Shown one piece after another: positions 1-64,000 of a DNA stretch of 64,000 nucleotides. The notes beneath the pieces were generated by a model. That model searched no databases. It had not been told where the DNA came from and saw nothing but the letters and a program-made list of their open reading frames with translations. The stretch is from Thalassospira lucentensis MCCC 1A00383 = DSM 14000. Lineage in GTDB: Bacteria; Pseudomonadota; Alphaproteobacteria; Rhodospirillales; Thalassospiraceae. The position numbers and the translations under genes were made by a program. The DNA lies in assembly GCF_000421265.1 (NCBI RefSeq), contig NZ_ATWN01000005.1, positions 248,001-312,000 of the forward strand. Direction: 5' to 3'. Position 1 is the stretch's first letter. Every line of letters begins with the position of its first letter.

Positions 1-12
1 CTTCGCATCTAA
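1..12 (+). CDS. 3' end of an upstream gene, probably the choline-binding protein gene choX (partial)
   Basis: The window opens with three sense codons (Leu-Arg-Ile) and a TAA stop. The next genes are choW and choV, and in alphaproteobacteria the periplasmic choline-binding protein gene choX normally precedes them. The hairpin right after the stop matches those found after every complete solute-binding-protein gene in this window. Identity is inferred from context only, because three residues say nothing about function. Confidence 0.3.
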   Translation, partial: LRI

Positions 13-40
13 CCGGCAAAGTCCGGTGTTATGATCCTGC

Positions 41-87
41 CGATACGCCCCGCACCCGATAATTCGGACCTTTGCGTGGGCGTATCG
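41..87 (+). other. Strong intergenic hairpin between the upstream gene and choW
   Basis: A perfect 10-bp inverted repeat (CGATACGCCC at 41-50, GGGCGTATCG at 78-87) continues inward with CGCA/TGCG and a terminal CCGA-TAAT-TCGG hairpin. No T-run follows, so it is not a classic Rho-independent terminator. It is more likely a 3' end stabiliser or partial attenuator that keeps choW/choV expression below that of the upstream gene. Confidence 0.6.
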
Positions 88-126
88 TGCATTTAACTGA
101 TTTTAAAAACAAACGGAAATATTCCC

Positions 127-975
127 ATGGAATGGCTCACGGAAACAAAGATTCCGCTGGGACAGTGGATTTCGTCTTTGATGGATGCGCTTAACGAACA
201 TGCCGATTTCGTTTTCTATACCATCTCGGATGTTCTTGAATTCATTATTGAAAACACCATCGATTTTCTGCTGTGGCTCCCACCGCTTTTGATTATTGCC
301 GGATTTGGCGCACTTGCTGCTGTTTTGCATAGATCCTGGAAACTGACCGCCTTTACCATTCTTTCCCTGCTTCTGATCGTCAATCTTGGTTATTGGGAAG
401 AAACCATGGAAACGCTGGCGCTTGTGATCTATGCGTCGCTGTTTTGCATGGTTATCGGGGTGCCGCTTGGCGTAGCATCCGCCCACCGCCCATGGCTATA
501 TCAAGCCATGCGTCCGATTCTTGATTTGATGCAGACGATCCCGACCTTTGTCTATCTGATCCCGACCCTGATCCTGTTTGGTCTGGGTGTTGTTCCGGGA
601 CTGATTTCAACCGTTATCTTTGCCATTGCCGCCCCGATCCGCCTGACACATCTTGGCATTTCCAGCACGCCAAAGGCACTGCTCGAAGCGGGCGAAAGCT
701 TTGGCTGCACACCGCGCCAGTTGCTGTTTAAGGTCGAACTGCCATCCGCCATGCCATCGATCATGGCCGGTCTGACCCAGTGCATCATGTTGTCACTTTC
801 GATGGTGGTGATTGCCGCCCTTGTCGGGGCAGATGGCCTTGGCAAACCGGTTGTGCGCGCCCTTAATACCGTGAACATTGCCCAAGGGTTTGAAGCCGGT
901 CTTGCGATTGTGATCCTTGCCATTGTGCTGGACCGCATCTGCCGTCGTGATAACAACGAAACATCGGGGCAGTGA
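127..975 (+). CDS. choW: Choline/glycine-betaine ABC transporter permease (ChoW/ProW family)
   Basis: This is a 282-residue inner-membrane permease of the ProW/OpuAB type. An amphipathic N-terminal region starting MEWLTETKIP is followed by several hydrophobic segments (about residues 55-75, 85-115, 140-175 and 215-275). The inner-membrane coupling loop 'EAGESFGCTPRQLLFKVELP' contains the EAA motif that docks on the ATPase. Length and N-terminus fit ChoW of choline importers better than the longer ProW. It would form a homodimer with two ChoV subunits and take substrate from a periplasmic binding protein. The stop overlaps the start region of choV, so the two are translationally coupled. The substrate (choline rather than betaine or proline) is inferred from family resemblance. 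Confidence 0.88.
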   Translation: MEWLTETKIPLGQWISSLMDALNEHADFVFYTISDVLEFIIENTIDFLLWLPPLLIIAGFGALAAVLHRSWKLTAFTILSLLLIVNLGYWEETMETLALVIYASLFCMVIGVPLGVASAHRPWLYQAMRPILDLMQTIPTFVYLIPTLILFGLGVVPGLISTVIFAIAAPIRLTHLGISSTPKALLEAGESFGCTPRQLLFKVELPSAMPSIMAGLTQCIMLSLSMVVIAALVGADGLGKPVVRALNTVNIAQGFEAGLAIVILAIVLDRICRRDNNETSGQ

Positions 976-977
976 TC

Positions 978-2174
978 ATGAGCAATGCTGTTGAATTTGA
1001 TAATATCGACGTGATCTTTGGCAACCGTCAGGCAGAATCGCTAAAACTGCTCGACGAAGGCAAAACACGCGCAGAAATAGCCAAGGTGACAAACAACGTC
1101 CTTGGCGTTGCCGATGTCAGCTTCAATGTCCCACAAGGCGAGATTTGCGTTCTGATGGGCCTGTCAGGGTCTGGTAAATCATCGCTTTTGCGCTGTGTGA
1201 ACGGGTTGAACAAAGTTTCACGCGGGTCGCTACGGGTATATGATGGCGACTGGTCGGTCGACGTCACAAAGTGCGATGGCCCGACATTGCGCAAATTGCG
1301 CCGTGAGTGTGTCGCCATGGTGTTTCAGCAATTTGGCCTTCTGCCATGGCGGACCGTTGCTGAGAATGTCGGCTTCGGGCTTGAGCTCCGTGGCCTTGCC
1401 CCAAAGGAACGCCGCGACATCGTCGATGAAAAGCTGGCCCTTGTCGGCCTAGATCAGTGGGCGGATAAATATGCCCATGAACTGTCGGGCGGTATGCAAC
1501 AGCGTGTTGGGCTTGCCCGCGCGTTTGCCACCGATGCCCCGATCCTTTTGATGGATGAGCCGTTTTCGGCACTTGATCCGCTGATCCGTAACCGGCTTCA
1601 GGACGAGCTTCTTGATCTTCAGGAAAAGCTGAACAAAACCATCCTGTTTGTCAGCCATGACCTTGATGAAGCCATGAAACTTGGCAATTCCATTGCGATC
1701 ATGGAAGGCGGCTATGTCGTTCAGCATGGCACGCCCGAAGACATCGCGCTTCGTCCGGCCAATGGTTATGTTGCCGACTTTGTTGCACATATGAACCCGG
1801 TCAATATCCTGCGCGGTCGCGCAATCATGCATCGCGTGACCAAGGATCAACGCGACGCAACCGGTGACATCACAATTGACGATGAAGATCTTCGCATCAC
1901 GCTTGATGATGGGGTGGTTCAGGCCGCCAGAACGACTGAAAGCGGGCAGCTTAAGCTGATCACATATGATGGCACCCTGCCCGTCGATCTTGATGCCACC
2001 GATAACTCGGTGATCTTTGTCGCACCTGATGATGTGCTTCTTAAAGTCCTGATTGAAATGCGGTCGATCACCCAGAACCCGGTCATCCTGACCCGCGAGG
2101 GCAAGATATCAGGCACCTTGGGCCGCCGGGAATTCTTTGACAGCCTGACGCAGACGGCATCTGCACCGGACTGA
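978..2174 (+). CDS. choV: Choline/glycine-betaine ABC transporter ATP-binding protein (ChoV)
   Basis: This ATPase of the proline/betaine (ProV/OpuAA) class powers uptake through ChoW. It shows Walker A (GLSGSGKSS), the signature [14 protein letters not shown], Walker B ([13 protein letters not shown]) and the switch His in VSHDLDEA. An N-terminal extension ([13 protein letters not shown]) and a degenerate C-terminal CBS-like region after residue 270 are typical of this subfamily. I chose the ATG at 978 (MSNAVEFDN) because it gives the usual ChoV N-terminus and has GGGGC just upstream. A GTG at 972, overlapping the choW stop, is an alternative. A strong terminator follows the gene. Confidence 0.9.
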
Positions 2175-2191
2175 TTTCAAATCATCACATT

Positions 2192-2225
2192 AAAAATGGC
2201 GGCTCAATCATGGGCCGCCATTTTT
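2192..2225. terminator. Bidirectional Rho-independent terminator between choV and moaD
   Basis: A perfect 12-bp stem (AAAAATGGCGGC at 2192-2203, GCCGCCATTTTT at 2214-2225) with a 10-nt loop has an A-run on one side and a T-run on the other. It can therefore end transcripts from both convergent sides. Confidence 0.9.
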
Positions 2226-2247
2226 GTATGAGGAATTCAAATGCGGC

Positions 2248-2499
2248 CTATCCGCCCGTTACCGGCGGGAATAAGGCAATTTCCGATGCCTTGGTCACAT
2301 CGGTTTGCGGTGTGGCATATTCCTGATCAACCGCAACTCGAATGATGGCAGGTTCGGCCAGTGCATCGGCGAAATTCGCCCCGCGTCCGGGCAACCATTC
2401 CAAAAGATCGGCAACGGTTTTCACATCTTCGGGCAGCTCAACGGCTTCTTCGGCCATGCCGATACGGTCTTTGACCCACGAGAAATAGACCAGCTTCAT
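2248..2499 (-). CDS. moaD: Molybdopterin synthase small subunit (MoaD-like sulfur carrier)
   Basis: An 83-residue ubiquitin-fold protein ending in the diagnostic Gly-Gly (FPPVTGG). In MoaD this C-terminus is adenylated by MoeB, thiocarboxylated, and gives sulfur to precursor Z in the MoaD/MoaE synthase. The start at 2499 (MKLVYFSWVKDRIG) gives the standard MoaD length of about 82 residues and has AGGA nine bases upstream. A longer frame to 2562 adds an unrelated N-terminus. No moaE or other molybdenum-cofactor gene lies nearby. The gene sits 78 bases downstream of a LysR regulator on the same strand. A sulfur-carrier role in another pathway cannot be excluded. Confidence 0.82.
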   Translation of the reverse strand: MKLVYFSWVKDRIGMAEEAVELPEDVKTVADLLEWLPGRGANFADALAEPAIIRVAVDQEYATPQTDVTKASEIALFPPVTGG

Positions 2500-2577
2500 A
2501 TTCAATCCTGATGGTTGGCATTCAATGATAGACATGCTTACGCAATCAGTGTCATCGCGCAAGTCCCGATACCGTGA

Positions 2578-3522
2578 TTACGGATACACAAAATATCCGT
2601 CAGGCGCGTTTTCCAACCGTGCCGTTAGATTGTCGATGAAGAACCGTTCAGCACGGCTTTGCGACATGCGCGGGTTGGTGACAAGGTAAATGTCAATTGC
2701 GGGCGGCGCGTCATAGGGCGGCAACCGCCAAAGCTGCCCCCGTTCCGTGGCATTCTGCACAACGTGGATCGGAAGCGGCCCAATGCCAAGCCCGGCATTG
2801 ATCAAGCGCCGGACTTCTTCGAGATGCGGACTGACCGCGACAACCTTGCCTTTCATCCCTTCCTGCGCGCGCAATACGGCGACGGGTGCCAGCGCATCGG
2901 AAAGCTGATCGGTGGAAAAAGATACGAACGCCTCGCTTTTTAAATCGGCGAGTTTGAGGTCCTTTCGGCCAAACAAGTGATGCGTTGGCCCACAGAAAAA
3001 CCCAAAATGTTCACGGTAAAGTCGGCGATATTCCAATCGAGGATGCTGTTCGCGAACCAGACAGATGCCAAAGCTGGCCTGCTGGGACAGGACCTGATCA
3101 ATCACATGGCCCGATGTTGCGACATTGATCTCATAGGTCACCTCCGGATGGGACCGGTTAAACTCGAACAACGCATCATCAAGTGGCGGAAACACCACAT
3201 GACTGGCCAACCAAAGATGCAAATGCCCGGTCAATTGATTGCCGCTGTCTGACATCACATCAGACAGTCGCCCGATAGCGCCGCATATTTCCCGGCACTC
3301 ATGATAGAGTGCCAATCCTTGTTCGGTGACCTCAAACCGGCCGCGTTCCCGGTCAATCAGTCGCGCACCAATCTGGTCTTCAAGCCGCTTTAACGCGTTG
3401 CTGACACTGGGTTGGCGCAACAACAGCCGATTGGCCGCCCCGGTGATCGAACGTTCTTCGACAATCACGGTGAAGGTATGCAAAAGGTTCCAGTCAAACT
3501 GGCGGCGCAGCAGTTCATTCAT
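2578..3522 (-). CDS. LysR-family transcriptional regulator
   Basis: A 314-residue LysR-type regulator. The N-terminal winged helix-turn-helix lies at about residues 12-70 (ITGAANRLLLRQPSVSNALKRLEDQ). A linker helix and a periplasmic-binding-protein-like effector domain follow (about 95-300). The start has a strong purine-rich GGGGGGAAA box upstream. The gene is divergent from the polyamine-type ABC operon starting at 3687, with a perfect T-N11-A palindrome between them. It is therefore the likely regulator of that operon and of itself. The effector cannot be read from the sequence, though an amine or beta-amino acid of the operon is the natural guess. Confidence 0.9.
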   Translation of the reverse strand: MNELLRRQFDWNLLHTFTVIVEERSITGAANRLLLRQPSVSNALKRLEDQIGARLIDRERGRFEVTEQGLALYHECREICGAIGRLSDVMSDSGNQLTGHLHLWLASHVVFPPLDDALFEFNRSHPEVTYEINVATSGHVIDQVLSQQASFGICLVREQHPRLEYRRLYREHFGFFCGPTHHLFGRKDLKLADLKSEAFVSFSTDQLSDALAPVAVLRAQEGMKGKVVAVSPHLEEVRRLINAGLGIGPLPIHVVQNATERGQLWRLPPYDAPPAIDIYLVTNPRMSQSRAERFFIDNLTARLENAPDGYFVYP

Positions 3523-3547
3523 ACCCGTTTCCCCCCATTCCCTTGCG

Positions 3548-3570
3548 TCCCATAGCCATTAGCTATGGGA
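3548..3570. promoter_or_regulatory. Candidate LysR operator
   Basis: A perfect inverted repeat, TCCCATAGC-CATTA-GCTATGGGA, with 9-bp arms and a 5-base centre. It contains the classic LysR T-N11-A pattern (ATAGC-N5-GCTAT). It lies between the divergent LysR gene (start 3522) and the ABC operon (start 3687), where an autoregulatory recognition site is expected. Confidence 0.65.
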
Positions 3571-3686
3571 TCTATTCTACTTATCTATTTGCGCTATATG
3601 CAAGTCTGGGGTGGAATAGCTTCACCATTTAATCACGGCCAAATAAATTCGCACGGCACAGCCGGAGCATATAACGGGAGGCATAA

Positions 3687-4559
3687 ATGGCCGCAGATAT
3701 CGCCGGGGAGCGCAGAGCCCCGTGGGTGCTGTTATCACCATCGCTGGCAACTGTCGGGTTGTTACTCATCATCCCGATGCTGTTTATCGTCGTGTATTCG
3801 TTCTGGTTGCGCACCGCGACCGGGGCGGATCAGGTTGGCTTTTATCTTGATAACTGGATCGAAGTGCTGGGCGACCGGTTTTACCGCGATATCCTGTTTC
3901 AGACCTTTGCCATCGCCTTTTACACCACGGTAATTTGTGCGTTTATTGGCTATATCCCGGCCTATTTCGTTGCCAATACTCCGATGAAATCCAAGGCATT
4001 TTTGCTTTTGATGCTGATGCTGCCATTCTGGATCAGCTACATCATCCGCACCATGTCGTGGATCAATATTCTGGGCACATCGGGCGCGCTCAACACGCTG
4101 TTTCTGTCGATTGGCATCATCGATGAGCCGATCCAGATGCTTTATAATCAGACGACCGTTGTATTGGGTCTGGTGCATTATCTGCTGCCGTTCATGATCC
4201 TCAATGTCTATGTCAGCCTTGATGGCATTGATAAAAACCTGACCGAAGCTGCCCAAAGTCTTGGCTGCACGGGATGGCAGGCATTTCGCGAAGTCACTCT
4301 GCCGCTATCCATGCCAGGCTTGGCCGCCGGATCGCTTTTGTGCTTTGTGCTGGCGGCGGGCACCTATATCACCCCGATTGTTCTGGGCGGACCGCGCGAT
4401 GCGATGTTTGCCAATCTGGTGTTTGAGGCCATCGTTACCCAGCTCAACTGGCCGCTTGGATCGGCACTTTCACTCGTCCTGCTGGCCCTTCTGGGTGTGC
4501 TGGTCGTCATCTACACCCGTTATCTTGGCGTCGATCAAATCGCCAAGAGTTTCAAGTAA
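3687..4559 (+). CDS. ABC transporter permease, spermidine/putrescine (PotB/PotH) type
   Basis: A 290-residue inner-membrane permease with about six hydrophobic segments and the binding-protein-dependent transport signature 'EAAQSLGCTGWQAFREVTLP' in its cytoplasmic loop (about residues 190-210). This is the PotB/PotH class, which pairs with a PotC/PotI partner. The start has GGGAGG six bases upstream. It is the first gene of a ten-gene forward operon (3687-14252), with 11 bases to the second permease. Polyamine-type importers also carry other cationic amines and amino acids, so the substrate should be read together with the downstream catabolic genes. Confidence 0.88.
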   Translation: MAADIAGERRAPWVLLSPSLATVGLLLIIPMLFIVVYSFWLRTATGADQVGFYLDNWIEVLGDRFYRDILFQTFAIAFYTTVICAFIGYIPAYFVANTPMKSKAFLLLMLMLPFWISYIIRTMSWINILGTSGALNTLFLSIGIIDEPIQMLYNQTTVVLGLVHYLLPFMILNVYVSLDGIDKNLTEAAQSLGCTGWQAFREVTLPLSMPGLAAGSLLCFVLAAGTYITPIVLGGPRDAMFANLVFEAIVTQLNWPLGSALSLVLLALLGVLVVIYTRYLGVDQIAKSFK

Positions 4560-4570
4560 GGGGCAAGAAG

Positions 4571-5407
4571 ATGAAAATCATGTCTGGTTGGTCCCTGATC
4601 CGCATTGCCACGATCCTTGTCTATCTGTTCTTGTTTGCGCCGGTCGCGGTTGTGATCCTGCTGGCGTTTAACGCCAATCAGTTTGGCGGCTTTCCGATTG
4701 AAGGATTCTCCTTGCGCTGGTTTGATGCGCTTTGGAACAATGACGCCATTGTGCGGGCGTTTAAAACATCTCTCTTGCTGGGGCTTTTGACCAGTGCGGT
4801 TTCGACCACATTGGGCACCCTCGCCGCCCTTGCCATGGTCAGATACGATTTTCCGGGAAAACGGACCATTTCGACCCTGTTGGTTGCCCCGATCCTGATC
4901 CCGGAAGTCGTTCTGGCCGTGGCATTGCTGTTGTTCTTGCAGTTCTTGTCCATGCCCAAAAGCTTTGGGTTGCTTTTGATGGGGCATGTGGTCTTTACCC
5001 TGCCCTTCGTCGTTCTGGTGGTTCAGGCCCGGCTTGTCTCCATCCGCCGCGACGTAGAAGAAGCCGCCATGAGCCTTGGCGCCACACCGATCCAGACATT
5101 CTTTGAGATCACCCTGCCCTTGATGTTGCCTGCGGTGATGGCCGGAATGCTGTTTTCATTCACGATTTCCTTTGATGACATCACCGGCACGCTGTTCTGG
5201 AAACCGGGCGGCGTTGAAACCGTTCCGACCCAGATTTTCGCCATGCTGCGCAATTCCATCAGCCCGGAAATCAATGCGCTGGGCGCTGTGATGGTGATCT
5301 TTACCATTGCGCTGCCACTGGTGGCGGCATCGGTATCACGCGTTCTTTCAATGCGCAAAATACGCGCTAGCAATCGTGCAAGTAACCGCTCTGAACAAAC
5401 TGCCTAA
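4571..5407 (+). CDS. ABC transporter permease, spermidine/putrescine (PotC/PotI) type
   Basis: A 278-residue partner permease with six predicted membrane spans and the EAA loop 'EAAMSLGATPIQTFFEITLP' at about residues 165-185. It forms the heterodimeric channel with the product of the preceding gene. The start at 4571 is preceded by AAGGGG and lies 11 bases after the previous stop. A second ATG at 4580 is possible. The C-terminus is Ser/Asn-rich and polar (RASNRASNRSEQT) and faces the cytoplasm. The short gap to the binding-protein gene suggests one transcript. Confidence 0.87.
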   Translation: MKIMSGWSLIRIATILVYLFLFAPVAVVILLAFNANQFGGFPIEGFSLRWFDALWNNDAIVRAFKTSLLLGLLTSAVSTTLGTLAALAMVRYDFPGKRTISTLLVAPILIPEVVLAVALLLFLQFLSMPKSFGLLLMGHVVFTLPFVVLVVQARLVSIRRDVEEAAMSLGATPIQTFFEITLPLMLPAVMAGMLFSFTISFDDITGTLFWKPGGVETVPTQIFAMLRNSISPEINALGAVMVIFTIALPLVAASVSRVLSMRKIRASNRASNRSEQTA

Positions 5408-5519
5408 TACGGACCTTGAATATCGCGGGAAACCGCCAAAACCAACAACAAGACCAATACAATAACAACGACCAAGAACATAACCGATTAACGGATAAAT
5501 CCTTATCAGGAGGCCTTAA

Positions 5520-6674
5520 ATGGACGATACCAAACGTTACGAACGCCTGCTTAATCGCTATCGCGATGGTGATATCAGCCGCCGTACTTTTCTAACCGCT
5601 CTTGGTGCAGCCGGTGTTGTTGCCGGTGTGACCGGTGGCCCGATGGGCCTGCTGGCCAGAAACGCCCACGCAGCCACCCCTGAACAGGTCCGCTTTGACG
5701 GCTGGGGCGGTGTTGTGTCCGAGGCGTTTGAGAAATATGCCTTCGCGCCCTATACCGAAAAAACCGGCATCGACGTTGTCTCGGGCACCTTTGGCGGTGC
5801 GGATGAATATATCGCACGTGTCAAAGCCGGTCAGCCGGGTGAGTTTAACCTCGCCCATCTTTCCGGTGTGTTTGACTATGCCCGTTATCATGGTCTGGAA
5901 CTGACGTCGGAACTGAACGAAGACAACATTCCGAACCTGAAAAACGTCATCCCCAGCCTGATTGAGCCGTTGCGCAAAATCACAGGCGGCACCCTGTCGG
6001 CTGTACCATATGACTATGGCACCACCGGCATTGCCTATAACCGCAAATACATCAGCGATGAAGAAGCCAAGGCCAAAGGTGCGAAACTGATGGTCGATGA
6101 AGCCTACAAAGGTAAAATCGGCGGCTGGGGCGAATGGAAAACTCGTATCTGGTACGGCGCACTTCAGTCCGATCAGGATCCGAACAACATCAAGGACATT
6201 GATGCCGTTTGGGACATGATCCGTTCGCATCGTGATCTGGCCCTGAAATATTGGAGTTCAGGGGCGGAATTGATGAGCCTTCTGGCCGAAGAAGAAATCT
6301 ATGTCACCGAAGGCTGGTCTGGCCGCATCAAGGCACTTCAGGATCAGGGCCATGACATCGGCTATCATGATCCGGCCGGTGGTCTGGGGTGGCAGGAATG
6401 TATCTTCGTTCTGCGCGGAAGCCCAATGGCTGCCTGTGAAGAGCTTTTGAACTTCATGCTTGAACCCGAAGTCGCGATTGCGGTTGCCGAAGGTCAAAGC
6501 TATCCGCCTGCCCTTGATCCGAACAAAGTCGAACTTGGCAAGATCATCCCGACCTTGCCAGCATTTGATCCGTCCGGAACGCTTTCGTCACTCAGTTTCT
6601 TTGATCCGGCGTATTGGAACGAAAACGAAGCTGACTGGTCGAAAACCTTCTCCCGTGTGCAGCGCGGCTACTAA
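5520..6674 (+). CDS. Periplasmic solute-binding protein, PotD/PotF-like, Tat-exported
   Basis: A 384-residue extracellular binding protein of the polyamine/iron class. The N-terminus carries a twin-arginine signal (SRRTFLTALGAAG, about residues 20-32) and a likely cleavage site after AHA (about residue 51). Export is therefore of the folded protein by Tat, unlike E. coli PotD/PotF, which use Sec. The mature part shows features of the family such as 'VPYDYGTTGIAYNRKYI'. A strong ribosome site (AGGAGG) precedes the start. A perfect 10-bp hairpin follows the gene before the ATPase gene, probably to raise the level of this subunit. Confidence 0.87.
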   Translation: MDDTKRYERLLNRYRDGDISRRTFLTALGAAGVVAGVTGGPMGLLARNAHAATPEQVRFDGWGGVVSEAFEKYAFAPYTEKTGIDVVSGTFGGADEYIARVKAGQPGEFNLAHLSGVFDYARYHGLELTSELNEDNIPNLKNVIPSLIEPLRKITGGTLSAVPYDYGTTGIAYNRKYISDEEAKAKGAKLMVDEAYKGKIGGWGEWKTRIWYGALQSDQDPNNIKDIDAVWDMIRSHRDLALKYWSSGAELMSLLAEEEIYVTEGWSGRIKALQDQGHDIGYHDPAGGLGWQECIFVLRGSPMAACEELLNFMLEPEVAIAVAEGQSYPPALDPNKVELGKIIPTLPAFDPSGTLSSLSFFDPAYWNENEADWSKTFSRVQRGY

Positions 6675-6696
6675 GCCGTTCCTGCTTACGTGAACC

Positions 6697-6731
6697 GGTG
6701 TCCTGGTCATTGCACAACCGGCCAGGACACC
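6697..6731 (+). other. Hairpin after the binding-protein gene
   Basis: A perfect 10-bp stem (GGTGTCCTGG at 6697-6706, CCAGGACACC at 6722-6731) lies 22 bases after the stop codon, with CTTTTTC some 12 bases further on. It may act as a 3' stabiliser or leaky terminator separating abundant binding-protein mRNA from the rest of the operon. Confidence 0.7.
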
Positions 6732-6780
6732 TTCGCCGCCTTTTTCAAGGTGCGGCTTATTTCTGACAGGGTATTTAACA

Positions 6781-7878
6781 ATGGCAGACACCGAAAACGC
6801 CGTTGAACTGCAAAATGTCGTCAAACGCTACGGCGAATTTACTGCCGTCAAACGCATTGACTTGACCGTACCAGACAACAGTTTCGTCACGTTTCTGGGG
6901 CCGTCGGGCTGTGGCAAAACCACGACATTGCGCATGATTGCCGGTTTGACCGACATCACAGAGGGCGATTTGCTGATCCGGGGTAAGCGGGTCAACAGCC
7001 TGCCGATCCACAAGCGCAATCTGGGCCTTGTGTTTCAGAACTATGCCCTGTTTCCGCATAAATCGATTTTCGACAATATTGCCTTTGGCCTGAAATACCG
7101 CAAAACCAGCAAGTCTGACATCCGCGATAAGGTCAATCGTGCACTTGATTTGGTGCAATTGCCCAATGTTGCCGAACGCTATCCCAATCAGCTTTCTGGC
7201 GGCCAGCAACAGCGTATCGCGCTTGCACGTGCCATCGTGATTGAACCCGATGTTTTGCTGCTAGATGAGCCGCTATCGGCCCTTGATGCCAACCTCCGCG
7301 AAGAAATGCGCGTTGAGCTCAAACGCATTCAGCGCGAACTGGGTATTGCCACGGTATTCGTCACCCATGACCAGTCCGAGGCATTGGCGATGTCTGACAA
7401 ACTGGTTGTGATGAACAATGGCTTTGTCGAACAAGAAGGCGCACCGCAAGACGTCTATAACAATCCAGCGTCGGCCTTTGTTGCCGACTTCCTTGGCCAT
7501 TCAAACATCATTGCCGGCGCCCTTGGCGGTCCCGATGCGGCCTTTACCAATGTAAACTTGCAATCGGGCGAAACGCTTTTGACCACCGATGAGCAAACGG
7601 CCAAGGCCAATGGCTCCAAAGACGTCCGTGCGGTCATTCGGGCGGAAAAAATTGGCCTGTCCGAACAGGACGGATCGGGTGATGGCGTTATTTCCATTCC
7701 CGGCAAGATCAAGACTGTCGATTATCTCGGTCAACAGGCCCGATATTTTGTCGAAGCCAATGGCCGCGACTGGCAGGTCATAAATCCGATAGATGCCCGC
7801 CCCCATCAGGAAGGTGCCGATATCTTTATGCATATCGCTGCCCGTAATTGTGTGTTGTTGCCCGGTCACCAGGATTGA
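6781..7878 (+). CDS. ABC transporter ATP-binding protein, spermidine/putrescine (PotA/PotG) type
   Basis: A 365-residue ATPase that energises the polyamine-type importer. Walker A is GPSGCGKTTT, the Q-loop is in VFQNYALFPH, the signature is LSGGQQQRIALARA, Walker B is VLLLDEPLSALD and the switch His is in VTHDQSEAL. A C-terminal TOBE-like regulatory domain follows residue 240. With two permeases and a binding protein upstream, the importer is complete. No clear ribosome site is needed to choose the start, since the N-terminus aligns with the family. Confidence 0.9.
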   Translation: MADTENAVELQNVVKRYGEFTAVKRIDLTVPDNSFVTFLGPSGCGKTTTLRMIAGLTDITEGDLLIRGKRVNSLPIHKRNLGLVFQNYALFPHKSIFDNIAFGLKYRKTSKSDIRDKVNRALDLVQLPNVAERYPNQLSGGQQQRIALARAIVIEPDVLLLDEPLSALDANLREEMRVELKRIQRELGIATVFVTHDQSEALAMSDKLVVMNNGFVEQEGAPQDVYNNPASAFVADFLGHSNIIAGALGGPDAAFTNVNLQSGETLLTTDEQTAKANGSKDVRAVIRAEKIGLSEQDGSGDGVISIPGKIKTVDYLGQQARYFVEANGRDWQVINPIDARPHQEGADIFMHIAARNCVLLPGHQD

Positions 7879-7929
7879 TTTCACCAAGATTGATTTGCCA
7901 ATCTGACCGGATCAGGAGAGCCACCAAAA

Positions 7930-9306
7930 ATGACGCATACCGACAAAGCCCCGGTCGGTCACAACCGGGAATCCCGCCTGTTTTACCAAAGCCGGTCACG
8001 CCGTCCGCTGATTGACCGTGCAAAAGGCGTCTATATGTGGGACGTCGATGACAAACGCTATATCGATGCATCCAGCGGTGCCATGGTCAGCAATATCGGC
8101 CATAGCGACCCGCGCGTGATCGCCGCGATGAATGCACAGCTTGAAAAAGCCAGCTTTGCCTATCGCCTGCATTTTGAAAATGATGCGGCAGAAAACCTTG
8201 CGTGGCGTTTGGCTGAACGTGCACCGGGTGATCTGGAACGGGTTTTCTTTGTGTCTGGCGGGTCCGAGGCAGTCGAAAGCTGCATCAAGCTTGCCCGCCA
8301 ATATGCACTGGCAAAGGGTGATGCCCAACGCACCAAGGTTATTTCACGGTTTCCAAGCTATCACGGCGCAACACTGGGCGCGCTGGCCCTGACCGGCTAT
8401 ACGCCAATGCATGCGCCCTTTGCACCGATGATGGTCGATCAACCGAAAATCCCCGCCCCAACCTGTTATCTGGATCGCGATGATCTGACCGACCATGAAC
8501 GTGGCATCAAATATGCCAACATGCTTGAGGCTGAAATCCTCAAACAGGGTCCCGAAACCGTCCTTGGCTTCATCATGGAACCGGTTGGTGGGGCCGCGAC
8601 TGGGGCGTTGGTTGCACCCGACAGCTATTATCACCGCATTCGTAAGATTTGCGATCACTACGGCATCCTTCTGATCTATGACGAGGTCATGACCGGGGCC
8701 GGTCGTACCGGCAAATATTTCGCCGCCGAACATTGGGGCATCACGCCCGATATCCTTGCCGTGTCCAAAGGATTGGCGGCGGGTTATGCCCCGCTCGGTG
8801 CGATGATTGCGCCCGACCGCATTGTCGGACCAGTGCTGGATCACGGCGGGTTCATTCATGGTTATACCTATGCCGGAAATCCGCTGGCCTGTGCAGCGGG
8901 CAATGCGGTTCTTGATGTCATTGATGAGGACGGGCTTCTTGAAAATGCCGCGACCAGTGGGGCCGCGTTAAAGGCCGAACTTGGTAAACTTGCCGATGAC
9001 TTCACCATGATCGGTGATGTGCGCGGCCTTGGTTTGTTGCTCGCGATTGAGCTGGTTAAAAACCGCAACACCATGGAAACGCTTGATCCCAAACATATGG
9101 CAGCCGCCCGTTTGGTCGATATCGCCTATGACATGGGCCTGATCATTTACTGGCGCCGCACACGCGGCGGGTATCGCGGCGATCACGTCATGATCTGCCC
9201 GCCGATGTCGATCACCCCGGATCAGTTTGCCGACATTCTGGGTCCGCTGCGCGCCGCCCTTAGCGACCTTCAGGACGAACTTGCCCTTGCCGGAGCTCTC
9301 TCATGA
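7930..9306 (+). CDS. Class III PLP-dependent aminotransferase
   Basis: A 458-residue omega-amine/omega-amino acid transaminase of the class III fold. The PLP-binding Asp is in 'LLIYDEVMTGAGRTG' (about 248-261), and the internal aldimine Lys is K280 in SKGLAAGYAP. The 'GGSEAVESCIKLARQY' segment binds the cofactor phosphate. This class usually moves an amino group from a diamine, beta-alanine or similar onto pyruvate or 2-oxoglutarate. It follows the importer directly and overlaps the next gene by 4 bases. Coupling to a beta-keto acid cleavage enzyme suggests the amine is converted to an aldehyde or keto acid that is then cleaved. The exact substrate is unknown. Confidence 0.88.
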   Translation: MTHTDKAPVGHNRESRLFYQSRSRRPLIDRAKGVYMWDVDDKRYIDASSGAMVSNIGHSDPRVIAAMNAQLEKASFAYRLHFENDAAENLAWRLAERAPGDLERVFFVSGGSEAVESCIKLARQYALAKGDAQRTKVISRFPSYHGATLGALALTGYTPMHAPFAPMMVDQPKIPAPTCYLDRDDLTDHERGIKYANMLEAEILKQGPETVLGFIMEPVGGAATGALVAPDSYYHRIRKICDHYGILLIYDEVMTGAGRTGKYFAAEHWGITPDILAVSKGLAAGYAPLGAMIAPDRIVGPVLDHGGFIHGYTYAGNPLACAAGNAVLDVIDEDGLLENAATSGAALKAELGKLADDFTMIGDVRGLGLLLAIELVKNRNTMETLDPKHMAAARLVDIAYDMGLIIYWRRTRGGYRGDHVMICPPMSITPDQFADILGPLRAALSDLQDELALAGALS

Positions 9307-10232
9307 GCCGCAAAGTCATCATTACCTGTGCGATTACGGGATCGGTTCATACCCCATCCATGAGCCCGCATTTGCCCATCACCCCCGATGACATTGCCAA
9401 ACAGGCCATTGATGCAGCCAATGCCGGGGCATCGATCCTGCATCTGCATGCGCGTGATCCCAAAACCGGATTTCCTAGCCCCGACCCCGATCTGTTTTTA
9501 GAATTCCTGCCCAAGATCAAGGCTGAAACCGATGCGGTGATCAACATATCAACCGGTGGCGGCATGACCATGACGGTCAAGGACCGCATTCGCGCCGCCA
9601 GCATTGCCGCCCCCGAAATGGCATCGCTGAATATGGGAACGATGAATTTTGGATTGTTCCCCGCCCTTGCGGTGGATCGCGACTGGCAACATGCCTGGGA
9701 ACCAGAATTCCTTGAAAACAGCCGCGACTTTGTTTTCAAAAACACCTTTGCCGACATCGAAACCATTCTCGCCGATCTTGGTGAAGCCAATGGCACGCGG
9801 TTTGAATTTGAATGTTACGACGTCGGGCACCTTTATACGCTGGCCCATTTTGTTGAACGCGGCCTGATCAAAGGCCCGATTTTCATCCAGTTTGTGCTCG
9901 GTGTTTTGGGCGGTATCGGTGCCGACCCGGATAACCTCGCCCATCTTAAACGCACCGCCGACAAGCTGTTTGGCGACCAATACCAGTTTTCTGTTTTAGG
10001 CGCGGGCCGCCATCAAATGCCACTTGCCAGCATGGCCGCCGCCATGGGTGGAAACGTGCGGGTCGGGCTGGAAGACAACCTTTATCTGCGCAAGGGTGAA
10101 CTGGCCCCCGATAACGCATCCCAAGTCCGTAAAATCCGCGAGGTTCTTGACGGTTTATCGCTTGAAATCGCAACACCCAATGATGCCCGTGCTCAACTTG
10201 GGTTGAAAGGCGGCGATAAGGTCGCCTTTTAG
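9303..10232 (+). CDS. BKACE-family beta-keto acid cleavage enzyme (DUF849)
   Basis: A 309-residue TIM-barrel enzyme of the 3-keto-5-aminohexanoate cleavage enzyme family. These zinc enzymes condense a beta-keto acid with acetyl-CoA to give acetoacetate and a new acyl-CoA. The opening KVIITCAITGSVHTPSMSP and the metal pair H47/H49 in ILHLHARD are diagnostic, and VGLEDNLYLRKGEL near the C-terminus is conserved. The gene overlaps the aminotransferase stop by 4 bases, so the two probably act in sequence. Members differ widely in substrate (aminohexanoate, dehydrocarnitine, beta-ketoadipate-like acids). Here the substrate should derive from the amine imported by the operon's transporter. Confidence 0.87.
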   Translation: MSRKVIITCAITGSVHTPSMSPHLPITPDDIAKQAIDAANAGASILHLHARDPKTGFPSPDPDLFLEFLPKIKAETDAVINISTGGGMTMTVKDRIRAASIAAPEMASLNMGTMNFGLFPALAVDRDWQHAWEPEFLENSRDFVFKNTFADIETILADLGEANGTRFEFECYDVGHLYTLAHFVERGLIKGPIFIQFVLGVLGGIGADPDNLAHLKRTADKLFGDQYQFSVLGAGRHQMPLASMAAAMGGNVRVGLEDNLYLRKGELAPDNASQVRKIREVLDGLSLEIATPNDARAQLGLKGGDKVAF

Positions 10233-10323
10233 CCAAAACACCATCGCGCGACCAGCGCCAAGGACACAAAGACAAAGACGCCATCACCCGTTACGACCAC
10301 GCTTAACGTGAAAGGCGGCAGCC

Positions 10324-11376
10324 ATGATGCATGCCTATTTCTCAGACGATCAGTTACGCCATCACGGCAAAACATTCATTGTTGCCGGTGAACGTAAACC
10401 GATCCCCGAAGTCCCCGAACGCGCCGAAATCCTGAGCGGGGCGGTATCGCGCCTTGGGCTTTCGCTGCGTGCGCCGCGTGATTTCGGGATGGACCCGATT
10501 GCCGCCATTCACGATGCCAATTACCTGACATTCCTTCAAACCATCTACCAGCAATGGCAAGCTGCCGGTGGGTCGGAACTGGTGATCCCCAATATTCACC
10601 CCTTTGATCGCAATGGTCCCTATCCGCGTCATCATGTCGGTAAGGCAGGCTTCCATCTGGGCGACACATCCTGTCCGGTATCGGAAACCACATGGTATTC
10701 GGCCTATGCCAGTGCGCAAACCGCCATTGCCGCCACACGCCATGTCCTTGATGACGGGGCCAACACGGCCTATGCGCTGTGTCGTCCGCCCGGCCATCAC
10801 GCCAGTTCCAACATCGCCGGTGGGTTCTGTTATCTCAACAACAGTGCGATTGCCGCACAGGAATTGCGCGCCAAATATGACCGGGTGGCGATCCTTGATG
10901 TCGATCTGCATCATGGCAATGGCACGCAGCATATTTTCTATGACCGTGATGATGTCATGACGCTTTCGATCCATGCCGACCCCAGTGATTTTTATCCATT
11001 TTTCTGGGGCCATGCGCAGGAACGTGGCGAAGGTGCCGGGGTTGGCTTTAACCATAACGATCCCCTGCCCCTTGGCAGCGGTGATGCGGCCTTTCTCAGC
11101 GCACTTGACCGGGCATTGGCGGTGATGGATGATTTCAATCCGGGCGCGGTTGTCATCGCCCTTGGACTTGATGCATCGCGCGATGATCCGTTTGGCGGCC
11201 TGACCGTCAGCCCGGACGGATTTGCCAAAATCGGTGAAAAAATTGGCACCCTTAAGTGCCCAACCGTGCTAGTGCAGGAAGGGGGTTATGTCAGTAACAC
11301 GCTGGCAGAAAACCTGTATCAATTCATCAGCGCGTTTCGCACCACCAACGACAAAAACGCCCCAAAAAACGCTTAG
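10324..11376 (+). CDS. Histone-deacetylase-family amidohydrolase (acetylpolyamine amidohydrolase type)
   Basis: A 350-residue zinc hydrolase of the arginase/deacetylase fold. The signature RPPGHHAS places the catalytic pair at H158/H159. LDVDLHHGNG gives zinc ligands D194 and H196, and the catalytic Tyr is in QEGGY near residue 320. In bacteria this group removes acetyl groups from acetylputrescine, acetylcadaverine or acetylspermidine. Its place in an operon with a polyamine-type importer and a class III aminotransferase supports that role. A 91-base gap separates it from the BKACE gene, with no terminator. The ATG at 10327 is an equally possible start. Confidence 0.86.
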   Translation: MMHAYFSDDQLRHHGKTFIVAGERKPIPEVPERAEILSGAVSRLGLSLRAPRDFGMDPIAAIHDANYLTFLQTIYQQWQAAGGSELVIPNIHPFDRNGPYPRHHVGKAGFHLGDTSCPVSETTWYSAYASAQTAIAATRHVLDDGANTAYALCRPPGHHASSNIAGGFCYLNNSAIAAQELRAKYDRVAILDVDLHHGNGTQHIFYDRDDVMTLSIHADPSDFYPFFWGHAQERGEGAGVGFNHNDPLPLGSGDAAFLSALDRALAVMDDFNPGAVVIALGLDASRDDPFGGLTVSPDGFAKIGEKIGTLKCPTVLVQEGGYVSNTLAENLYQFISAFRTTNDKNAPKNA

Positions 11377-11393
11377 ACATCAGAAGGCCCCAA

Positions 11394-12539
11394 ATGACCC
11401 ATTCCGACATCCTGATTATTGGCGGCGGTATCGCCGGTATGTCTGCGGCATTCTTTCTGGCAAAGGCCGGAAAGTCCGTCACGGTTTTGGAACGCGAAGA
11501 CCAGCCCGGGTATCACAGCACCGGCCGGTCTGCGGCCCTGTATAGCGAAACCTATGGCCCCAAAATCATTCGCAAGATGTCGACTGCAAGTCGGGATTTC
11601 TTCATCACTCCGCCCGACGGGTTTACCGACCACCCGATCCTGACCTCGCGCGGCATCATCATGACCGCCGCCCCCGGCGAAGAAGCCAAACTTGACGAAA
11701 TCCTGACCGAAGGCCGCGCAAACGGGGCAAATTTTGTTTCCCTGACCCCGGCCGAGCTCAAAGAAATCATCCCGGTGATCAATACCGATCTGATTGCCAG
11801 TGCGGCCCATGAAACTGATGCCATGGACATTGATGTTCACGCACTTCATTGGGGCTTTATCCGCCAGTTCAAATCACTGGGCGGAACGTTGATCACCAAG
11901 GCCGATGTCAGTGCGATCACTAAAACCGATGGCACATGGCAGGTAACCCTTGGCAATGGGCAAACCCACAGCGGTGATATCATCGTTAATGCCGCAGGCG
12001 CATGGGTCGATGACATCGCCACCAAGGCCGGTGTCAACCCGCTTGGCATTACGCCCAAACGCCGCACAGCCGTAATGGTGGATTTGCCATCGGATGTGAA
12101 TGCCCATGGCTGGCCACTGGTCGCCAGCCTTGATGAAAGCCTGTATTTCAAGGAAGACGCCGGACGGTTGCTGGTCTCCCCCGCCGATACCACCCCGACC
12201 GAACCCCATGATGTCCAGCCCGAAGAACTCGATATCGCGATCACGATTGACCGGCTGATGACCGCAACCAGCATCGAAGTCCGCCGTCCCGGCGAAAGCT
12301 GGGCCGGGTTGCGCAGCTTCTTTGCCGATGGCGATCCGGTTTCGGCATTTGATCCCGCCGATGGCAGTTTCTATTGGCTGGCCGGTCAGGGCGGATATGG
12401 CATTCAAACCGCACCGGCCATGGGGGAATATGCCGCCAGCCTGATCTGTGGCGGCGGCATCCCGGCCCACATGCAAAAGCTTGGCATTACCGAGGATGCG
12501 CTCTCGGCAACCCGCCCGTCGCTGGTGACCGGGAAATAA
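11394..12539 (+). CDS. FAD-dependent amine/amino acid oxidoreductase (DAO family)
   Basis: A 381-residue flavoprotein of the D-amino acid oxidase/glycine oxidase superfamily. The N-terminal dinucleotide fold is IIGGGIAGMSAAFFLAKAG followed by the ribose-binding Glu in VLERE. The C-terminal FAD loop is YWLAGQGGYGIQTAPAMGE. It has no signal peptide, so it acts in the cytoplasm. Such enzymes oxidise a primary or secondary amine or a 2-hydroxy acid. The downstream RidA would deal with the imine or enamine products expected from amine oxidation. It lies 17 bases after the deacetylase gene. The substrate is not identified. Confidence 0.84.
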   Translation: MTHSDILIIGGGIAGMSAAFFLAKAGKSVTVLEREDQPGYHSTGRSAALYSETYGPKIIRKMSTASRDFFITPPDGFTDHPILTSRGIIMTAAPGEEAKLDEILTEGRANGANFVSLTPAELKEIIPVINTDLIASAAHETDAMDIDVHALHWGFIRQFKSLGGTLITKADVSAITKTDGTWQVTLGNGQTHSGDIIVNAAGAWVDDIATKAGVNPLGITPKRRTAVMVDLPSDVNAHGWPLVASLDESLYFKEDAGRLLVSPADTTPTEPHDVQPEELDIAITIDRLMTATSIEVRRPGESWAGLRSFFADGDPVSAFDPADGSFYWLAGQGGYGIQTAPAMGEYAASLICGGGIPAHMQKLGITEDALSATRPSLVTGK

Positions 12540-12570
12540 CCGGCTACACCGCCTAAACGGAGAAACACCA

Positions 12571-13857
12571 ATGACCCGCTTTGATCGCAACAGCTTGCGC
12601 AAGGCCGTAACAAACCGCACGACGCAGGCGGTCGATGACCTGTGCACGCTGGTACGTCACGACAGCATGCTCGGCAACGAAGCCTCCGCACAAGGCTGGA
12701 TTGCCGATCAGTTTGCCGATATGGGCCTTGATGTCGAACGGGTTGCGATTGATATCGACGCCCTGCGCGATCAACCGGGATTTTCCCCGCCGGTGATTGA
12801 TGATTATGACGGACGCGAAAACGTCATTGGCCTGCACCGCCCCAAAACCCCAACCGGGCGCAGCCTGATCCTTAATGGCCATATGGATGTTGTGCCAACC
12901 GGCCCGACGGAAAAATGGCGACGCGGCCCGTTTGATCCATATGTCGAGGGTGACTGGCTTTATGGGCGCGGTGCCGGGGATATGAAGGCCGGGATCATTG
13001 CCTATTGCCACGCGCTTCGAGCCCTTCACGATATCGGGTTGGAACCCGCCGCACCGGTGATTTTACAATCGGTTATTGAGGAAGAATGCACCGGAAATGG
13101 CGCGCTGGCCTGTCTTCATGCCGGGTACAAGGCCGATTGTGCGATCATTCCCGAACCGTTCAACCAAACCCTTATGACCGCCCAGCTTGGCGTGATGTGG
13201 TTTCAGCTTCATGTGTCGGGTAGCCCGGCGCATGTTCTCGATACCTCAGCCGGCAGCAACGCGATTGAAGCTGCCTTTGGCTTCTTTGAGGTTCTTAAAG
13301 AAGTCGAAGAAATCTGGAACCATCCGACCCATCGTCATGCCACCTATGGCGCGCATGTTCACCCGGTGAACTTTAACCTTGGCAAAATTGACGGCGGCGA
13401 ATGGGCATCAACCGTGCCGCCGGTATGCACTGCTGATATTCGTGTCGGGTTTTACCCCGGCATGGAACTTGAAAAAGTCCGCGAAACGATTGAGGCCGTC
13501 AAACAAAGTGCGATTGACAACCACCCGGCGTGCAAGGGTGCTTCGTTTGACATCACCTATCGCGGGTTTCAGGCCGAAGGATGCGAAATGGATGTCAATC
13601 ATCCGATGATGACGATGATGGGCGATATCCATCAGGAAGTCACCGGCAACACGATCAAAAACTATGCCTCAACCGCAACAACCGATGCCCGGTTTTTCCA
13701 GATTTACGGCAACATCCCGGCCACCTGTTATGGCCCCAAAGCCGAACGCATTCATGGCATTGATGAACGGGTTTCGATTGCCAGCATGATGGAAGTCACC
13801 GAGGTCCTTGCCCTGTTTATTGCCGACTGGTGCGGCGTGCAAAAGCGTGCTAGCTAA
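12571..13857 (+). CDS. M20-family deacylase/peptidase (ArgE/DapE-like)
   Basis: A 428-residue zinc amidohydrolase. The metal and catalytic residues of the M20 family can be seen: H104 in LNGHMDVVP, D137 in GRGAGDMKAG, and the E171/E172 pair in VIEEECTGNGA. The central lid/dimerisation domain spans about residues 200-330. Relatives remove N-acetyl, N-succinyl or N-carbamoyl groups from amino acids. With the HDAC-like enzyme in the same operon there are two separate amide hydrolases, which suggests an acylated amine or amino acid as the growth substrate or as intermediates. A ribosome site (GGAG) precedes the start. Confidence 0.85.
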   Translation: MTRFDRNSLRKAVTNRTTQAVDDLCTLVRHDSMLGNEASAQGWIADQFADMGLDVERVAIDIDALRDQPGFSPPVIDDYDGRENVIGLHRPKTPTGRSLILNGHMDVVPTGPTEKWRRGPFDPYVEGDWLYGRGAGDMKAGIIAYCHALRALHDIGLEPAAPVILQSVIEEECTGNGALACLHAGYKADCAIIPEPFNQTLMTAQLGVMWFQLHVSGSPAHVLDTSAGSNAIEAAFGFFEVLKEVEEIWNHPTHRHATYGAHVHPVNFNLGKIDGGEWASTVPPVCTADIRVGFYPGMELEKVRETIEAVKQSAIDNHPACKGASFDITYRGFQAEGCEMDVNHPMMTMMGDIHQEVTGNTIKNYASTATTDARFFQIYGNIPATCYGPKAERIHGIDERVSIASMMEVTEVLALFIADWCGVQKRAS

Positions 13858-13904
13858 TTCGTATTATTGAATAAATTATCCGAACTCACATCAAGGAGAC
13901 TTTT

Positions 13905-14252
13905 ATGACCATTCAACGTTTTCACACCGGCCCACGCATGAGCCAGGCCGTTGTCCATGGCGACACCATCTATCTTGCCGGTCAAGTTGGCGATGCCAAA
14001 AGTGACATCACCAACCAGACCAAAGAATGTCTGGCAAAGGTTGATGCCCTTCTGGCCGAATGCGGTTCGAGCAAAGAAAACATCCTGTCGACCACCATCT
14101 GGCTGGCCGACATGAAAGATTTCGCCGCCATGAACGCAGTTTGGGATGCATGGGTTCCGCAGGGTCACACCCCGGGCCGTGCCTGTGGCGAAGCCAAACT
14201 TGCCACCCCTGACTTTCTGGTCGAATTCATGATTATTGCGGCCAAGCCGTAA
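13905..14252 (+). CDS. RidA-family enamine/imine deaminase
   Basis: A 115-residue protein of the YjgF/YER057c/UK114 fold. The family hydrolyses reactive enamine/imine intermediates made by PLP- and FAD-dependent enzymes. The likely catalytic Arg is in TPGRACGEAKL (about residue 91-93), and the C-terminal strand is FLVEFMIIA. The N-terminus (IQRFHTGPRMSQAVVHGDTIYLAGQVG) resembles the YoaB-like branch. It is the last gene of the operon, preceded by AAGGAG and followed by a strong terminator. Its presence fits the amine oxidase and aminotransferase upstream. Confidence 0.9.
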   Translation: MTIQRFHTGPRMSQAVVHGDTIYLAGQVGDAKSDITNQTKECLAKVDALLAECGSSKENILSTTIWLADMKDFAAMNAVWDAWVPQGHTPGRACGEAKLATPDFLVEFMIIAAKP

Positions 14253-14270
14253 TTTTAACGACCCCACAAA

Positions 14271-14310
14271 AAACGCCCGGCAGAGCAATCTGGCCGGGCG
14301 TTTTGTTTTA
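14271..14310. terminator. Rho-independent terminator after the amine operon
   Basis: An 8-bp GC stem (CGCCCGGC at 14274-14281, GCCGGGCG at 14293-14300) is flanked by an A-run before and TTTTGTTTT after. It ends the forward amine operon and can also serve the convergent reverse gene. Confidence 0.9.
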
Positions 14311-14330
14311 AGCGATCCATGCTGCTATGT

Positions 14331-15563
14331 TCAGGCGCGTTCTTCGCGGGTCACGATCAAGGATTTGGCTTCAAGTGTGCGATGCACCGGGCATTTATCG
14401 GCAATTTCCAAAAGCTTTGCCCGGGTTGCATCATCAAGGTCGCCGACAAAGGTGATCTTGCGTTCGAACCGGTCAATCTTGCCGCCTTTTTGCGCATGTT
14501 CCTCGGCACACTCCGCACAATCATCGGCATGAATTTTATCATGCAGGATTTCCACCCGCACCGCTTCAAGCGGGATGTTTTTATGGTCCGCATACATCCG
14601 AACCGTCATCACCGTGCAACTGCCAAGGGCGGCTGACAAAAACTCATAGGGCGACGGGCCGCTGTCAAACCCGCCAACATTTTCCGGCTCATCGGCCAGC
14701 ATGCGATGACGCCCGGCCATGACCATCGCCTGAAACTTGCCCTGCCCGGTTTCGCGCACGACAACACCGTTACCGATGTCATTTTCCACCACTTTATCGG
14801 CGGGAATGTACCGCCCCGCCCAAGCCGCAATCACCGATGCGGCATACTCCGCATTCGCCGGATCACGCAGCAAATGATCGGCATCATCAAGGGATACAAA
14901 GCTTTTGGGATGCTTGGCCGCGTCAAAGATTTTCGCCGCATTTTCAATCCCGACGGTCTGATCCATCGGCGCATGTAAAACCAGAAGCGCCTTGCGCATC
15001 TGACCAACCGCACGGGCAAGATCATGATTGGCCAGATCATCGACAAACTGGCGCTTGATCACAAACGGCCGCCCGCCGAGCGAGACTTCCGCCTCACCGT
15101 TGTTTTTAATGTCGTCAAGATGGGCGGCAAAGTTATGCGTGACGTGATCAACATCGGCCGGCGCGCCAATCGTGGCGATCGCGGTTGCTTCGGGCACGCG
15201 GTCGGCAACGGCCAGAACCGCCGCCCCGCCCAACGAATGCCCGATCAAAAGCTTCGGCGCCTGAAATTCATCACGCAAAAAGTCTGCCGCCCGTTCAAGA
15301 TCATCAAGGTTCGATGTAAAATTGGTCGAGGCAAAATCACCACTTGATCCGCCAAGCCCGGTAAAATCAAACCGCAGTACCCCGATGCCTTGCAAGGTCA
15401 GGGCCTCGGCAATTTTGCGCGCCGCACTTAGATCCTTGGTACAGGTAAAGCAATGGGCAAACAAAGCATAGGCCTTCACCGGCCCGGTCGGCATATCAAG
15501 CCTTGCTGCCAGCTTGGCACCATGGGCGCCGTCAAAAGTTAGTTTAACGGGTTTTCCGGGCAT
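14331..15563 (-). CDS. Alpha/beta hydrolase fused to an OsmC-like domain
   Basis: A 410-residue two-domain protein. Residues 1 to about 255 form an alpha/beta hydrolase with the nucleophile elbow GHSLGG, an acid in the HAPMDQTV loop and the His in DDADHLL. Residues from about 265 form an OsmC/Ohr-like domain with the two expected cysteines, one in ALGSCTVMT and one in DKCPVHRTLEA. OsmC proteins reduce organic hydroperoxides with these cysteines. The fusion may hydrolyse an ester or thioester and detoxify peroxides of the product. The start at 15563 (MPGKPVKLTF) has GGAGA upstream. The longer frame to 15644 adds basic residues without family support. Confidence 0.87.
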   Translation of the reverse strand: MPGKPVKLTFDGAHGAKLAARLDMPTGPVKAYALFAHCFTCTKDLSAARKIAEALTLQGIGVLRFDFTGLGGSSGDFASTNFTSNLDDLERAADFLRDEFQAPKLLIGHSLGGAAVLAVADRVPEATAIATIGAPADVDHVTHNFAAHLDDIKNNGEAEVSLGGRPFVIKRQFVDDLANHDLARAVGQMRKALLVLHAPMDQTVGIENAAKIFDAAKHPKSFVSLDDADHLLRDPANAEYAASVIAAWAGRYIPADKVVENDIGNGVVVRETGQGKFQAMVMAGRHRMLADEPENVGGFDSGPSPYEFLSAALGSCTVMTVRMYADHKNIPLEAVRVEILHDKIHADDCAECAEEHAQKGGKIDRFERKITFVGDLDDATRAKLLEIADKCPVHRTLEAKSLIVTREERA

Positions 15564-15662
15564 CGACAGTCTCCGACCAAAGCAATGAACAAAACGAACT
15601 TTTATCTTACGCCACACACGATAAGATTGCAGTAGCGCCACCACCGTAACACGGAAATTTTA

Positions 15663-16175
15663 ATGACCATTCTGCAAACACCGCGCACCATCGTGCGTCA
15701 GGCAACCCTCGATGATGCTGCATTTGTCATCGAATTGCTTAATGATCCGGGCTGGATACGCTTTATCGGGGACCGCGACATCCATGATCTTGATGCGGCG
15801 CGTGCCTATATCCACGAACGGCTGCTTTCAAGTTACGCAAAACATGGTTTTGGAAGCTATGTCACATGTGAAAAATCAACTGGCAAACAGATCGGCCTTA
15901 TCGGCTTTGTCAAACGCGATACCCTTGACGCACCCGACATCGGCTATGCCGTTTGCCAAGCCCATCAGGGGAAGGGATATGCCTTTGAAGTCTGTCAGGC
16001 ATTGGTGCAGCACGGATGGGAAAATCTTGGTTTTGACAAGCTGTATGGCTATTGCCTGCCCGACAATGTTGCATCGGTCAACTTGCTGGAAAAACTTGGC
16101 ATGACATATCTGCGCGACGAAGACGTCAATCATTCCGATGAAATGTGCCGACTTTACAGGGCAACCCGCCCATAA
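15663..16175 (+). CDS. GNAT acetyltransferase (RimJ/RimL type)
   Basis: A 170-residue acetyltransferase. The acetyl-CoA pyrophosphate loop is 'CQAHQGKGYAFEVCQALV' (about residues 98-115), and the 'NVASVNLLEKLGM' segment near 138-150 is typical of the RimJ/RimL group. That group acetylates protein N-termini or small molecules. It is a single gene, divergent from the hydrolase-OsmC gene and convergent with the thioesterase gene across a terminator. The acceptor substrate cannot be predicted. Confidence 0.85.
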   Translation: MTILQTPRTIVRQATLDDAAFVIELLNDPGWIRFIGDRDIHDLDAARAYIHERLLSSYAKHGFGSYVTCEKSTGKQIGLIGFVKRDTLDAPDIGYAVCQAHQGKGYAFEVCQALVQHGWENLGFDKLYGYCLPDNVASVNLLEKLGMTYLRDEDVNHSDEMCRLYRATRP

Positions 16176-16200
16176 ATCTGGCACCGCCAGCCCCAAGAAA

Positions 16201-16230
16201 AACCCCGCATCTGGCAAAAATGCGGGGTTT
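16201..16230. terminator. Bidirectional terminator between GNAT and thioesterase genes
   Basis: A 10-bp stem (AACCCCGCAT at 16201-16210, ATGCGGGGTT at 16220-16229) is flanked by A-rich sequence upstream and TTTATATT downstream. It lies between two convergent genes. Confidence 0.85.
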
Positions 16231-16233
16231 ATA

Positions 16234-16731
16234 TTATTTGCGCCGAATGCCGATCTTGCGCCCGACACCTGACGGGATTTCAAGGCCCGCGTGCGCATCC
16301 TTGATCTTGTTCAGTGTCACCATGATATCATCGGGAAAGGGTGCGGAACGCCGCTGTTCCATATTGATATGCATGGTGATGATTTCGTTGGTCGATGCCA
16401 GCCAACCCTCGGTCCCATGGCGCATTTCATGATACATGTGAATGCGTTTCGGATCGCAATCCAGCACGCGCGTATGGATCACAAACGGCGCATCAAGGTG
16501 AATTTCCCGGTCATAGGTCACATGCATTTCAAGACCAAACGTCGATCCACCGCGCTCCTTGGGATAGGTTACCCCCATCCCGACCGCATTTAAAAACGCC
16601 ATCGACCCCAGATCAAATGCCACCACGTAATAGCCGACATTCATATGGCCATTAAAATCAATCCATTCCGGTTTGATCGTGCCGCGATATGCCTCAAGCG
16701 GTTGTGGCGCAAAAAGGTCCGTACTGATCAT
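16234..16731 (-). CDS. 4HBT-fold acyl-CoA thioesterase
   Basis: A 165-residue hotdog-fold protein. WIDFNGHMNVGYYVVAFD (about residues 22-39) is the core of the YbgC/4-hydroxybenzoyl-CoA thioesterase-like group, with the active-site Asp in the DFNGHMN loop. It would release free acids from acyl-CoA. The start overlaps the end of the ornithine cyclodeaminase-like gene by 4 bases, so they are co-translated. No clear pathway link between the two is visible. Confidence 0.82.
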   Translation of the reverse strand: MISTDLFAPQPLEAYRGTIKPEWIDFNGHMNVGYYVVAFDLGSMAFLNAVGMGVTYPKERGGSTFGLEMHVTYDREIHLDAPFVIHTRVLDCDPKRIHMYHEMRHGTEGWLASTNEIITMHINMEQRRSAPFPDDIMVTLNKIKDAHAGLEIPSGVGRKIGIRRK

Positions 16732-17669
16732 TTTGGGGCGGCCTTGACCACAGCAACAGCCGCCACGAAATCTTCCAGCGAATGACCAACCGATTTAAAC
16801 ACCGTACATTCGCCGTCACTTTCGCGGCCCTTGACCTCACCGCGCGTCAGGCCAAACAGATCGCCAATAATATCGGATTTTGCAATCGCACCACTGTCGA
16901 TTGCCTGCACCACATCACCGCCCTCGGCACTCGCACCCTCAAAACTATCGACATAGATGCGGCATTTTTTCATCACCGCATCATCGGTTTCGCGCATGCT
17001 CGGTTTAAACGCCCCCACCAGATCAACATGAGTGCCATCGCGCAACCAATCGCCACGCACCAGCGGCTCGGTCGAAAGCGTCGCACATGAAATCAGATCG
17101 GCTGCTTTACACGCACCTTCAAGATCATCCGTGCCGGTGGCATTAAAGCCAAGTTTGGCTATCTCGCCCGCAAGCTTGTTTGCCTTATCGCCATTGCGGT
17201 TCCAGATTGTGACATTCTTGATCGGACGAACCGATGCGTGTGCGCGGATCAATTGCGGCGCCATCGCCCCCGACCCGACCATCATCATGTCGGTGGTATC
17301 TTTACGCGCAAGGTAATCCGCGGCCAGTGCCGATGCCGCCGCCGTGCGACGTGTGGTCAATTTGGTGCCATCAATCACCGCCGATGGCTGCCCGGTCACC
17401 GCATCAAGCAGGATATAGGTCCCCGACACCGCCGGAAGGTTCCGCGCCGAATTCCCCGGCACCACGGCGGCAACCTTGACCCCCGCCGCACCATCTTTTT
17501 GCCAAGCCGGCATAATCAGGAAGGTCGCATCATCCTCGTTGCTGCGTTCCATGTTGAAATGACTGCGCAGCGGCGCCTCACAACCATGGGCAAACCCGTC
17601 ACGAAGGGCTTCGACCAGATCACGGGGCGAAACAAACTTGTCGATATCTTCTGCCGAAACGAAACGCAT
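16728..17669 (-). CDS. Ornithine cyclodeaminase/mu-crystallin family protein
   Basis: A 313-residue NAD(P)-dependent enzyme. The substrate-binding part includes GVKVAAVVPGN and the Arg-rich TTRRTAAAS. The Rossmann nucleotide loop is VGSGAMAPQLI (about residues 150-160), and the C-terminal part has HVDLVGAFKP. The family includes ornithine cyclodeaminase, ketimine reductases, alanine dehydrogenase-like enzymes and delta1-pyrroline-2-carboxylate reductase. Without ornithine-specific context, reduction of a cyclic imine (for example from hydroxyproline or lysine breakdown) is as likely as ornithine cyclodeamination. The start has GGAAGG upstream. Confidence 0.85.
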   Translation of the reverse strand: MRFVSAEDIDKFVSPRDLVEALRDGFAHGCEAPLRSHFNMERSNEDDATFLIMPAWQKDGAAGVKVAAVVPGNSARNLPAVSGTYILLDAVTGQPSAVIDGTKLTTRRTAAASALAADYLARKDTTDMMMVGSGAMAPQLIRAHASVRPIKNVTIWNRNGDKANKLAGEIAKLGFNATGTDDLEGACKAADLISCATLSTEPLVRGDWLRDGTHVDLVGAFKPSMRETDDAVMKKCRIYVDSFEGASAEGGDVVQAIDSGAIAKSDIIGDLFGLTRGEVKGRESDGECTVFKSVGHSLEDFVAAVAVVKAAPK

Positions 17670-17795
17670 GAGCCTTCCTGTATAACTATTTTTGATTTCA
17701 GTGTGGTAGCAGCCTCTTTTATATCACGTCACACCGTCTCAGTCACAGGAAGAGGACTGGTTTTTTATGCTGTTTTTTGGGGAATTGTCGTCGTT

Positions 17796-18647
17796 TTACG
17801 GCTGCAAAAACCGTTTGAGATGCCCAAACAGTGATCCTGTGCCCAGAAAGACTTCTTCAAGCACGGTAAAGTGGTTGGCCCCCCACGCCTTATAGACCGG
17901 AACGGTCAGGCCAGAACGCCTGCAATATGCGGCATAGGCATCACTTTGCCGGACAAATTCCGGGCTTTCATTGCCGCCAACAATTGCCATCATTTTCACA
18001 TCCAGCGGCACCGCATCAAGCATCGGTGAATTGTCCGCCGCTGATGCTTCATCAAGGCGGATGTCATCATTCATCGTTGTATGGCGCACCGGTTCAAGGT
18101 CAAACACACCTGAAATCGGCACCACAGCACAAAACGGGTTGGGATCGCCAAGGATATCTTCCCAGTCACAGGACGCCAATCGTGCAACGATCTGCCCGCC
18201 CGCCGAATGACCTGAAATTGAAATCCGGTCCTGATCGCCGTTAAACTCACCCACATGCTGATAGACATATTTCACGCAGCGCACCGCTTGCTGGGTGATA
18301 TCGGCAACCGTGACATCGGGACATAAATCGTAATTTGCACAAATCACCGTAAAGCCCGCCGCCACAAGATCACGGGCGACAAAGGCATAATCCTTTTTGT
18401 CCTGACTGCGCCAATATCCGCCGTGGAAAAAGATATGTACTGGTGCGCCTGTATCGGGCGATAGAAACACATCCATGGTTTCTTTTGGCCCGTCGCCAAA
18501 ACGAACATCGATTTTAGGTTTGAGTTGTGCCCGCGTTTCATCGGACAATTTCACGAAGCGGTCGAAATGGGTCATGAACTCCGGCACGGTTTCGCGCGGA
18601 TTATATTGCCATTCCAGTTCTGCTGCTGTGAAACCGCCCCAACTCAT
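17796..18647 (-). CDS. Alpha/beta hydrolase, kynurenine-formamidase-like
   Basis: A 283-residue hydrolase. HGGYW (oxyanion loop, about residue 70) and the nucleophile elbow GHSAGG are characteristic of the arylformamidase/esterase branch, and the His is in WGANHFTVLEE. The start at 18647 (MSWGGFTAAELEWQYNP) has GAGGTGG upstream. The longer frame to 18734 lacks such a site. The conserved N-terminal 'EWQYNPR' segment is common in formamidase-like proteins. No other kynurenine gene is near, so the natural substrate is open. Confidence 0.82.
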   Translation of the reverse strand: MSWGGFTAAELEWQYNPRETVPEFMTHFDRFVKLSDETRAQLKPKIDVRFGDGPKETMDVFLSPDTGAPVHIFFHGGYWRSQDKKDYAFVARDLVAAGFTVICANYDLCPDVTVADITQQAVRCVKYVYQHVGEFNGDQDRISISGHSAGGQIVARLASCDWEDILGDPNPFCAVVPISGVFDLEPVRHTTMNDDIRLDEASAADNSPMLDAVPLDVKMMAIVGGNESPEFVRQSDAYAAYCRRSGLTVPVYKAWGANHFTVLEEVFLGTGSLFGHLKRFLQP

Positions 18648-18843
18648 CCGCCACCTCGAATTTACGCGTCTGTCTTGTATACGATTGACTATTCTACAAC
18701 GATCTTTGTTTAATTTTTGACCATTTGCAAACACTTCACATGCACTCTACGTATTTTATGCACTCAATGGTCAACAATGATTGAACCTACCCGACCGGAA
18801 TGCGAAAATGCGCGAAAGCAATTTCAGATCAACTGGATAGATC

Positions 18844-19338
18844 ATGACGACTGCCCCAAATCAAAGCCCCTTCCCCGCATCCGACCTTGATCGTAATCAG
18901 ATTTGGCACATGCTGGTCCCGCGCGACATTGCCGCCTTTGTCGCGGCCGACTGGTCGATGGTCGAAGATGATTTCAAGGCCGATGGTTTTTACGCGATTG
19001 ATGCCTGCAGGTCCGATGATCCCGACGTATGGAAAATGATGTTCCCCGACCTTACCGCTTACCGGGATGAATGGCTGCGCCAAGCAGTTGCGACTAAGGA
19101 TGTGCCCTATGCCGAAGACCTCTATACGGCAGTCTTTCGCGCCACCACGCTTGATAAAATCGACATCACCGGCAACCGTGCGCTGGTCCGCAAACATTTT
19201 AACGGGCGCATAAAAAAAGCAGACGGATCCGAAGACCGTCTGCTTTGGAAAACCCATTATTACTGCGAAAAACAGGACAGTGGTAAGTGGCTGATTACCG
19301 GATTTACCGGTTATCTGCCCAATCACGATCCGGCTTAA
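18844..19338 (+). CDS. SnoaL/NTF2-like protein of unknown function
   Basis: A 164-residue cytoplasmic protein without signal peptide or membrane span. Its helix-rich start (LDRNQIWHMLVPRDIAAFVAADWSMV) and strand-rich end (LLWKTHYYCEKQDSGKWLITGFTGYL) resemble the cone-shaped NTF2/SnoaL fold used by many small enzymes and binding proteins. It is convergent with the DSD1-type enzyme gene, with 5 bases between stops. The 196-base upstream region (18648-18843) is AT-rich and holds TTGTATAC, but I can assign no defined operator. Function is not recognised. Confidence 0.7.
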   Translation: MTTAPNQSPFPASDLDRNQIWHMLVPRDIAAFVAADWSMVEDDFKADGFYAIDACRSDDPDVWKMMFPDLTAYRDEWLRQAVATKDVPYAEDLYTAVFRATTLDKIDITGNRALVRKHFNGRIKKADGSEDRLLWKTHYYCEKQDSGKWLITGFTGYLPNHDPA

Positions 19339-19343
19339 CCGCC

Positions 19344-20414
19344 TTAAAGAACCTTGCCGCGCGCCGCGACATCAACGGTTTTAATGCTTTCCCCGCGCAC
19401 CAGATGCACCTGATCAAGCATATTGCTGACCACACAGACATGGTTGGGGATGATTTCGATCCGTTCGCCAATTTCAAATGGCGTCAAATCCGGCTCGAAA
19501 TGCAAAACACCGTGTTCTTCGGAAAGGCCAACCACATCGACCTCGGGATGGCCAACCACATAGCCAAATCCTTCAAGCCCCAGAAGATCGGATGTCAGGA
19601 CTTTTGACCCGGCATCAATCACGGCCCGCCCCGGCGCCGGAAGCGACACCACCTCGGCCACAACCCGCAACGCGCAATCGTCTTCACCGCACACATCGCG
19701 CGCCATCAACGACCGGTCGTTATAGATATACGTCCCAATGCGATGCTCGGTGACATGGGCAACTTCGTGTGCCTTCCACATATCGGGCGTCCCACCGGAA
19801 CTTCTGATCGGGCAGGCAATGCCAAGCCCGTCAAGCAACGCCATCGCATCGCCAAAGAACCCGCCGACCTTTGGGCCACCGCCAGCCGACGGATAGGTCA
19901 TCAAACCGGCAAAGGATACACCGGGCAGGCTTTCGATTTTCTGCGCCAGTTCCACCGCCGCCTTTGGCGTTTGAACCCCGCAACGCCCACCACCAGTGTC
20001 ACATTCAACCAGGATTTCAAGCGGCTTGTCACTATCGGCAAAGGCACGCGAAAGCCCCTCAACCACGGCCACATTATCGGCCACCACGCGCAATGATTTC
20101 ACCCGGTCAAACAAGGCGCGCAGACGTGCCAGCTTGCGGGTCCCCAGCACGTTATAGGTCAAAAGGATGTCATCAAGTCCGGCATCGGCCATAACCTCGG
20201 CCTCACCAATTTTCTGACAGGTAATGCCCTTGGCCCCGGCGGCCAGTTGCTGTTTGGCAAATGCCGGAATTTTGTGGGTTTTAATGTGCGGGCACAATGC
20301 AATGCCATGTTGATCGCAATAAGCCTGATAGGCATTTACGTTGCGATCCACGGTATCAAGATTGATCACCGCACACGGGGTATCAAGTTCAGGATATTGC
20401 GGCGAGCGGGTCAT
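19344..20414 (-). CDS. DSD1/D-threonine-aldolase-family PLP enzyme, possibly a D-glucosaminate or D-hydroxyamino acid dehydratase
   Basis: A 356-residue fold-type III PLP enzyme. The aldimine Lys is K45 in CPHIKTHK, and the phosphate region includes ECDTGGGRCGVQT. Near the C-terminus, PNHVCVVSN gives a His325-x-Cys327 pair. From memory, zinc-dependent D-serine dehydratase has this His-x-Cys metal site, whereas D-threonine aldolase of the Achromobacter type has His-x-Asp, so dehydratase chemistry is favoured. The gene is the last of a TRAP/M81 operon whose divergent partner encodes RidA, RpiR and a KDG-type kinase. A dehydratase making 2-keto-3-deoxygluconate from D-glucosaminate would join these steps. 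D-serine, D-threonine or 3-hydroxyaspartate remain alternatives. Confidence 0.8.
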   Translation of the reverse strand: MTRSPQYPELDTPCAVINLDTVDRNVNAYQAYCDQHGIALCPHIKTHKIPAFAKQQLAAGAKGITCQKIGEAEVMADAGLDDILLTYNVLGTRKLARLRALFDRVKSLRVVADNVAVVEGLSRAFADSDKPLEILVECDTGGGRCGVQTPKAAVELAQKIESLPGVSFAGLMTYPSAGGGPKVGGFFGDAMALLDGLGIACPIRSSGGTPDMWKAHEVAHVTEHRIGTYIYNDRSLMARDVCGEDDCALRVVAEVVSLPAPGRAVIDAGSKVLTSDLLGLEGFGYVVGHPEVDVVGLSEEHGVLHFEPDLTPFEIGERIEIIPNHVCVVSNMLDQVHLVRGESIKTVDVAARGKVL

Positions 20415-20461
20415 AAAAACCGTCCTTCATTTTCGGTGGTGACGCGAAGGGCATTTGATCA

Positions 20462-21931
20462 TTAACTTGCCTTGGCAGCAAACGGATCATCAACAATTGG
20501 CCAAAGCGGACGGTTCAAATGACGGTATCCGTTGGTTTTGGGATCCGACGGATAGGGACCATGCACATCCACATAAATGATTTCGCCGGCAATCTTGGCA
20601 AAGGAATCATAGAAGTGATTGGTCGATTTGATAAACAGATATTTTTTTGATTTTGGATCAATGCCCATGTTCGAAAACAGGCTGGGGTCGAAACTTTGCG
20701 ACCGGTTGGAATTCAGGATCACTTCCCCACCGCCCGGCAGCTCAATCACCGCACAATCGCCAAGCGGAACAATACTTTCACCAAAATACTGCCACGCATT
20801 GCGTTCAAGTTTTTTGACTTTGACCGCGGCATCAATTGGCGCGCCGGCATGGGGCCCGGTCTTCCCACCAAAACGAAGCGGCAAAGTCGCCCCCTCGCCG
20901 GCGGAAAAACAGGTCCGCACCGCCATCGGGTCCCAAAGGGTACCCACTGCAAAATCACGTAGCCCCCGTTTCATCACCGCACGCAGCAACATGGTGCTGT
21001 CGCCCGGCACCCCGCCGCCCGGATTGTCCCAGACATCGGTCAGGACAATCGGCTTGGCATCTGATGCCAATGCCTGATCAAGGGCGACGTCCGGTGTAAC
21101 AAAACTGGGTCGGGTGGCCCCACGGAAACCAAACAGCTCGACCCCCAGATCGTTTGCAACCTGTCTGGCTTCCGCAGGGTTATTGTTGGTGGTGACAATC
21201 ACCTTGGCCCCAAGGTCAGGCACGTCACCGGCCATAAATCCATGGATGAACGATACCGACAGGATATCGCCAGTACCTTCCATATCCTTGGCACGGTCGA
21301 TAAAGGATCGCATCGGCTCACGCGATGTCGGCAACACCTCGATCATATGGCAATCAAATACTGCCTTGGTCGGAATGATTTCGCCCCGCAGCGTTTTCAA
21401 GACAAGGTCAACAACCGCGCGCCCTGTTTCGACAAAATCGGTATGGGGGAATTCCTTGAACGCGACAATGACATCAGCGTTTTTCACGCGCAAATCGGTC
21501 AAATGGCTATGCGGATCAAAACTGGTACCAATCACCACATCCGGCCCGACCATAGCGCGAATGCGCGCAATCAGATCGCCTTCACAATCAAGGTAATCCT
21601 GTGCGACCATTGCGCCATGCAGGCCAAGGATAACACCGTCAACCGGCATGGCGGCCCGCAATTGGCCAAGGACCTCATCGCGAAGCTTCTCATATGTTTC
21701 GCGGTTGACCAGCCCGCCGGGCTCAGCCCAGGTGGCAGTTCCTTCGATCAAGTCCCAGCCTTCTTTGGCGGCACGAAGGCGCCCTTCGGTAAAGACGGCA
21801 CTGCACAGGGTCGGGGTAACCGGATGCTGACCCGGCGGTGCATAAAAGCTTTCCTGAAAATCGGAAAAATCAGTCCGTAAAGGTGAAAATGTATTGGTCT
21901 CGGTTGCAATCGAGGCGCAAAAAATCCGCAT
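20462..21931 (-). CDS. M81-family metallohydrolase (MlrC/microcystinase C-like)
   Basis: A 489-residue zinc amidohydrolase. LHGAM (about residues 104-108) opens the catalytic domain. D139, H141 (in DPHSH) and H163 have exactly the 2- and 22-residue spacing of the Asp-His-His zinc site described for MlrC. The C-terminal MlrC domain contains WDNPGGGVPGDST. MlrC hydrolyses the linear tetrapeptide of microcystin, but most family members sit in catabolic operons with unknown amide or peptide substrates. Here it lies between the TRAP binding-protein gene and the PLP enzyme gene. It may free an amino acid or amino sugar acid from an acyl or peptidyl conjugate. Confidence 0.85.
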   Translation of the reverse strand: MRIFCASIATETNTFSPLRTDFSDFQESFYAPPGQHPVTPTLCSAVFTEGRLRAAKEGWDLIEGTATWAEPGGLVNRETYEKLRDEVLGQLRAAMPVDGVILGLHGAMVAQDYLDCEGDLIARIRAMVGPDVVIGTSFDPHSHLTDLRVKNADVIVAFKEFPHTDFVETGRAVVDLVLKTLRGEIIPTKAVFDCHMIEVLPTSREPMRSFIDRAKDMEGTGDILSVSFIHGFMAGDVPDLGAKVIVTTNNNPAEARQVANDLGVELFGFRGATRPSFVTPDVALDQALASDAKPIVLTDVWDNPGGGVPGDSTMLLRAVMKRGLRDFAVGTLWDPMAVRTCFSAGEGATLPLRFGGKTGPHAGAPIDAAVKVKKLERNAWQYFGESIVPLGDCAVIELPGGGEVILNSNRSQSFDPSLFSNMGIDPKSKKYLFIKSTNHFYDSFAKIAGEIIYVDVHGPYPSDPKTNGYRHLNRPLWPIVDDPFAAKAS

Positions 21932-21975
21932 GGCCCGTGCCTTTTGTTTTTGGTCTTTTAATAACGGTTTAGGGT

Positions 21976-22004
21976 TTGAAGGGGCGAGGTTCTCGCCCCT
22001 TCAA
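21976..22004 (-). other. Perfect hairpin after dctP
   Basis: A perfect 13-bp stem (TTGAAGGGGCGAG at 21976-21988, CTCGCCCCTTCAA at 21992-22004) has a 3-base loop. It lies 12 bases past the dctP stop in the direction of transcription. There is no T-run, so stabilisation of the dctP message or partial attenuation before the M81 gene is more likely than full termination. Confidence 0.75.
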
Positions 22005-22016
22005 CAATGCAAAGGC

Positions 22017-23075
22017 TTATTCAGCCATGTAGCGATTATCGTTGGCTTTCTCGACTTCTGCTTTGAACAGGTCGAGCAACTCAACACCTTCGTCACCAAG
22101 GCTTTCCTGAACGTGTTTGATCACGACCGGCTGGGTTGCCTCTTTGAACTTTTCACGGTCTTCAGCCGACAATGCGGTGATTTCCATTTTGTCCTTAAGA
22201 CCGGCCAAACCACGATCAGATGCCTCGATCACACGCGAAACACCACGGCTTGCAACAACGCAGGACTGGGCGGCATAGCGGACGATTTTCTGCTGGTCTT
22301 CGGTCAGGTCATCCCAGAATGCTTTTGAAAGCATCATGGTGTAGGGCGAAAACAGATGGTTGGTCAGGGTCAGATAGCCCTGTACTTCGTTGAACTTGGC
22401 AAAGGTCACGGTCGGAACCGGGTTCATCTGACCATCGATCACACCAGTCTGAAGACCGGCATAAACTTCACCCCATGCCATCGGATAGGCTTCGGCACCC
22501 AGTGCCTGCATGATTTTCTGATGCGATGGCAGCGACATGGTGCGCACACGAATGCCTTCGAAATCTTCAAGTTTGGCAATCGGGTGTTTGGAGTTGGTTA
22601 CGGCAAAGAACCCGCCAGTATCGGGGAAGCCAAGAACCTTAACATCGGCAAGGGTTGCTTCGATGTCTGCGGCCAGTTTTTCACCAAACGGACCATCAAA
22701 CACATCATAGGTCGATGCGTTGCTGTCAAAGGCGAATGCAAGGTTCAAAACGTCGATACGCGGGTAGTAGGATGCCAACGCCCCGGTCGAGGTCAGGGTT
22801 GCCTGAATGATGCCATCACGCACCATCTGCACATGTTCAGCAGCCGAACCAAGCTGGTTGGACGGATAGACTTCAACTTCGATTTCGCCATTGGTGTCGG
22901 CTTCGACGATATTGGCAAAGACAGCCGTACAGGCATGGGCCGGATTTTCAAACGGATCGGCCTTGTTATCATGGGCGAATTTCAGGACTTTCGTCTCGGC
23001 AAATGCCATTGACGTGCTGCCCATCAGCATTGCGGTTGCCAGGGCGGCTGCGCCCAAACGTTTTGCGGTTTTCAT
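22017..23075 (-). CDS. TRAP transporter solute-binding protein (DctP family)
   Basis: A 352-residue periplasmic protein with a Sec signal peptide (MKTAKRLGAAALATAMLMG, cleavage near AFA-ET at residue 26). DctP hallmarks are VRTMSLPSHQKIMQALGAEAYPMAWGEVY, where the conserved Arg binds the substrate carboxylate, and a Gly/Gln-rich 'LQTGVIDGQMNP' segment. It delivers an organic acid to the DctQM membrane unit encoded just upstream. Hairpins lie on both sides, at 21976-22004 after it and at 23131-23158 before it. The substrate is probably the acid processed by the M81 and PLP enzymes. Confidence 0.9.
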   Translation of the reverse strand: MKTAKRLGAAALATAMLMGSTSMAFAETKVLKFAHDNKADPFENPAHACTAVFANIVEADTNGEIEVEVYPSNQLGSAAEHVQMVRDGIIQATLTSTGALASYYPRIDVLNLAFAFDSNASTYDVFDGPFGEKLAADIEATLADVKVLGFPDTGGFFAVTNSKHPIAKLEDFEGIRVRTMSLPSHQKIMQALGAEAYPMAWGEVYAGLQTGVIDGQMNPVPTVTFAKFNEVQGYLTLTNHLFSPYTMMLSKAFWDDLTEDQQKIVRYAAQSCVVASRGVSRVIEASDRGLAGLKDKMEITALSAEDREKFKEATQPVVIKHVQESLGDEGVELLDLFKAEVEKANDNRYMAE

Positions 23076-23130
23076 TATATTGCCTCTCCTTGATTAACGA
23101 CTTTATGGTGTCCGATTGTTGGTTCATGTC

Positions 23131-23158
23131 GCCCCCCGGCCCGGACCTGACCGGGGGC
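23131..23158 (-). other. GC-rich hairpin between dctM and dctP
   Basis: GCCCCC (23131-23136) pairs with GGGGGC (23153-23158), and an inner CGG/CCG extends the stem. It lies downstream of the dctM stop on the coding strand and may limit read-through or protect processed mRNA ends. Confidence 0.5.
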
Positions 23159-23176
23159 TATTTCGATGCCCCGTGC

Positions 23177-24457
23177 TTAGCGGAAACCCAGCAATCGCGG
23201 TATCGCGAGGGCCAAGTCCGACCAAAAGGCAAACAGGAACAGCACACCCAGTTCGGCCAGTAAAAACGGCCAAAGCTGCGCAGCAATTTTTTCAAGTTTT
23301 TCACCCGTCACCGATGACAGCACAAACAGACAGGCTCCGACGGGCGGCGTCATCAGTGAAATATTGAGCGCCAGAACAAAGATGATCCCGGCATGGATCG
23401 GATCCATCCCGATCTGCATGGTCAGTGGCACCAGAACCGGGGCGAGAATGATCAGGATCGCGTTGATATCCATCACCATGCCGATCATCAGCAGCATGCC
23501 GACGATCATGAAAATGACGATGTACCGGTTGTCCGAAACGCCCAGAACCATGTTTGCGACTTCTTGCGGGATGCGGTTAAAGCTCAGCCACCAGCCAAGG
23601 ATCGATGCAAAGGCAATGATGACAAAGATCACCCCGGTCACACGCGCGGTACGGATCAGCATCCTGAAGAAGGCATTGAATGTCAGGGCCCGGTAGATGA
23701 ACACACCGATAAATAAGGCGTATGCAACCGCGACGGACGCCGCCTCGGTCGGGGTGACGATCCCACCCAAAATACCGCCAAGGATAATCAGTGGCATGAT
23801 GAGCGCCGTGATCGATGATTTGAAAATCTTCCAGACTTCCAAAAGCGATGCCCGACGTTCATTTTTTGGCAGGTTCTTGGACCGTGCGGTTACGGCAATC
23901 ACGGTCATGCAAATCAGGCAAATCATAAGACCGGGCAAAATACCGGCCGCAAACAGCCCGCCAATCGAAACCCCCATCAACGATCCATACACAACCATCA
24001 AACCCGATGGTGGAATGGTCGGACCAATGATCGATCCCGCCGCCGTCACCGCACAAGCATAATCACGGCGATAACCGCGTTCGACCATGGCCGGCACAAG
24101 GGTTTTGCCAAAGGCCGCCGCATCGGCGGTCGCCGCCCCGGTCAGTCCGGCAAAGAACACAGACGCCAGCATATTGGTATGCGCAAGGCCACCGCGCAGA
24201 TGCCCGACAAGCGCTTGCGCAAACAACACCAACCGGCTGGTGATGCCGATATGGTTCATGATCTCACCCGCCAGAATAAAGAACGGCATGGCAAGAAACG
24301 GAAACACGTTCAAACCGTTGAAAACCTTGCTTGGACCCTGGGATAAGAAAATCCCCCCGCCCATATCAAACAGGCCCGCAACACCGGCGACACCAAGGGC
24401 AAAGCCAATCGGCATGCCCAAAACCATCAGAACGACAAAGATAATGGCGACGATCAT
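23177..24457 (-). CDS. TRAP transporter large permease (DctM family)
   Basis: A 426-residue membrane protein with about 12 hydrophobic segments. DctM hallmarks include MPFFILAGEIMNHIGIT, the 'GAATADAAAFGKTLVPAM' loop, GPTIPPSGLMVVYG and the late 'MTPPVGACLFVLS'. It is the Na+-coupled transport subunit. The start overlaps the dctQ stop by 4 bases (ATGA), which shows translational coupling. With dctQ upstream and dctP downstream the importer is complete. Confidence 0.92.
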   Translation of the reverse strand: MIVAIIFVVLMVLGMPIGFALGVAGVAGLFDMGGGIFLSQGPSKVFNGLNVFPFLAMPFFILAGEIMNHIGITSRLVLFAQALVGHLRGGLAHTNMLASVFFAGLTGAATADAAAFGKTLVPAMVERGYRRDYACAVTAAGSIIGPTIPPSGLMVVYGSLMGVSIGGLFAAGILPGLMICLICMTVIAVTARSKNLPKNERRASLLEVWKIFKSSITALIMPLIILGGILGGIVTPTEAASVAVAYALFIGVFIYRALTFNAFFRMLIRTARVTGVIFVIIAFASILGWWLSFNRIPQEVANMVLGVSDNRYIVIFMIVGMLLMIGMVMDINAILIILAPVLVPLTMQIGMDPIHAGIIFVLALNISLMTPPVGACLFVLSSVTGEKLEKIAAQLWPFLLAELGVLFLFAFWSDLALAIPRLLGFR

Positions 24458-24975
24458 TCTGCGCCCTCCGCAATATCAATCGGAACGAAGCGGCCCTGAT
24501 CGCGCAAGGCAACAAGCAAAAGCTGAATGGCCGCCAACAATGACGCCACCGGCACAGCCGCATAAGGCAGCGCCAGGGACATGCCAAAAATCATGGCCTG
24601 TCGGCTCATGCCGCCCATGGCAAAATCAAATCCGTAAATCGCCAGATACAAAAACGCCGACAATGCGATCAGATCGACCAGAAACAGGATGGATCGCTGT
24701 AGCGGCATGGGCAGACTTAAAACAACCATGCCAATGCCAATGTGTTCGCGCCGTGCGATCCCGGCCGATATCGCCAGTAAGGCCGACCAGATCATCAAAT
24801 AACGCGCCAGCTCTTCGGGCCACGGCAACTGCCAATGAAAGATGTATCGATCAATAACGCCAAGCCAGACATCGAGAACAAGGGTCAACATCAAAACCGC
24901 GATGACGCGTTCGACGACCCAGTTCAAAGACCGGCTCATGGTTGCTGCTGCTGTTTCAACACGGCGTAATGCCAT
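24454..24975 (-). CDS. TRAP transporter small permease (DctQ family)
   Basis: A 173-residue membrane protein with four predicted spans and the DctQ motif 'FHWQLPWPEELARYLMIWSALLA' around residues 45-70. It is the small partner of DctM. The ATG at 24975 (MALRRVETAAATMSR) lies 10 bases after GGAGAG. A TTG nine bases further upstream sits too close to that site. It is the first gene of the reverse operon dctQ-dctM-dctP-M81-PLP enzyme, read away from a 200-base divergent promoter with three candidate operators. Confidence 0.88.
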   Translation of the reverse strand: MALRRVETAAATMSRSLNWVVERVIAVLMLTLVLDVWLGVIDRYIFHWQLPWPEELARYLMIWSALLAISAGIARREHIGIGMVVLSLPMPLQRSILFLVDLIALSAFLYLAIYGFDFAMGGMSRQAMIFGMSLALPYAAVPVASLLAAIQLLLVALRDQGRFVPIDIAEGAE

Positions 24976-25007
24976 CTTCGCCAAACTCTCCGCTGATGAA
25001 TCTTTTA

Positions 25008-25126
25008 TGTAATTTTTCTACATACTGAGTATCATTTTGTAGCTTGTCTACATATTTTTGACATGGATCGAGCGATTTCTCCACTATTGACCTTCTCCAA
25101 AAGCTGATTTAGGTAGTTAAACTACA
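25008..25126. promoter_or_regulatory. Three candidate RpiR operators in the TRAP/ridA divergent promoter
   Basis: Three 15-bp inverted repeats share the form TGTA-N7-TACA: TGTAATTTTTCTACA (25008-25022), TGTAGCTTGTCTACA (25038-25052) and GGTAGTTAAACTACA (25112-25126). Their centres are 30 and 74 bp apart, close to whole helical turns. They lie between dctQ (reverse) and ridA-rpiR-kinase (forward). The form is like that known for HexR-type RpiR proteins, so the regulator encoded at 25640 is the likely ligand. Confidence 0.65.
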
Positions 25127-25183
25127 TTTTCAGACGGGCGTCGTTTTCAATCGACCCCACCAGCCACAACAGGGAGATTATCC

Positions 25184-25570
25184 ATGGCGATCAAACATTA
25201 CGGCAATGAACGCAGCGGTGCCGGTGGACAGAAGCTGCCATTTTCACCCGCTGTTCGTGCAGGCGACTACGTCTATATTTCGGGTCAGGTTGCCATGAAA
25301 GAAAATGGTGAAATCGAATATGGCGGCATCGAAGATCAGACCCGTCGCACCATGGAAAACGTCAAGGCGACCTTGGCACTTGCCGGCTGCACGCTTGATG
25401 ATGTGTTCAAAATGAATGTCTGGCTGGCCGATACACGCGATTTTTGGACGTTCAACCGCGTCTATGCCGAATTCTTCCCGGGCGAGCGACCTGCACGCTC
25501 CACGGTACAATCGCAGATGATGGTGGACGCCAAGATTGAAATTGAAGCTATCGCTTATAAGCCTGAATAG
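25184..25570 (+). CDS. RidA-family enamine/imine deaminase
   Basis: A 128-residue protein of the RidA family with the catalytic Arg in GERPARSTVQS (about residue 106) and the conserved C-terminal strand KIEIEAIAYKP, so it belongs to the active deaminase group. AGGGAG precedes the start. It is the first gene on the forward side of the divergent promoter and is followed by an RpiR regulator and a KDG-type kinase. A PLP dehydratase on the other side would release an enamine, and RidA would speed its hydrolysis to the keto acid used by the kinase. Confidence 0.92.
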   Translation: MAIKHYGNERSGAGGQKLPFSPAVRAGDYVYISGQVAMKENGEIEYGGIEDQTRRTMENVKATLALAGCTLDDVFKMNVWLADTRDFWTFNRVYAEFFPGERPARSTVQSQMMVDAKIEIEAIAYKPE

Positions 25571-25639
25571 TGATACTTCCCAAGGGGGTGCCGTTGATGG
25601 CACCCCTGCCCGTCCTTTGAACAGCACCGGACAAGACCC

Positions 25640-26524
25640 ATGCAACCAACAGCCGACATCATCAGTCTGTTGCGCAGTCAATCGGGGAAATTCCCCAACC
25701 GCGAACAACAGGTTGCCGATTATGTCAGCGAGCATCTCGAAGCGGTGACCACCATTGCCCTGTCGGAGCTTGCCGAAAATGTTGGTGTGAGCGAACCGAC
25801 CGTGATCCGGTTTTGTCGTACATTGGGCTGTGACGGGTTTCGCGATTTCAAAATGCAGCTGGCGCAAAACCTGGCCGTCAGCATGCAATATCTAACGTCC
25901 GAGGATATCTCGGACGACACTACCGCTGCCGATGTTTTATCAAACCACGTTCTTGGCGTGATCATTGATAACCTCCGCCTGCTACGTGATCAGCTTTCAT
26001 CCGATCAGGTTGATCAGGCCGCCGACATTCTGGTCAAGGCCCGACAGATTGCCTTTTTGGGCGTCGGGGGCGGTTCAACAACCGTGGCCTTTGATGCCGC
26101 CAACCGTTTTTTCCGGCTCGGCATTCCGGCACAATCGCAAAGTGATGGCTATTTACAGCGCATGCTGGCGTCCACCCTTGGCCCGGAGGATGTGATTTTT
26201 GCCATTTCCACCAGCGGCCGACCGACCGAGCTGATCCATTCTGCGGCCATTGCACGGCAATATGGTGCCAAGGTCATATCACTGACCCATCCCGACAGCC
26301 CCCTTGCGGCCGAAAGCGATCTGGTGGTGGCCATTGATATGCCCGAAAATCCCGATATCTATAAACCGACCGCCACTCGCCATGCGTTTCTGGCAACGAT
26401 TGATGTAATTGCCACCGCCGTTGCGCGGCGCATGCCCAATCAAGCCAAGGAAAAGCTGCGCCGCATCCGCTCGTCCCTACTAACCATCAATCCACCAACG
26501 GGCCGTCAGCCGATTGGCGACTAA
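25640..26524 (+). CDS. RpiR/MurR-family transcriptional regulator with SIS domain
   Basis: A 294-residue regulator. The N-terminal helix-turn-helix (about residues 20-75) includes ALSELAENVGVSEPTVIRFCRTLG. A SIS phosphosugar-binding domain spans about residues 120-260, with FLGVGGGSTTVAFDAANRF and AISTSGRPTELIHSA contacting the ligand phosphate. Such proteins sense a phosphorylated sugar or sugar acid. Here the downstream kinase would make KDPG, a known effector type for HexR-like members. It probably binds the three TGTA-N7-TACA sites at 25008-25126. Confidence 0.92.
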   Translation: MQPTADIISLLRSQSGKFPNREQQVADYVSEHLEAVTTIALSELAENVGVSEPTVIRFCRTLGCDGFRDFKMQLAQNLAVSMQYLTSEDISDDTTAADVLSNHVLGVIIDNLRLLRDQLSSDQVDQAADILVKARQIAFLGVGGGSTTVAFDAANRFFRLGIPAQSQSDGYLQRMLASTLGPEDVIFAISTSGRPTELIHSAAIARQYGAKVISLTHPDSPLAAESDLVVAIDMPENPDIYKPTATRHAFLATIDVIATAVARRMPNQAKEKLRRIRSSLLTINPPTGRQPIGD

Positions 26525-26565
26525 GCCACCACGCACATCCGTATCCAGCATCAAAGGTTCCCCCA

Positions 26566-27540
26566 ATGTCCCATATTGCCTTTATCGGTGAATGCATGAT
26601 CGAACTTTCGGGCTCAAAACCCGATGCGATTTTTGGCGCCGCACAGCTTGGCTTTGCCGGGGACACCTTAAACGCTGCGACCTATATGGCGCGGACATCG
26701 CGTCTTCTTGCTGATGGCAAAGCGCAGAACACCAACGATGTTAGCGCTAACACCGCATCCTACATCACCGCATTGGGCACAGACCCCTACAGCAACGCGA
26801 TGCTGCTCGCATGGCAGCAAGACGGTATTGGAACCGACCTCGTGCGCCAGATTGACGGCGCCTTGCCCGGCCTTTATGCCATTCAGACCGATGCCCATGG
26901 CGAACGCAGCTTTTCGTACTGGCGCGCACATGCTGCGGCCAAACAAATGCTGTCTGATGGTCATGACGATAAAATCAGAACCGCCTTTGCGCAACTGGAC
27001 GGCATCTATCTTTCGGGAATTACGCTGGCGATCCTGTCGGAGTCAGATCGGACAAAAATGATCAAGCTGGTGGCTGATTTCGCCGATCAGGGTGGCAAGG
27101 TTTATTTCGATACCAATCACCGCCCGCGTCTTTGGTCTGATAGCAAAACCGCCATTGCCGCCTATAAGGCGATTGCCCCGCTATGCCACACGGTTCTACC
27201 AACATTTGATGATGATGCGGCCCTGTTTGGTGACGCATCCCCGACCGATACCGCCAAACGCTGGCTGGCTGCCGGGGCTTCGGAAGTCATCGTAAAGTCG
27301 GGCGGTGATCCGACATTCTATGCAACCCAAACCGGCGACACCGGGTCGATCACGCCCCCCGTTATCACCGACATTGTCGATACCACCTCAGCCGGGGATT
27401 CGTTTAACGGGGCCTTCCTCGGTGCAAAGTCACACGGAAAGACAACCCCACAGGCCATTGTAATTGCACAACAAGTGGCCGGTCGGGTCATTGGCCGCCA
27501 CGGGGCATTGGTCGACATCAGCGACCTTACCCTCGCCTGA
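26566..27540 (+). CDS. kdgK: PfkB-family sugar kinase, 2-keto-3-deoxygluconate kinase type
   Basis: A 324-residue ribokinase-fold enzyme. The opening IAFIGECMIELSG and the 'GFAGDTLNAATYMAR' segment closely match KdgK. The catalytic base is the Asp in DTTSAGDSFNGAFLGA near residue 270. KdgK phosphorylates 2-keto-3-deoxygluconate to KDPG for cleavage by Eda, which is not in this window. It is the third gene after ridA and rpiR, 41 bases downstream of rpiR. Other keto-sugar acids are possible substrates, but the conserved N-terminus makes KDG the best choice. It is convergent with tamB, with 8 bases between stops and no terminator hairpin visible. Confidence 0.82.
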   Translation: MSHIAFIGECMIELSGSKPDAIFGAAQLGFAGDTLNAATYMARTSRLLADGKAQNTNDVSANTASYITALGTDPYSNAMLLAWQQDGIGTDLVRQIDGALPGLYAIQTDAHGERSFSYWRAHAAAKQMLSDGHDDKIRTAFAQLDGIYLSGITLAILSESDRTKMIKLVADFADQGGKVYFDTNHRPRLWSDSKTAIAAYKAIAPLCHTVLPTFDDDAALFGDASPTDTAKRWLAAGASEVIVKSGGDPTFYATQTGDTGSITPPVITDIVDTTSAGDSFNGAFLGAKSHGKTTPQAIVIAQQVAGRVIGRHGALVDISDLTLA

Positions 27541-27548
27541 GCCCCACC

Positions 27549-30500
27549 TTAATAATCAAGCCTGTATTGAATACCAGCCGTACTATCAATCTCGGTGGTT
27601 TCGCTGGTCACACTGATGTTCGGGGTGATTTCAATTTCGACTTCGACCCCGCTTGATCCCGGCGTTGAACCGGCCTTGGTGCCGACATAGACCCCGTCGG
27701 TCAGATACTTGCCAACCTTGACCTCCGGCCCGTCTTCACCGCCACCGACCTGTAAAACATCGGCACCAATAAACCGACGCACACTGCCGACCACATCAAG
27801 GCCGCTGCCACCGCCCGACAATTCATTTAACGCACTGGCAAGCTGGACGGCCTCAACAGCACTCAGGCTGCCTTGCGACTTCCCAAACAGGACTTGAGAC
27901 AGAATTTCATCTTCCGGCAAGGACGGATTGGACGTCAGCACGAGTTCAGGGTCACTTGCTGGCCCCTGAAAACCTGCCGTGACTTCAAGCTCGGACGTTG
28001 TATAAACCCCCTTGATGTCGAGCATCGGATCAGGCGGGGATGCACCGGCAAACGTGATGCTCGAATCCTTGATCACGAATGTTTTGCCAATGATATCAAG
28101 CTGCCCGCGCAACGCCGACAATTTGCCGACAATGCGCGGATCGTTGGTTGTGCCTGAGATATCAAGCGTGCCACCCCATTCGGAATCAAGCCCCTTACCG
28201 CGGACAAAAAGTCGTGCAGGGATATTCACCGTTACATCCAGATTGCCGACAAAGCCGCCTTTTGCTTCCTGTTCTTTTTTGGCTTTTGCTTCTTCCTGCG
28301 CACCCGGAAGGTTGGCAACATCAAGGCTTGGAACCGATTCAGGCAAGGCAAGGCTCAAGTCCACCTCACCGCGCTGAAGCGTCACGGTGCTTTTGATATC
28401 CGCCCCGTCTTCGGTGCCCGTGACAGATGTGTCAACATCGGCCCAGAATTGAAGCTCATCTTTGCGCGAAAGCGCCATATTGTTGAGCTTAAGCGCAACA
28501 TCGTATTTGACCATTGATCCTTGGTTAAGGCCCAGATCAACCGATCCATCAAGTGTCCCCGAACCACCATCGGTCGCAGTTATAGACGGGATTGAAAGCC
28601 CGGTCTGGTCAAAGTCACCGGTGAATGTCAGCCCATCAATAATGGTGCCATATTCAAGGTTTTCATACGCGCCATTGGCAAGCTTGATGTCACCTTTCCA
28701 CGCGATGTCATCAAGACGCCCACTGACATCAAGGGCCAGCTTGATGTTGCCCGAAAGATCATGATCGGGGGCCGGGACATACGGCCAGAATTCCGCAATC
28801 TCACCGTCAAGGCGCACCGATCCGACAACCGGTGCCGACATATCGGGACTAAATTCCTGTGCAAGGATTGAAATCGCCAGAAGCACCTTGCCATTGGCTT
28901 TCAGAATCTGTTCATCGGCATTGCCCAGAGATGCGGCACCGGAAAGCTCGGCATCTTTAAGGCTGACGTCCAAATCCATTTCAAGCGGCTTGAGCCCCTT
29001 GGCCGCCTTGGCAGTAATGCCGTCAATTTGACCTTTGACCGATGCGGTTGGCGTCTCACCCGGCTTTTCACGCAGCATGGCCGCAAGGTTCGCAGTCCCG
29101 TCAAGGCCATCAAACCCGGCAATCGCCCCCCACGGACCAAGATCAACGCCCTCAAGCGTGACATCCGCAGAAATCATCTGCTTTGCCTTATGGTCAAGAA
29201 CCGCACGCAACTGACCACTGCCAACCGTGATATCGGCATCAAGCTGCTGGGTACCATCACTTTTCTGAACAAAGCTTAATGGTTCTCGTAAGGCAACTTT
29301 CTGATCTGCGATAAAGACATCAAATTTACTGGCATCCACACGCAGATCATCACCAAGGCCAAGCTTGGTAAGTGCATAAACTGAAAACGGCACGTTGGCT
29401 TGCCATGTGCCACGGGTCTTAAGCGAGACATCAAGCGCGTCCAGCCCACCATTAGCCCCAACTGTCACGTCATTAATCGCAACGTCACTGGCAAAGATGT
29501 CTTTTCCTTCAAGGGTCGCATTGATCGCGGGGGCCTCAAACGCATTGGTAACGTCTGCGGCAAGATTGATATGATCGACCCTGACCGGGTCTTCACCCGG
29601 TGCTGCCTCCAGACGCAGCCCCTTGGTCGTCGCCGTCACATTGACGGTTTGCTGTGTACCGTCAGGCACCAGCGCGATGTCAGCTGTCATTGCACCATTG
29701 GTAAAGGGCACACCAAAATCAGACAGCATCACCGCATCAAGCTTCGACAGCGCAAATTTGCCCTGCATCGGCACGGCGTATTCAGGCAGGGTGATATCCC
29801 CGCGAAGGTCAATATGCTCCCCGCTCAGGGAAATGCCCTCAACCCGCAAGGCGTTACTTGGCAGAACAACATTGGCCGCAAGATCATATTTGGCATTCGC
29901 GCGGTTGAATTTGACCGTATTCGTCAGTGACAACACCGATTGCGCCGACCATCCCATCTTGCTGACAAGCTTGACGTTTTCAAGAACCTGCCCCGCCGCA
30001 TCGACCTTGGCGGTGCTAAGGTTAATCACCCCGGCGGGTGCACTGGTCGGGCCATCAAGTGCGATGGTCAATTTCGCCGGTGCAATCGCAACCCCGATCC
30101 CCGGCGGCACGGTTCCCGGTGCAATATCAAGATTGGCGTCGATGGCCATTTGACCAAATGTTTCAGTCAGATCGACCTTTGCCGCCCCCGTCACTGTGGC
30201 GGTTTGAACCTGATTAAGGTCAATGGCCATATCAAATGCCGGGCTGATCGCAACCGATCCGGCAAGGGTTGGTGACGGGCCAACAATCCGATCCAGATCA
30301 GAAACGCCAAATCCGGTTTGCGTGCCATTGACCGCAACGTCAAAACCGCCACCATTTTCCAGCGACCATTTTATGTCCGACAGGGAAACTTGCCCCTGCC
30401 CGGATAAATCAAGCCCGGAAACGGGCCCAAAGATCGAAAGGTCGGCCACATCAGCCGTCAGACCCGCATCAGACACAACCATGGCATCATCAAGCATTGC

Positions 30501-31994
30501 CTGCCCCCGCACCGTCATCGCGGGCGTTTCAAGCAACAACTGACGCAGATTGATATTGGCAAAGTCCGATGAAATCACACTTTCAACCGACAGAGACTGA
30601 TTGTCCCCGACAATCGCACCAAGACTATCATCCTGCCAAACATGGCCTTTGGTGGTCACCGTAACCGATGCCGCAAGATCATCATTGCCAATAATCCCGC
30701 CAGATACAGGTGCAAGATCGGCACGGGCCGAAAGTCCAGCAATGGATGAAACTGGCGTTTCTATATCGCGTCCATTGATCGAAAGCTGCACGTCGGGCAG
30801 ATCAAAACCACCCTTGGCGGCAAGATCAACATTAAGCATCCCCCAGCGGACCTGATCATCAATCAGGGACGATAATACAGGATCAACATTGGCCGATATT
30901 TTTGCCACAACCTGACTTTCGGCAAGATCGATATCCGCCGTACCCGACACATCCAACGCACCGGGCATCTCAACAGCCAGACGGTCAAACGAAAGATGGT
31001 CATTTTCAAGGTCAAACGCCCCGGAAATGCCAAGCTCGATCACCTTGCGCACTTGTTCGGGCAATTGATCAGAAATCAGCTCAAGCGGTTCCAACCCGCC
31101 ATCAAAGCCAAAACCAACCGCATCAGACGACAGCTGCACACCAACATCACCACGAAGGGTCGCATAACCACTGGCCGAAAGGTCAATATTACCCTTCCAG
31201 TCGTCCGCAGGCCCCGCCCCCTTAAGCAATATCGTTATGTCAGCTGCACTTTCCGGGTCCAGCCCGGCAAGTGTCATGACAAGTCCTTCACGGTCAATCT
31301 TACCGTCAATGTCGGCACGAAGTTTCTGGTCTGGACCATCAAAATCCAGATCGACTGCCAACCGGTCCGCACCACCATCAAGCGGGGTTAAATCAAGTTT
31401 CGCCTTGGCCGAAAGATTACGTCCCGCCGCCGCACTGGCATGCAATTCATACAAAAAGCTTTTGCCAGATACCGGATCAACAATCGCGATCTGATCAAGG
31501 GCCAGTTCATCCAGCCCGATCTCAAGTGGTAGCGAAAATCCGGAACTTTCTTCGTCGGTTTCTTCTTCGGGTTCGGATGGTGCTGTTCCATCTGGCAGGA
31601 TCACGCTGGTGCGCGCCATTGACACCCGGTCGATCTGTAACCGCCCCGTCAGAAGGGCCAGGGGCGACCAGTCAAACACGCCGTTATTAAGTTCAAGATG
31701 GAAACCATCGACGTCGCGCGCCATTAAAAGGCTGTCGATCTGCAATCCGGTCCAGATGCTGCCTTCGACCCGGCCAAGTTCAAACTGGCTGTCAGTGGCC
31801 GCAGCAACGGTTTCATTGAGCATCGGTGTGATCGCACGCAAAACGGGACCTGTACCGGCAACACCAATGATCACCAGCAAAAGCACGATGAGCGCACCCA
31901 AAGCCATCGCACTTCGGCGCACCCACTTTATCAACGGGTGTTTCGATGCGGCGGGCTGGGTTGGACGTGGGGACAAGGGATCAGACTTGGTCAA
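27549..31994 (-). CDS. tamB: Translocation and assembly module subunit TamB
   Basis: A 1481-residue envelope protein. A basic N-terminus and one membrane anchor (about residues 28-50, ALGALIVLLLVIIGVAG) are followed by a very long periplasmic region of repeated beta strands. The family's C-terminal DUF490 domain includes 'GRLDIIGKTFVIKDSSITFAG' and 'VEVEIEITPNISVTSET'. TamB forms a groove across the periplasm and acts with TamA in outer-membrane protein assembly and in phospholipid movement. Its start overlaps the tamA stop by 4 bases. An Asp/Glu-rich linker (SEPEEETDEESS) lies near residues 140-155. Confidence 0.93.
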   Translation of the reverse strand: MTKSDPLSPRPTQPAASKHPLIKWVRRSAMALGALIVLLLVIIGVAGTGPVLRAITPMLNETVAAATDSQFELGRVEGSIWTGLQIDSLLMARDVDGFHLELNNGVFDWSPLALLTGRLQIDRVSMARTSVILPDGTAPSEPEEETDEESSGFSLPLEIGLDELALDQIAIVDPVSGKSFLYELHASAAAGRNLSAKAKLDLTPLDGGADRLAVDLDFDGPDQKLRADIDGKIDREGLVMTLAGLDPESAADITILLKGAGPADDWKGNIDLSASGYATLRGDVGVQLSSDAVGFGFDGGLEPLELISDQLPEQVRKVIELGISGAFDLENDHLSFDRLAVEMPGALDVSGTADIDLAESQVVAKISANVDPVLSSLIDDQVRWGMLNVDLAAKGGFDLPDVQLSINGRDIETPVSSIAGLSARADLAPVSGGIIGNDDLAASVTVTTKGHVWQDDSLGAIVGDNQSLSVESVISSDFANINLRQLLLETPAMTVRGQAMLDDAMVVSDAGLTADVADLSIFGPVSGLDLSGQGQVSLSDIKWSLENGGGFDVAVNGTQTGFGVSDLDRIVGPSPTLAGSVAISPAFDMAIDLNQVQTATVTGAAKVDLTETFGQMAIDANLDIAPGTVPPGIGVAIAPAKLTIALDGPTSAPAGVINLSTAKVDAAGQVLENVKLVSKMGWSAQSVLSLTNTVKFNRANAKYDLAANVVLPSNALRVEGISLSGEHIDLRGDITLPEYAVPMQGKFALSKLDAVMLSDFGVPFTNGAMTADIALVPDGTQQTVNVTATTKGLRLEAAPGEDPVRVDHINLAADVTNAFEAPAINATLEGKDIFASDVAINDVTVGANGGLDALDVSLKTRGTWQANVPFSVYALTKLGLGDDLRVDASKFDVFIADQKVALREPLSFVQKSDGTQQLDADITVGSGQLRAVLDHKAKQMISADVTLEGVDLGPWGAIAGFDGLDGTANLAAMLREKPGETPTASVKGQIDGITAKAAKGLKPLEMDLDVSLKDAELSGAASLGNADEQILKANGKVLLAISILAQEFSPDMSAPVVGSVRLDGEIAEFWPYVPAPDHDLSGNIKLALDVSGRLDDIAWKGDIKLANGAYENLEYGTIIDGLTFTGDFDQTGLSIPSITATDGGSGTLDGSVDLGLNQGSMVKYDVALKLNNMALSRKDELQFWADVDTSVTGTEDGADIKSTVTLQRGEVDLSLALPESVPSLDVANLPGAQEEAKAKKEQEAKGGFVGNLDVTVNIPARLFVRGKGLDSEWGGTLDISGTTNDPRIVGKLSALRGQLDIIGKTFVIKDSSITFAGASPPDPMLDIKGVYTTSELEVTAGFQGPASDPELVLTSNPSLPEDEILSQVLFGKSQGSLSAVEAVQLASALNELSGGGSGLDVVGSVRRFIGADVLQVGGGEDGPEVKVGKYLTDGVYVGTKAGSTPGSSGVEVEIEITPNISVTSETTEIDSTAGIQYRLDY

Positions 31995-34003
31995 AATGCC
32001 TGCCCCAGACTGATATAGAACTGATAATCGTCATCAACATTTTCACGTTTATCAAGTGGCACGGCGACGTCAAAGCGCAACGGCCCGACTGCCGTGTAAT
32101 AGCGGAAACCAAGCCCCGTCGCCCACAGCAACGAAATGTCGTCAGGATTGTTGCTTTCATACACATTGCCGCCTTCGATAAACGGCACGATGCCAAAACT
32201 TTCGGTAATGCGCGCACGGAATTCAAACCCGACTTCCAGCACAGAACGCCCACCAACCGGATCGCCATCATCGGCAAGCGGCCCGACCTTTTGATACTCA
32301 TAGCCCCGGATCGAACCACCACCCCCGGAATAGAACCGTTTGTTCGACGGTAAGTTGCCGCGTTCTTCACCAATGATGGTACCCGTGCGCGCCCGGGCCG
32401 CCATGACGTAATCACCGTCATCATCAATCGACAAATATTGCGACCCGCCCAGTGAAACGGACGTAAAGCTGGTGTCGGTATCGGTCAACCCGACATAGGG
32501 CGATACATTAAGTTCAAGACGGTTACCCTCGGTCGGGTCAAGCGGGTTGTCGGTATTGTCATGTTTTAAAATGCCGCGCAAACCGCCCAGATAGAATTGC
32601 TCATTGGGGGAATCCGCACCGGTCAGGTCCGAATATTCCGCTGTGAAGCCAAATGTCCCCGACCAGTTTTCACCAAGCCTGCGTTCGACACCAACAAAGC
32701 TGTCGACCAATTCCCCCTGATACGCATCGGTATCATGGTTCTTGGCATTGCCCTCGGCAACAAGGGCCTGACGACGACGCAAGAACTGCGGTTTGCGAAA
32801 TTCTGCTGTGAGCCCCTGCTCCTGACCAGATGCCTCAACCCCCAACCGCAATTTTTCGCCCGCACCAAACAGGTTGCGATGTTCCCAAAACGCATTGGCC
32901 CCCGGGCCGTCGGCGGTTGAAAAGTTAACACCACCACCAATCGAACGGTGTTTGCGTTCAACTACTGTGATGTCGACGGGAATTTCGCCGCTGTCACTGA
33001 TGGGGCCAACCGGCTTGACGATGACGCTGTCAAACAGGTTGGACTGCGCAAGGTCGCGTCGCGTGGTTCTGACCTGTTCGGGGTCGTATTTCTCGCCCGC
33101 CCCCCAACTCCGGTAACCGGCGATGAAGTCGGCATCGACTTCCTCTGCACCATTGACATTGACAGTACCGAAATTGGCCTCGGCCCCGGCATCAAATGCA
33201 TATGTTACGGAAATTGTCTTATTGGCGGTGTTGGCCATGACGGTGCGTTTCCCTGCCTTCGCCAACGGGTACCCGCGGCTACGCAGTAAATCAACGCCAT
33301 ACTGTTCGGCCAAAATGATCGGTTCCGCCGTGGCGCGCTGCCCGATTTGCAAATGGGTTGCTTCAAGTTCGGCATCAGTTGCGGCGCGCTCGATCACCTT
33401 GTCGGGATAAGTTGTTTTAAGATCAACCGCCTCGATCAGATAAGGTGTTCCGACGTCAATCTGATAACTCAGAACAAGCGGTGTTGGCGCATCGGCACCT
33501 TCGGCCTGTTCACTGCCCGCAGCACTGCCGTCAATATCGCCGTTTTTATTTTCTGTCGGTTTTTCCGATGCGTTTTCAGACCCATCTTCGGCGTCTGGCG
33601 ATTGGGGATCGACCGGATCAGTTGATACTTTTTCGGCAATATCAAAGGTGACCTGCGCCTCATAGAAACCCTTTGAACGCAACACAGCCTGAAACCGTTC
33701 AATGTCATCTTCGGCACGGCGTTGAAGACCCGCACGTGACGCAGTCGGGCGCGACTGCAAACGCCGTGCGGTACTGGCCCCATTCAGGCTTGCGATCAAT
33801 TGTTCTTCTTGCGGATCAATACCGGTAAGTTCCACTTCATAGGGAATGGTCGAACGGAGATCGTTCTGCTGAACAGCTTCATCCGCGCCAAAGCCAAATC
33901 CCACAGCGCCCTCATCCGACGAACAGCCTGCAAGCAACGTTCCCGCCATTAAAAGCGGTACGAATGCAACACGTCGGCCATAAGACCGGAAGTTGTGGAA
34001 CAT
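31991..34003 (-). CDS. tamA: TamA-like outer-membrane assembly protein with a lipoprotein signal
   Basis: A 670-residue Omp85-superfamily protein. POTRA-type domains lie in the first half, and a 16-strand barrel (bacterial surface antigen domain) begins near residue 350. It ends in Phe (YISLGQAF), as outer-membrane barrels do. Unusually, the N-terminus is a lipoprotein signal: hydrophobic core, then LLAG-C27, with Ser at +2, which allows outer-membrane sorting. An acidic, Ser/Glu/Asp-rich insert (about residues 127-173) interrupts the POTRA region. I chose the ATG at 34003. TTG codons at 34015 (better spaced from AGGA) and 34045 are alternatives that keep the lipobox. It is co-transcribed with tamB. 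Confidence 0.9.
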   Translation of the reverse strand: MFHNFRSYGRRVAFVPLLMAGTLLAGCSSDEGAVGFGFGADEAVQQNDLRSTIPYEVELTGIDPQEEQLIASLNGASTARRLQSRPTASRAGLQRRAEDDIERFQAVLRSKGFYEAQVTFDIAEKVSTDPVDPQSPDAEDGSENASEKPTENKNGDIDGSAAGSEQAEGADAPTPLVLSYQIDVGTPYLIEAVDLKTTYPDKVIERAATDAELEATHLQIGQRATAEPIILAEQYGVDLLRSRGYPLAKAGKRTVMANTANKTISVTYAFDAGAEANFGTVNVNGAEEVDADFIAGYRSWGAGEKYDPEQVRTTRRDLAQSNLFDSVIVKPVGPISDSGEIPVDITVVERKHRSIGGGVNFSTADGPGANAFWEHRNLFGAGEKLRLGVEASGQEQGLTAEFRKPQFLRRRQALVAEGNAKNHDTDAYQGELVDSFVGVERRLGENWSGTFGFTAEYSDLTGADSPNEQFYLGGLRGILKHDNTDNPLDPTEGNRLELNVSPYVGLTDTDTSFTSVSLGGSQYLSIDDDGDYVMAARARTGTIIGEERGNLPSNKRFYSGGGGSIRGYEYQKVGPLADDGDPVGGRSVLEVGFEFRARITESFGIVPFIEGGNVYESNNPDDISLLWATGLGFRYYTAVGPLRFDVAVPLDKRENVDDDYQFYISLGQAF

Positions 34004-34322
34004 GCAGTCTGTCAAAAAACGTCGTATCCTTTTGCTTCGTTCCAACCGGGCCTTTGGGGGCCATTATTTTGACCGATAACAGTCTTTTGGTTTGCTATCA
34101 TTTACGGCGATGGCGCGTATTGGGATCAGAACAACTTTTAAAGCAGTTATCTGAAAACACCATATTTTCAATTACTCTACAGGTCGAGGACCAGCTGTGC
34201 CAACTCGCATGTAAAAATGGCATGGCAATGACCCATAATCGCACTTGTCAGAAAAATACATTGAGCGTACCGGGGGTTGAATGCACGATGCAACGTGCCC
34301 CCAATTGCAGGAGATCCATCTC
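34004..34322. other. Intergenic region between tamA and the GNAT/ATP-grasp gene
   Basis: This 319-base divergent region must carry the promoters of tamAB (reverse) and the GNAT/ATP-grasp gene (forward). It is AT-richer than its surroundings, especially at 34070-34180. I find no convincing gene, strong inverted repeat or well-spaced -35/-10 pair. Confidence 0.6.
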
Positions 34323-36284
34323 GTGACATCGACACAGTCCAATGCAGTCATTCTTCGTAATGCCATGCCTGCCGATATTGACGGGCTTTGCGCACTTGAG
34401 ACAGCGAATTTCACAAGTGATGGTATCACACGCGCATCCTTTTTGCGTTTTCTGCGCCGTAGCTCGGCGCGTCTTCTTGTCGCGGACGCAGGGGACGGCG
34501 AACATCCCAACGTTGTCGGCTACGGCTTGTTGTTGTTGCGCGAAAATTCGATAACAGCACGGATATATTCACTGGCCATTTCCAAAGACTGGCGGGGCAT
34601 CGGTCTGGGCACGCAACTTCTGGCCGGGATGGAAAACCTTGCCATTGAGGCTGGCTGTCTTCGCATTCGCCTTGAAGTGCGCATCGAAAACGATACCGCA
34701 CGTGGCCTTTATGAACGTCACGGATATCAAAAAGTTTCCGACCTGTCCGGATATTATGAAGATGGTGCCGATGGCATCCGTTTGCAGCATGACCTTTATG
34801 ATGTCATTGCCGAAAAATCGCCTGCGGTTTCAACCGGTGCACCGCTCATCCTTGTTGATCGGCTGTCTGACATCCCCTTTGCCGTTTCGGGTGCGCGCGT
34901 CATGCGGGTGCGCGATTATCTCGCCCTTGATCACGGGGTGCGCAACCGCCGTGTGATCAACCTGTGCCGGTCCTATGAATATCTGTCGCGTGGTTATTAT
35001 TGCAGCCTGCTGGCCGCGGCCCGCGCCGAGCGCGTGATCCCCGAAGCCGACGTTTTGCTGGACCTGAACTGGAAACGCCTGCAAAAGGCCGCGCGCAATG
35101 ATCTTGGCCCGCAAATCACCGAGGCCCTGACAAAACCGGGCGATCATCCGACCTATGTTGATGTCTATTTCGGACGCAGCACCGACAAACGATTTCGCCA
35201 CATCGCCCAGCGGGCCTTTGATCAGTTCCGCTGCCCGATCCTGCGGCTGCATCTGAACAATAAGGATGGCAAAGCCTCTTTACGCGAAATCGAAGCCCCA
35301 TCGCTAAGCCAGCTTAACAGCGGCCATATGACCGCATTTGAAGCCGCCTTGCGCGCCTATTTGCGTGGACGCGTCCGCAAACAGGGTAACGTCACCCAGC
35401 CAACCGCCCTGGTCGCTATTTTGCACGATCCCGACGAAGTCATGCCGCCATCAGACAAAGACGCCCTTGCCCTTTTCGTGCAGGCCGCAGCCGACCTTGG
35501 CGCGCGCGCCGAATTGATCACAGCAAAGGATTTCCATCATCTGTCGGAATTTGATGCGCTTCTGATCCGCGAAACCACTGCCCTTGACCACCACACCTAT
35601 CGCTTTGCCAAACGTGCAGTCAAGGAAGGCATCCCGGTCATTGACGACCCGGACTCGATGCTGCGCTGTACCAACAAGGTCTATCTGGCCGAATTACTGC
35701 GCACACATCGCATTCCGGCCCCCAAGAGTGCGATTTTCGATAAGCGCCGCATTGGTGAAATCGGTCAGCAGTTTAGCTTCCCGTCGGTTCTGAAAGTGCC
35801 CGACGGATGTTTTTCGCGCGGCGTGCGCAAGGTGAAATCACCCGAACATCTGGCCGAAGTTGCCAGTGATATGTTCAAGAATTCAGAACTTCTGGTCATT
35901 CAGGAATATGTCGAAACCACCTTTGACTGGCGTATTGGTGTTTTGGGCGGCGAAGCAATTTTTGCCAGCCGCTATTTCATGGCGCCGGGTCACTGGCAGA
36001 TCGTCAAACACGAAGACGACGGCAAAAGTTATGAAGAAGGCGGGTTCGAAACCGTCGCCATCGAAGACGCCCCCGAAGACATCGTCACAACCGCCCTTGC
36101 CGCCGCACGGTTGATGGGCGACGGGCTGTATGGTGTCGATATGAAAGAAACCCCAAACGGTCCGATGGTGATTGAGGTCAATGACAACCCCAACATCGAC
36201 GGCGGGGTTGAGGATGCCGTGCTTGGGATGGAGCTTTACCGGCGCATCATCGCCCATCTTCTGGGCAAGATCGCCCGTCCGTAG
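34323..36284 (+). CDS. GNAT acetyltransferase fused to RLAN and RimK-like ATP-grasp ligase domains
   Basis: A 653-residue three-part protein. Residues about 8-158 are a GNAT domain with the acetyl-CoA loop DWRGIGLGTQ (89-98). Residues about 175-335 match the RLAN domain found in front of some RimK-like ligases (ARVMRVRDYLAL, NLCRSYEYLSRGYYCSLLA). Residues about 450-650 are ATP-grasp, with K491 in SVLKVPDG, QEYVETTFDWRIGV, and the metal-binding end GVDMK...IEVNDNPNID. RimK-like enzymes join amino acids to a carboxylate, so this could build or modify a peptide and acetylate it. The GTG at 34323 is preferred because AGGAG lies nine bases upstream. ATG at 34281 is possible. A GNAT-C39 gene is convergent. 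Confidence 0.86.
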   Translation: MTSTQSNAVILRNAMPADIDGLCALETANFTSDGITRASFLRFLRRSSARLLVADAGDGEHPNVVGYGLLLLRENSITARIYSLAISKDWRGIGLGTQLLAGMENLAIEAGCLRIRLEVRIENDTARGLYERHGYQKVSDLSGYYEDGADGIRLQHDLYDVIAEKSPAVSTGAPLILVDRLSDIPFAVSGARVMRVRDYLALDHGVRNRRVINLCRSYEYLSRGYYCSLLAAARAERVIPEADVLLDLNWKRLQKAARNDLGPQITEALTKPGDHPTYVDVYFGRSTDKRFRHIAQRAFDQFRCPILRLHLNNKDGKASLREIEAPSLSQLNSGHMTAFEAALRAYLRGRVRKQGNVTQPTALVAILHDPDEVMPPSDKDALALFVQAAADLGARAELITAKDFHHLSEFDALLIRETTALDHHTYRFAKRAVKEGIPVIDDPDSMLRCTNKVYLAELLRTHRIPAPKSAIFDKRRIGEIGQQFSFPSVLKVPDGCFSRGVRKVKSPEHLAEVASDMFKNSELLVIQEYVETTFDWRIGVLGGEAIFASRYFMAPGHWQIVKHEDDGKSYEEGGFETVAIEDAPEDIVTTALAAARLMGDGLYGVDMKETPNGPMVIEVNDNPNIDGGVEDAVLGMELYRRIIAHLLGKIARP

Positions 36285-36300
36285 TACTGATGCAAACAGC

Positions 36301-36342
36301 AAAAAGGCCGGGGATCGAAAGCGCGGATCACCCGGCCTTTTT
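36301..36342. terminator. Bidirectional terminator between the two GNAT-fusion genes
   Basis: A 12-bp stem (AAAAAGGCCGGG at 36301-36312, CCCGGCCTTTTT at 36331-36342) with an 18-base loop. The right arm lies within the last codons and stop region of the convergent C39 gene, so the same bases encode its Lys-Lys-Ala-Gly end. Confidence 0.9.
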
Positions 36343-37485
36343 GCTAACAAACACCGCCGCCTGAACTTTATCGCGGCCATAGCGCGCCATCAGATCAAAC
36401 TCATGACGCAGGATCGGGAATGACAGGCAATCGCTGCCGTTAAACGGGTCATGATCATCGCCAATATCAGGATCGGTGACATAGACAAACCGGTCATCAA
36501 AGCCCGACACCACTACCCAATGGGGAATTTTATCGCCGTAAATGCGGTACTGGCTGATTAGAACCAGCGCCATCTGGCCGTTGCGCATGCGGTTTTCGAT
36601 CTCGGTCACGCCAAACGCACCAACAGATACGGGAATGCCTGCCTGTTCGATCTGACGGGCAAAATCATAATGCACCAGTTCGACCACTTCGCGGCTTTTG
36701 GCTTTGCGCACGGAATCAACAAAAAGCGGCCCATCGCGACTGCGCAAGACCTCGACGTTAAACCCGCGTCGATCTGCCGCCAATGCCAAGCCCAACGGAC
36801 CACAGCCACCATGACCTGATGTCATGAAAATGGTGGTGGCTTCGCGCCACAATGCGATTTCAAGGCTCCTGTCCATTTCAACCAATGGATCAAGCGCATT
36901 CATCGCCATCATCAAGGACGCCGGACCACAGGTGAATGGCAGGGTCTGGTGATAAAAATGGATCGGCGATGGCAGGCGCATCGATTGGGGGACGAGCACC
37001 CTTTCCATGCGCAGAGCATCGGAATGATCGGGATAATAATCAGGATACAGCGCAAATTCACGGTAACCCGCACCGTGAAACAGCGCGATGGCAACCGCGT
37101 TGCCCTGACTGACCTCAAGCCGCAAAATCGGCGCACCGTAATCAAGGCTAAGCTCTTCTGCCTGCCTCACAAGCGCGCGCCCAATGCCTTTTTGGCGAAA
37201 GTTCGGATCGACCGCCATCGAATAAAGCCGGGCCAACGCTACATTGCTACGAAAAACCACCAAGGCATAGCCAACAACAGCACCGTTACTTTCGGCAACG
37301 CGCAGACGTGCGGTTTCACTACCGATAAAGCGTTTGAACGCCCGGCGGCTTAGTCGGTCAATGTCAAAGGAACGGTTTTCAATGTCACACAGGGCATCAA
37401 GATCCCCGTCATGTGCCAATCGAAACCCGATCTGGCTGTCATCAAGTTGGCCCAAAATCACACCTGCATTGCGCACCCACGACAT
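36328..37485 (-). CDS. GNAT acetyltransferase fused to a C39-like cysteine peptidase
   Basis: A 385-residue cytoplasmic protein. Residues about 18-165 form a GNAT domain with the acetyl-CoA loop FRQKGIGRALV (97-107). From about residue 172 a C39-like papain-fold peptidase follows. The oxyanion Gln Q180, nucleophile C186 (in TCGPAS), H322 (in PHWVVVSGF) and D338 (in VTDPD) form a complete set with the usual Q-to-C spacing of six. C39 domains normally cut after double-Gly leaders of exported peptides, but this one has no transporter domain. It is convergent with the GNAT/ATP-grasp gene, so a shared peptide substrate is likely. The ribosome site of the ATG at 37485 is weak. Confidence 0.85.
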   Translation of the reverse strand: MSWVRNAGVILGQLDDSQIGFRLAHDGDLDALCDIENRSFDIDRLSRRAFKRFIGSETARLRVAESNGAVVGYALVVFRSNVALARLYSMAVDPNFRQKGIGRALVRQAEELSLDYGAPILRLEVSQGNAVAIALFHGAGYREFALYPDYYPDHSDALRMERVLVPQSMRLPSPIHFYHQTLPFTCGPASLMMAMNALDPLVEMDRSLEIALWREATTIFMTSGHGGCGPLGLALAADRRGFNVEVLRSRDGPLFVDSVRKAKSREVVELVHYDFARQIEQAGIPVSVGAFGVTEIENRMRNGQMALVLISQYRIYGDKIPHWVVVSGFDDRFVYVTDPDIGDDHDPFNGSDCLSFPILRHEFDLMARYGRDKVQAAVFVSKKAG

Positions 37486-37599
37486 TCAAAGCATGTCACG
37501 GCGTCATATCGACACGAAACGTTTAAATGCAATAGTGCAATTTCGGTAAGCGTGCCGCGCGTTTATGCCATGCAGCACTTCATGCAAGCACCCAACACT

Positions 37600-38013
37600 C
37601 TAGCCGCGTGCGGAGATGCGTGGTACCAACGGCGACATATCATATCCGGCATCTGACGCTGATTTGATGATGTCTTGCACCGGCAGCTTACCCGCACTGG
37701 CCAAAGACCACAGGATCGTGCAACGCGTGCCGCTGCGGCAATAGGCAAATACCGGCTTTTCTGCCGCTGCAAGATTGGCGGCAAACGCATCGGCATCAGC
37801 ATCAGCAACATTGCCGCTGGCGACAGGCTGAAAAATCGCTTTCATGCCAAGGCTCTCGGCCTTGGCGGCAATTTCCGCAAACGATGGCTGTCCCGGGTCC
37901 TCGTCATCCGGGCGATTGCAAATGACGGTTTTGAAACCGGCTTTGGCAATCTCGTCAATGGCCTCTATTGGCAATTGCGGCGATACGGTCAGCTCATCAC
38001 TCAAGCGTTTCAT
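37600..38013 (-). CDS. Blh-like sulfurtransferase/phosphatase-fold protein (DUF442, TIGR01244 type)
   Basis: A 137-residue protein of the dual-specificity-phosphatase-like fold. The active-site loop is AYCRSGTRCTILWSL, with the CX5R motif (Cys then Arg five residues later). The N-terminal 'LTVSPQLPIEAIDEIAKAGFKTVICNRPDDE' is typical of the DUF442 domain fused to beta-lactamase-like sulfur dioxygenases (Blh). Such proteins are linked to sulfide and persulfide handling. The ATG at 38013 has AAGGGGA upstream, and the frame to 38055 lacks one. A DUF2892 membrane protein gene lies 152 bases upstream on the same strand, another frequent neighbour in sulfur detoxification loci. Confidence 0.83.
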   Translation of the reverse strand: MKRLSDELTVSPQLPIEAIDEIAKAGFKTVICNRPDDEDPGQPSFAEIAAKAESLGMKAIFQPVASGNVADADADAFAANLAAAEKPVFAYCRSGTRCTILWSLASAGKLPVQDIIKSASDAGYDMSPLVPRISARG

Positions 38014-38165
38014 TTTTGTCTGTCCCCTTACAGCAGTTGCTATAACCGATGCCATTATCTGGCGGCTATGGCAACTGCCTGCGGGAAAAATACAGACAAA
38101 AACCCATCTTCCTCGATGTCTGCCCGTTGGAGGTCTACCCGATGTCTGACCTCATTTTCCACCTA

Positions 38166-38390
38166 TTACATCCGCGTCGAACAGGTCCTTATCCCCAAAA
38201 CGCGATACATCGGACAAAACCGGAATACTGCCGTCACCAGCATCACAACCCCGGCGGCAACCATCAGCCAGCCATAAGCCCCGAACGCGACAATCGCATC
38301 ATCGGGTTTAACCATCACGAACGGTACGGCCAAAAGTACGAGCCCAAGAACAATCCGAAAGACACGATCCAATCCACCAATATTTTTCAT
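38166..38390 (-). CDS. DUF2892 (YgaP-type transmembrane) protein
   Basis: A 74-residue inner-membrane protein. MKNIGGLDRVFRIVLG opens the DUF2892 domain, followed by two membrane segments (about 10-28 and 36-56) and the conserved CPMYRVLGI. In E. coli YgaP this domain is fused to a rhodanese. Here it stands alone, upstream of a Blh-like gene. GAGGAAG precedes the start. A role with persulfide or thiosulfate is inferred from the family only. Confidence 0.85.
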   Translation of the reverse strand: MKNIGGLDRVFRIVLGLVLLAVPFVMVKPDDAIVAFGAYGWLMVAAGVVMLVTAVFRFCPMYRVLGIRTCSTRM

Positions 38391-38578
38391 GGTTCTTCCT
38401 CGTCAACAGATACTGGTAAAACACCACATAACCATTACATCATAAAATAATGGAATACATTGACATGGCGCAATGTGGCGCGAAAACCTGTGACGACATC
38501 GGAATTACACTGCCAGTATCTTGTCGCGATGCCCCGCACGTGCCAAAAGACAAGAAACTTGAATGGGAAATCCGATAC

Positions 38579-39325
38579 ATGAGCACCCTCGCCGCGACGC
38601 AACCTGCACCCAAAATTGAACCCGCTGATGACTTTCCGGTTTGGCAAGAAAATCACCCATCTGGCACATTTTCCGACTGGCTGAAAGCATCGGTCTGTGA
38701 TGACTGGAAACGGGTAACACACCATCCGTTTACCGATGCATGGGGTGACGGTGCCCTGCCCGGCGCCAACCTGAAAAATTACCTTATTCAGGATCATCGT
38801 TTTATTGACCGGTTTGTCGCCCTGCTGGCTGCGGCAGTTTCCCGTGCGCCAACGCTCAAGGACCGCATTCCGGGGTGTCAGTTCCTTGCCCTCGTGACCG
38901 GTGCTGAAAACACCTATTTCGAACGATCATTTGACGCGCTTGGCGTTTCAGACGCGGACCGCGAAAATCAACCCGACTGGCCCGCGACCAAAGCCTTCAA
39001 ACAGCTGATGACCGATGCAACAAACAGCAACAGCTACACCAACATGCTTGCGGTTTTGGCAGTTGCCGAAGGCACCTATCTTGGTTGGGCAGACCGGGTC
39101 AACACGGCCATTGCCAAACGCCCGGATGACTTTTGGTATTCCGAATGGCTCGATCTTCACATCGGCGCGTATTTCGAAAGTGTGATTGCCTATCTAAACG
39201 ATCAGCTTGATCAGTGTGGCCCGGGTCTATCGGCCAATGATCGCGCGCAATGCCTTGATCATTTCCGCCGCGCGACATCGCTTGAAGTTGCCTTTTTCGA
39301 TACCGCGTGGGGACCACAGGAATGA
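38579..39325 (+). CDS. TenA/PqqC-family protein
   Basis: A 248-residue helical-bundle protein. The opening FSDWLKASVCDDWKRVTHHPFTDAWGDGALP and LKNYLIQDHRFIDRF are typical of TenA (thiaminase II, which salvages the pyrimidine of thiamine). The helix that carries the catalytic Cys in Bacillus TenA reads 'MLAVLAVAEGTYLGWADR' and has no Cys, so this may be a TenA_E-type or a divergent member. The start at 38579 (MSTLAATQ) follows GGGAAA. The frame reaches back to 38450 without a good ribosome site. The stop overlaps the following GNAT gene. No thiamine gene lies nearby. Confidence 0.8.
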   Translation: MSTLAATQPAPKIEPADDFPVWQENHPSGTFSDWLKASVCDDWKRVTHHPFTDAWGDGALPGANLKNYLIQDHRFIDRFVALLAAAVSRAPTLKDRIPGCQFLALVTGAENTYFERSFDALGVSDADRENQPDWPATKAFKQLMTDATNSNSYTNMLAVLAVAEGTYLGWADRVNTAIAKRPDDFWYSEWLDLHIGAYFESVIAYLNDQLDQCGPGLSANDRAQCLDHFRRATSLEVAFFDTAWGPQE

Positions 39326-39813
39326 CGACCATTCGCCAGTTCAAAGACAGTGACGCGCCACAGATGACGGCGATTTATCTTCGTGCTGTGACCGAACTTG
39401 GCAAGCTTCGCTATCGCCCGGAACAAGTCGCCGTCTGGGCAAAGCTTACCCCTGATGCGGACCGATTGACCGAATTGATGAACGATGGACGTAACGGATT
39501 TGTGGCCGTCACATCAGACGACACAGTCGTCGCGTTTGGTGACCTCGAAGCGGATGGTCACATCCATTTTCTTTATGCCGATCCTGACGTCGCCGGGACC
39601 GGTGTCGTCTCCACCCTGTATGACGCGATCGAGGCCAAGGCCACCGCCGACAACCTTGGCAAGATGTATTGCGAAGCCAGCGAACTCGCCAAAAGCTTCC
39701 TGCTGAAAAAGGGGTTTAAGGTCGTCGAACGGCACGACTTTGAAGTCGCAGGCGTTGCCATTCATAATTACGCCGTTGAAAAGCGCCTGCGCGTACCGTC
39801 GCCACGGCAGTAG
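39322..39813 (+). CDS. GNAT acetyltransferase
   Basis: A 163-residue single-domain acetyltransferase. TIRQFKDSDAPQMTAIYLRAV opens the fold, and 'LYADPDVAGTGVVSTLYDAIEAKA' (about residues 88-111) is the acetyl-CoA region. The usual Q/R-x-x-G-x-G/A loop is altered to AGTGVVS. The ATG at 39322 overlaps the TenA stop (ATGA), so the two genes are coupled. The acceptor is unknown. Confidence 0.8.
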   Translation: MTTIRQFKDSDAPQMTAIYLRAVTELGKLRYRPEQVAVWAKLTPDADRLTELMNDGRNGFVAVTSDDTVVAFGDLEADGHIHFLYADPDVAGTGVVSTLYDAIEAKATADNLGKMYCEASELAKSFLLKKGFKVVERHDFEVAGVAIHNYAVEKRLRVPSPRQ

Positions 39814-39824
39814 TTTAAGCCAAC

Positions 39825-40652
39825 TCAGATTGACGCCAGCCAATTGCCCAGTTCGGTCATACGGCGTTCCGCAAGACGCGCATTGTCATCGATGCCATAT
39901 TGCCACGCCAAATCTTTCCGTCCGGGATGCTTATGCAGGTTCTCCCAGTCGTTTGCCATACGATCAAGCGCGCCCTGATCGGCAAACAGACCCGCATCAA
40001 TCAGGCGCTGCCCATAACGGCGGAAAATTGCCGCCAGTTCCGCAAGCGTATATTCCGGGTGATATTGCACGCCCCAGAATCTCAACCCGTCATTCTCCAT
40101 GACAAAAGCCTGAATATCGCTGTAATCGTTGCCCGCCAGAATAACCGCCCCCTCGGGCGCAACGGACACTTCGTCCATATGAACCGTCAAAGCCGAAAAG
40201 CAGGCCGGTTTTTCCGAATACATCGGGTGGCGGACACCTTCCGGGGTCAATTGGATCATGCGCCCGATGCCAATTTCACGTCCCTTGGGGATGGCACGCA
40301 CCTGCCCGCCAAACGCACGCGCCACGATTTGCATGCCCCAGCAACTGCCAAATACTGGAACGCCACTAGTGACTGTCGATTTTGCAAGCGGCAACTGGTT
40401 AAGCACCGCTTCTTCGTCGATATAGGCGTTCAGCGCCGATCCGGTCCAGGCAATGCCATCAAAATCCGAAAACGTCGCCCCGCTTGGCAAACAGTCCGGA
40501 CCGTCATCAGCGGGACGAATGATCGTGATATCAAGATCGGGATCAAGGTGCTTCAGGGCCGCTTCATATCCCTCGCCAGATGGTGTTCCGCCCAGAGAAC
40601 GGTTAAGTTCGTTCACCGCACGCACATTGCCATCGACAATTAAAATTTTCAT
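39825..40652 (-). CDS. Class I glutamine-amidotransferase-like hydrolase
   Basis: A 275-residue protein with the triad-type GATase fold. The nucleophile Cys is in VFGSCWGMQ, and the His-Glu pair is in GVQYHPEYT. It has no synthetase domain. Free-standing members include gamma-glutamyl hydrolases and GMP-synthase-like proteins. Its place downstream of a glutamine-synthetase-like ligase, an aldehyde dehydrogenase and an alcohol dehydrogenase suggests it removes the glutamate from a gamma-glutamyl intermediate, as PuuD does in putrescine breakdown. It is the last gene of the reverse operon. GAGGGAAG precedes the start. Confidence 0.84.
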   Translation of the reverse strand: MKILIVDGNVRAVNELNRSLGGTPSGEGYEAALKHLDPDLDITIIRPADDGPDCLPSGATFSDFDGIAWTGSALNAYIDEEAVLNQLPLAKSTVTSGVPVFGSCWGMQIVARAFGGQVRAIPKGREIGIGRMIQLTPEGVRHPMYSEKPACFSALTVHMDEVSVAPEGAVILAGNDYSDIQAFVMENDGLRFWGVQYHPEYTLAELAAIFRRYGQRLIDAGLFADQGALDRMANDWENLHKHPGRKDLAWQYGIDDNARLAERRMTELGNWLASI

Positions 40653-40706
40653 GCTTCCCTCATTCCAACACCTTGATCCCGCAAAAGACGCGTTTACGCG
40701 ATGCCC

Positions 40707-41876
40707 CTAGCCAAGGTCACCGACACAGGCCCGGCGGAATATCGCCGTATAGTCGGCAACCGAAAGTTCAATCGGGTTGCCACCATCAGACGGATCTCCC
40801 TTGGCCTTGACGGCAACTTCGTCGGCGCGATCAACATCAACACCGATTTCAGCCAGGGTATTAACCACCCCCAACCGTGAACGAAACGCCATCACCCATT
40901 CAAACAAGGTGTCAAAACCGGGTGACGCGAGGTCGAGAAGACGACACACGACTTCACATTTTTCTTCAATCGCGCGGCGGTTGGCCTGCATGACATAGGG
41001 CAGCAAAATCGCATTGGTCAGGCCGTGATGGGTATCGAAAATCGCCCCGACCGGATGGGCCAGTGCATGAACGCCACCAAGCCCCTTTTGGAACGCGGTT
41101 GCCCCCATGGAGGCCGCAGCCAGCATATCGGCACGGGCCTCGATGTCGCTGCCGTTATCATAGGCACGCGGCAAGGCCTCGGCAATCAGGCGCATGCCCT
41201 CAAGTGCAACACCTTCGGCCATCGGGTGATAGCCCGGCGCGCAATAGGCTTCAAAGCAATGCACAAAGGCATCAATCCCCGTCGCCGCCGTCACATGCGC
41301 AGGCAGACCAACCGTCAGTTCGGGATCAGAAATAACGATGGCAGGCAGCATCTTGGGATGGAAGATGATTTTCTTTTCGTGGGTATCTTCCTTGGTGATC
41401 ACACTGGCACGGCCAACTTCGGACCCCGTCCCCGATGTTGTCGGCACGGCGATAATCGGCGCAATACCGTCGGGGTCCGCACGCGTCCACCAGTCACCGA
41501 TATCCTCGAAATCCCACATCGGACGGGTTTGTCCGGCCATCAGGGCAACGGCCTTGGCCGCATCCAGACCCGACCCACCACCAAATGCGATGACGCCGTC
41601 ATGATCCCCGGCCCGGTAAACAGCCAAGCCATCATCAACGTTCTTGCCCGTAGGATTACCCTTGACCCCGGCAAACAGGCCGGTCGGAATTCCAGCAGCC
41701 TCATTCGCGGCAATCGCGTCACGCACCATCGGCAGGTCTTTAAGACCCTCATCCGTGATCAGAAGCGGCTTTTTCATGCCTGTCGCCTTGCAGGCATCGG
41801 GCAGTTCGGAAATACGGCCCGGACCAAAGCGAACAGAGGTCGGGAAGCTCCAGTTTCCAACAATCTTTTTCGTCAT
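40707..41876 (-). CDS. Iron-containing alcohol dehydrogenase
   Basis: A 389-residue group III alcohol dehydrogenase. The NAD-binding loop is AFGGGSGLDAAKAVALM and the family signature PTTSGTGSEVGRASV follows. The metal ligands are expected in ATGIDAFVHCFEAY (Asp and His), HALAHPVG and DTHHGLTNA. It interconverts an alcohol and an aldehyde with NAD. With aldehyde dehydrogenase and the gamma-glutamyl ligase in the same operon, oxidation of a gamma-glutamylated amino alcohol is a sensible role. AAAGGATA precedes the start, and 29 bases separate it from the aldehyde dehydrogenase gene. Confidence 0.9.
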   Translation of the reverse strand: MTKKIVGNWSFPTSVRFGPGRISELPDACKATGMKKPLLITDEGLKDLPMVRDAIAANEAAGIPTGLFAGVKGNPTGKNVDDGLAVYRAGDHDGVIAFGGGSGLDAAKAVALMAGQTRPMWDFEDIGDWWTRADPDGIAPIIAVPTTSGTGSEVGRASVITKEDTHEKKIIFHPKMLPAIVISDPELTVGLPAHVTAATGIDAFVHCFEAYCAPGYHPMAEGVALEGMRLIAEALPRAYDNGSDIEARADMLAAASMGATAFQKGLGGVHALAHPVGAIFDTHHGLTNAILLPYVMQANRRAIEEKCEVVCRLLDLASPGFDTLFEWVMAFRSRLGVVNTLAEIGVDVDRADEVAVKAKGDPSDGGNPIELSVADYTAIFRRACVGDLG

Positions 41877-41905
41877 GTCTGTATCCTTTGCGCCAATCGG
41901 CGTCG

Positions 41906-43297
41906 TTAAATCTTTGTCCGCAGATGGAAGCTTTTAGGACGGGTAAGAGACTCATAGCCGACTTTCGACAACGTACACCCCCGTCCTGAATTCTTAACCC
42001 CGGTCCACGCAAGAGCAGGATCAAGATAATCCGCCCGGTTCATAAACACCGTCCCGGTCTGAAGCTGATCGCCAATGCTCAGGGCCGCATCCTCATCCGT
42101 TGTCCAGATTGACGCCGTCAGACCAAATTCGCTGTCATTCATCAATGAAATGGCTTCTGCATCCGATTTGACTTTCATGATGCCGACAACCGGACCGAAA
42201 CTTTCTTCGCTCATCACCCGCATCGAATGGTCAACATTGATCAGAACCTGCGGCGCAAGATACGGCGTCCCTTCTGCGTTGGCGGCAAATTTTGACGGAT
42301 CAATCAGGGCCTTTGCCCCGTCACGGACGGCATCGGCAATCTGACCGCGCACAAATGCCGCCGAGGACGCACGCACCATCGGACCAAGGTTGGTCTCCGC
42401 ATCAATCGGGCTGCCAAGCCGGTACTGCCCAACAAGATCAGCAGCCTTTTCGACAAACGCGTCAAAGACGCTTTCGTGGGCGTAAATACGTTCGATCCCG
42501 CAACAAGACTGACCGGTGTTAAAGAATGCACCGTCAATAACGTTTTCCACAGCATGGTCGAGATTGACATCAGAACGGATATACGCAGGATCCTTACCGC
42601 CCAGCTCCATGCCGGTTGCGATGAATTTACCGCCAACAGCTTTTTGCACGGCATGTCCACCGGGTACCGACCCCGTGAAATTGACAAAATCAACACGGGC
42701 ATCGCCCATCAGTTTTTCAGCATTGGCATGACTAAGATGCAGATACTGGAACAATCCCTTGGGCAGGCCTGCGGCCTCAAACGCCTGCGCAAAACGTTCT
42801 GCACACAGCGGGGTTTGATGCGAATGTTTCAAAACCACGGCATTGCCAGCCATCAAGGCCGGTACAACACCATTCACCGCCGTCAGGTATGGGAAGTTCC
42901 AGGGCGCGATGATTGCAACAACACCAAGTGCCTCACGCCGGATAAACCGGTTGAACCCGTCCTTCTCGCCCGGATGATAATCGGCAAGGGCTTCGGGTGC
43001 GATGTCGATCATGTAATCGGCACGTTCTTTAAAACCGGCAACCTCGCCTGCCCCCTGGGAAATCGGGCGGCCCATTTGCCAACTGATTTCTGCGGCAATT
43101 TCGTCCTTCTTTGCGACAAAGGCGGCAACGGCCTTGCGCAGGATTTCCTGACGGGTTGCAACAGGTACGCTGCGCCATTCGGCTTGCGCCACACGGGCAA
43201 GATCAAGTGCGGTATTGATCTCGGTCGCACCAGCAAGCGGGCGCTCGACATAAACCGAACCGTCAACGGGCGAGATAGTGCGTAAACTCTCAGACAT
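41906..43297 (-). CDS. NAD(P)-dependent aldehyde dehydrogenase
   Basis: A 463-residue ALDH-superfamily enzyme. The catalytic Glu is in GMELGGKDPAYI and the Cys in FFNTGQSCCGIERIY. The cofactor fold includes VVAIIAPWNFPYLTAVNGVVPALMAGNAVVLK. It oxidises an aldehyde to the acid. Members of this size act on succinate semialdehyde, gamma-aldehydes of glutamylated amines and similar compounds. It lies between the alcohol dehydrogenase and the glutamine-synthetase-like gene on the same strand. GAGG lies upstream of the start. Confidence 0.92.
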   Translation of the reverse strand: MSESLRTISPVDGSVYVERPLAGATEINTALDLARVAQAEWRSVPVATRQEILRKAVAAFVAKKDEIAAEISWQMGRPISQGAGEVAGFKERADYMIDIAPEALADYHPGEKDGFNRFIRREALGVVAIIAPWNFPYLTAVNGVVPALMAGNAVVLKHSHQTPLCAERFAQAFEAAGLPKGLFQYLHLSHANAEKLMGDARVDFVNFTGSVPGGHAVQKAVGGKFIATGMELGGKDPAYIRSDVNLDHAVENVIDGAFFNTGQSCCGIERIYAHESVFDAFVEKAADLVGQYRLGSPIDAETNLGPMVRASSAAFVRGQIADAVRDGAKALIDPSKFAANAEGTPYLAPQVLINVDHSMRVMSEESFGPVVGIMKVKSDAEAISLMNDSEFGLTASIWTTDEDAALSIGDQLQTGTVFMNRADYLDPALAWTGVKNSGRGCTLSKVGYESLTRPKSFHLRTKI

Positions 43298-43373
43298 AGT
43301 GCCTCACAGTTAAAGATGTGATGAGTGATTTGAACGAGGTATCAACAGGGTTGGTTCCACTCGACATCCCCGA

Positions 43374-44741
43374 TCAAATAATTTCGAAATAACGCTGCAA
43401 TTCCCAATCGGTAATCGCCTTGCGAAACTCGCGTTCTTCCCATTCGCGTGACTGGGCGTAATGGGTGACGAATTCTTCGCCAAACAACGATTTTGCCGCG
43501 TTGGAATTGCGCAGGCGTCCGGCGGCCTCAAAAAGCGTTGCTGGCAATGTCACGTCTTCTGGGAATTCTTGTTCATAGGCGTTGCCGACAACCATTTCGC
43601 CCGGCTCCACCTTGTTCTCGATCCCCCAAAGCCCTGAACCGATCGCGGCAGAAAGCGCGATATAGGGGTTTATGTCCGCCGCAGCAATCCGATATTCCAC
43701 CCGCTGCGATTTTTCACTCCCCGAAATGACCCGAAGAGCCGTTGTACGGTTTTCAACGCCCCAGGTCGCCGTCGTTGGCGCCCAGAAACCGGGAACCAGA
43801 CGGGAATAACTGTTTACCGTGCACGCCACCATCGACAGAAGCTCTGGCATCAGTTTCTGCTGCCCGCCAAGGAACCAGCGCATTTCATCTGACATGTTAT
43901 CGGGCTTATCGGCATCATAGAATGCGGCACGGCCATCCTTGCCCTTAATCGAAACATGCATATGCCCGGACTGTCCCGGCCAGTCGGGCGACCATTTTGC
44001 CATAAAGGTTGCCATCCAGCCGGCCCGTTGCGCCAAAACCTTGGTAAAGGTCTTGAAAAGTGCCGCCTTGTCAGCAGCCATAAGGGCCTCGTCATGCATG
44101 ATCGCAGCTTCGAGAACCCCCGGACCGGTTTCGGTATGCAATCCCTCAATCGGAAAATCCATGCTTTCGCCAAGTTCAAGCAGGTCACGATAAAATTCCG
44201 AGTGCACTGAATTGCGCAACATCGAATACCCATAGAAACCCGGCGTAATGTTGGTCAGATTGCGATAGTTTTTCTCCCGCACGGAATGCGGCGTTTCCTC
44301 AAACAAAAAGAATTCGAACTCGCACGCGGCTGAAACCTCGTAACCCATGTTCGATGCCTTATCGAGCACACGGCGCAGCGTTCCACGCGGACAAACGGTT
44401 TCCGCCCGTCCTTCGAACTCACCCAGAAACAGGATTGTGTCGTCTTCCATCGGCAATTCACGGCAGCTTTCCGGGATCACCCGTACCGGTGCATCCGGAT
44501 AGGCCGTATGCCAGCCGGTGAATTCGGATTTATCATAAAGCTGATCATTTGAATCCCAGCCCAGAACCACGTCACAAAAAGCAAAACCGGAATCAAGAGC
44601 CGACAAAAATTTATCGCGATGCATATATTTGCCGCGCATAATTCCATCGACGTCGAACACCCCGATTTTGACGAATTTGATATCACGTTCCTGAATAAGT
44701 TTTCGTGCGTCATCGGCGGTTTTGACATCTTGCGCCTGCAT
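43374..44741 (-). CDS. Glutamine-synthetase-family gamma-glutamylamine ligase (PuuA/GlnA4-like)
   Basis: A 455-residue type I glutamine synthetase fold without the adenylylation loop of true GlnA. Metal- and glutamate-binding segments are visible: AACEFEFFLFEE, ETGPGVLEAAIMHDEAL, GQSGHMHVSIKG, ENRTTALRVIS and RVEYRIAAADINPYIALSAA. Members ligate glutamate to putrescine (PuuA), ethanolamine (GlnA4), isopropylamine (IpuC) and other amines. The operon partners (aldehyde and alcohol dehydrogenases, GATase hydrolase) support this over nitrogen assimilation. AGGAGG precedes the start. An AT-rich promoter region with a TGTAT-N6-TTACA site lies upstream. Confidence 0.88.
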   Translation of the reverse strand: MQAQDVKTADDARKLIQERDIKFVKIGVFDVDGIMRGKYMHRDKFLSALDSGFAFCDVVLGWDSNDQLYDKSEFTGWHTAYPDAPVRVIPESCRELPMEDDTILFLGEFEGRAETVCPRGTLRRVLDKASNMGYEVSAACEFEFFLFEETPHSVREKNYRNLTNITPGFYGYSMLRNSVHSEFYRDLLELGESMDFPIEGLHTETGPGVLEAAIMHDEALMAADKAALFKTFTKVLAQRAGWMATFMAKWSPDWPGQSGHMHVSIKGKDGRAAFYDADKPDNMSDEMRWFLGGQQKLMPELLSMVACTVNSYSRLVPGFWAPTTATWGVENRTTALRVISGSEKSQRVEYRIAAADINPYIALSAAIGSGLWGIENKVEPGEMVVGNAYEQEFPEDVTLPATLFEAAGRLRNSNAAKSLFGEEFVTHYAQSREWEEREFRKAITDWELQRYFEII

Positions 44742-44878
44742 CGGTGGCCTCCTGTTATTTGGGCTTTGTTATTACGTCAAATTGGTCGTTTTTCCCGGCT
44801 TTCTCGACGCATTTTTTTGATTTTCTAAACGAAAAATATATTACATTTTCGAACAAATATACATAAATTTTGATTTTT

Positions 44879-44894
44879 TGTATTATTTATTACA
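44879..44894. promoter_or_regulatory. Candidate RpiR operator upstream of the glutamine-synthetase-like gene
   Basis: TGTAT-TATTTA-TTACA differs by one base from the two TGTAA-N6-TTACA sites in the promoter region of the adjoining TRAP/RpiR genes (48323-48388). It lies 138 bases upstream of the ligase start, in a very AT-rich stretch (about 44810-44920). Confidence 0.5.
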
Positions 44895-44923
44895 CCTTAA
44901 AAATACTTCAAATTCAAGTAGAT

Positions 44924-44961
44924 GCAGGGCACCAAATATCCGAAAGTATCTGGTGCCCTGC
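44924..44961 (-). other. Strong hairpin after the TRAP dctP gene
   Basis: A perfect 11-bp stem (GCAGGGCACCA at 44924-44934, TGGTGCCCTGC at 44951-44961) with a partly paired inner loop. It lies 17 bases past the dctP stop on the coding strand. No T-run follows. It is probably a 3' stabiliser or partial terminator at the end of the TRAP operon. Confidence 0.7.
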
Positions 44962-44978
44962 CCGCTCAATTGATCGGC

Positions 44979-46031
44979 TTAGCTGTACCGATACGGCTTA
45001 CCAGCCTTCTCCATCACAGCAGCATACTGCTTGAAGATATCAACAACCTTCGCGCAACGCGGACTGGTCTGCGCGATCTCGTCCCAGAACTTGTGTGCTT
45101 CGGCTTCAACCGTTGCCCATTCGCTGTCCGGGATTGAGGTCAGCTTCATCTTTGTGCCCTGTGTACGGAGTTTGGCTTCGCCACCCCAGTACCAGTGCTG
45201 ACGATAATAGTGGGAACTGTCCATGCACAATTTAAACAGCACTTTCAGATGGTCAGGAAGCTCGTTCCAGCGTTCTTCATTGGCAAAGAACGACCCACAC
45301 CACGCACCGGAGATATTATTGGTCAGGAAGTAATTGGTCACATCTGCCCAACCGACCGTGTAATCCTCGGTAATGCCTGACCATGCGATGCCATCCAGCT
45401 CGCCGGTCTGCACTGCAACCTCAATGTCTTCCCATGGCAACGTCACCGGAACGACCCCGAAACGTGACAGGAACTTGCCCGCCGTCGGGAAGGTAAAGAC
45501 GCGCTTGCCTTTAAGGTCGGCAAGGCTGTTGATCGGCTCAACAGTTGCAAAGTGGCAAGGATCCCACGAACCAGCCGAAAGCCACTTAACGCCTTCAACT
45601 TCGCCGTATGCTTCTTCCCAGATTTCGTTCAGGCCGTATTCTTCAAACAGGACCGGAACATCAAGGCTGTAGCGGGTGGCAAATGGGAAATAACCGCCAA
45701 AGACCGAAACATCAACCGGGGCTGCGATCGAGTCATCGTCTGACTGAACCGCATCAATGGTACCACGCTGCATGGCACGGAAAAGTTCACCGGTCGGGAC
45801 CAGCTGATCGGCATAGTAAAGCTCGATTTCCATTTCACCATTGGCGACCTTGTTAAAGGCATCAATCGCCGGTTTGATCACATGCTCGCCCAGTGCCGGG
45901 CCTGCATATGTCTGCAAACGCCAAGTGATCTTTGCGTTCTGCGCCTTGACGTAAGGCGAAGCGAACGCTGTGGTACCGGCTGCAGCAGTTACAATACCGG
46001 CTTTTTTCATAAAGTCGCGTCTCGTCGTCAT
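44979..46031 (-). CDS. TRAP transporter solute-binding protein (DctP/TakP-like), Tat-exported
   Basis: A 350-residue periplasmic binding protein. The N-terminus TTRRDFMKKAGIVTAAAG is a twin-arginine signal (residues 2-19), with cleavage likely near VKA-QN (about residue 31). The mature part has ITWRLQTYAGPALG and SAGSWDPCHFATVEPI, resembling the TakP (alpha-keto acid) branch. Tat export of a TRAP binding protein is typical of that branch. The ATG at 46031 has GGGAG eight bases upstream. The frame continues to 46172 but without support. It is the third gene of a dctQ-dctM-dctP operon, separated from dctM by 174 bases holding a hairpin. Confidence 0.9.
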   Translation of the reverse strand: MTTRRDFMKKAGIVTAAAGTTAFASPYVKAQNAKITWRLQTYAGPALGEHVIKPAIDAFNKVANGEMEIELYYADQLVPTGELFRAMQRGTIDAVQSDDDSIAAPVDVSVFGGYFPFATRYSLDVPVLFEEYGLNEIWEEAYGEVEGVKWLSAGSWDPCHFATVEPINSLADLKGKRVFTFPTAGKFLSRFGVVPVTLPWEDIEVAVQTGELDGIAWSGITEDYTVGWADVTNYFLTNNISGAWCGSFFANEERWNELPDHLKVLFKLCMDSSHYYRQHWYWGGEAKLRTQGTKMKLTSIPDSEWATVEAEAHKFWDEIAQTSPRCAKVVDIFKQYAAVMEKAGKPYRYS

Positions 46032-46159
46032 TGTATCATCTCCCTGATCGATGAAGTTTGTTAACGCACTTGTTGTACTGCCCTGCCCGTCCATCGGGCT
46101 CGACAGCGCCTCCTCTTCTTGAAAATCAACACCTCCCCTGAATTTCTTTTTTTTCGTGG

Positions 46160-46186
46160 CTGGCGGGGCCAATCCGACCCCGCCAG
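46160..46186 (-). other. Hairpin between dctM and dctP
   Basis: A perfect 9-bp stem (CTGGCGGGG at 46160-46168, CCCCGCCAG at 46178-46186) with a 9-base loop, 20 bases past the dctM stop. On the coding strand it is followed by an A-run and not a T-run, so it is not a terminator. It may mark a processing or stabilising site before dctP. Confidence 0.55.
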
Positions 46187-46205
46187 TAGTGGGTCTTCAG
46201 GCTGT

Positions 46206-47531
46206 TCACCGGGCGTAGTGCCATTCCGGCAGCCACAGCGCGATTTGCGGGAACACCATCACAACGCCAAGCGCAATCGCCATAATGATCACAAACGGCG
46301 TAATCGACTTATAGATGTCCTTTAACGTCACCTCTGGTGGTGCCATGGCACGCATCAGGAACAAATTGTACCCAAACGGAGGTGTCATATAGGCGATCTG
46401 ACAGGTGATCGTATAAAGCACGCCGTACCAGACCAGATCGAAACCAAGTGCGCCGACCAGCGGCACATAAAGCGGCGCGACAATCACCAGCATTGCGGTG
46501 TCATCAAGGAACATCCCCATCAGGATGAAGGAAATCTGCATCATGATCAGGATCTGCCACGGACCAAGTCCCAGCTTATCAACAAAGAAACCCTCAATCG
46601 CCTTGACTGCGCCCAAGCCATCAAACACCGCCCCGAATGCGAGGGCCGCCAAAATGATCCACATGAACATGCAACTGATCGACAACGTCTTGCGAAGGGT
46701 TTCTTCCATGACCGAACGATTAAGGCGACGCTTGGCCAAGGCCGCAAGGGTTGCGGCAAGTGCGCCAACAGCCGAACTTTCAACAAGCGATGTAATCCCC
46801 ATCAGGAACAAACCGGTCATCGAGAAGAAGATGAAAAGCGGAACAACCCCGGCCTTGAGCAAGCCGATCTTTTCCGACAACGTGATTTCCGCACGTTCTT
46901 CCTTGCTAAGTGCTGGCCCCATATCAGGCTGTATCCAGCACCGAACGGCAATATAAAGGATAAACATCCCCGCCATCATCAAACCGGGGAATACGCCCGC
47001 AAGCCAGAGTTGCCCGACAGGCTGACGCGCAATCATGCCATAGAGCACCAGAACAACGCTTGGCGGTACCAGAATACCCAGCGAACTGCCCGCCTGGATC
47101 ACCCCGGTCACCATGACTTTGTCATAGCCGCGCCGCAAAAGTTCCGGCAATGCGATACTGGCCCCGATGGCCATGCCCGCAACGCTAAGGCCATTCATGG
47201 CAGAAACCGCAACCATCAAGACAATTGTCCCGATGGCAAGCCCCCCGCGCACCGGCCCCATCCAGACATGGAACATCCGGTACAAATCATCCGCCAGCCC
47301 GGATTCCGACAGCATATAGCCCATGTAGACAAACAGCGGCAACGTCAGAAGCGGATACCATTTCATCAGCTTCATGGCGGCACTGAACGCCATTTCTGAT
47401 CCGCCGTCGCCCCACATGCCAAGGGCAAAAACAACCGCGACAAAACCAATGGCACCGAAAACCCGTTTCCCGGTCAGAAGCATCAGCATCATCGTGGAAA
47501 ACATCAGAAGAGCAATCATTTCATAACTCAT
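46206..47531 (-). CDS. TRAP transporter large permease (DctM family)
   Basis: A 441-residue membrane protein with many hydrophobic segments. DctM hallmarks include LPLFVYMGYMLSESGLADDLYR, 'GLSVAGMAIGASIALPELLRRGYDK', LGILVPPSVVLVLYG and MTPPFGYNLFLM. It carries out Na+-coupled import together with the small subunit encoded upstream, whose stop it overlaps by 4 bases. It is longer than the DctM at 23177-24457 and of a different subgroup, in line with the TakP-like binding protein. Confidence 0.92.
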   Translation of the reverse strand: MSYEMIALLMFSTMMLMLLTGKRVFGAIGFVAVVFALGMWGDGGSEMAFSAAMKLMKWYPLLTLPLFVYMGYMLSESGLADDLYRMFHVWMGPVRGGLAIGTIVLMVAVSAMNGLSVAGMAIGASIALPELLRRGYDKVMVTGVIQAGSSLGILVPPSVVLVLYGMIARQPVGQLWLAGVFPGLMMAGMFILYIAVRCWIQPDMGPALSKEERAEITLSEKIGLLKAGVVPLFIFFSMTGLFLMGITSLVESSAVGALAATLAALAKRRLNRSVMEETLRKTLSISCMFMWIILAALAFGAVFDGLGAVKAIEGFFVDKLGLGPWQILIMMQISFILMGMFLDDTAMLVIVAPLYVPLVGALGFDLVWYGVLYTITCQIAYMTPPFGYNLFLMRAMAPPEVTLKDIYKSITPFVIIMAIALGVVMVFPQIALWLPEWHYAR

Positions 47532-48037
47532 GAAAGGCTCTCCCCACGGGCTGCGGCCAGATCCTTAAAGAAGGTCGCAATCGCCTGAAGCAGCATCATA
47601 AACACGCCAAATGTCATGATCGACTTTATCGGCGTCATGGGTGGCGACCACGCCGAATAGCTGGTCTCGTTATATTGAAAAGCATAAGAGGTCGACGAAA
47701 TGCCGCCATACAGCAAAAATGCCAGATAGAAGATCAGAAACAGGATTGTAATCGCATCAAGTCCGGCCTGTTTGCGCGGCGACAATGCGCCATACAGCAA
47801 ATCCATCCGGACATGTGAGTCCAGTTGCATGGAATAGCCGCCCCCCAGCAGAAAATACGACACCATGATAAATTGTGCGGCTTCCAGCGTCCAAAGAGCC
47901 GGGAACTCCATCAGCTTGGTGACCGAGGAATAAATAAGCACGGCAAGCATTGCGAAAATCAAATACATGGCAAACCGGCCAATAATCCGATTAACGCGAT
48001 CCACCCATCTGACATAGGTTTTGATAAACTCAGGCAT
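47528..48037 (-). CDS. TRAP transporter small permease (DctQ family)
   Basis: A 169-residue membrane protein with four spans (about residues 18-40, 50-70, 92-112 and 134-156). 'PALWTLEAAQFIMVSYFLLGGGYSM' matches the DctQ signature region. It is the first gene of the reverse TRAP operon and lies some 290-350 bases downstream of two TGTAA-N6-TTACA sites shared with the divergent RpiR regulator gene. Confidence 0.88.
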   Translation of the reverse strand: MPEFIKTYVRWVDRVNRIIGRFAMYLIFAMLAVLIYSSVTKLMEFPALWTLEAAQFIMVSYFLLGGGYSMQLDSHVRMDLLYGALSPRKQAGLDAITILFLIFYLAFLLYGGISSTSYAFQYNETSYSAWSPPMTPIKSIMTFGVFMMLLQAIATFFKDLAAARGESLS

Positions 48038-48491
48038 TTAACGCCACTCCAACATCTCCCAGTTTATAGGTCGTAACGGCCCGTAACGCCCCGGTCAGAC
48101 GCAAACACACCTGTTGCCGTCCACAACATGTGCGAACAGATCCAGTATCGACGTCTGCTTTGAACGGAAAGACTTCAGGCCCTGACAACCCATATTACGC
48201 CCCCTTGAATGCACGCCCCCATGACGGGACATGCCGCGTGATAACCCGCCTCCCTGAAAGACCGAACAATCACCAAGTCATTGAATTATTTTGCTGCTTT
48301 TCGCGGCATGGGTTTAACCCTTTGTAATGAACGTTACATGAATTCAATTTTCATGACAAGAACATCAGTTGTTGTAAAATTCATTACAATCATTGTATTT
48401 GTATGACAGGCAGGTTAAACCGCGCCTGACCCTACCTATACAGGGGTATTTGACCATTCCGGGTGGATGGTATGAACGGGGAAAGTTGCAC
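48038..48491. other. Divergent regulatory region between the TRAP operon and the RpiR gene
   Basis: A 454-base region with no supported gene. The part near the TRAP operon (48038-48300) shows nothing definite. That leaves a long untranslated leader for the TRAP operon, or an unseen promoter closer to dctQ. The part from 48320 to 48390 is AT-rich and carries two inverted repeats and a possible reverse promoter. Confidence 0.6.
48323..48388. promoter_or_regulatory. Two candidate RpiR operators and an overlapping reverse promoter
   Basis: Two 16-bp sites share TGTAA-N6-TTACA: TGTAATGAACGTTACA (48323-48338) and TGTAAAATTCATTACA (48373-48388), with centres 50 bp apart. On the reverse strand TTGTCA (48354-48359) and TAACGT (48331-48336), spaced 17 bases, could be the TRAP operon promoter. 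Its -10 lies within the first site, so bound protein would block it. Confidence 0.6.
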
Positions 48492-49373
48492 TTGGACGTG
48501 ACGCAGCAGGACACAAAACCAACCGTCGCCGAACAAATCACGCAAAAGGCTGATACGCTGACGGCATCGGAACGCAAGCTGGCCCATGCCCTGCTTGGCA
48601 ATTATCCAATGGCCGGGCTTGAGACGGTTGCGACTTTTGCTGATCGTTGCGGCGTTTCTGCCCCGACGGTCCTGCGTTTCGCCAGTAAAATCGGCTTTGA
48701 CAGCTACCCTGATATGCAGGCCAGACTACGTGGCGAACTCGAAGCCCGCCTTCAGTCACCCTTAACCCGAAGCAGCCTGCCCCGGTCACGCAACCGGTCC
48801 AGCCATCCGATGGGTGAATTGCTTCATGAAATCGCCGAAGCAGCAACCAACAACATTCGAACCAGCCTTGCCAATATCAATCCGGCGGAATTGCAAAGTG
48901 CAATCGAACTGATTGGTGACTGCAAAGGATCTGTTTATTTGCTGGGAGGCCGTTTTACATCAGCACTTGCGGTCTATGCCTATGAACATCTTCGCACCAT
49001 GCGAAGCCATGTCCGCCGCGTGTCGGGCCAAAGTGCAAAATGGGCAGAAGACCTTCTTGATATCGGCAAACGTGACGTTCTGGTTATCTTTGATGTTCGT
49101 CGCTATCAGTCTGATGTGATTGCCTTTGCCGAAGCCGCCTCAAAACAGGACGCAAAGATCATCCTGTTTACCGACCAGTGGCTAAGCCCCATCGCCCAGT
49201 TTGCCCGCCACGTTTTCCCGGTGCGCATCGAAACCGGCACGACATGGGACAGCTCGGCCGCCAGCATGGTCATGCTTGAAGCCCTGCTCGAAGGTGTCGG
49301 TCAACATAACCCTGACCAAGTTCGCGCGCGCATCAAACATCTTGAAGCTTTGCGCCGCCCCTCCCAACCATAA
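48492..49373 (+). CDS. RpiR/MurR-family transcriptional regulator with SIS domain
   Basis: A regulator of about 293 residues. The N-terminal helix-turn-helix contains LETVATFADRCGVSAPTVLRFASKIGFDSYPDMQ, and a SIS domain follows, with YLLGGRFTSALAVYAYEHL and LVIFDVRRYQSDVI. The start is uncertain. TTG at 48492 is best spaced from GGGGAAAG (48478-48485), and GTG at 48498 is also possible. The frame stays open back to TTG 48393, but that point lies next to the operators and lacks a ribosome site. It probably controls the TRAP operon, itself, and perhaps the glutamine-synthetase-like operon through the TGTAA-N6-TTACA sites. Confidence 0.88.
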   Translation: MDVTQQDTKPTVAEQITQKADTLTASERKLAHALLGNYPMAGLETVATFADRCGVSAPTVLRFASKIGFDSYPDMQARLRGELEARLQSPLTRSSLPRSRNRSSHPMGELLHEIAEAATNNIRTSLANINPAELQSAIELIGDCKGSVYLLGGRFTSALAVYAYEHLRTMRSHVRRVSGQSAKWAEDLLDIGKRDVLVIFDVRRYQSDVIAFAEAASKQDAKIILFTDQWLSPIAQFARHVFPVRIETGTTWDSSAASMVMLEALLEGVGQHNPDQVRARIKHLEALRRPSQP

Positions 49374-49431
49374 TTTCGGGGACGCGCACCTCAAGAAAGC
49401 CGCTCCCACACATCACGTGTGTCAGCAGTAT

Positions 49432-50769
49432 CTAGTCGCGCAATCCACGCTTGGCCGTGGCCAGAACCCGGTCGATATAGGCATTCGATTGCCCGACATA
49501 ATTGGCCGGATCACGCACCGATGCCCAATCAACCGGTGCATCGGTCAGTTTGGGCAATTCATCAAACAGGTTGGATTGATTGACCGCCGATTGCGCCAAG
49601 CCATCCTTGACCAGCTTATCAGCCGCATCGCGGCCCACATGATCGGCAAGGGCAAATGTCGCCGCCTCGGCCAGCATCGCCCCGCGTGACAGCTCAAGGT
49701 TGGCCGCCATGCGGTCCTGATTAATCTTAAGGGTCGGCACCATATCGACCGCCTGCGCAAGTGCAGTTCCCGCCGCCATGATCATTTGCGGCAAGGTCAA
49801 CCATTCCAGAAGCCAGCTTGACCCGGATCGTTCGTGATCATGAAGCTGCGACTGGGCAAAGGTCCCCAACTGACCGGCATTAAACCGCGCCAACGTCACC
49901 AGCATTTCCGCCTGCACCGGATTGGATTTGTGCGACATGGTCGATGATCCGCCCCCCTTGCCCGGCTGGACTTCGGCGATTTCCGACTGTGCGAGTAAAA
50001 CAAGGTCCTGCCCCATTTTACCAAGCGCGCCGGTTAACGCTGTTAACTGAGCTGCAAAATCAACCAAAACATCACGCTGCGCATGCCATGGCATGTCGCT
50101 GGTTTCAAGATCAAGTTCCTCGGCCAGATTGTTTTCAACCGAAGCGGCCTTACCCCCAAGGGATGCCAGCGTTCCCGCAGCCCCACCAAACGACAGGCGC
50201 AGCAAATCATGCGAAAGCCCCTCAATCCGCCGATCAATCCGCACCAACGGTGCTAACCATCCCGCCGCCTTAAGCCCGAATGTCGTTGGCACCGCCTGTT
50301 GCGACCGGGTCCGCCCAATCATCACAGTGTTGCGGTGTGTTTCGGCAAGGGTTGAAAGCGATTTGGCCAGCTTGCGAATGCGCCGCCGGATGATCGAAAT
50401 GACATCGCGTAGCCGCAACACAAGCCCGGTATCAAACACATCCTGACTGGTCGCCCCGAAATGCACATAGCGCTCATCATCGCCACCAATTTCCGCCTTA
50501 AGCGCCTTGACCAGTGCCGGAACCGGCACGCCCGAACTTGCCGTACCCGCCGCCAAACTCGCCGGGTCGGGCTGAAAATCGCGGCACACCTCGGCAATTC
50601 TGGTCGCACTTGCTTCGGGGATCACGCCCGCGCGCGCTTGGGCGGCGGCCAATGCTGCCTCAAACAACAGCATCGATGCAATCTGCGCGCTGTCCTCAAA
50701 CAGCTCGGCGATTTCGCGGTCAGCGAAAAGATCGCCAAGCAGGGCAGAATCAAAGGGCGAAATGGTCAT
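49432..50769 (-). CDS. pcaB: 3-carboxy-cis,cis-muconate cycloisomerase (PcaB)
   Basis: A 445-residue member of the fumarase/aspartase superfamily. It turns 3-carboxy-cis,cis-muconate into 4-carboxymuconolactone, the step after protocatechuate ring opening. The superfamily signature GSSTMSHKSNPVQAEML (about residues 270-286) is intact, and the N-terminal 'FGATSQDVFDTGLVLRLRD' is typical of PcaB. The ATG at 50769 (MTISPFDSALLGDLF) has AGGTGGA upstream. A strong terminator lies between this gene and pcaF, so it may need its own promoter or read-through. The other protocatechuate genes lie upstream on the same strand. Confidence 0.9.
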   Translation of the reverse strand: MTISPFDSALLGDLFADREIAELFEDSAQIASMLLFEAALAAAQARAGVIPEASATRIAEVCRDFQPDPASLAAGTASSGVPVPALVKALKAEIGGDDERYVHFGATSQDVFDTGLVLRLRDVISIIRRRIRKLAKSLSTLAETHRNTVMIGRTRSQQAVPTTFGLKAAGWLAPLVRIDRRIEGLSHDLLRLSFGGAAGTLASLGGKAASVENNLAEELDLETSDMPWHAQRDVLVDFAAQLTALTGALGKMGQDLVLLAQSEIAEVQPGKGGGSSTMSHKSNPVQAEMLVTLARFNAGQLGTFAQSQLHDHERSGSSWLLEWLTLPQMIMAAGTALAQAVDMVPTLKINQDRMAANLELSRGAMLAEAATFALADHVGRDAADKLVKDGLAQSAVNQSNLFDELPKLTDAPVDWASVRDPANYVGQSNAYIDRVLATAKRGLRD

Positions 50770-50848
50770 CAGGCTTAATCCACCTTCATCAACAGGTGTG
50801 AAATCAGGGTGCGAGTGTCGCGCCACCAACACCGTTGGTCAACACCGC

Positions 50849-50888
50849 AAAAAACAAAGCCCCTGCCCGTCAACCGGCACAGGGGCTT
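50849..50888 (-). terminator. Rho-independent terminator between pcaF and pcaB
   Basis: On the reverse strand a stem of AAGCCCCTG (50880-50888 complement) and CAGGGGCTT (50857-50865 complement) with an inner TGCC/GGCA extension is followed by TTTGTTTTTT. It lies 32 bases past the pcaF stop and has all features of an efficient terminator. Confidence 0.85.
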
Positions 50889-50919
50889 CGATTTAAAAAT
50901 CATCTAAACGCTGTTTGGC

Positions 50920-52125
50920 TTAAACAGCTTCAAGCGCAATCGCGATGCCCTGACCAACGCCAATGCACATGGTCGCCAGCGCATATTTACCCCCGGTGCG
51001 TTTCAGCTGAAGGGCTGCTGTCCCGGCAATACGCGCGCCTGACATACCCAACGGATGACCCAGCGCAATCGCCCCGCCATTGGGGTTCACCCGCGCATCG
51101 TCATCGGCAATGCCAAGATCACGAAGGGTCGCCAAACCTTGCGACGCAAAGGCTTCGTTCAACTCGATCACGTCAAGCTGATCGGTGGTCCAGCCCAAAC
51201 GCGCCAAAAGTTTTTGGCTGGCCGGTGCCGGACCAAAGCCCATGATGCGCGGCGCAACACCCGCCGTCGCACCGCCAACAACCTTGGCAATCGGCGTCAG
51301 GCCGTATTTTTTAACCGCTGCTTCGGACGCGATGATCAATGCCGCCGCGCCATCATTGACACCCGATGCATTGCCCGCCGTCACCGACCCGCCTTCACGG
51401 AACGGGGTCGGCAATTTAGACAGCTTTTCCGCCGTCGTGCCCGGACGCGGATGTTCATCCTTATCGACAATAATCGGATCGGCCTTGCGTTGTGGAATGG
51501 TCACCGGGGTAATTTCCTCGCCCAGAATACCATTTTCCTGTGCGGCAACGGCTTTATCCTGTGATCGGGCGGAAAATGCGTCCTGATCTTCGCGCGAAAC
51601 TTTGAAATCCTCGGCGACGTTTTCACCAGTTTCAGGCATGGACTCCACGCCGTATTGTTTCTTCATCACCGGATTAACAAACCGCCAGCCAATCGTCGTG
51701 TCATAGATTTCCGCATTGCGCGAAAAGGCCGAGGTCGCCTTGGGCATCACAAACGGTGCACGTGACATGCTTTCAACACCACCGGCAATCATCAAATCGG
51801 CTTCACCGGCCTTGATCGCACGCGCGGCAATAATGATCGCATCCATGCCCGACCCACACAGGCGGTTAACCGTGGTACCGGTCACTGTTTCTGGCAAACC
51901 GGCCAAAAGTGCGGACATGCGTGCAACGTTACGGTTGTCTTCACCGGCCTGATTGGCACAGCCAAAAATGATGTCTTCCACCGCGCCAAAATCGACACCG
52001 GGATTGCGGTCCATCAGCGCCTTAAGCGGGATAGCGCCCAAATCATCGGCGCGCACCTGCGACAGGCTGCCACCAAAGCGGCCAATCGGGGTGCGGATGT
52101 AATCGCAAATATATGCGTCAGCCAT
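50920..52125 (-). CDS. pcaF: 3-oxoadipyl-CoA thiolase (PcaF)
   Basis: A 401-residue thiolase. It cleaves 3-oxoadipyl-CoA with CoA to give succinyl-CoA and acetyl-CoA, the last step of the beta-ketoadipate pathway. The acyl-enzyme Cys is in NRLCGSGMDAI (about residue 90). The His and second Cys are in GGAIALGHPLGMSGARI and LATMCIGVGQGIA. The opening 'ADAYICDYIRTPIGRFGGSLS' is characteristic of PcaF. It lies 23 bases after pcaJ and is followed by a terminator. Confidence 0.93.
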   Translation of the reverse strand: MADAYICDYIRTPIGRFGGSLSQVRADDLGAIPLKALMDRNPGVDFGAVEDIIFGCANQAGEDNRNVARMSALLAGLPETVTGTTVNRLCGSGMDAIIIAARAIKAGEADLMIAGGVESMSRAPFVMPKATSAFSRNAEIYDTTIGWRFVNPVMKKQYGVESMPETGENVAEDFKVSREDQDAFSARSQDKAVAAQENGILGEEITPVTIPQRKADPIIVDKDEHPRPGTTAEKLSKLPTPFREGGSVTAGNASGVNDGAAALIIASEAAVKKYGLTPIAKVVGGATAGVAPRIMGFGPAPASQKLLARLGWTTDQLDVIELNEAFASQGLATLRDLGIADDDARVNPNGGAIALGHPLGMSGARIAGTAALQLKRTGGKYALATMCIGVGQGIAIALEAV

Positions 52126-52148
52126 GTTCTTGATCCTTGCTGGCAGTC

Positions 52149-52922
52149 TTACTGCTGGCCTTCATGGGCCTTGGCGGTACGGGCATGCAGTTCACGCAGA
52201 ACTTTAAGCTCGTTTTCATTCGGGATCGGAGTTTGCGCAACTTCGTCTGCAAATTCAACGTCCCAGCCGGTATTTTCGATGATATCTTCGCGCGTCACAC
52301 CGGGATGGATCGACGTCACGATGAACTGTTTGCCCACCGGATGCGGTTCCATGATGCAAAGATCGGTAATCAAACGCGACGGTCCCTTGGTATCGACACC
52401 ATAGGACGCGCGATCATCCCCGCCCGTGCCGTGACCAAGCGAAGTGACAAAATCGATCTTTTGCACAAAACCGCGTTTGCTTTGCTTCATCACCAAAAAC
52501 ACTTCGCCGCAGCTCGTCGCAATCTCCGGCGCACCACCACCGCCCGGAAGGCGGACTTTGGGATCGTCGTAATCGCCAATCACAGTGGTGTTGATGTTGC
52601 CAAATTTATCAAGCTGTGCCGCGCCAAGGAAGCCCACCGAAATCTTGCCACCCTGAAGCCAATAGCGGAACATTTCCGGCACGGCCACGGTGTTCATCGC
52701 CGTTTCACACAGCTCACCATCACCGATGGACAACGGCAAGACATCTGGCTTGGTGCCAATCGTGCCACTTTCATAAATCAATGTCAGTTCCGGCGCATGG
52801 GTCAACCGCGCCAGATTGCAGGCCGCAGACGGCATACCAATACCAACAAAGCACACATCGTCGTTTTTAAGCGCGCGTGCGGCGGATACCGTCATCATTT
52901 CAGTCGGGGTATAGTCAACCAT
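52149..52922 (-). CDS. pcaJ: 3-oxoadipate CoA-transferase subunit B (PcaJ)
   Basis: A 257-residue class I CoA-transferase beta subunit. The catalytic Glu is in LIYESGTIG (about residue 50), and the 'GGGGAPEIATSCGEVFLVMKQSKRGFV' region follows. With PcaI it moves CoA from succinyl-CoA to 3-oxoadipate. The 14-base gap after pcaI and matching strand support a heteromeric enzyme. Some members of this subgroup are 3-oxoacid CoA-transferases for other substrates, but the pca context is decisive. Confidence 0.92.
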   Translation of the reverse strand: MVDYTPTEMMTVSAARALKNDDVCFVGIGMPSAACNLARLTHAPELTLIYESGTIGTKPDVLPLSIGDGELCETAMNTVAVPEMFRYWLQGGKISVGFLGAAQLDKFGNINTTVIGDYDDPKVRLPGGGGAPEIATSCGEVFLVMKQSKRGFVQKIDFVTSLGHGTGGDDRASYGVDTKGPSRLITDLCIMEPHPVGKQFIVTSIHPGVTREDIIENTGWDVEFADEVAQTPIPNENELKVLRELHARTAKAHEGQQ

Positions 52923-52936
52923 GATCTTTTCTCCGC

Positions 52937-53791
52937 TTACGCTTTGTTGGCTTCACGCTTGGCCGCGAAATCTTCGGGCCCGCCATTCATCACATGTTCT
53001 TCGATCCAGGCAGTAAACGCCTCACGATCGCGCGCAATCGGGTCCCACGCCTTGTAAAACGCATTGTCGCGTTTGTAATATCCTTGGGCATAGGACGGAT
53101 GTGCGCCACCCGGCACCTCGACAATTGCGGTCACGGCCCAATTCGGCAACATCACGGCATTTGGCGAAATATCACCAAAATCATCGACGATTTCCTCAAC
53201 CGTAATGATCGATTTCTTCGCGGCCAGAACGGCTTCTTTTTGCACGCCGACAATGCCTTCAAACAGGACATCGCCCTTTTTGTTGGCTTTCTGGGCATGC
53301 ACAACCGTCGCATCCGGGCGGATCGACGGCACCGCGGCCAAACTTTCGCCAGTGAACGGGCATTCGATGAACTTGATGTTCTTGTTCACACGCGGCAATT
53401 CCGCACCACGGTATCCTTTAAATACCGCACACGGCAGCCCCGCCGCCCCGGCGTCATAGGCATTTGCCATCGCCGCGTGGCTGTGTTCTTCGATTTCAAG
53501 TTTGTGTGGCCAGTGCTCCTGAACCGCTTCGCGCAGGCGATGCAGCGATCCAACACCGGGATTACCGCCCCATGAAAACACCAGTTTCTTGGCACAACCC
53601 GCCCCGATCAACTGATCGTAAATCACATCTGGCGTCATCCGGATCAGGGTTAGATCCTTGATCCCCTGACGGATCACTTCATGCCCGGCGGCATGCGGGA
53701 TCAGATGGGTGAACCCTTCCATCGCGATGGTATCGCCATCCTTAATGCAGGACGCGACGGCGTCTTTAAGCGTCATGAAACGTGCAACCAC
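52937..53791 (-). CDS. pcaI: 3-oxoadipate CoA-transferase subunit A (PcaI)
   Basis: A 284-residue class I CoA-transferase alpha subunit. The CoA-binding region shows MEGFTHLIPHAAGHEVIRQG and the later SWGGNPGVGSLHRLREA. I chose GTG at 53791 (VVARFMTLKDAV) because AGGAG lies eight bases upstream. The ATG at 53776 is 23 bases from that site and is less likely, and the frame reaching 54025 runs into pcaG and is not credible. It forms a heterotetramer with PcaJ. The gene follows pcaG after a 142-base gap with two structured elements. Confidence 0.9.
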   Translation of the reverse strand: MVARFMTLKDAVASCIKDGDTIAMEGFTHLIPHAAGHEVIRQGIKDLTLIRMTPDVIYDQLIGAGCAKKLVFSWGGNPGVGSLHRLREAVQEHWPHKLEIEEHSHAAMANAYDAGAAGLPCAVFKGYRGAELPRVNKNIKFIECPFTGESLAAVPSIRPDATVVHAQKANKKGDVLFEGIVGVQKEAVLAAKKSIITVEEIVDDFGDISPNAVMLPNWAVTAIVEVPGGAHPSYAQGYYKRDNAFYKAWDPIARDREAFTAWIEEHVMNGGPEDFAAKREANKA

Positions 53792-53831
53792 GGCAAAAAC
53801 TCCTGTGGTATCAAACCAACAAAACAGAACA

Positions 53832-53921
53832 AACGTGGGGCCAGGGCCCCTGATAACGTTAGGAATAAGGATCGATGGCTGTGACAGCTGGCTTTCCCCA
53901 AAGCAGCACCCACAGCCATCG
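53832..53921 (-). other. Two structured elements between pcaG and pcaI
   Basis: Element one pairs CGATGGCTGTG (53873-53883) with CACAGCCATCG (53911-53921) and holds an inner GCTTT/AAAGC hairpin. Element two is GGGGCC-AG-GGCCCC (53837-53850), extended by AACGT (53832-53836) and ACGTT (53856-53860). Neither has a T-run. They may stabilise the pcaDCHG transcript end or tune read-through into pcaIJF. Confidence 0.55.
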
Positions 53922-53933
53922 CGCCAGATCGAC

Positions 53934-54521
53934 TTACACGTCGAAGAACACGGTTTCCGCATTCCCCTGCATGTGGATATCGATCCGGTATTCAATCCCG
54001 GTCGGGGTTTGGATGCGCTTGGCAATCAAGGTGTCGCGACGATCGGCGGGTACTGATTGCAGGACATCGTCCTTGGCATTCAACGCGGCCTCATCATCGA
54101 AATAAAACCGGGTAAAGGCGTGGACAAGCATGCCGCGCATAAAGACAATCACATTGACAAACGGTGTCTTGGCATCTTCGACGACACCGGGTTTGATCGT
54201 CTCAAACCAGAACCGGTTGTCGGCATCCGTGCCCGTCCCGCAACGGCCAAGGCCGCGGAAACCGCTATCGGCAACATCAACCGGATTTTCGCTGTAAACA
54301 CCATTGGCATCGGCCTGCCAGATTTCGATCATCGCATCATTTACGCGATTACCTTCGCCGTCAAAAACGGTGCCGGTAATGCGGATGTGCTCGCCATCGG
54401 CATCCGGGCCAGCAACGGTCGGATTGACGATATCGCTAAAGTCGTATCCATACTGTCCAGCGGTCAGGCCATAGGCGAAATACGGGCCAACCGTCTGTGA
54501 GGGGGTTTCACCATATGCCAT
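53934..54521 (-). CDS. pcaG: Protocatechuate 3,4-dioxygenase alpha subunit (PcaG)
   Basis: A 195-residue intradiol dioxygenase alpha chain. The opening TPSQTVGPYFAYGLT, then VFDGEGNRVNDAMIEIWQADANGVY, RCGTGTDADNRFWFETIKPG, and the C-terminal GIEYRIDIHMQGNAETVFFD are standard. The alpha chain lacks the full set of iron ligands and works as a heteromer with PcaH, encoded 3 bases upstream. The enzyme opens protocatechuate to 3-carboxy-cis,cis-muconate. Confidence 0.94.
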   Translation of the reverse strand: MAYGETPSQTVGPYFAYGLTAGQYGYDFSDIVNPTVAGPDADGEHIRITGTVFDGEGNRVNDAMIEIWQADANGVYSENPVDVADSGFRGLGRCGTGTDADNRFWFETIKPGVVEDAKTPFVNVIVFMRGMLVHAFTRFYFDDEAALNAKDDVLQSVPADRRDTLIAKRIQTPTGIEYRIDIHMQGNAETVFFDV

Positions 54522-54524
54522 GAC

Positions 54525-55226
54525 TTAATTCTCCATCGGGGTGCCGTTGCGTCCGCGAAGGACAATGTCAAACTGATAACCAAGGGCAAAGCCCTCCTCG
54601 GTCTTCTTAATCGAGAATTTGGCAATCAGGCGTTCGCGCGCCGCCGCATCCTTGGTCTCAAGGAAGATCGGATCAAGATCAAGCAACGGATCACCGGGAA
54701 AATACATCTGGGTGACAAGACGGGTGGCAAACCCCGGACCAAACACCGACAGATGGATATGGTTCGGACGCCATGCGTTGAAATGGTTGCCCCACGGATA
54801 GGCGCCGGGCTTGATCGTATAGAACATGTAATTGCCGTTGGCATCGGTCATGCACCGGCCCGATCCCCGAAAATTCGGATCAAGCGGTGCGTCATGCTGG
54901 TCAACTTTATGCACATACCGCCCGGCCGCATTGGCCTGCCAAACTTCGACAACAATATCAGGCTGCGGGCGGCCATCGGTATCAAGCACACGCCCATGCA
55001 CAACAATGCGCTCGCCAAGCGGCTCACCATTGGTGATGCCGTTTTTGGTCAGATCGAAATCAAGTTCACGCACCGATGCCGGGGCAAAGCGCGGGCCTGT
55101 CCCCTCGGTCAATCCTGATTTGATCGCAAGTGGCGCACGCGACGGGCCACGCAGCAAGGTGGACTTATAACCCGGCGCAATAAGCGGGGCGTGGGATCCC
55201 CAATCACGCGGTTTGAAAACGGACAT
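54525..55226 (-). CDS. pcaH: Protocatechuate 3,4-dioxygenase beta subunit (PcaH)
   Basis: A 233-residue catalytic subunit. The non-haem Fe(III) is held by two Tyr and two His. These are visible as the Tyr in AAGRYVH, the Tyr in TIKPGAYPWG, and the His pair in RPNHIHLSVFG. The opening SVFKPRDWGSHAPLIAPGYKST is typical of PcaH. The ATG at 55226 has GGGAG nine bases upstream, inside the end of pcaC. The frame to 55328 overlaps pcaC and is not supported. The stop is 3 bases before the pcaG start. Confidence 0.94.
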   Translation of the reverse strand: MSVFKPRDWGSHAPLIAPGYKSTLLRGPSRAPLAIKSGLTEGTGPRFAPASVRELDFDLTKNGITNGEPLGERIVVHGRVLDTDGRPQPDIVVEVWQANAAGRYVHKVDQHDAPLDPNFRGSGRCMTDANGNYMFYTIKPGAYPWGNHFNAWRPNHIHLSVFGPGFATRLVTQMYFPGDPLLDLDPIFLETKDAAARERLIAKFSIKKTEEGFALGYQFDIVLRGRNGTPMEN

Positions 55227-55230
55227 GTGA

Positions 55231-55623
55231 CTACTCTCCCTTGGGCGCCGCGTCGATCTCGGCATAGGTTTGTTTGGCAATGCGGAATGCCGTATTGGCG
55301 GCAGGAACGCCGGCATAGACCGCAACATGCATCAGGGTTTCACGGATATCATCGCGCGTCGCCCCGGTATTGAGTGTCGCGCGGATATGCATGGCAAGTT
55401 CTTCTTCATGACCAAGCCCCGCCAGAAGCGCGATGGTCACAATCGAACGTTCACGCTTGGTGAATTTGTCACTCGTCCAGACACCGTTCCAGACATTTTC
55501 AGTGATATAGCGCTGAAAACCTTCGTCAATTTCGGTGATGTTTTTCGATGCACGATCTACATGCGCATCACCCAAAACAGAACGGCGGGTTTTCATGCCA
55601 ACGTCATACCGGCTCTCAGACAA
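55231..55623 (-). CDS. pcaC: 4-carboxymuconolactone decarboxylase (PcaC)
   Basis: A 130-residue AhpD-like helical protein that decarboxylates gamma-carboxymuconolactone to beta-ketoadipate enol-lactone. The opening 'MKTRRSVLGDAHVDRA' (from residue 9), FQRYITENVWNGVWTSDKFTKRERS, the HIRATLNTGATRDDI segment and MHVAVYAGVPAANTAF are typical. It overlaps the pcaD stop by 8 bases and lies 4 bases before pcaH. The true start may be the internal ATG eight codons further in. Confidence 0.94.
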   Translation of the reverse strand: MSESRYDVGMKTRRSVLGDAHVDRASKNITEIDEGFQRYITENVWNGVWTSDKFTKRERSIVTIALLAGLGHEEELAMHIRATLNTGATRDDIRETLMHVAVYAGVPAANTAFRIAKQTYAEIDAAPKGE

Positions 55624-56416
55624 GGTTATTCTCCTTGGTAAATCGGTCGATCAACCGGGTAAGCTGTTCCGGGGTTTCGATGCATGGCAAATGCCCGACC
55701 CCGTCGATCAGTTCAAATGTCGCATTCGGGATCATGCCCGCCATCGCACGCACCACATCGGGCGGCGTTGCAAGGTCAACTGATCCACAGATGCATAAGG
55801 TCGGCACAGAAATTTTGCCCGCCGCATCGCGCAAGTCCCCGTCGCGAAGTGCGACACAGGTACCGATATAGCCATCTGCGGTCGTGCGGACCAGCATGTC
55901 GCGATACATCGCGGTTTCAAGCGGGCGGTTGGCACGGAAATCCGGCGATAACCAGCGTTCCATGATCGCATCGCCCAGAACCTCGATCCCGTCGGCCTTG
56001 ATCGCCTCAATCCGGCTGTTCCAGCCATCATAATCGCCAAGTTTCGATGCGGTATCACACAGGATCAGGCCTCGAATACGTTTGGGCTGCTCAGCAATAA
56101 CTTTCTGGGCAATCAAACCACCCACCGACAGACCGCAAATGATCACCTGATCAAGACCAAGATGGTCCAGCAAGCCGATCAGGTCACTGGCATGCAGCGA
56201 AACGTCATATGGCGCATCACCAATCCCTGAAAGCCCGTGACCGCGTTTGTCATAGGTCACAATGTTAAACCGGTCCGAAAGCCCGGCAACAACATCGTCC
56301 CAGATCCGCAGATCCGTGCCGAGAGAATTCGAAAAAACCAGCACCGGGCCGTCTTTTGGGCCGGTCTGGGCATAATGGATATGTGTCCCGTTGATCGGGG
56401 CGACGTGTAAACTCAT
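55616..56416 (-). CDS. pcaD: 3-oxoadipate enol-lactonase (PcaD)
   Basis: A 266-residue alpha/beta hydrolase that turns the enol-lactone into 3-oxoadipate. The nucleophile Ser is in IICGLSVGGLIAQ (about residue 95), the acid is in ICGSVDLATPP, and the His is in GVGHLPCIETP. The 'YDKRGHGLSG' segment is typical of the family. It is the first gene of the reverse pcaDCHG-IJF operon. The upstream 151-base region, shared with pcaQ, carries the candidate PcaQ site. Confidence 0.93.
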   Translation of the reverse strand: MSLHVAPINGTHIHYAQTGPKDGPVLVFSNSLGTDLRIWDDVVAGLSDRFNIVTYDKRGHGLSGIGDAPYDVSLHASDLIGLLDHLGLDQVIICGLSVGGLIAQKVIAEQPKRIRGLILCDTASKLGDYDGWNSRIEAIKADGIEVLGDAIMERWLSPDFRANRPLETAMYRDMLVRTTADGYIGTCVALRDGDLRDAAGKISVPTLCICGSVDLATPPDVVRAMAGMIPNATFELIDGVGHLPCIETPEQLTRLIDRFTKENNLV

Positions 56417-56462
56417 GTCGTTTCACCCTGACTATTTCGCCCTACATTCTCAGACGGTTTTG

Positions 56463-56498
56463 GTTATGTAAAATGAGGATTTGCGTATTTTGCATAAC
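56463..56498. promoter_or_regulatory. Candidate PcaQ operator in the pcaD/pcaQ promoter
   Basis: GTTATG (56463-56468) and CATAAC (56493-56498) are separated by 24 bases. The arms extend to GTTATGTAAAA and TTTTGCATAAC with one mismatch. The same GTTATG-N24-CATAAC element occurs in front of the TRAP operon downstream of pcaQ. Confidence 0.65.
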
Positions 56499-56567
56499 TA
56501 TATAAGTATACAACCACCATAAATAAGACGATCCCAATAACGATCCACCTCACGGTAGCAGGGTAGC

Positions 56568-57509
56568 ATGCTGGACCAACGTATTAAGTTTCGCCACCTG
56601 ACGTGTTTTCTCGAAGTTGCCCGCCAACGCAGCGTTGGCAAAGCCGCCGACACACTGTCAATCACCCAGCCCGCCGTCTCAAAAACCATCCGCGAACTCG
56701 AAGAACATCTTGATGCGCGGCTGTTTGACCGATCCAAACGCGGTGTCACCCTGACCGATTTTGGCAAGGTGTTCCTGCGCTATGCCGGGGCCAGTGTCAC
56801 GGCCTTGCGCCAAGGTGTCGACAGCATCAGTCAGGTCCGCATGCAAGGTGGATTGTCGATTAATCTTGGCGTTTTGCCAACGGTTGCGGCAAGTGTGATG
56901 CCCGCCGCCATTCGCCGGTTCAAGGCGCTTAGCCCCGATACCACCGTGAAGGTTGTCGCCGGGCCGAACGTCATGTTGATGGGGCAATTACGCGTTGGTG
57001 AACTTGATCTGGTGGTCGGACGGCTGGCCGAACCCGATCAGATGTCGGGATTGTCGTTCATCCATTTGTATTCCGAACATATTTCGCTGGTCGCCCGCCC
57101 CGGCCATCCATTATTGGCCGATAAAAATCCCGACATCACCCGCATTCGTGAATTCACGGTTCTGGTCCCGCCCAAACACGCGATCATTCATTCGACGGTT
57201 GATAAAATGCTGATTGCCCATGGGATCGGTGCCCTGCCGGACCGGATTGAAACCGTTTCGACATCTTTCGGACGCGCCTTTACCCGTGAAACCGATGCAA
57301 TCTGGATCATATCAAACGGGGCTGTGGCATCCGATATCGCCGAGGGTAACTTGGTTGAACTGCCGATTGATACCAGCGACACCTTTGGTCCGGTGGGCTT
57401 GACCACCCGAATTGATAGCCCGGTATCGCCCCCCGTCGAAATGTTGATCAATGCAGTCCGTGAAGAAGCATCCGCCCATCACACAACACTTTCGAGCAGG
57501 AAGTCATAA
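56568..57509 (+). CDS. pcaQ: LysR-family regulator of the protocatechuate operon (PcaQ)
   Basis: A 313-residue LysR-type protein. The opening LDQRIKFRHLTCFLEVARQRSVGKAADTLSITQPAVSKTIRELE is strongly PcaQ-like, and the effector domain covers about residues 95-300. In rhizobia and agrobacteria PcaQ activates pca genes in response to beta-carboxy-cis,cis-muconate or a related intermediate. It is divergent from pcaD. Paired GTTATG-N24-CATAAC elements on both sides (56463-56498 and 57517-57552) suggest control of both the pca operon and the TRAP operon. Confidence 0.92.
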   Translation: MLDQRIKFRHLTCFLEVARQRSVGKAADTLSITQPAVSKTIRELEEHLDARLFDRSKRGVTLTDFGKVFLRYAGASVTALRQGVDSISQVRMQGGLSINLGVLPTVAASVMPAAIRRFKALSPDTTVKVVAGPNVMLMGQLRVGELDLVVGRLAEPDQMSGLSFIHLYSEHISLVARPGHPLLADKNPDITRIREFTVLVPPKHAIIHSTVDKMLIAHGIGALPDRIETVSTSFGRAFTRETDAIWIISNGAVASDIAEGNLVELPIDTSDTFGPVGLTTRIDSPVSPPVEMLINAVREEASAHHTTLSSRKS

Positions 57510-57516
57510 TCGTTTG

Positions 57517-57552
57517 GTTATGCATATGTGCTTACATATCATTATACATAAC
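57517..57552. promoter_or_regulatory. Second candidate PcaQ operator, upstream of the TRAP operon
   Basis: GTTATG (57517-57522) and CATAAC (57547-57552) with a 24-base spacer, identical in layout to the pcaD/pcaQ site. The outer G/C extends the pair to GGTTATG/CATAACC. It lies about 190 bases upstream of the dctP start. Confidence 0.65.
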
Positions 57553-57691
57553 CATCTCGTGCCCTTTAGATTGGTTCAAAATCGGCATGGCAGAATTGCG
57601 TCAACCGCAGGCCACGCCTAAAAACAGTCCTAAAAACAAGAATAAAATATCTTGGAAAACTTCGTACTTTAAGGGTGCGCATCGTGGCTGA

Positions 57692-57726
57692 AACGTTTGC
57701 CAGCGTCATGAACGCGGCAAAACGTT
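57692..57726 (+). promoter_or_regulatory. Hairpin in the leader just before the dctP ribosome site
   Basis: AACGTTTGCC (57692-57701) pairs with GGCAAAACGTT (57716-57726) with a single bulge, and inner GCGT/ACGC closes on a CATGA loop. It ends two bases before the AAAGGAGGAA ribosome site (57728-57737). It could protect the 5' end of the transcript or affect ribosome access. Confidence 0.55.
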
Positions 57727-57739
57727 CAAAGGAGGAAGA

Positions 57740-58771
57740 ATGAAACACATCACCAAATTGCTGGCTGGTGCTGCTGTCGCGACCATGGTGTCGTTCGGCG
57801 TACACGCACAGGAAGTTACCCTGACCGTTCACCATTTCCTGGGTCCGAAAGCACCGGCCCAGTCGAAAATGATCGAGCCATGGGCAAAGAAAATCGAAGA
57901 AGAATCAAACGGCCGTATCAAGTTTGAAATCTTCCCGTCCATGTCTTTGGGCGGCAACCCGCCGGAACTGTATCGTCAGGTCCGTGACGGTGTTGCCGAT
58001 ATCGTCTGGACCCTGCCGGGTTATACCCCGGGTGTATTCCCGCGTTTGGAAGTATTTGAACTTCCGGGCGTTCACCTTGGTGATGCACGCGCAACCAACC
58101 TTGCGATGTGGGATCTGAAAGACGAATACGCCGAAGACCTTAAAGACGTTCATACCCTTGCGGTTCACGTTCATGCCGGTCAGGCCATCCACCTGACCCA
58201 AAAAGACGTCCGCACCGTTGACGATGTCAAAGGCCTGAAACTGCGCACCCCGACCCGTACCGGGTCATGGATGATCGAAGCATGGGGCGCTGAACCCGTT
58301 GGCATGCCGGTCCCGGCTCTGCCGCAGGCAATGTCACTTGGCGTTGTTGATGGTGGTCTGGTGCCGTTCGAAGTCGTGCCGCCACTTAAATTGGCTGAAC
58401 TGGTTGCCTATTCCGTCGAAGGCGAAGGTGTAAATTCACGCTTTGGCACCTCGACCTTCCTGTTCGCGATGAACAAGGACCGTTACGACAGCCTGCCTGA
58501 CGATCTCAAGGAAATCCTTGATCGCAATTCCGGTCGTGAGTTTGCCGGTCATATCGGCGATGTCTTTAACGACGTCGAAGAAGTCGGCAAGAAAATGATC
58601 AACGATGGCAAAGGCCAGGTCGTTCAGCTGACCGCAGAACAAAAAGCAACCTTTGATGCGCCGGCCGCAACCGTTGTGGATCGCTGGATCGAAGAAGCAA
58701 GCTCGAATGGTATCGACGGTGCAAAACTGGTCGAAGACGCCAAAGCAGCCGTTCTGTCCCATACCAAGTAA
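57740..58771 (+). CDS. TRAP transporter solute-binding protein (DctP family)
   Basis: A 343-residue periplasmic protein with a Sec signal (MKHITKLLAGAAVATMVSFGVHA, cleavage near residue 23). GLKLRTPTRTGSWMIEAWGAEPVGMPVPALPQAMS carries the conserved Arg that binds a carboxylate. It heads a dctP-dctQ-dctM operon next to pcaQ and shares the candidate PcaQ site with the pca operon. Its substrate is therefore probably protocatechuate or a related aromatic acid. A very strong ribosome site (AAAGGAGG) precedes it, and a terminator-like hairpin follows, consistent with high expression of the binding protein. Confidence 0.92.
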   Translation: MKHITKLLAGAAVATMVSFGVHAQEVTLTVHHFLGPKAPAQSKMIEPWAKKIEEESNGRIKFEIFPSMSLGGNPPELYRQVRDGVADIVWTLPGYTPGVFPRLEVFELPGVHLGDARATNLAMWDLKDEYAEDLKDVHTLAVHVHAGQAIHLTQKDVRTVDDVKGLKLRTPTRTGSWMIEAWGAEPVGMPVPALPQAMSLGVVDGGLVPFEVVPPLKLAELVAYSVEGEGVNSRFGTSTFLFAMNKDRYDSLPDDLKEILDRNSGREFAGHIGDVFNDVEEVGKKMINDGKGQVVQLTAEQKATFDAPAATVVDRWIEEASSNGIDGAKLVEDAKAAVLSHTK

Positions 58772-58799
58772 CCTTTCCAAGGTACTGGAAAATCTTGTG

Positions 58800-58834
58800 G
58801 GGTCACGTATCATGCGATGCGTGACCCTGTTTTT
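58800..58834 (+). terminator. Terminator-like attenuator between dctP and dctQ
   Basis: GGGTCACG (58800-58807) pairs with CGTGACCC (58820-58827) and is followed by TGTTTTT. It lies 28 bases past the dctP stop inside the operon, so it probably ends part of the transcripts and lowers dctQM expression. Confidence 0.75.
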
Positions 58835-58854
58835 CCCGCGAGATTGTTTGAATC

Positions 58855-59352
58855 ATGAAAAACGTGCTGAATAAGGCCGCCGCCTGGTTTGCCGTTGCTG
58901 GCGGGTTTCTTGCCCTGCTGATTGCTGTGGTGACGATGGTCAATGTGACCGCCTTTGGCCTCGACAAACTGGCCCGACTGTTTGACGCCAATGTCCCCGC
59001 CATCATCGGCTACGAAGATTTCGTCAGCATGATCGTCAGTTCGGCAGCATTGATGTTCTTCCCCTACTGCCAATCGCGCCACGGCCATGTCGCTGTTGAC
59101 GTGTTCATTAAAATGTTTCCGACGTGGTTTGCCCGTGTTGTCGACACGGCATCGGGCATCTGCATGACGCTGCTGGCACTGTTCCTTGCCTATATGATGG
59201 TGCATGGACTGATCGAAGTGCGCAGCGACAATACGCTTTCGGCAATTCTGGGGTGGCAGATCTGGCCGTTTTATGTGCCGGGCATCGCATCGATGTTCCT
59301 GTGGGCGCTGATTGCCGGAAATCAGGTTTTCGAAAGAGAGTCCAATGTCTGA
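58855..59352 (+). CDS. TRAP transporter small permease (DctQ family)
   Basis: A 165-residue membrane protein with four spans (about residues 12-32, 55-75, 92-115 and 132-152). 'IGYEDFVSMIVSSAALMFFPYCQSRHGHVAVDVF' is the DctQ signature region, including the conserved GHV-x-VD. It follows dctP after a hairpin and overlaps dctM by 8 bases. Confidence 0.88.
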   Translation: MKNVLNKAAAWFAVAGGFLALLIAVVTMVNVTAFGLDKLARLFDANVPAIIGYEDFVSMIVSSAALMFFPYCQSRHGHVAVDVFIKMFPTWFARVVDTASGICMTLLALFLAYMMVHGLIEVRSDNTLSAILGWQIWPFYVPGIASMFLWALIAGNQVFERESNV

Positions 59353-60736
59353 ACGCGAATTAATCGGCCTTGGCGGCCTTGGGCTGCTGTTCTTCATTCT
59401 CGCACTGCGCGTTCCGGTTGGCCTTGCAATGGTGGGTGTCGGGATTGGCGGCAACTATGTGCTCAGCCTGTTCTTCCCGTTCCTGCGGTTTGATCCCTAT
59501 TTGCAGCAATTCAAATCCCTGTTTTACGGGATTGTGTCGAACTATGAACTGTCCGTCGTGCCGCTGTTTGTTTTGATGGGCTATCTCGCCAGTCAGGCCA
59601 ACCTGTCACGCGATCTGTTTCAGGGGGTCAATGCCATCCTTGGCCGGTTCCGGGGGGGCGTTGCCATGGCCGCCATTGGTGCATGTGCCGGGTTTGGTGC
59701 GGTCTGCGGATCATCACTTGCCACCGCATCGACCATGGGCAAAGTCGCCCTGCCCGAACTCGACCGGCTGAAATATTCGCCGCGTCTGGCAACCGGTACG
59801 CTGGCGGCGGGCGGCACACTTGGCATTCTGATCCCGCCATCGGTCGCCCTTGTGATCTATGCGGTCACCGTCGAGGCATCAATCATTCAGATGTTTCAGG
59901 CAGCCATCATTCCGGGCCTCATCGCGGTTCTGTTCTTTATGGGGGTGATTGCCATTCAGGTGCGCATCAACCCGTCACTGGCCCCCAAACCCGCCCCGAT
60001 GGAGCCTGCTGAACGTAAAGAAGCCCTGCTGCGCCTGATCCCGGTCATGGTGATCTTTGGCGCGATCATTCTGGGTCTGGGTGCCGGTCTGTTCACCCCG
60101 ACCCCGGCTGCCGGTGTTGGCGTGTTCGCCATTCTGGTATATGGCACCTACATGCGGTTCCGTGGCAAGGGTGGCTTGACATGGCAAGGTCTGCGTCAGT
60201 CGCTCAAAGACACCGCGGTTACCTCCTCGATGATTTTCTTCATCCTTCTGGGTGCGGAAATCCTCAAAGGCTTCTTTAGCCGTGCCAACCTTCCGGCCTA
60301 TATGGCCGAAGCCGCCGCCACCAGCGGCCTTGATCCGTGGCTGATCATGGTTCTGATGCTCCTCGCCCTGATCGTTCTGGGCTGCTTCATGGAAAGCCTG
60401 TCGATGATCGTCGTGGTGATCCCGTTCTTCTGGCCGGCCCTTGTCGACATCAATGGTGGCGACTGGGCAACGGCGGCGACGGCGGCCTATGGCATGGGGG
60501 CCGAGGACCTTAAAATCTGGTTTGGTATTCTGGCCCTGATTGTCGTCGAACTGGGGCTGATAACCCCGCCCGTCGGGCTGAATGTGTTTATCATCAACGC
60601 ACTGGCCAAGGGTGTCCCGATGAGCCAGACCTTCCGGGGTGTGATGCCGTTCTTTGGCGCAGAGATTATCCGTATTTTTCTGATCATCTTCGTCCCGGCA
60701 CTCACCTTGTTTGTGCCCTCGTTCCTCGGTGGATAG
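59345..60736 (+). CDS. TRAP transporter large permease (DctM family)
   Basis: A 463-residue membrane protein. Hallmarks are VPLFVLMGYLASQANLSRDLF, 'GFGAVCGSSLATASTMGKVALPE', TLGILIPPSVALVIYAV and ELGLITPPVGLNVFIIN. It is the Na+-coupled transport channel of the TRAP system next to the pca genes. The ATG at 59345 (MSERELIGLGG) follows GAGAG and overlaps the dctQ stop by 8 bases. A frame start at 59312 would place 11 extra residues inside dctQ and is less likely. A clear terminator follows. Confidence 0.92.
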   Translation: MSERELIGLGGLGLLFFILALRVPVGLAMVGVGIGGNYVLSLFFPFLRFDPYLQQFKSLFYGIVSNYELSVVPLFVLMGYLASQANLSRDLFQGVNAILGRFRGGVAMAAIGACAGFGAVCGSSLATASTMGKVALPELDRLKYSPRLATGTLAAGGTLGILIPPSVALVIYAVTVEASIIQMFQAAIIPGLIAVLFFMGVIAIQVRINPSLAPKPAPMEPAERKEALLRLIPVMVIFGAIILGLGAGLFTPTPAAGVGVFAILVYGTYMRFRGKGGLTWQGLRQSLKDTAVTSSMIFFILLGAEILKGFFSRANLPAYMAEAAATSGLDPWLIMVLMLLALIVLGCFMESLSMIVVVIPFFWPALVDINGGDWATAATAAYGMGAEDLKIWFGILALIVVELGLITPPVGLNVFIINALAKGVPMSQTFRGVMPFFGAEIIRIFLIIFVPALTLFVPSFLGG

Positions 60737-60760
60737 CCAGTTACCAATAAGAACACCAAA

Positions 60761-60792
60761 GCCCGCCATTTCCGATGGCGGGCTTTTCTTTT
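60761..60792 (+). terminator. Rho-independent terminator after the pca-linked TRAP operon
   Basis: A 9-bp stem (GCCCGCCAT at 60761-60769, ATGGCGGGC at 60775-60783) with a 5-base loop is followed by TTTTCTTTT. Confidence 0.9.
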
Positions 60793-60854
60793 GATCACAC
60801 CCAAAACAGGGTAAACTTGACCATCCGGTTCCGTGCCCCATCATAAGAAAGCCC

Positions 60855-61799
60855 ATGCGCAACAGCATCCCGATCTATAAACTCTATGGCGAACGTGATG
60901 CCAATGCCCGAACGGCTGGCGGGTTGGATGCCACGCGCGATCCAGGCAACAGCACCGCCGAACCACAACCGATCACTGAACCGGAATTCTTTCACCTTGA
61001 AAGCATCCCCGAACGATCCCGCCTGCATGACTGGCACATCAAACCCCACCGCCACACCAACCTGTTTCAGTTGCTTTACATCACCCGTGGGCAGGCAAAT
61101 ATCAGTTTTGACGACCAGCAATTTCCCATGCATGTCGGGCAATTGATCACTGTCCCGCCGGGCACTGTCCATGGCTTTAAATTCAGTGATGATATTGATG
61201 GCTGGGTTATTTCGCTGACCGATTACCATCTCGGTCAAATCCTCGCTCCCGCGCCAAAACTGCTGGCCCGGCTTGATCAGGCGGTCTGTGTCGATACCAG
61301 AACCCCGTCCGATCAACAGGCCCCGATGGATTTTCTGATCAAACAGCTGGTCTTGGAATATTACAGCCACAAAACTGGACGGCTGTTTGCGCTGCGTCAT
61401 ATTCTGGGTCTGTTGCTGCTTGATATCGGGCGCAACATCCCAAGCAGCGATGCCGCCCGCCTATCGCGTCAGGAACAGAAAACCGGCAAATTCCGCAAAT
61501 TCCAGTCGCTGGTCGAAAGTTTTTACAAACAGCACAAACCGCTTGAATTCTATGCACGCGAAATCGGCATCACCACCACCCAGCTTAACCGCATTGCCAA
61601 GGACATATATGGCATGACCGCAAGCGAGGTTGTGCAAAACCGCCTGATGCTGGAAGCCAAGCGCACCCTTATTTATACCGACATCGCTGTGCAGCAGATC
61701 GCCGGTGAACTGGGCTTTCGCGATGCCGGATATTTTTCACGCTTTTTCGCCAAACACGCCGACATGCCCCCGGCAGAGTTCCGGCGTGATCACCGCTAA
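60855..61799 (+). CDS. AraC-family regulator, PobR-like
   Basis: A 314-residue regulator. The N-terminal cupin-like sensor (about residues 40-140) contains HIKPHRHTNLFQLLYITRGQANI. The C-terminal pair of helix-turn-helix units (about 215-310) includes EIGITTTQLNRIAKDIYG and IAGELGFRDAGYFSRFFAKHADMPPAEFRR. The opening 'IPIYKLYGER' and sensor resemble AraC-type PobR, which controls 4-hydroxybenzoate hydroxylase (pobA) and so feeds protocatechuate into the pca branch. No pobA is in the window, so the target is unproven. The gene lies between the TRAP operon and the host-attachment-like gene. Confidence 0.88.
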   Translation: MRNSIPIYKLYGERDANARTAGGLDATRDPGNSTAEPQPITEPEFFHLESIPERSRLHDWHIKPHRHTNLFQLLYITRGQANISFDDQQFPMHVGQLITVPPGTVHGFKFSDDIDGWVISLTDYHLGQILAPAPKLLARLDQAVCVDTRTPSDQQAPMDFLIKQLVLEYYSHKTGRLFALRHILGLLLLDIGRNIPSSDAARLSRQEQKTGKFRKFQSLVESFYKQHKPLEFYAREIGITTTQLNRIAKDIYGMTASEVVQNRLMLEAKRTLIYTDIAVQQIAGELGFRDAGYFSRFFAKHADMPPAEFRRDHR

Positions 61800-61816
61800 G
61801 GTCTGCGCTGTGCTGC

Positions 61817-61847
61817 GCCCGGAATGACGCATTCCCGCATTCCGGGC
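61817..61847. terminator. Hairpin between convergent araC-like and host-attachment-like genes
   Basis: A perfect 10-bp stem (GCCCGGAATG at 61817-61826, CATTCCGGGC at 61838-61847) lies between two convergent stops. There is no T-run on either side, so termination strength is uncertain. Confidence 0.6.
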
Positions 61848-61862
61848 TATCGCAAGATGGCG

Positions 61863-62321
61863 CTATAACCAGCCACCCGTGCCGCTCAGATGTTCTGGAA
61901 GATCGCTTAACGGCAGTTTGGTCAAATCCTTGGTGATTTCACCATCAAGCGCCTGCTCAACCGGTTTTGACATTTTCTGACGGACTGTGCCCATGATTTT
62001 GGGTGGTGCCACCACGATCAGATTGTCAAACTTTCCGTCATTACGCTTTGCCGTCAAATAGGACATGACGTCATCAACAAATTCGACCTGGGCATGTTCA
62101 TGGGGATCGGTACTTGGCGGCATGGCGTGGCGTTGCTGATTGCCGCCGGGGTTGGCAAAGCCGCGACCGGGCTTGTCACTGGCAATGTCCGAACTTGAAC
62201 GATTATCCGCAATCATTTCATGAACGGTTTCCAGATGACGGCCTTCGGCATCGTGACGAACGGAAATCACATGTGCGCGGCCACCATCGGCGACAAGGAT
62301 CCACTGGTTCTTATGGGGCAT
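61863..62321 (-). CDS. Host-attachment-family protein
   Basis: A 152-residue cytoplasmic protein of the 'required for attachment to host cells' family. WILVADGGRAHVISV opens the fold, and LIVVAPPKIMGTVRQKM is the conserved core (about residues 98-115). The C-terminus contains EITKDLTKLPLSDLPEHL. The family was named from Agrobacterium attachment mutants, but its biochemical role is unknown, and its fold recalls eRF1/peptide-release-type domains. The ATG at 62321 has AGG seven bases upstream. The longer frame to 62375 is not supported. Confidence 0.82.
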   Translation of the reverse strand: MPHKNQWILVADGGRAHVISVRHDAEGRHLETVHEMIADNRSSSDIASDKPGRGFANPGGNQQRHAMPPSTDPHEHAQVEFVDDVMSYLTAKRNDGKFDNLIVVAPPKIMGTVRQKMSKPVEQALDGEITKDLTKLPLSDLPEHLSGTGGWL

Positions 62322-62393
62322 TTCAAACCTGCCATTTGTTGTTGCAGATACCTCGCCAACGCCCGCAAACGCCATGATGTTCCAGCCAATCCC

Positions 62394-62433
62394 CCGAAAA
62401 ACAAAAAGGGCCGATCATCTGACCGGCCCCTTT
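62394..62433 (-). terminator. Terminator of the reverse ABC transporter operon
   Basis: On the reverse strand AAAGGGGCC (complement of 62425-62433) pairs with GGCCCTTT (complement of 62405-62412, one bulge) and is followed by TTTTTGTTTTT. It lies 24 bases past the permease stop. Confidence 0.85.
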
Positions 62434-62457
62434 GATGTTTTCATGCGAGAAAATGCG

Positions 62458-63267
62458 TTACCGCCAGCCCAGCAACCAGCGATCCAACCGCCCCAGCAAC
62501 CACGAAACGCACAAGCCCATCAAGGATAACACCACCACACCGGCAATCAGTTGATCGGTCTGATAGAGGTTCCCTGCCGCCAGAATAAGCGCCCCGATCC
62601 CGTATTGCGCGCCAATCATCTCGGCCGCAATCAGCAAGATAATCGCAATCGACGATGAAATGCGAAAGCCCGACAGAATGGTCGGCAACGCGCCGGGCAG
62701 GATAATTTTGCGGATCACCGACCACATCGGCAAATCAAAACTTTGCCCCATGCGGATCAGGTTGCGCTGCACATTATCCACCCCGCCAAACGTATTGATC
62801 ACGGTCGGGAAAAACACGCCAAAGGCAATGGTGGCAAATTTCGATGGCTCGCCAATGCCAAACCAGATGATAAACAGCGGCAACAACGCGATTTTCGGGA
62901 TCGGGAACAAGGCCGATACCAATGCCACACCGGGCGACCGCGCCCATGTAAACATGCCGACCAGAAAACCAACGACCAAACCGGCCACCGTCCCCATGAT
63001 CCAGCCACCAACAAGGCGCTGCAACGATGCACCAAGGTGCAACCAAAGGTCCCCCGACACAATCAACTGCCAAAGTGCCTTGGCCACCGCCACCGGGCTT
63101 GGCATCGCAAGTTCGGAAATAAACCCGGTGCTTGATCCCAATTGCCACAGGGCAATCACCACCACAAAGCTGGCCCATGCTGCCACCGGATTGGATTTCG
63201 GGTTAAACCCCGTCGCCCGGAACCGCACCAGTGATGCCGGTGCGCCCTGCTCAACATCACGCGACAT
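62458..63267 (-). CDS. ABC transporter permease, nitrate/sulfonate/taurine (SsuC/TauC) type
   Basis: A 269-residue membrane permease with about six spans. The cytoplasmic coupling loop is NVQRNLIRMGQSFDLPMWSVIRKIILPGALPTILSGFRIS (about residues 165-205), and 'AAEMIGAQYGIGALILAAGNLYQTDQLIAGVV' near the end is typical of the SsuC/TauC/NrtB group. The ATG at 63267 (MSRDVEQGAP) has a perfect AAGGAG seven bases upstream and overlaps the ATPase gene by 11 bases. The binding protein is outside the window, so the substrate is open. Confidence 0.88.
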   Translation of the reverse strand: MSRDVEQGAPASLVRFRATGFNPKSNPVAAWASFVVVIALWQLGSSTGFISELAMPSPVAVAKALWQLIVSGDLWLHLGASLQRLVGGWIMGTVAGLVVGFLVGMFTWARSPGVALVSALFPIPKIALLPLFIIWFGIGEPSKFATIAFGVFFPTVINTFGGVDNVQRNLIRMGQSFDLPMWSVIRKIILPGALPTILSGFRISSSIAIILLIAAEMIGAQYGIGALILAAGNLYQTDQLIAGVVVLSLMGLCVSWLLGRLDRWLLGWR

Positions 63268-64000
63268 GGTCAAGCTCCTTATCGGCCGCAATTGCCTCAT
63301 CGCGGATCAACGCCCAAAGCGCCTGCTCATGCGCAATCAGTTCGGGCATGCCTTCATGGCGATCCTTGATCGGCACATCAATCGTATGGATTTCCTTGAT
63401 CGTGCCCGGACGTCGGCGCAATGCCACCACCTTATGGGCCAACCGCACCGCTTCATTCAGGTTATGGGTGACATACACCGCCGTCATGCCGGTGCGCGCA
63501 AACAGATCGGAAAACTCATCAAGCAATAAAATCCGCGTCTGCGCATCCAGTGCCGAGAGGGGCTCATCCATCAACAGGACAGCCGGCCGCACCGCCAACG
63601 CGCGCGCAATCCCCACCCGCTGCTTCATCCCGCCCGAAAGCTGCTTGGGATACGCATTGGCAAAATCGGAAAGATTGGTTTGCGCCAGCACTTCATCAAT
63701 GCGCGCCGCGCGCTCCGCTTTCGATAATGGATGGTCTTCCAGCACCAGACTGATATTGCCAGCAACCGTGCGCCACGGCAAAAGTGCGAAGTCCTGAAAA
63801 ACATACGTCAGCGGGTTTAAGCACCCCTCGGGCTTTGCCTGATCACACATCAGGACTTCGCCGCTGGTCGGTTTAAGCAACCCGCCAATGATCGACAAAA
63901 GTGTGGATTTTCCACAGCCCGACGGCCCGATCAGGGCCACGACCTCACCCGGCTCAATGCCAAAATCAATGTCGCGCAAAGCTTCGACCTGATCATAGCT
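63257..64000 (-). CDS. ABC transporter ATP-binding protein, nitrate/sulfonate/taurine (SsuB/TauB) type (5' end outside the window)
   Basis: At least 247 residues are visible, and the frame stays open to the window edge (SYDQVEALRDIDFGIEPGE), so the start lies beyond 64000. Walker A is GPSGCGKSTL, the Q-loop is in VFQDFALLPWRTV, the signature is LSGGMKQRVGIARALA, Walker B is VLLMDEPLSALD and the switch His is in VTHNLNEAV. It powers the SsuC-like permease encoded downstream, with which it overlaps by 11 bases. A TTG at 63979 is not a credible start, since conserved sequence continues before it. Confidence 0.9.
   Translation of the reverse strand, partial: SYDQVEALRDIDFGIEPGEVVALIGPSGCGKSTLLSIIGGLLKPTSGEVLMCDQAKPEGCLNPLTYVFQDFALLPWRTVAGNISLVLEDHPLSKAERAARIDEVLAQTNLSDFANAYPKQLSGGMKQRVGIARALAVRPAVLLMDEPLSALDAQTRILLLDEFSDLFARTGMTAVYVTHNLNEAVRLAHKVVALRRRPGTIKEIHTIDVPIKDRHEGMPELIAHEQALWALIRDEAIAADKELDHVA

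Follow-up and report, generated by a model that had tools for sequence, protein, structure and literature searches.

What do two neighbouring genes accomplish when each begins with a GNAT domain, one continuing into an RLAN plus ATP-grasp ligase and the other into a C39-like peptidase domain free of an ABC transporter domain? The question was raised by a locus of Thalassospira lucentensis, in which the two genes converge within a window of 64,000 nucleotides, the whole stretch of DNA that was analysed (Table 1). An earlier note had described this arrangement, and Pfam matches and conserved residues bore it out. From the domains, the conserved catalytic residues, the gene linkage and the mutual exclusion of GNAT and GCS2, the two genes are predicted to work as a single short pathway in which a small N-capped peptide is both built and turned over, a reading in which our confidence falls just short of even.

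Table 1. Coordinates of the features of the locus in the window
Feature	Position	Strand	Basis or remark
Gene 1, GNAT-RLAN-RimK-like ATP-grasp ligase	34323..36284	+	GTG start
GNAT domain of gene 1	34350..34796	+	motif RGIGLG
RLAN domain of gene 1, residues 211-355	34911..35345	+	PF14401 131.4 bits, cut-off 25
Pre-ATP-grasp and ATP-grasp of gene 1, residues about 376-665	35406..36275	+	conserved ligase residues
Terminator common to genes 1 and 2	36301..36342	.	perfect 12-bp stem, 36301-36312 / 36331-36342
Gene 2, GNAT-C39-like (DUF3335) protein, 385 aa	36328..37485	-	open frame and Pfam
C39-like papain-fold domain of gene 2, residues 176-380, with Q180, C186, H322, D338	36346..36960	-	
GNAT domain of gene 2, residues 18-165	36991..37434	-	PF00583 58.9 bits

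The longest open frame for gene 1 runs from an ATG at 34281 to 36284 on the plus strand and encodes 667 residues. The GTG start preferred earlier is plausible, with GGAG at 34310-34313, and the starts of five named Thalassospira matches fell on this GTG (residue 15 of the long frame) in two cases and on residues 4, 7 and 18 in the others. PF00583 (GNAT) scored 57 bits, above its Pfam cut-off, and the [RQ]xxGx[GA] motif was present in 21/21 ligase-fused GNATs of the locus set. The RLAN domain is the one RLAN match in the source genome; its PF14401 score over the cut-off, followed by a RimK-like ATP-grasp (PF08443, 36.8 bits, Pfam cut-off 21), places gene 1 in the RLAN ATP-grasp family. K505, D620, E632 and N634 of the ATP-grasp part were invariant in 36 aligned sequences. 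In a structure search with the full gene 1 model, the matches were confined to residues 374-667, outside RLAN, and the structures nearest to the ATP-grasp were LysX, ArgX and RimK. Gene 1 was rejected both as a RimK family alpha-L-glutamate ligase (TIGR00768, 78.8 bits versus a cut-off of 143.4) and as LysX/ArgX (74.8 bits versus the LysX model cut-off of 275.6).

Gene 2 matched PF11814 (DUF3335, 'Peptidase_C39 like') with 271.3 bits against a Pfam cut-off of 25, and together with the Gln, Cys and His of the papain fold this identifies a DUF3335 C39-like protein. Its four catalytic positions had been reported to be in place: Q180, C186 and H322 were invariant in 37/37 aligned sequences (the window's own counted), and residue 338 was aspartate in 32 of them and glutamate in the other 5. 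Gene 2 was rejected as a classical C39 bacteriocin-processing transporter, since the 385-aa protein gave no match to PF03412 or to an ABC domain. The structure matches listed for gene 2 were those of the GNAT domain, none of them bearing on the C39 fold, and this GNAT was found to be nearest in fold to the Ard1 and RimI N-terminal acetyltransferases. That other families are missing from the structure lists of the two proteins carries no weight. TIGR01575 (RimI S18 N-acetyltransferase) scored 73 and 76.3 bits, near but under its cut-off of 86.4.

The earlier note had named rare proximity of the two genes as counting against its proposal. A family survey of 299 genomes of the phylum (Pseudomonadota), whose 50 loci were also counted apart, found the opposite. 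RLAN ligases were present in 56/299 sampled genomes and in 46 of the 47 that held DUF3335, and DUF3335 adjoined RLAN at 44/59 RLAN loci, in four gene orders; in many co-directional loci the ligase and the C39-like gene almost touched. The pairing of RLAN with DUF3335 is not due to chance. RLAN loci were also named from Bacteroidota, Balneolota, Planctomycetota and others. The C39 gene was missing beside 14/50 survey RLAN ligases, and it is therefore not needed for the core step. It comes and goes along the ligase tree, where 13 Thalassospira loci were scored 'fused' though C39 is present too, so that the count is one of label changes and not of true gains and losses. The idea of a peptide-making or peptide-tailoring pair stood only in part: such a role agrees with the families involved, yet a smaller unit than the pair, GNAT plus the RLAN ligase, is what stays constant.

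A GNAT was fused to the RLAN ligase or lay within 3 kb of it in 119/136 loci, a count that favours GNAT-bearing loci because the 80 named loci had been ranked by likeness to a GNAT-containing query; GCS2 was found in 11 loci, both in none and neither in 6. The 50 survey loci alone gave GNAT in 49 and neither in 1. The stretches within 3 kb of the ligase, about 998 kb in total, held 11 GCS2 genes and 111 GNATs encoded by genes other than the ligase, on top of the 21 ligase-fused ones; a position control further out (about 1,560 kb) held 2 GNATs and no GCS2. For four of the six loci with neither (L083, L199, L209 and L210), the same genome carries a GNAT-DUF3335 gene at another site.

The 11 GNAT-less loci with a glutamate-cysteine-ligase-like GCS2 gene came from Planctomycetota, Pseudomonadota and Balneolota. 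The GCS2 gene lay directly downstream of the ligase on the same strand in 11/11 and touched or overlapped the ligase frame in 9/11, and a C39-like gene, which a profile comparison linked to DUF3335 (hhalign probability 97.5), lay directly upstream in 7/11. DUF3335 itself had no match in 10 of the 11 GCS2-type genomes, whose completeness was not stated, and the eleventh (G333) gave one weak match of 20.2 bits, or 25.2 with neighbours, at a cut-off of 25. On the ligase tree, GCS2-type and GNAT-fused ligases formed one strongly supported set of 19. Counting against the proposed pathway, there were only 11 GCS2-type loci and they lay near one another on this tree, the swap between GNAT and GCS2 took only 3 changes by parsimony, and a single GCS2 origin was weakly rejected (p-AU 0.034, in a test chosen after the tree was seen). 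Since GNAT and GCS2 exclude each other at the loci examined, they look like interchangeable first-step (capping) enzymes; alternatively, they could serve different products. That in some relatives a glutathione-type ligase replaces an acetylating enzyme hints at the kind of product made by the set.

In the pathway proposed here, a RimI/Ard1-like GNAT would acetylate an amino acid or short peptide at its alpha-amine. The RLAN/RimK-like ATP-grasp enzyme, judged by its fold and conserved ligase residues, would then convert the capped molecule's carboxylate into an activated acyl phosphate and couple this to one more amino acid, through its amine, or to another amine. The C39-like thiol enzyme may finally hydrolyse the product or move its acyl part to a different amine, as an opposing or tailoring reaction. 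In the sister form, a GCS2-type ligase would take the place of GNAT at the first step, and the cap would be gamma-glutamyl, as in glutathione synthesis, where GCS acts before an ATP-grasp enzyme. Glutathione is made by GCS and GshB, likewise a GCS-like enzyme with an ATP-grasp ligase; unlike that system, the RLAN loci have a RimK/LysX-type ligase with RLAN and, in those 7 GCS2 loci, the C39-like gene, and the two GCS2 proteins that were scanned fell under every NCBIfam cut-off shown.

The N-acetylglutaminylglutamine (NAGGN) synthetase pathway, which makes an N-acetylated dipeptide, likewise has a GNAT with an ATP-grasp. NAGGN synthesis by gene 1 was rejected: the best of the 7 matches to the synthetase model (TIGR03103, 'trio_acet_GNAT') in the genome scored 28.8 versus 569 bits. 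The gene 2 GNAT scored 25.2 bits at this cut-off of 569, and the model was not among the 20 listed for gene 1. In the animal N-acetyl-aspartyl-glutamate pathway, which differs in being without RLAN and in having the metallopeptidase GCPII, Nat8l is a GNAT and Rimkla is RimK-like. In the passages of the source at hand, the roles of Nat8l, Rimkla and GCPII are acetylation, ligation and lowering of the product by a peptidase (PMC8836185), the same order of acetylating an amino acid, ligating and then lowering the product that is proposed for the RLAN set.

More tentatively, the RLAN ligases as a whole may mark out a widespread and undescribed bacterial family of small capped peptides. The cap module would be exchangeable (acetyl by GNAT, gamma-glutamyl by a GCS2-type ligase), the ligase would add the same second piece, and the C39-like thiol enzyme, with an M14-like peptidase in some lineages, would break or transfer the product, as a second logic parallel to glutathione. 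If the cap is exchangeable, both versions of the pathway should have the same second building block and a different cap. Should the product of RLAN ligases prove to be a common small peptide, bacterial metabolism would contain a widespread part that has so far escaped notice.

Alternatively, the genes may modify protein ends, which we regard as unlikely: GNAT would acetylate an N-terminus, the ligase would add amino acids to a target or carrier protein, at its C-terminus or at a side-chain carboxylate, and these would be taken off again by the C39-like enzyme, much as RimK and RimB act on the ribosomal protein RpsF. The nearest structures are Ard1/RimI for the GNAT and, for the ATP-grasp, the protein-modifying enzymes LysX/ArgX and RimK, and N-terminus-acting GNAT relatives together with LysX/RimK action on protein C-termini fit a protein target as well as a small peptide. 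In the passages seen, RimB takes glutamates off polyglutamated RpsF and is the deglutamating counterpart of RimK (PMC11957791). RimABK thus likewise combines a RimK-type ligase with an opposing protease; however, it differs by an aspartic protease, a ribosomal target and the lack of GNAT. Against protein-end modification, the presence of GCS2 in GNAT's place at 11 loci is odd for a protein N-terminal acetylase. Gene 1 fell below the RimK and LysX model cut-offs, and the RLAN ligases have not kept the RGG stretch found in RimK/LysX but show an invariant HWQI...H stretch instead. A profile search of the source genome for the LysW carrier gave no match (the control was positive in 4/14 genomes).

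Less probable still is salvage or self-protection, in which the set would acetylate, ligate or hydrolyse foreign or toxic amino acids and peptides without a dedicated metabolite. The M14-like DUF2817 adjoins the set in 13/136 loci, and one member weakly matched murein tripeptide amidase MpaA (18.9 bits, cut-off 157). However, DUF2817 had no match in the source genome, either in a search whose control stayed silent or in one in which the same model matched 64/299 genomes, and DUF3335 was found in 29/29 genomes of the genus searched and retains its catalytic residues, as a protein with a steady role would. The earlier note had called for a search for a conserved third gene, and none common to all loci was found; in some Pseudomonadota DUF2817 and DUF155 are candidates, the widest non-core families in the G-labelled loci (10 loci, f28 and f29, and 9 loci, f28-f30, respectively), and elsewhere GCS2 stands in GNAT's place, each in some lineages only.

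The absence of an obvious precursor gene held up in the two flanking intergenic stretches (34046-34322 and 37486-37602), within a search that is weak for small genes and flank-gene scripts that retained only frames of at least 50 or at least 90 residues. These stretches matched 7/12 and 4/12 other Thalassospira loci, and the tblastx matches in both were spread alike over several frames, so that no conserved small reading frame stood out; the stretches appear more like regulatory DNA than a gene. A graspetide-like ribosomal product, with a precursor peptide tied by the ATP-grasp and a leader removed by the C39 enzyme, is very improbable: transporter-fused C39 peptidases are the neighbours found most often beside graspetide ATP-grasp genes in the passages seen (PMC8939145), but gene 2 is without such a transporter domain, the ligase is nearest to RimK/LysX and nearly touches the C39-like gene in many co-directional loci, and searches around the pair, weak for small genes, brought up no conserved small gene.

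That ATP-grasp, GNAT and peptidase genes are linked has been published before, in the form of predictions. Amidoligase neighbourhoods of this composition were reportedly predicted by Iyer et al. 2009 (Mol Biosyst 5:1636). In the passages available, ATP-grasp ligases occur in linkage with GNAT, further ligases and peptidases, which is interpreted as peptide synthesis (PMC4431377), and DUF3335 is often fused to GNAT (PMC10318531), both as in the Thalassospira set. No description of the swap between GNAT and GCS2 was found in the open-licence literature, with the 2009 predictions compared through passages of citing papers, and no account of the product of RLAN ligases was found there. The PA1766 operon of Pseudomonas aeruginosa, which we took to be a possible relative, was set aside: PA1766-PA1767 are described with a 'predicted ATP-grasp domain', and nothing in the literature passages links them to RLAN.

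The Thalassospira set is the two-GNAT form, and the convergent order of ligase and C39-like genes was seen only in this genus. The genus neighbours (families 4-6) were shared within Thalassospira and not seen outside it. The single terminator ascribed earlier to both genes was confirmed as a perfect 12-bp inverted repeat at the converging ends, which a consensus terminator scan allowing loops of 3-8 did not list. Its stem has fold energies of -28.6 and -27.1 kcal/mol, one per strand, and its right arm falls inside the coding sequence of gene 2.

A GNAT domain was fused to the RLAN (PF14401) ligase or encoded within 3 kb of it in 119 of the 136 RLAN loci classified, as a GNAT-DUF3335 gene in 84, as a separate GNAT in 27, and as a ligase-fused GNAT only in 8. 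The loci, holding 134 distinct ligase sequences, comprised a survey set (50 of the 59 RLAN loci from the family survey, the nine omitted having their families already represented), a genus set (six further Thalassospira loci, picked for having DUF3335), and a named set (the best 80 of at least 585 relatives); at least two genomes occur in two of the three sets. Because the query used to rank the named set by similarity itself contained a GNAT, that set is biased towards GNAT-bearing loci; it held a GNAT in 64/80 loci, a glutamate-cysteine-ligase-like gene (GCS2) in 11, and neither in 5. In the survey set, which was free of such ranking, a GNAT was present in 49/50 loci, neither in 1/50, and DUF3335 (PF11814, C39-like) in 36/50; all six genus loci had a GNAT. 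Neither GNAT nor GCS2 was found, fused or within 3 kb, in six of the 136 loci. Four of these (L083, L199, L209, and L210) have a GNAT-DUF3335 gene elsewhere in the genome, L182 has a C39-like gene adjoining the ligase, and L186 gave a weak GNAT match. Within 3 kb of the ligases (about 998 kb), the count was 21 ligase-fused GNATs plus 111 encoded in other genes; the further flank (about 1,560 kb) held 2 such GNATs and none of the other families. Since the profiles were derived from the same loci, this control tests position, not discovery.

C39 is an add-on to the RLAN ligase set. It was absent beside 14 of the 50 survey ligases, and no DUF3335 match was obtained in the eight genomes whose ligase has a fused GNAT only. 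With Thalassospira scored as fused, the label GNAT-C39 required 16 changes on the tree, at least 10 of them being forced by well-supported branches. The earlier note had treated the two genes of the window as one possible peptide-making or peptide-tailoring system, and the genome survey found them commonly adjacent. RLAN was present in 56, DUF3335 in 47, and both in 46 of 299 genomes of the phylum (Fisher p about 4e-43, kinship ignored), and DUF3335 lay within 5 kb of RLAN in 44/59 RLAN loci and was non-adjacent in 15. Among the 44, C39 was upstream on the same strand in 26, divergent in 13, downstream of RLAN on the same strand in 3, and convergent in 2, namely the window's genome and one congeneric genome. 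The RLAN ligase and DUF3335 genes probably share a task, because their togetherness persists despite the changing gene order. DUF3335 was present in 29/29 searched Thalassospira genomes, and the ligase lay 3' of it on the opposite strand in 20/20 such loci examined.

GNAT-ligase fusions occupied two places in the tree, one with Thalassospira, Cohaesibacter, and an archaeal MAG, the other with Bacteroidota/Balneolota. The MAG fusion (L154, 583-2505, on a contig labelled Candidatus Thermoplasmatota) would reflect either gene transfer or a binning error. Among the 136 loci, only those of Thalassospira combined a GNAT-ligase gene with a GNAT-C39 gene; the two GNATs of this genus, about 35% identical, fell into separate well-supported sets. 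The window's GNAT query detected no GNAT in the DUF3335 proteins of L130, L131 (two genes, at most 10 kb apart), and L132, whose genome (G008) gave no RLAN match. The control genome Methanosarcina acetivorans had a DUF3335 match and no RLAN match, an archaeal DUF3335 without the RLAN ligase.

The 11 GCS2 genes occurred in GNAT-less loci of Planctomycetota (4), Pseudomonadota (6), and Balneolota (1), each co-directional with the RLAN ligase and immediately 3' of it; in 9/11 the two genes abutted or overlapped. No locus of the 136 had both GNAT and GCS2. Two GCS2-type proteins were scanned and matched PF04107 at 96 and 109 bits. A small C39-like gene, profile-related to DUF3335, was directly upstream in 7/11 loci, with TCGP in 6/7 members of its profile and GHFV and a later DP in 7/7. 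No DUF3335 match was found in 10/11 GCS2-type genomes (completeness not stated); the eleventh (G333) gave a weak one of 20.2 bits, or 25.2 with neighbours, at a cut-off of 25. One strongly supported set of 19 ligases on the tree contained every GCS2 locus; its remaining members were six ligases with a fused GNAT (Bacteroidota 5, Balneolota 1), one whose GNAT is separate, and one for which neither GNAT nor GCS2 was found. Since the fewest GCS2/GNAT changes on the ligase tree were 3 and a single GCS2 origin was only weakly rejected (p-AU 0.034, tested after the tree was seen), more than one swap may have occurred, though the numbers are small.

This kind of system is already in print as a prediction: two papers, both citing Iyer et al. 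2009, state that DUF3335 members are frequently GNAT-fused (PMC10318531) and that ATP-grasp ligases had earlier been observed in operonic association with COOH-NH2 ligases or GNATs (PMC4431377). Peptide capping by GNAT was suggested for the latter's own families. In the open-licence literature searched by family name, no paper was found for RLAN, two for RimK-like ATP-grasp, one passing mention for DUF3335, and no product for the set. Close relatives are named 'GNAT family N-acetyltransferase/peptidase C39 family protein' at NCBI. The general prediction thus exists, and the GNAT/GCS2 swap makes it testable.

The window's genome, placed in Thalassospira by its nearest named loci, had one RLAN and one DUF3335 match. 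The shared terminator and the catalytic residues read earlier from the window were both borne out: the right arm of the stem is formed by the final coding bases of gene 2, and Q180, C186, and H322 were invariant in 37 aligned sequences, where position 338 is occupied by D (32 sequences) or E (5). An alignment of 36 ligases showed K505, D620, E632, and N634 to be invariant, and we take these to be catalytic after the fold family.

Features of the gene pair and its flank in the window
Feature	Position	Strand	Description
Omp85/POTRA gene, then 1481-aa gene	27549-34045		1481-aa gene TamB-like in size
Omp85/POTRA gene	31991-34045		TamA-like, below the TamA model's cut-off
Non-coding region	34132-34322		separates gene 1 from the divergent Omp85-family gene
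Gene 1	34323-36284	+	GNAT-RLAN-RimK-like ATP-grasp ligase
Two-way terminator	36301-36312 / 36331-36342		perfect 12-bp stem on which genes 1 and 2 converge
Gene 2	36328-37485	-	GNAT and C39-like DUF3335 domain

The Omp85/POTRA and 1481-aa genes adjoined the pair in 13/13 mapped Thalassospira loci and were not seen beside it outside Thalassospira in the loci compared. The non-coding region was conserved in 7/12 other Thalassospira loci, where stretches of 51-189 bases were 71-82% identical; such conservation would be expected of a shared regulatory region. DUF2817 (PF10994, M14-like) lay beside RLAN in 13 loci (L097, L098, L100, L102, L103, L107, L113, L117, L134, L179, L200, L210, and L221), of which 9 also had DUF155 (PF02582, RMND1-like), and a four-gene version of the set is possible. 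DUF2817 also lay beside GNAT-C39 in L129, L228, and L229. Proteins without a Pfam match directly adjoined the ligases in L219 (9054-9821) and L199 (11487-12917), and are possibly lineage-specific partners.
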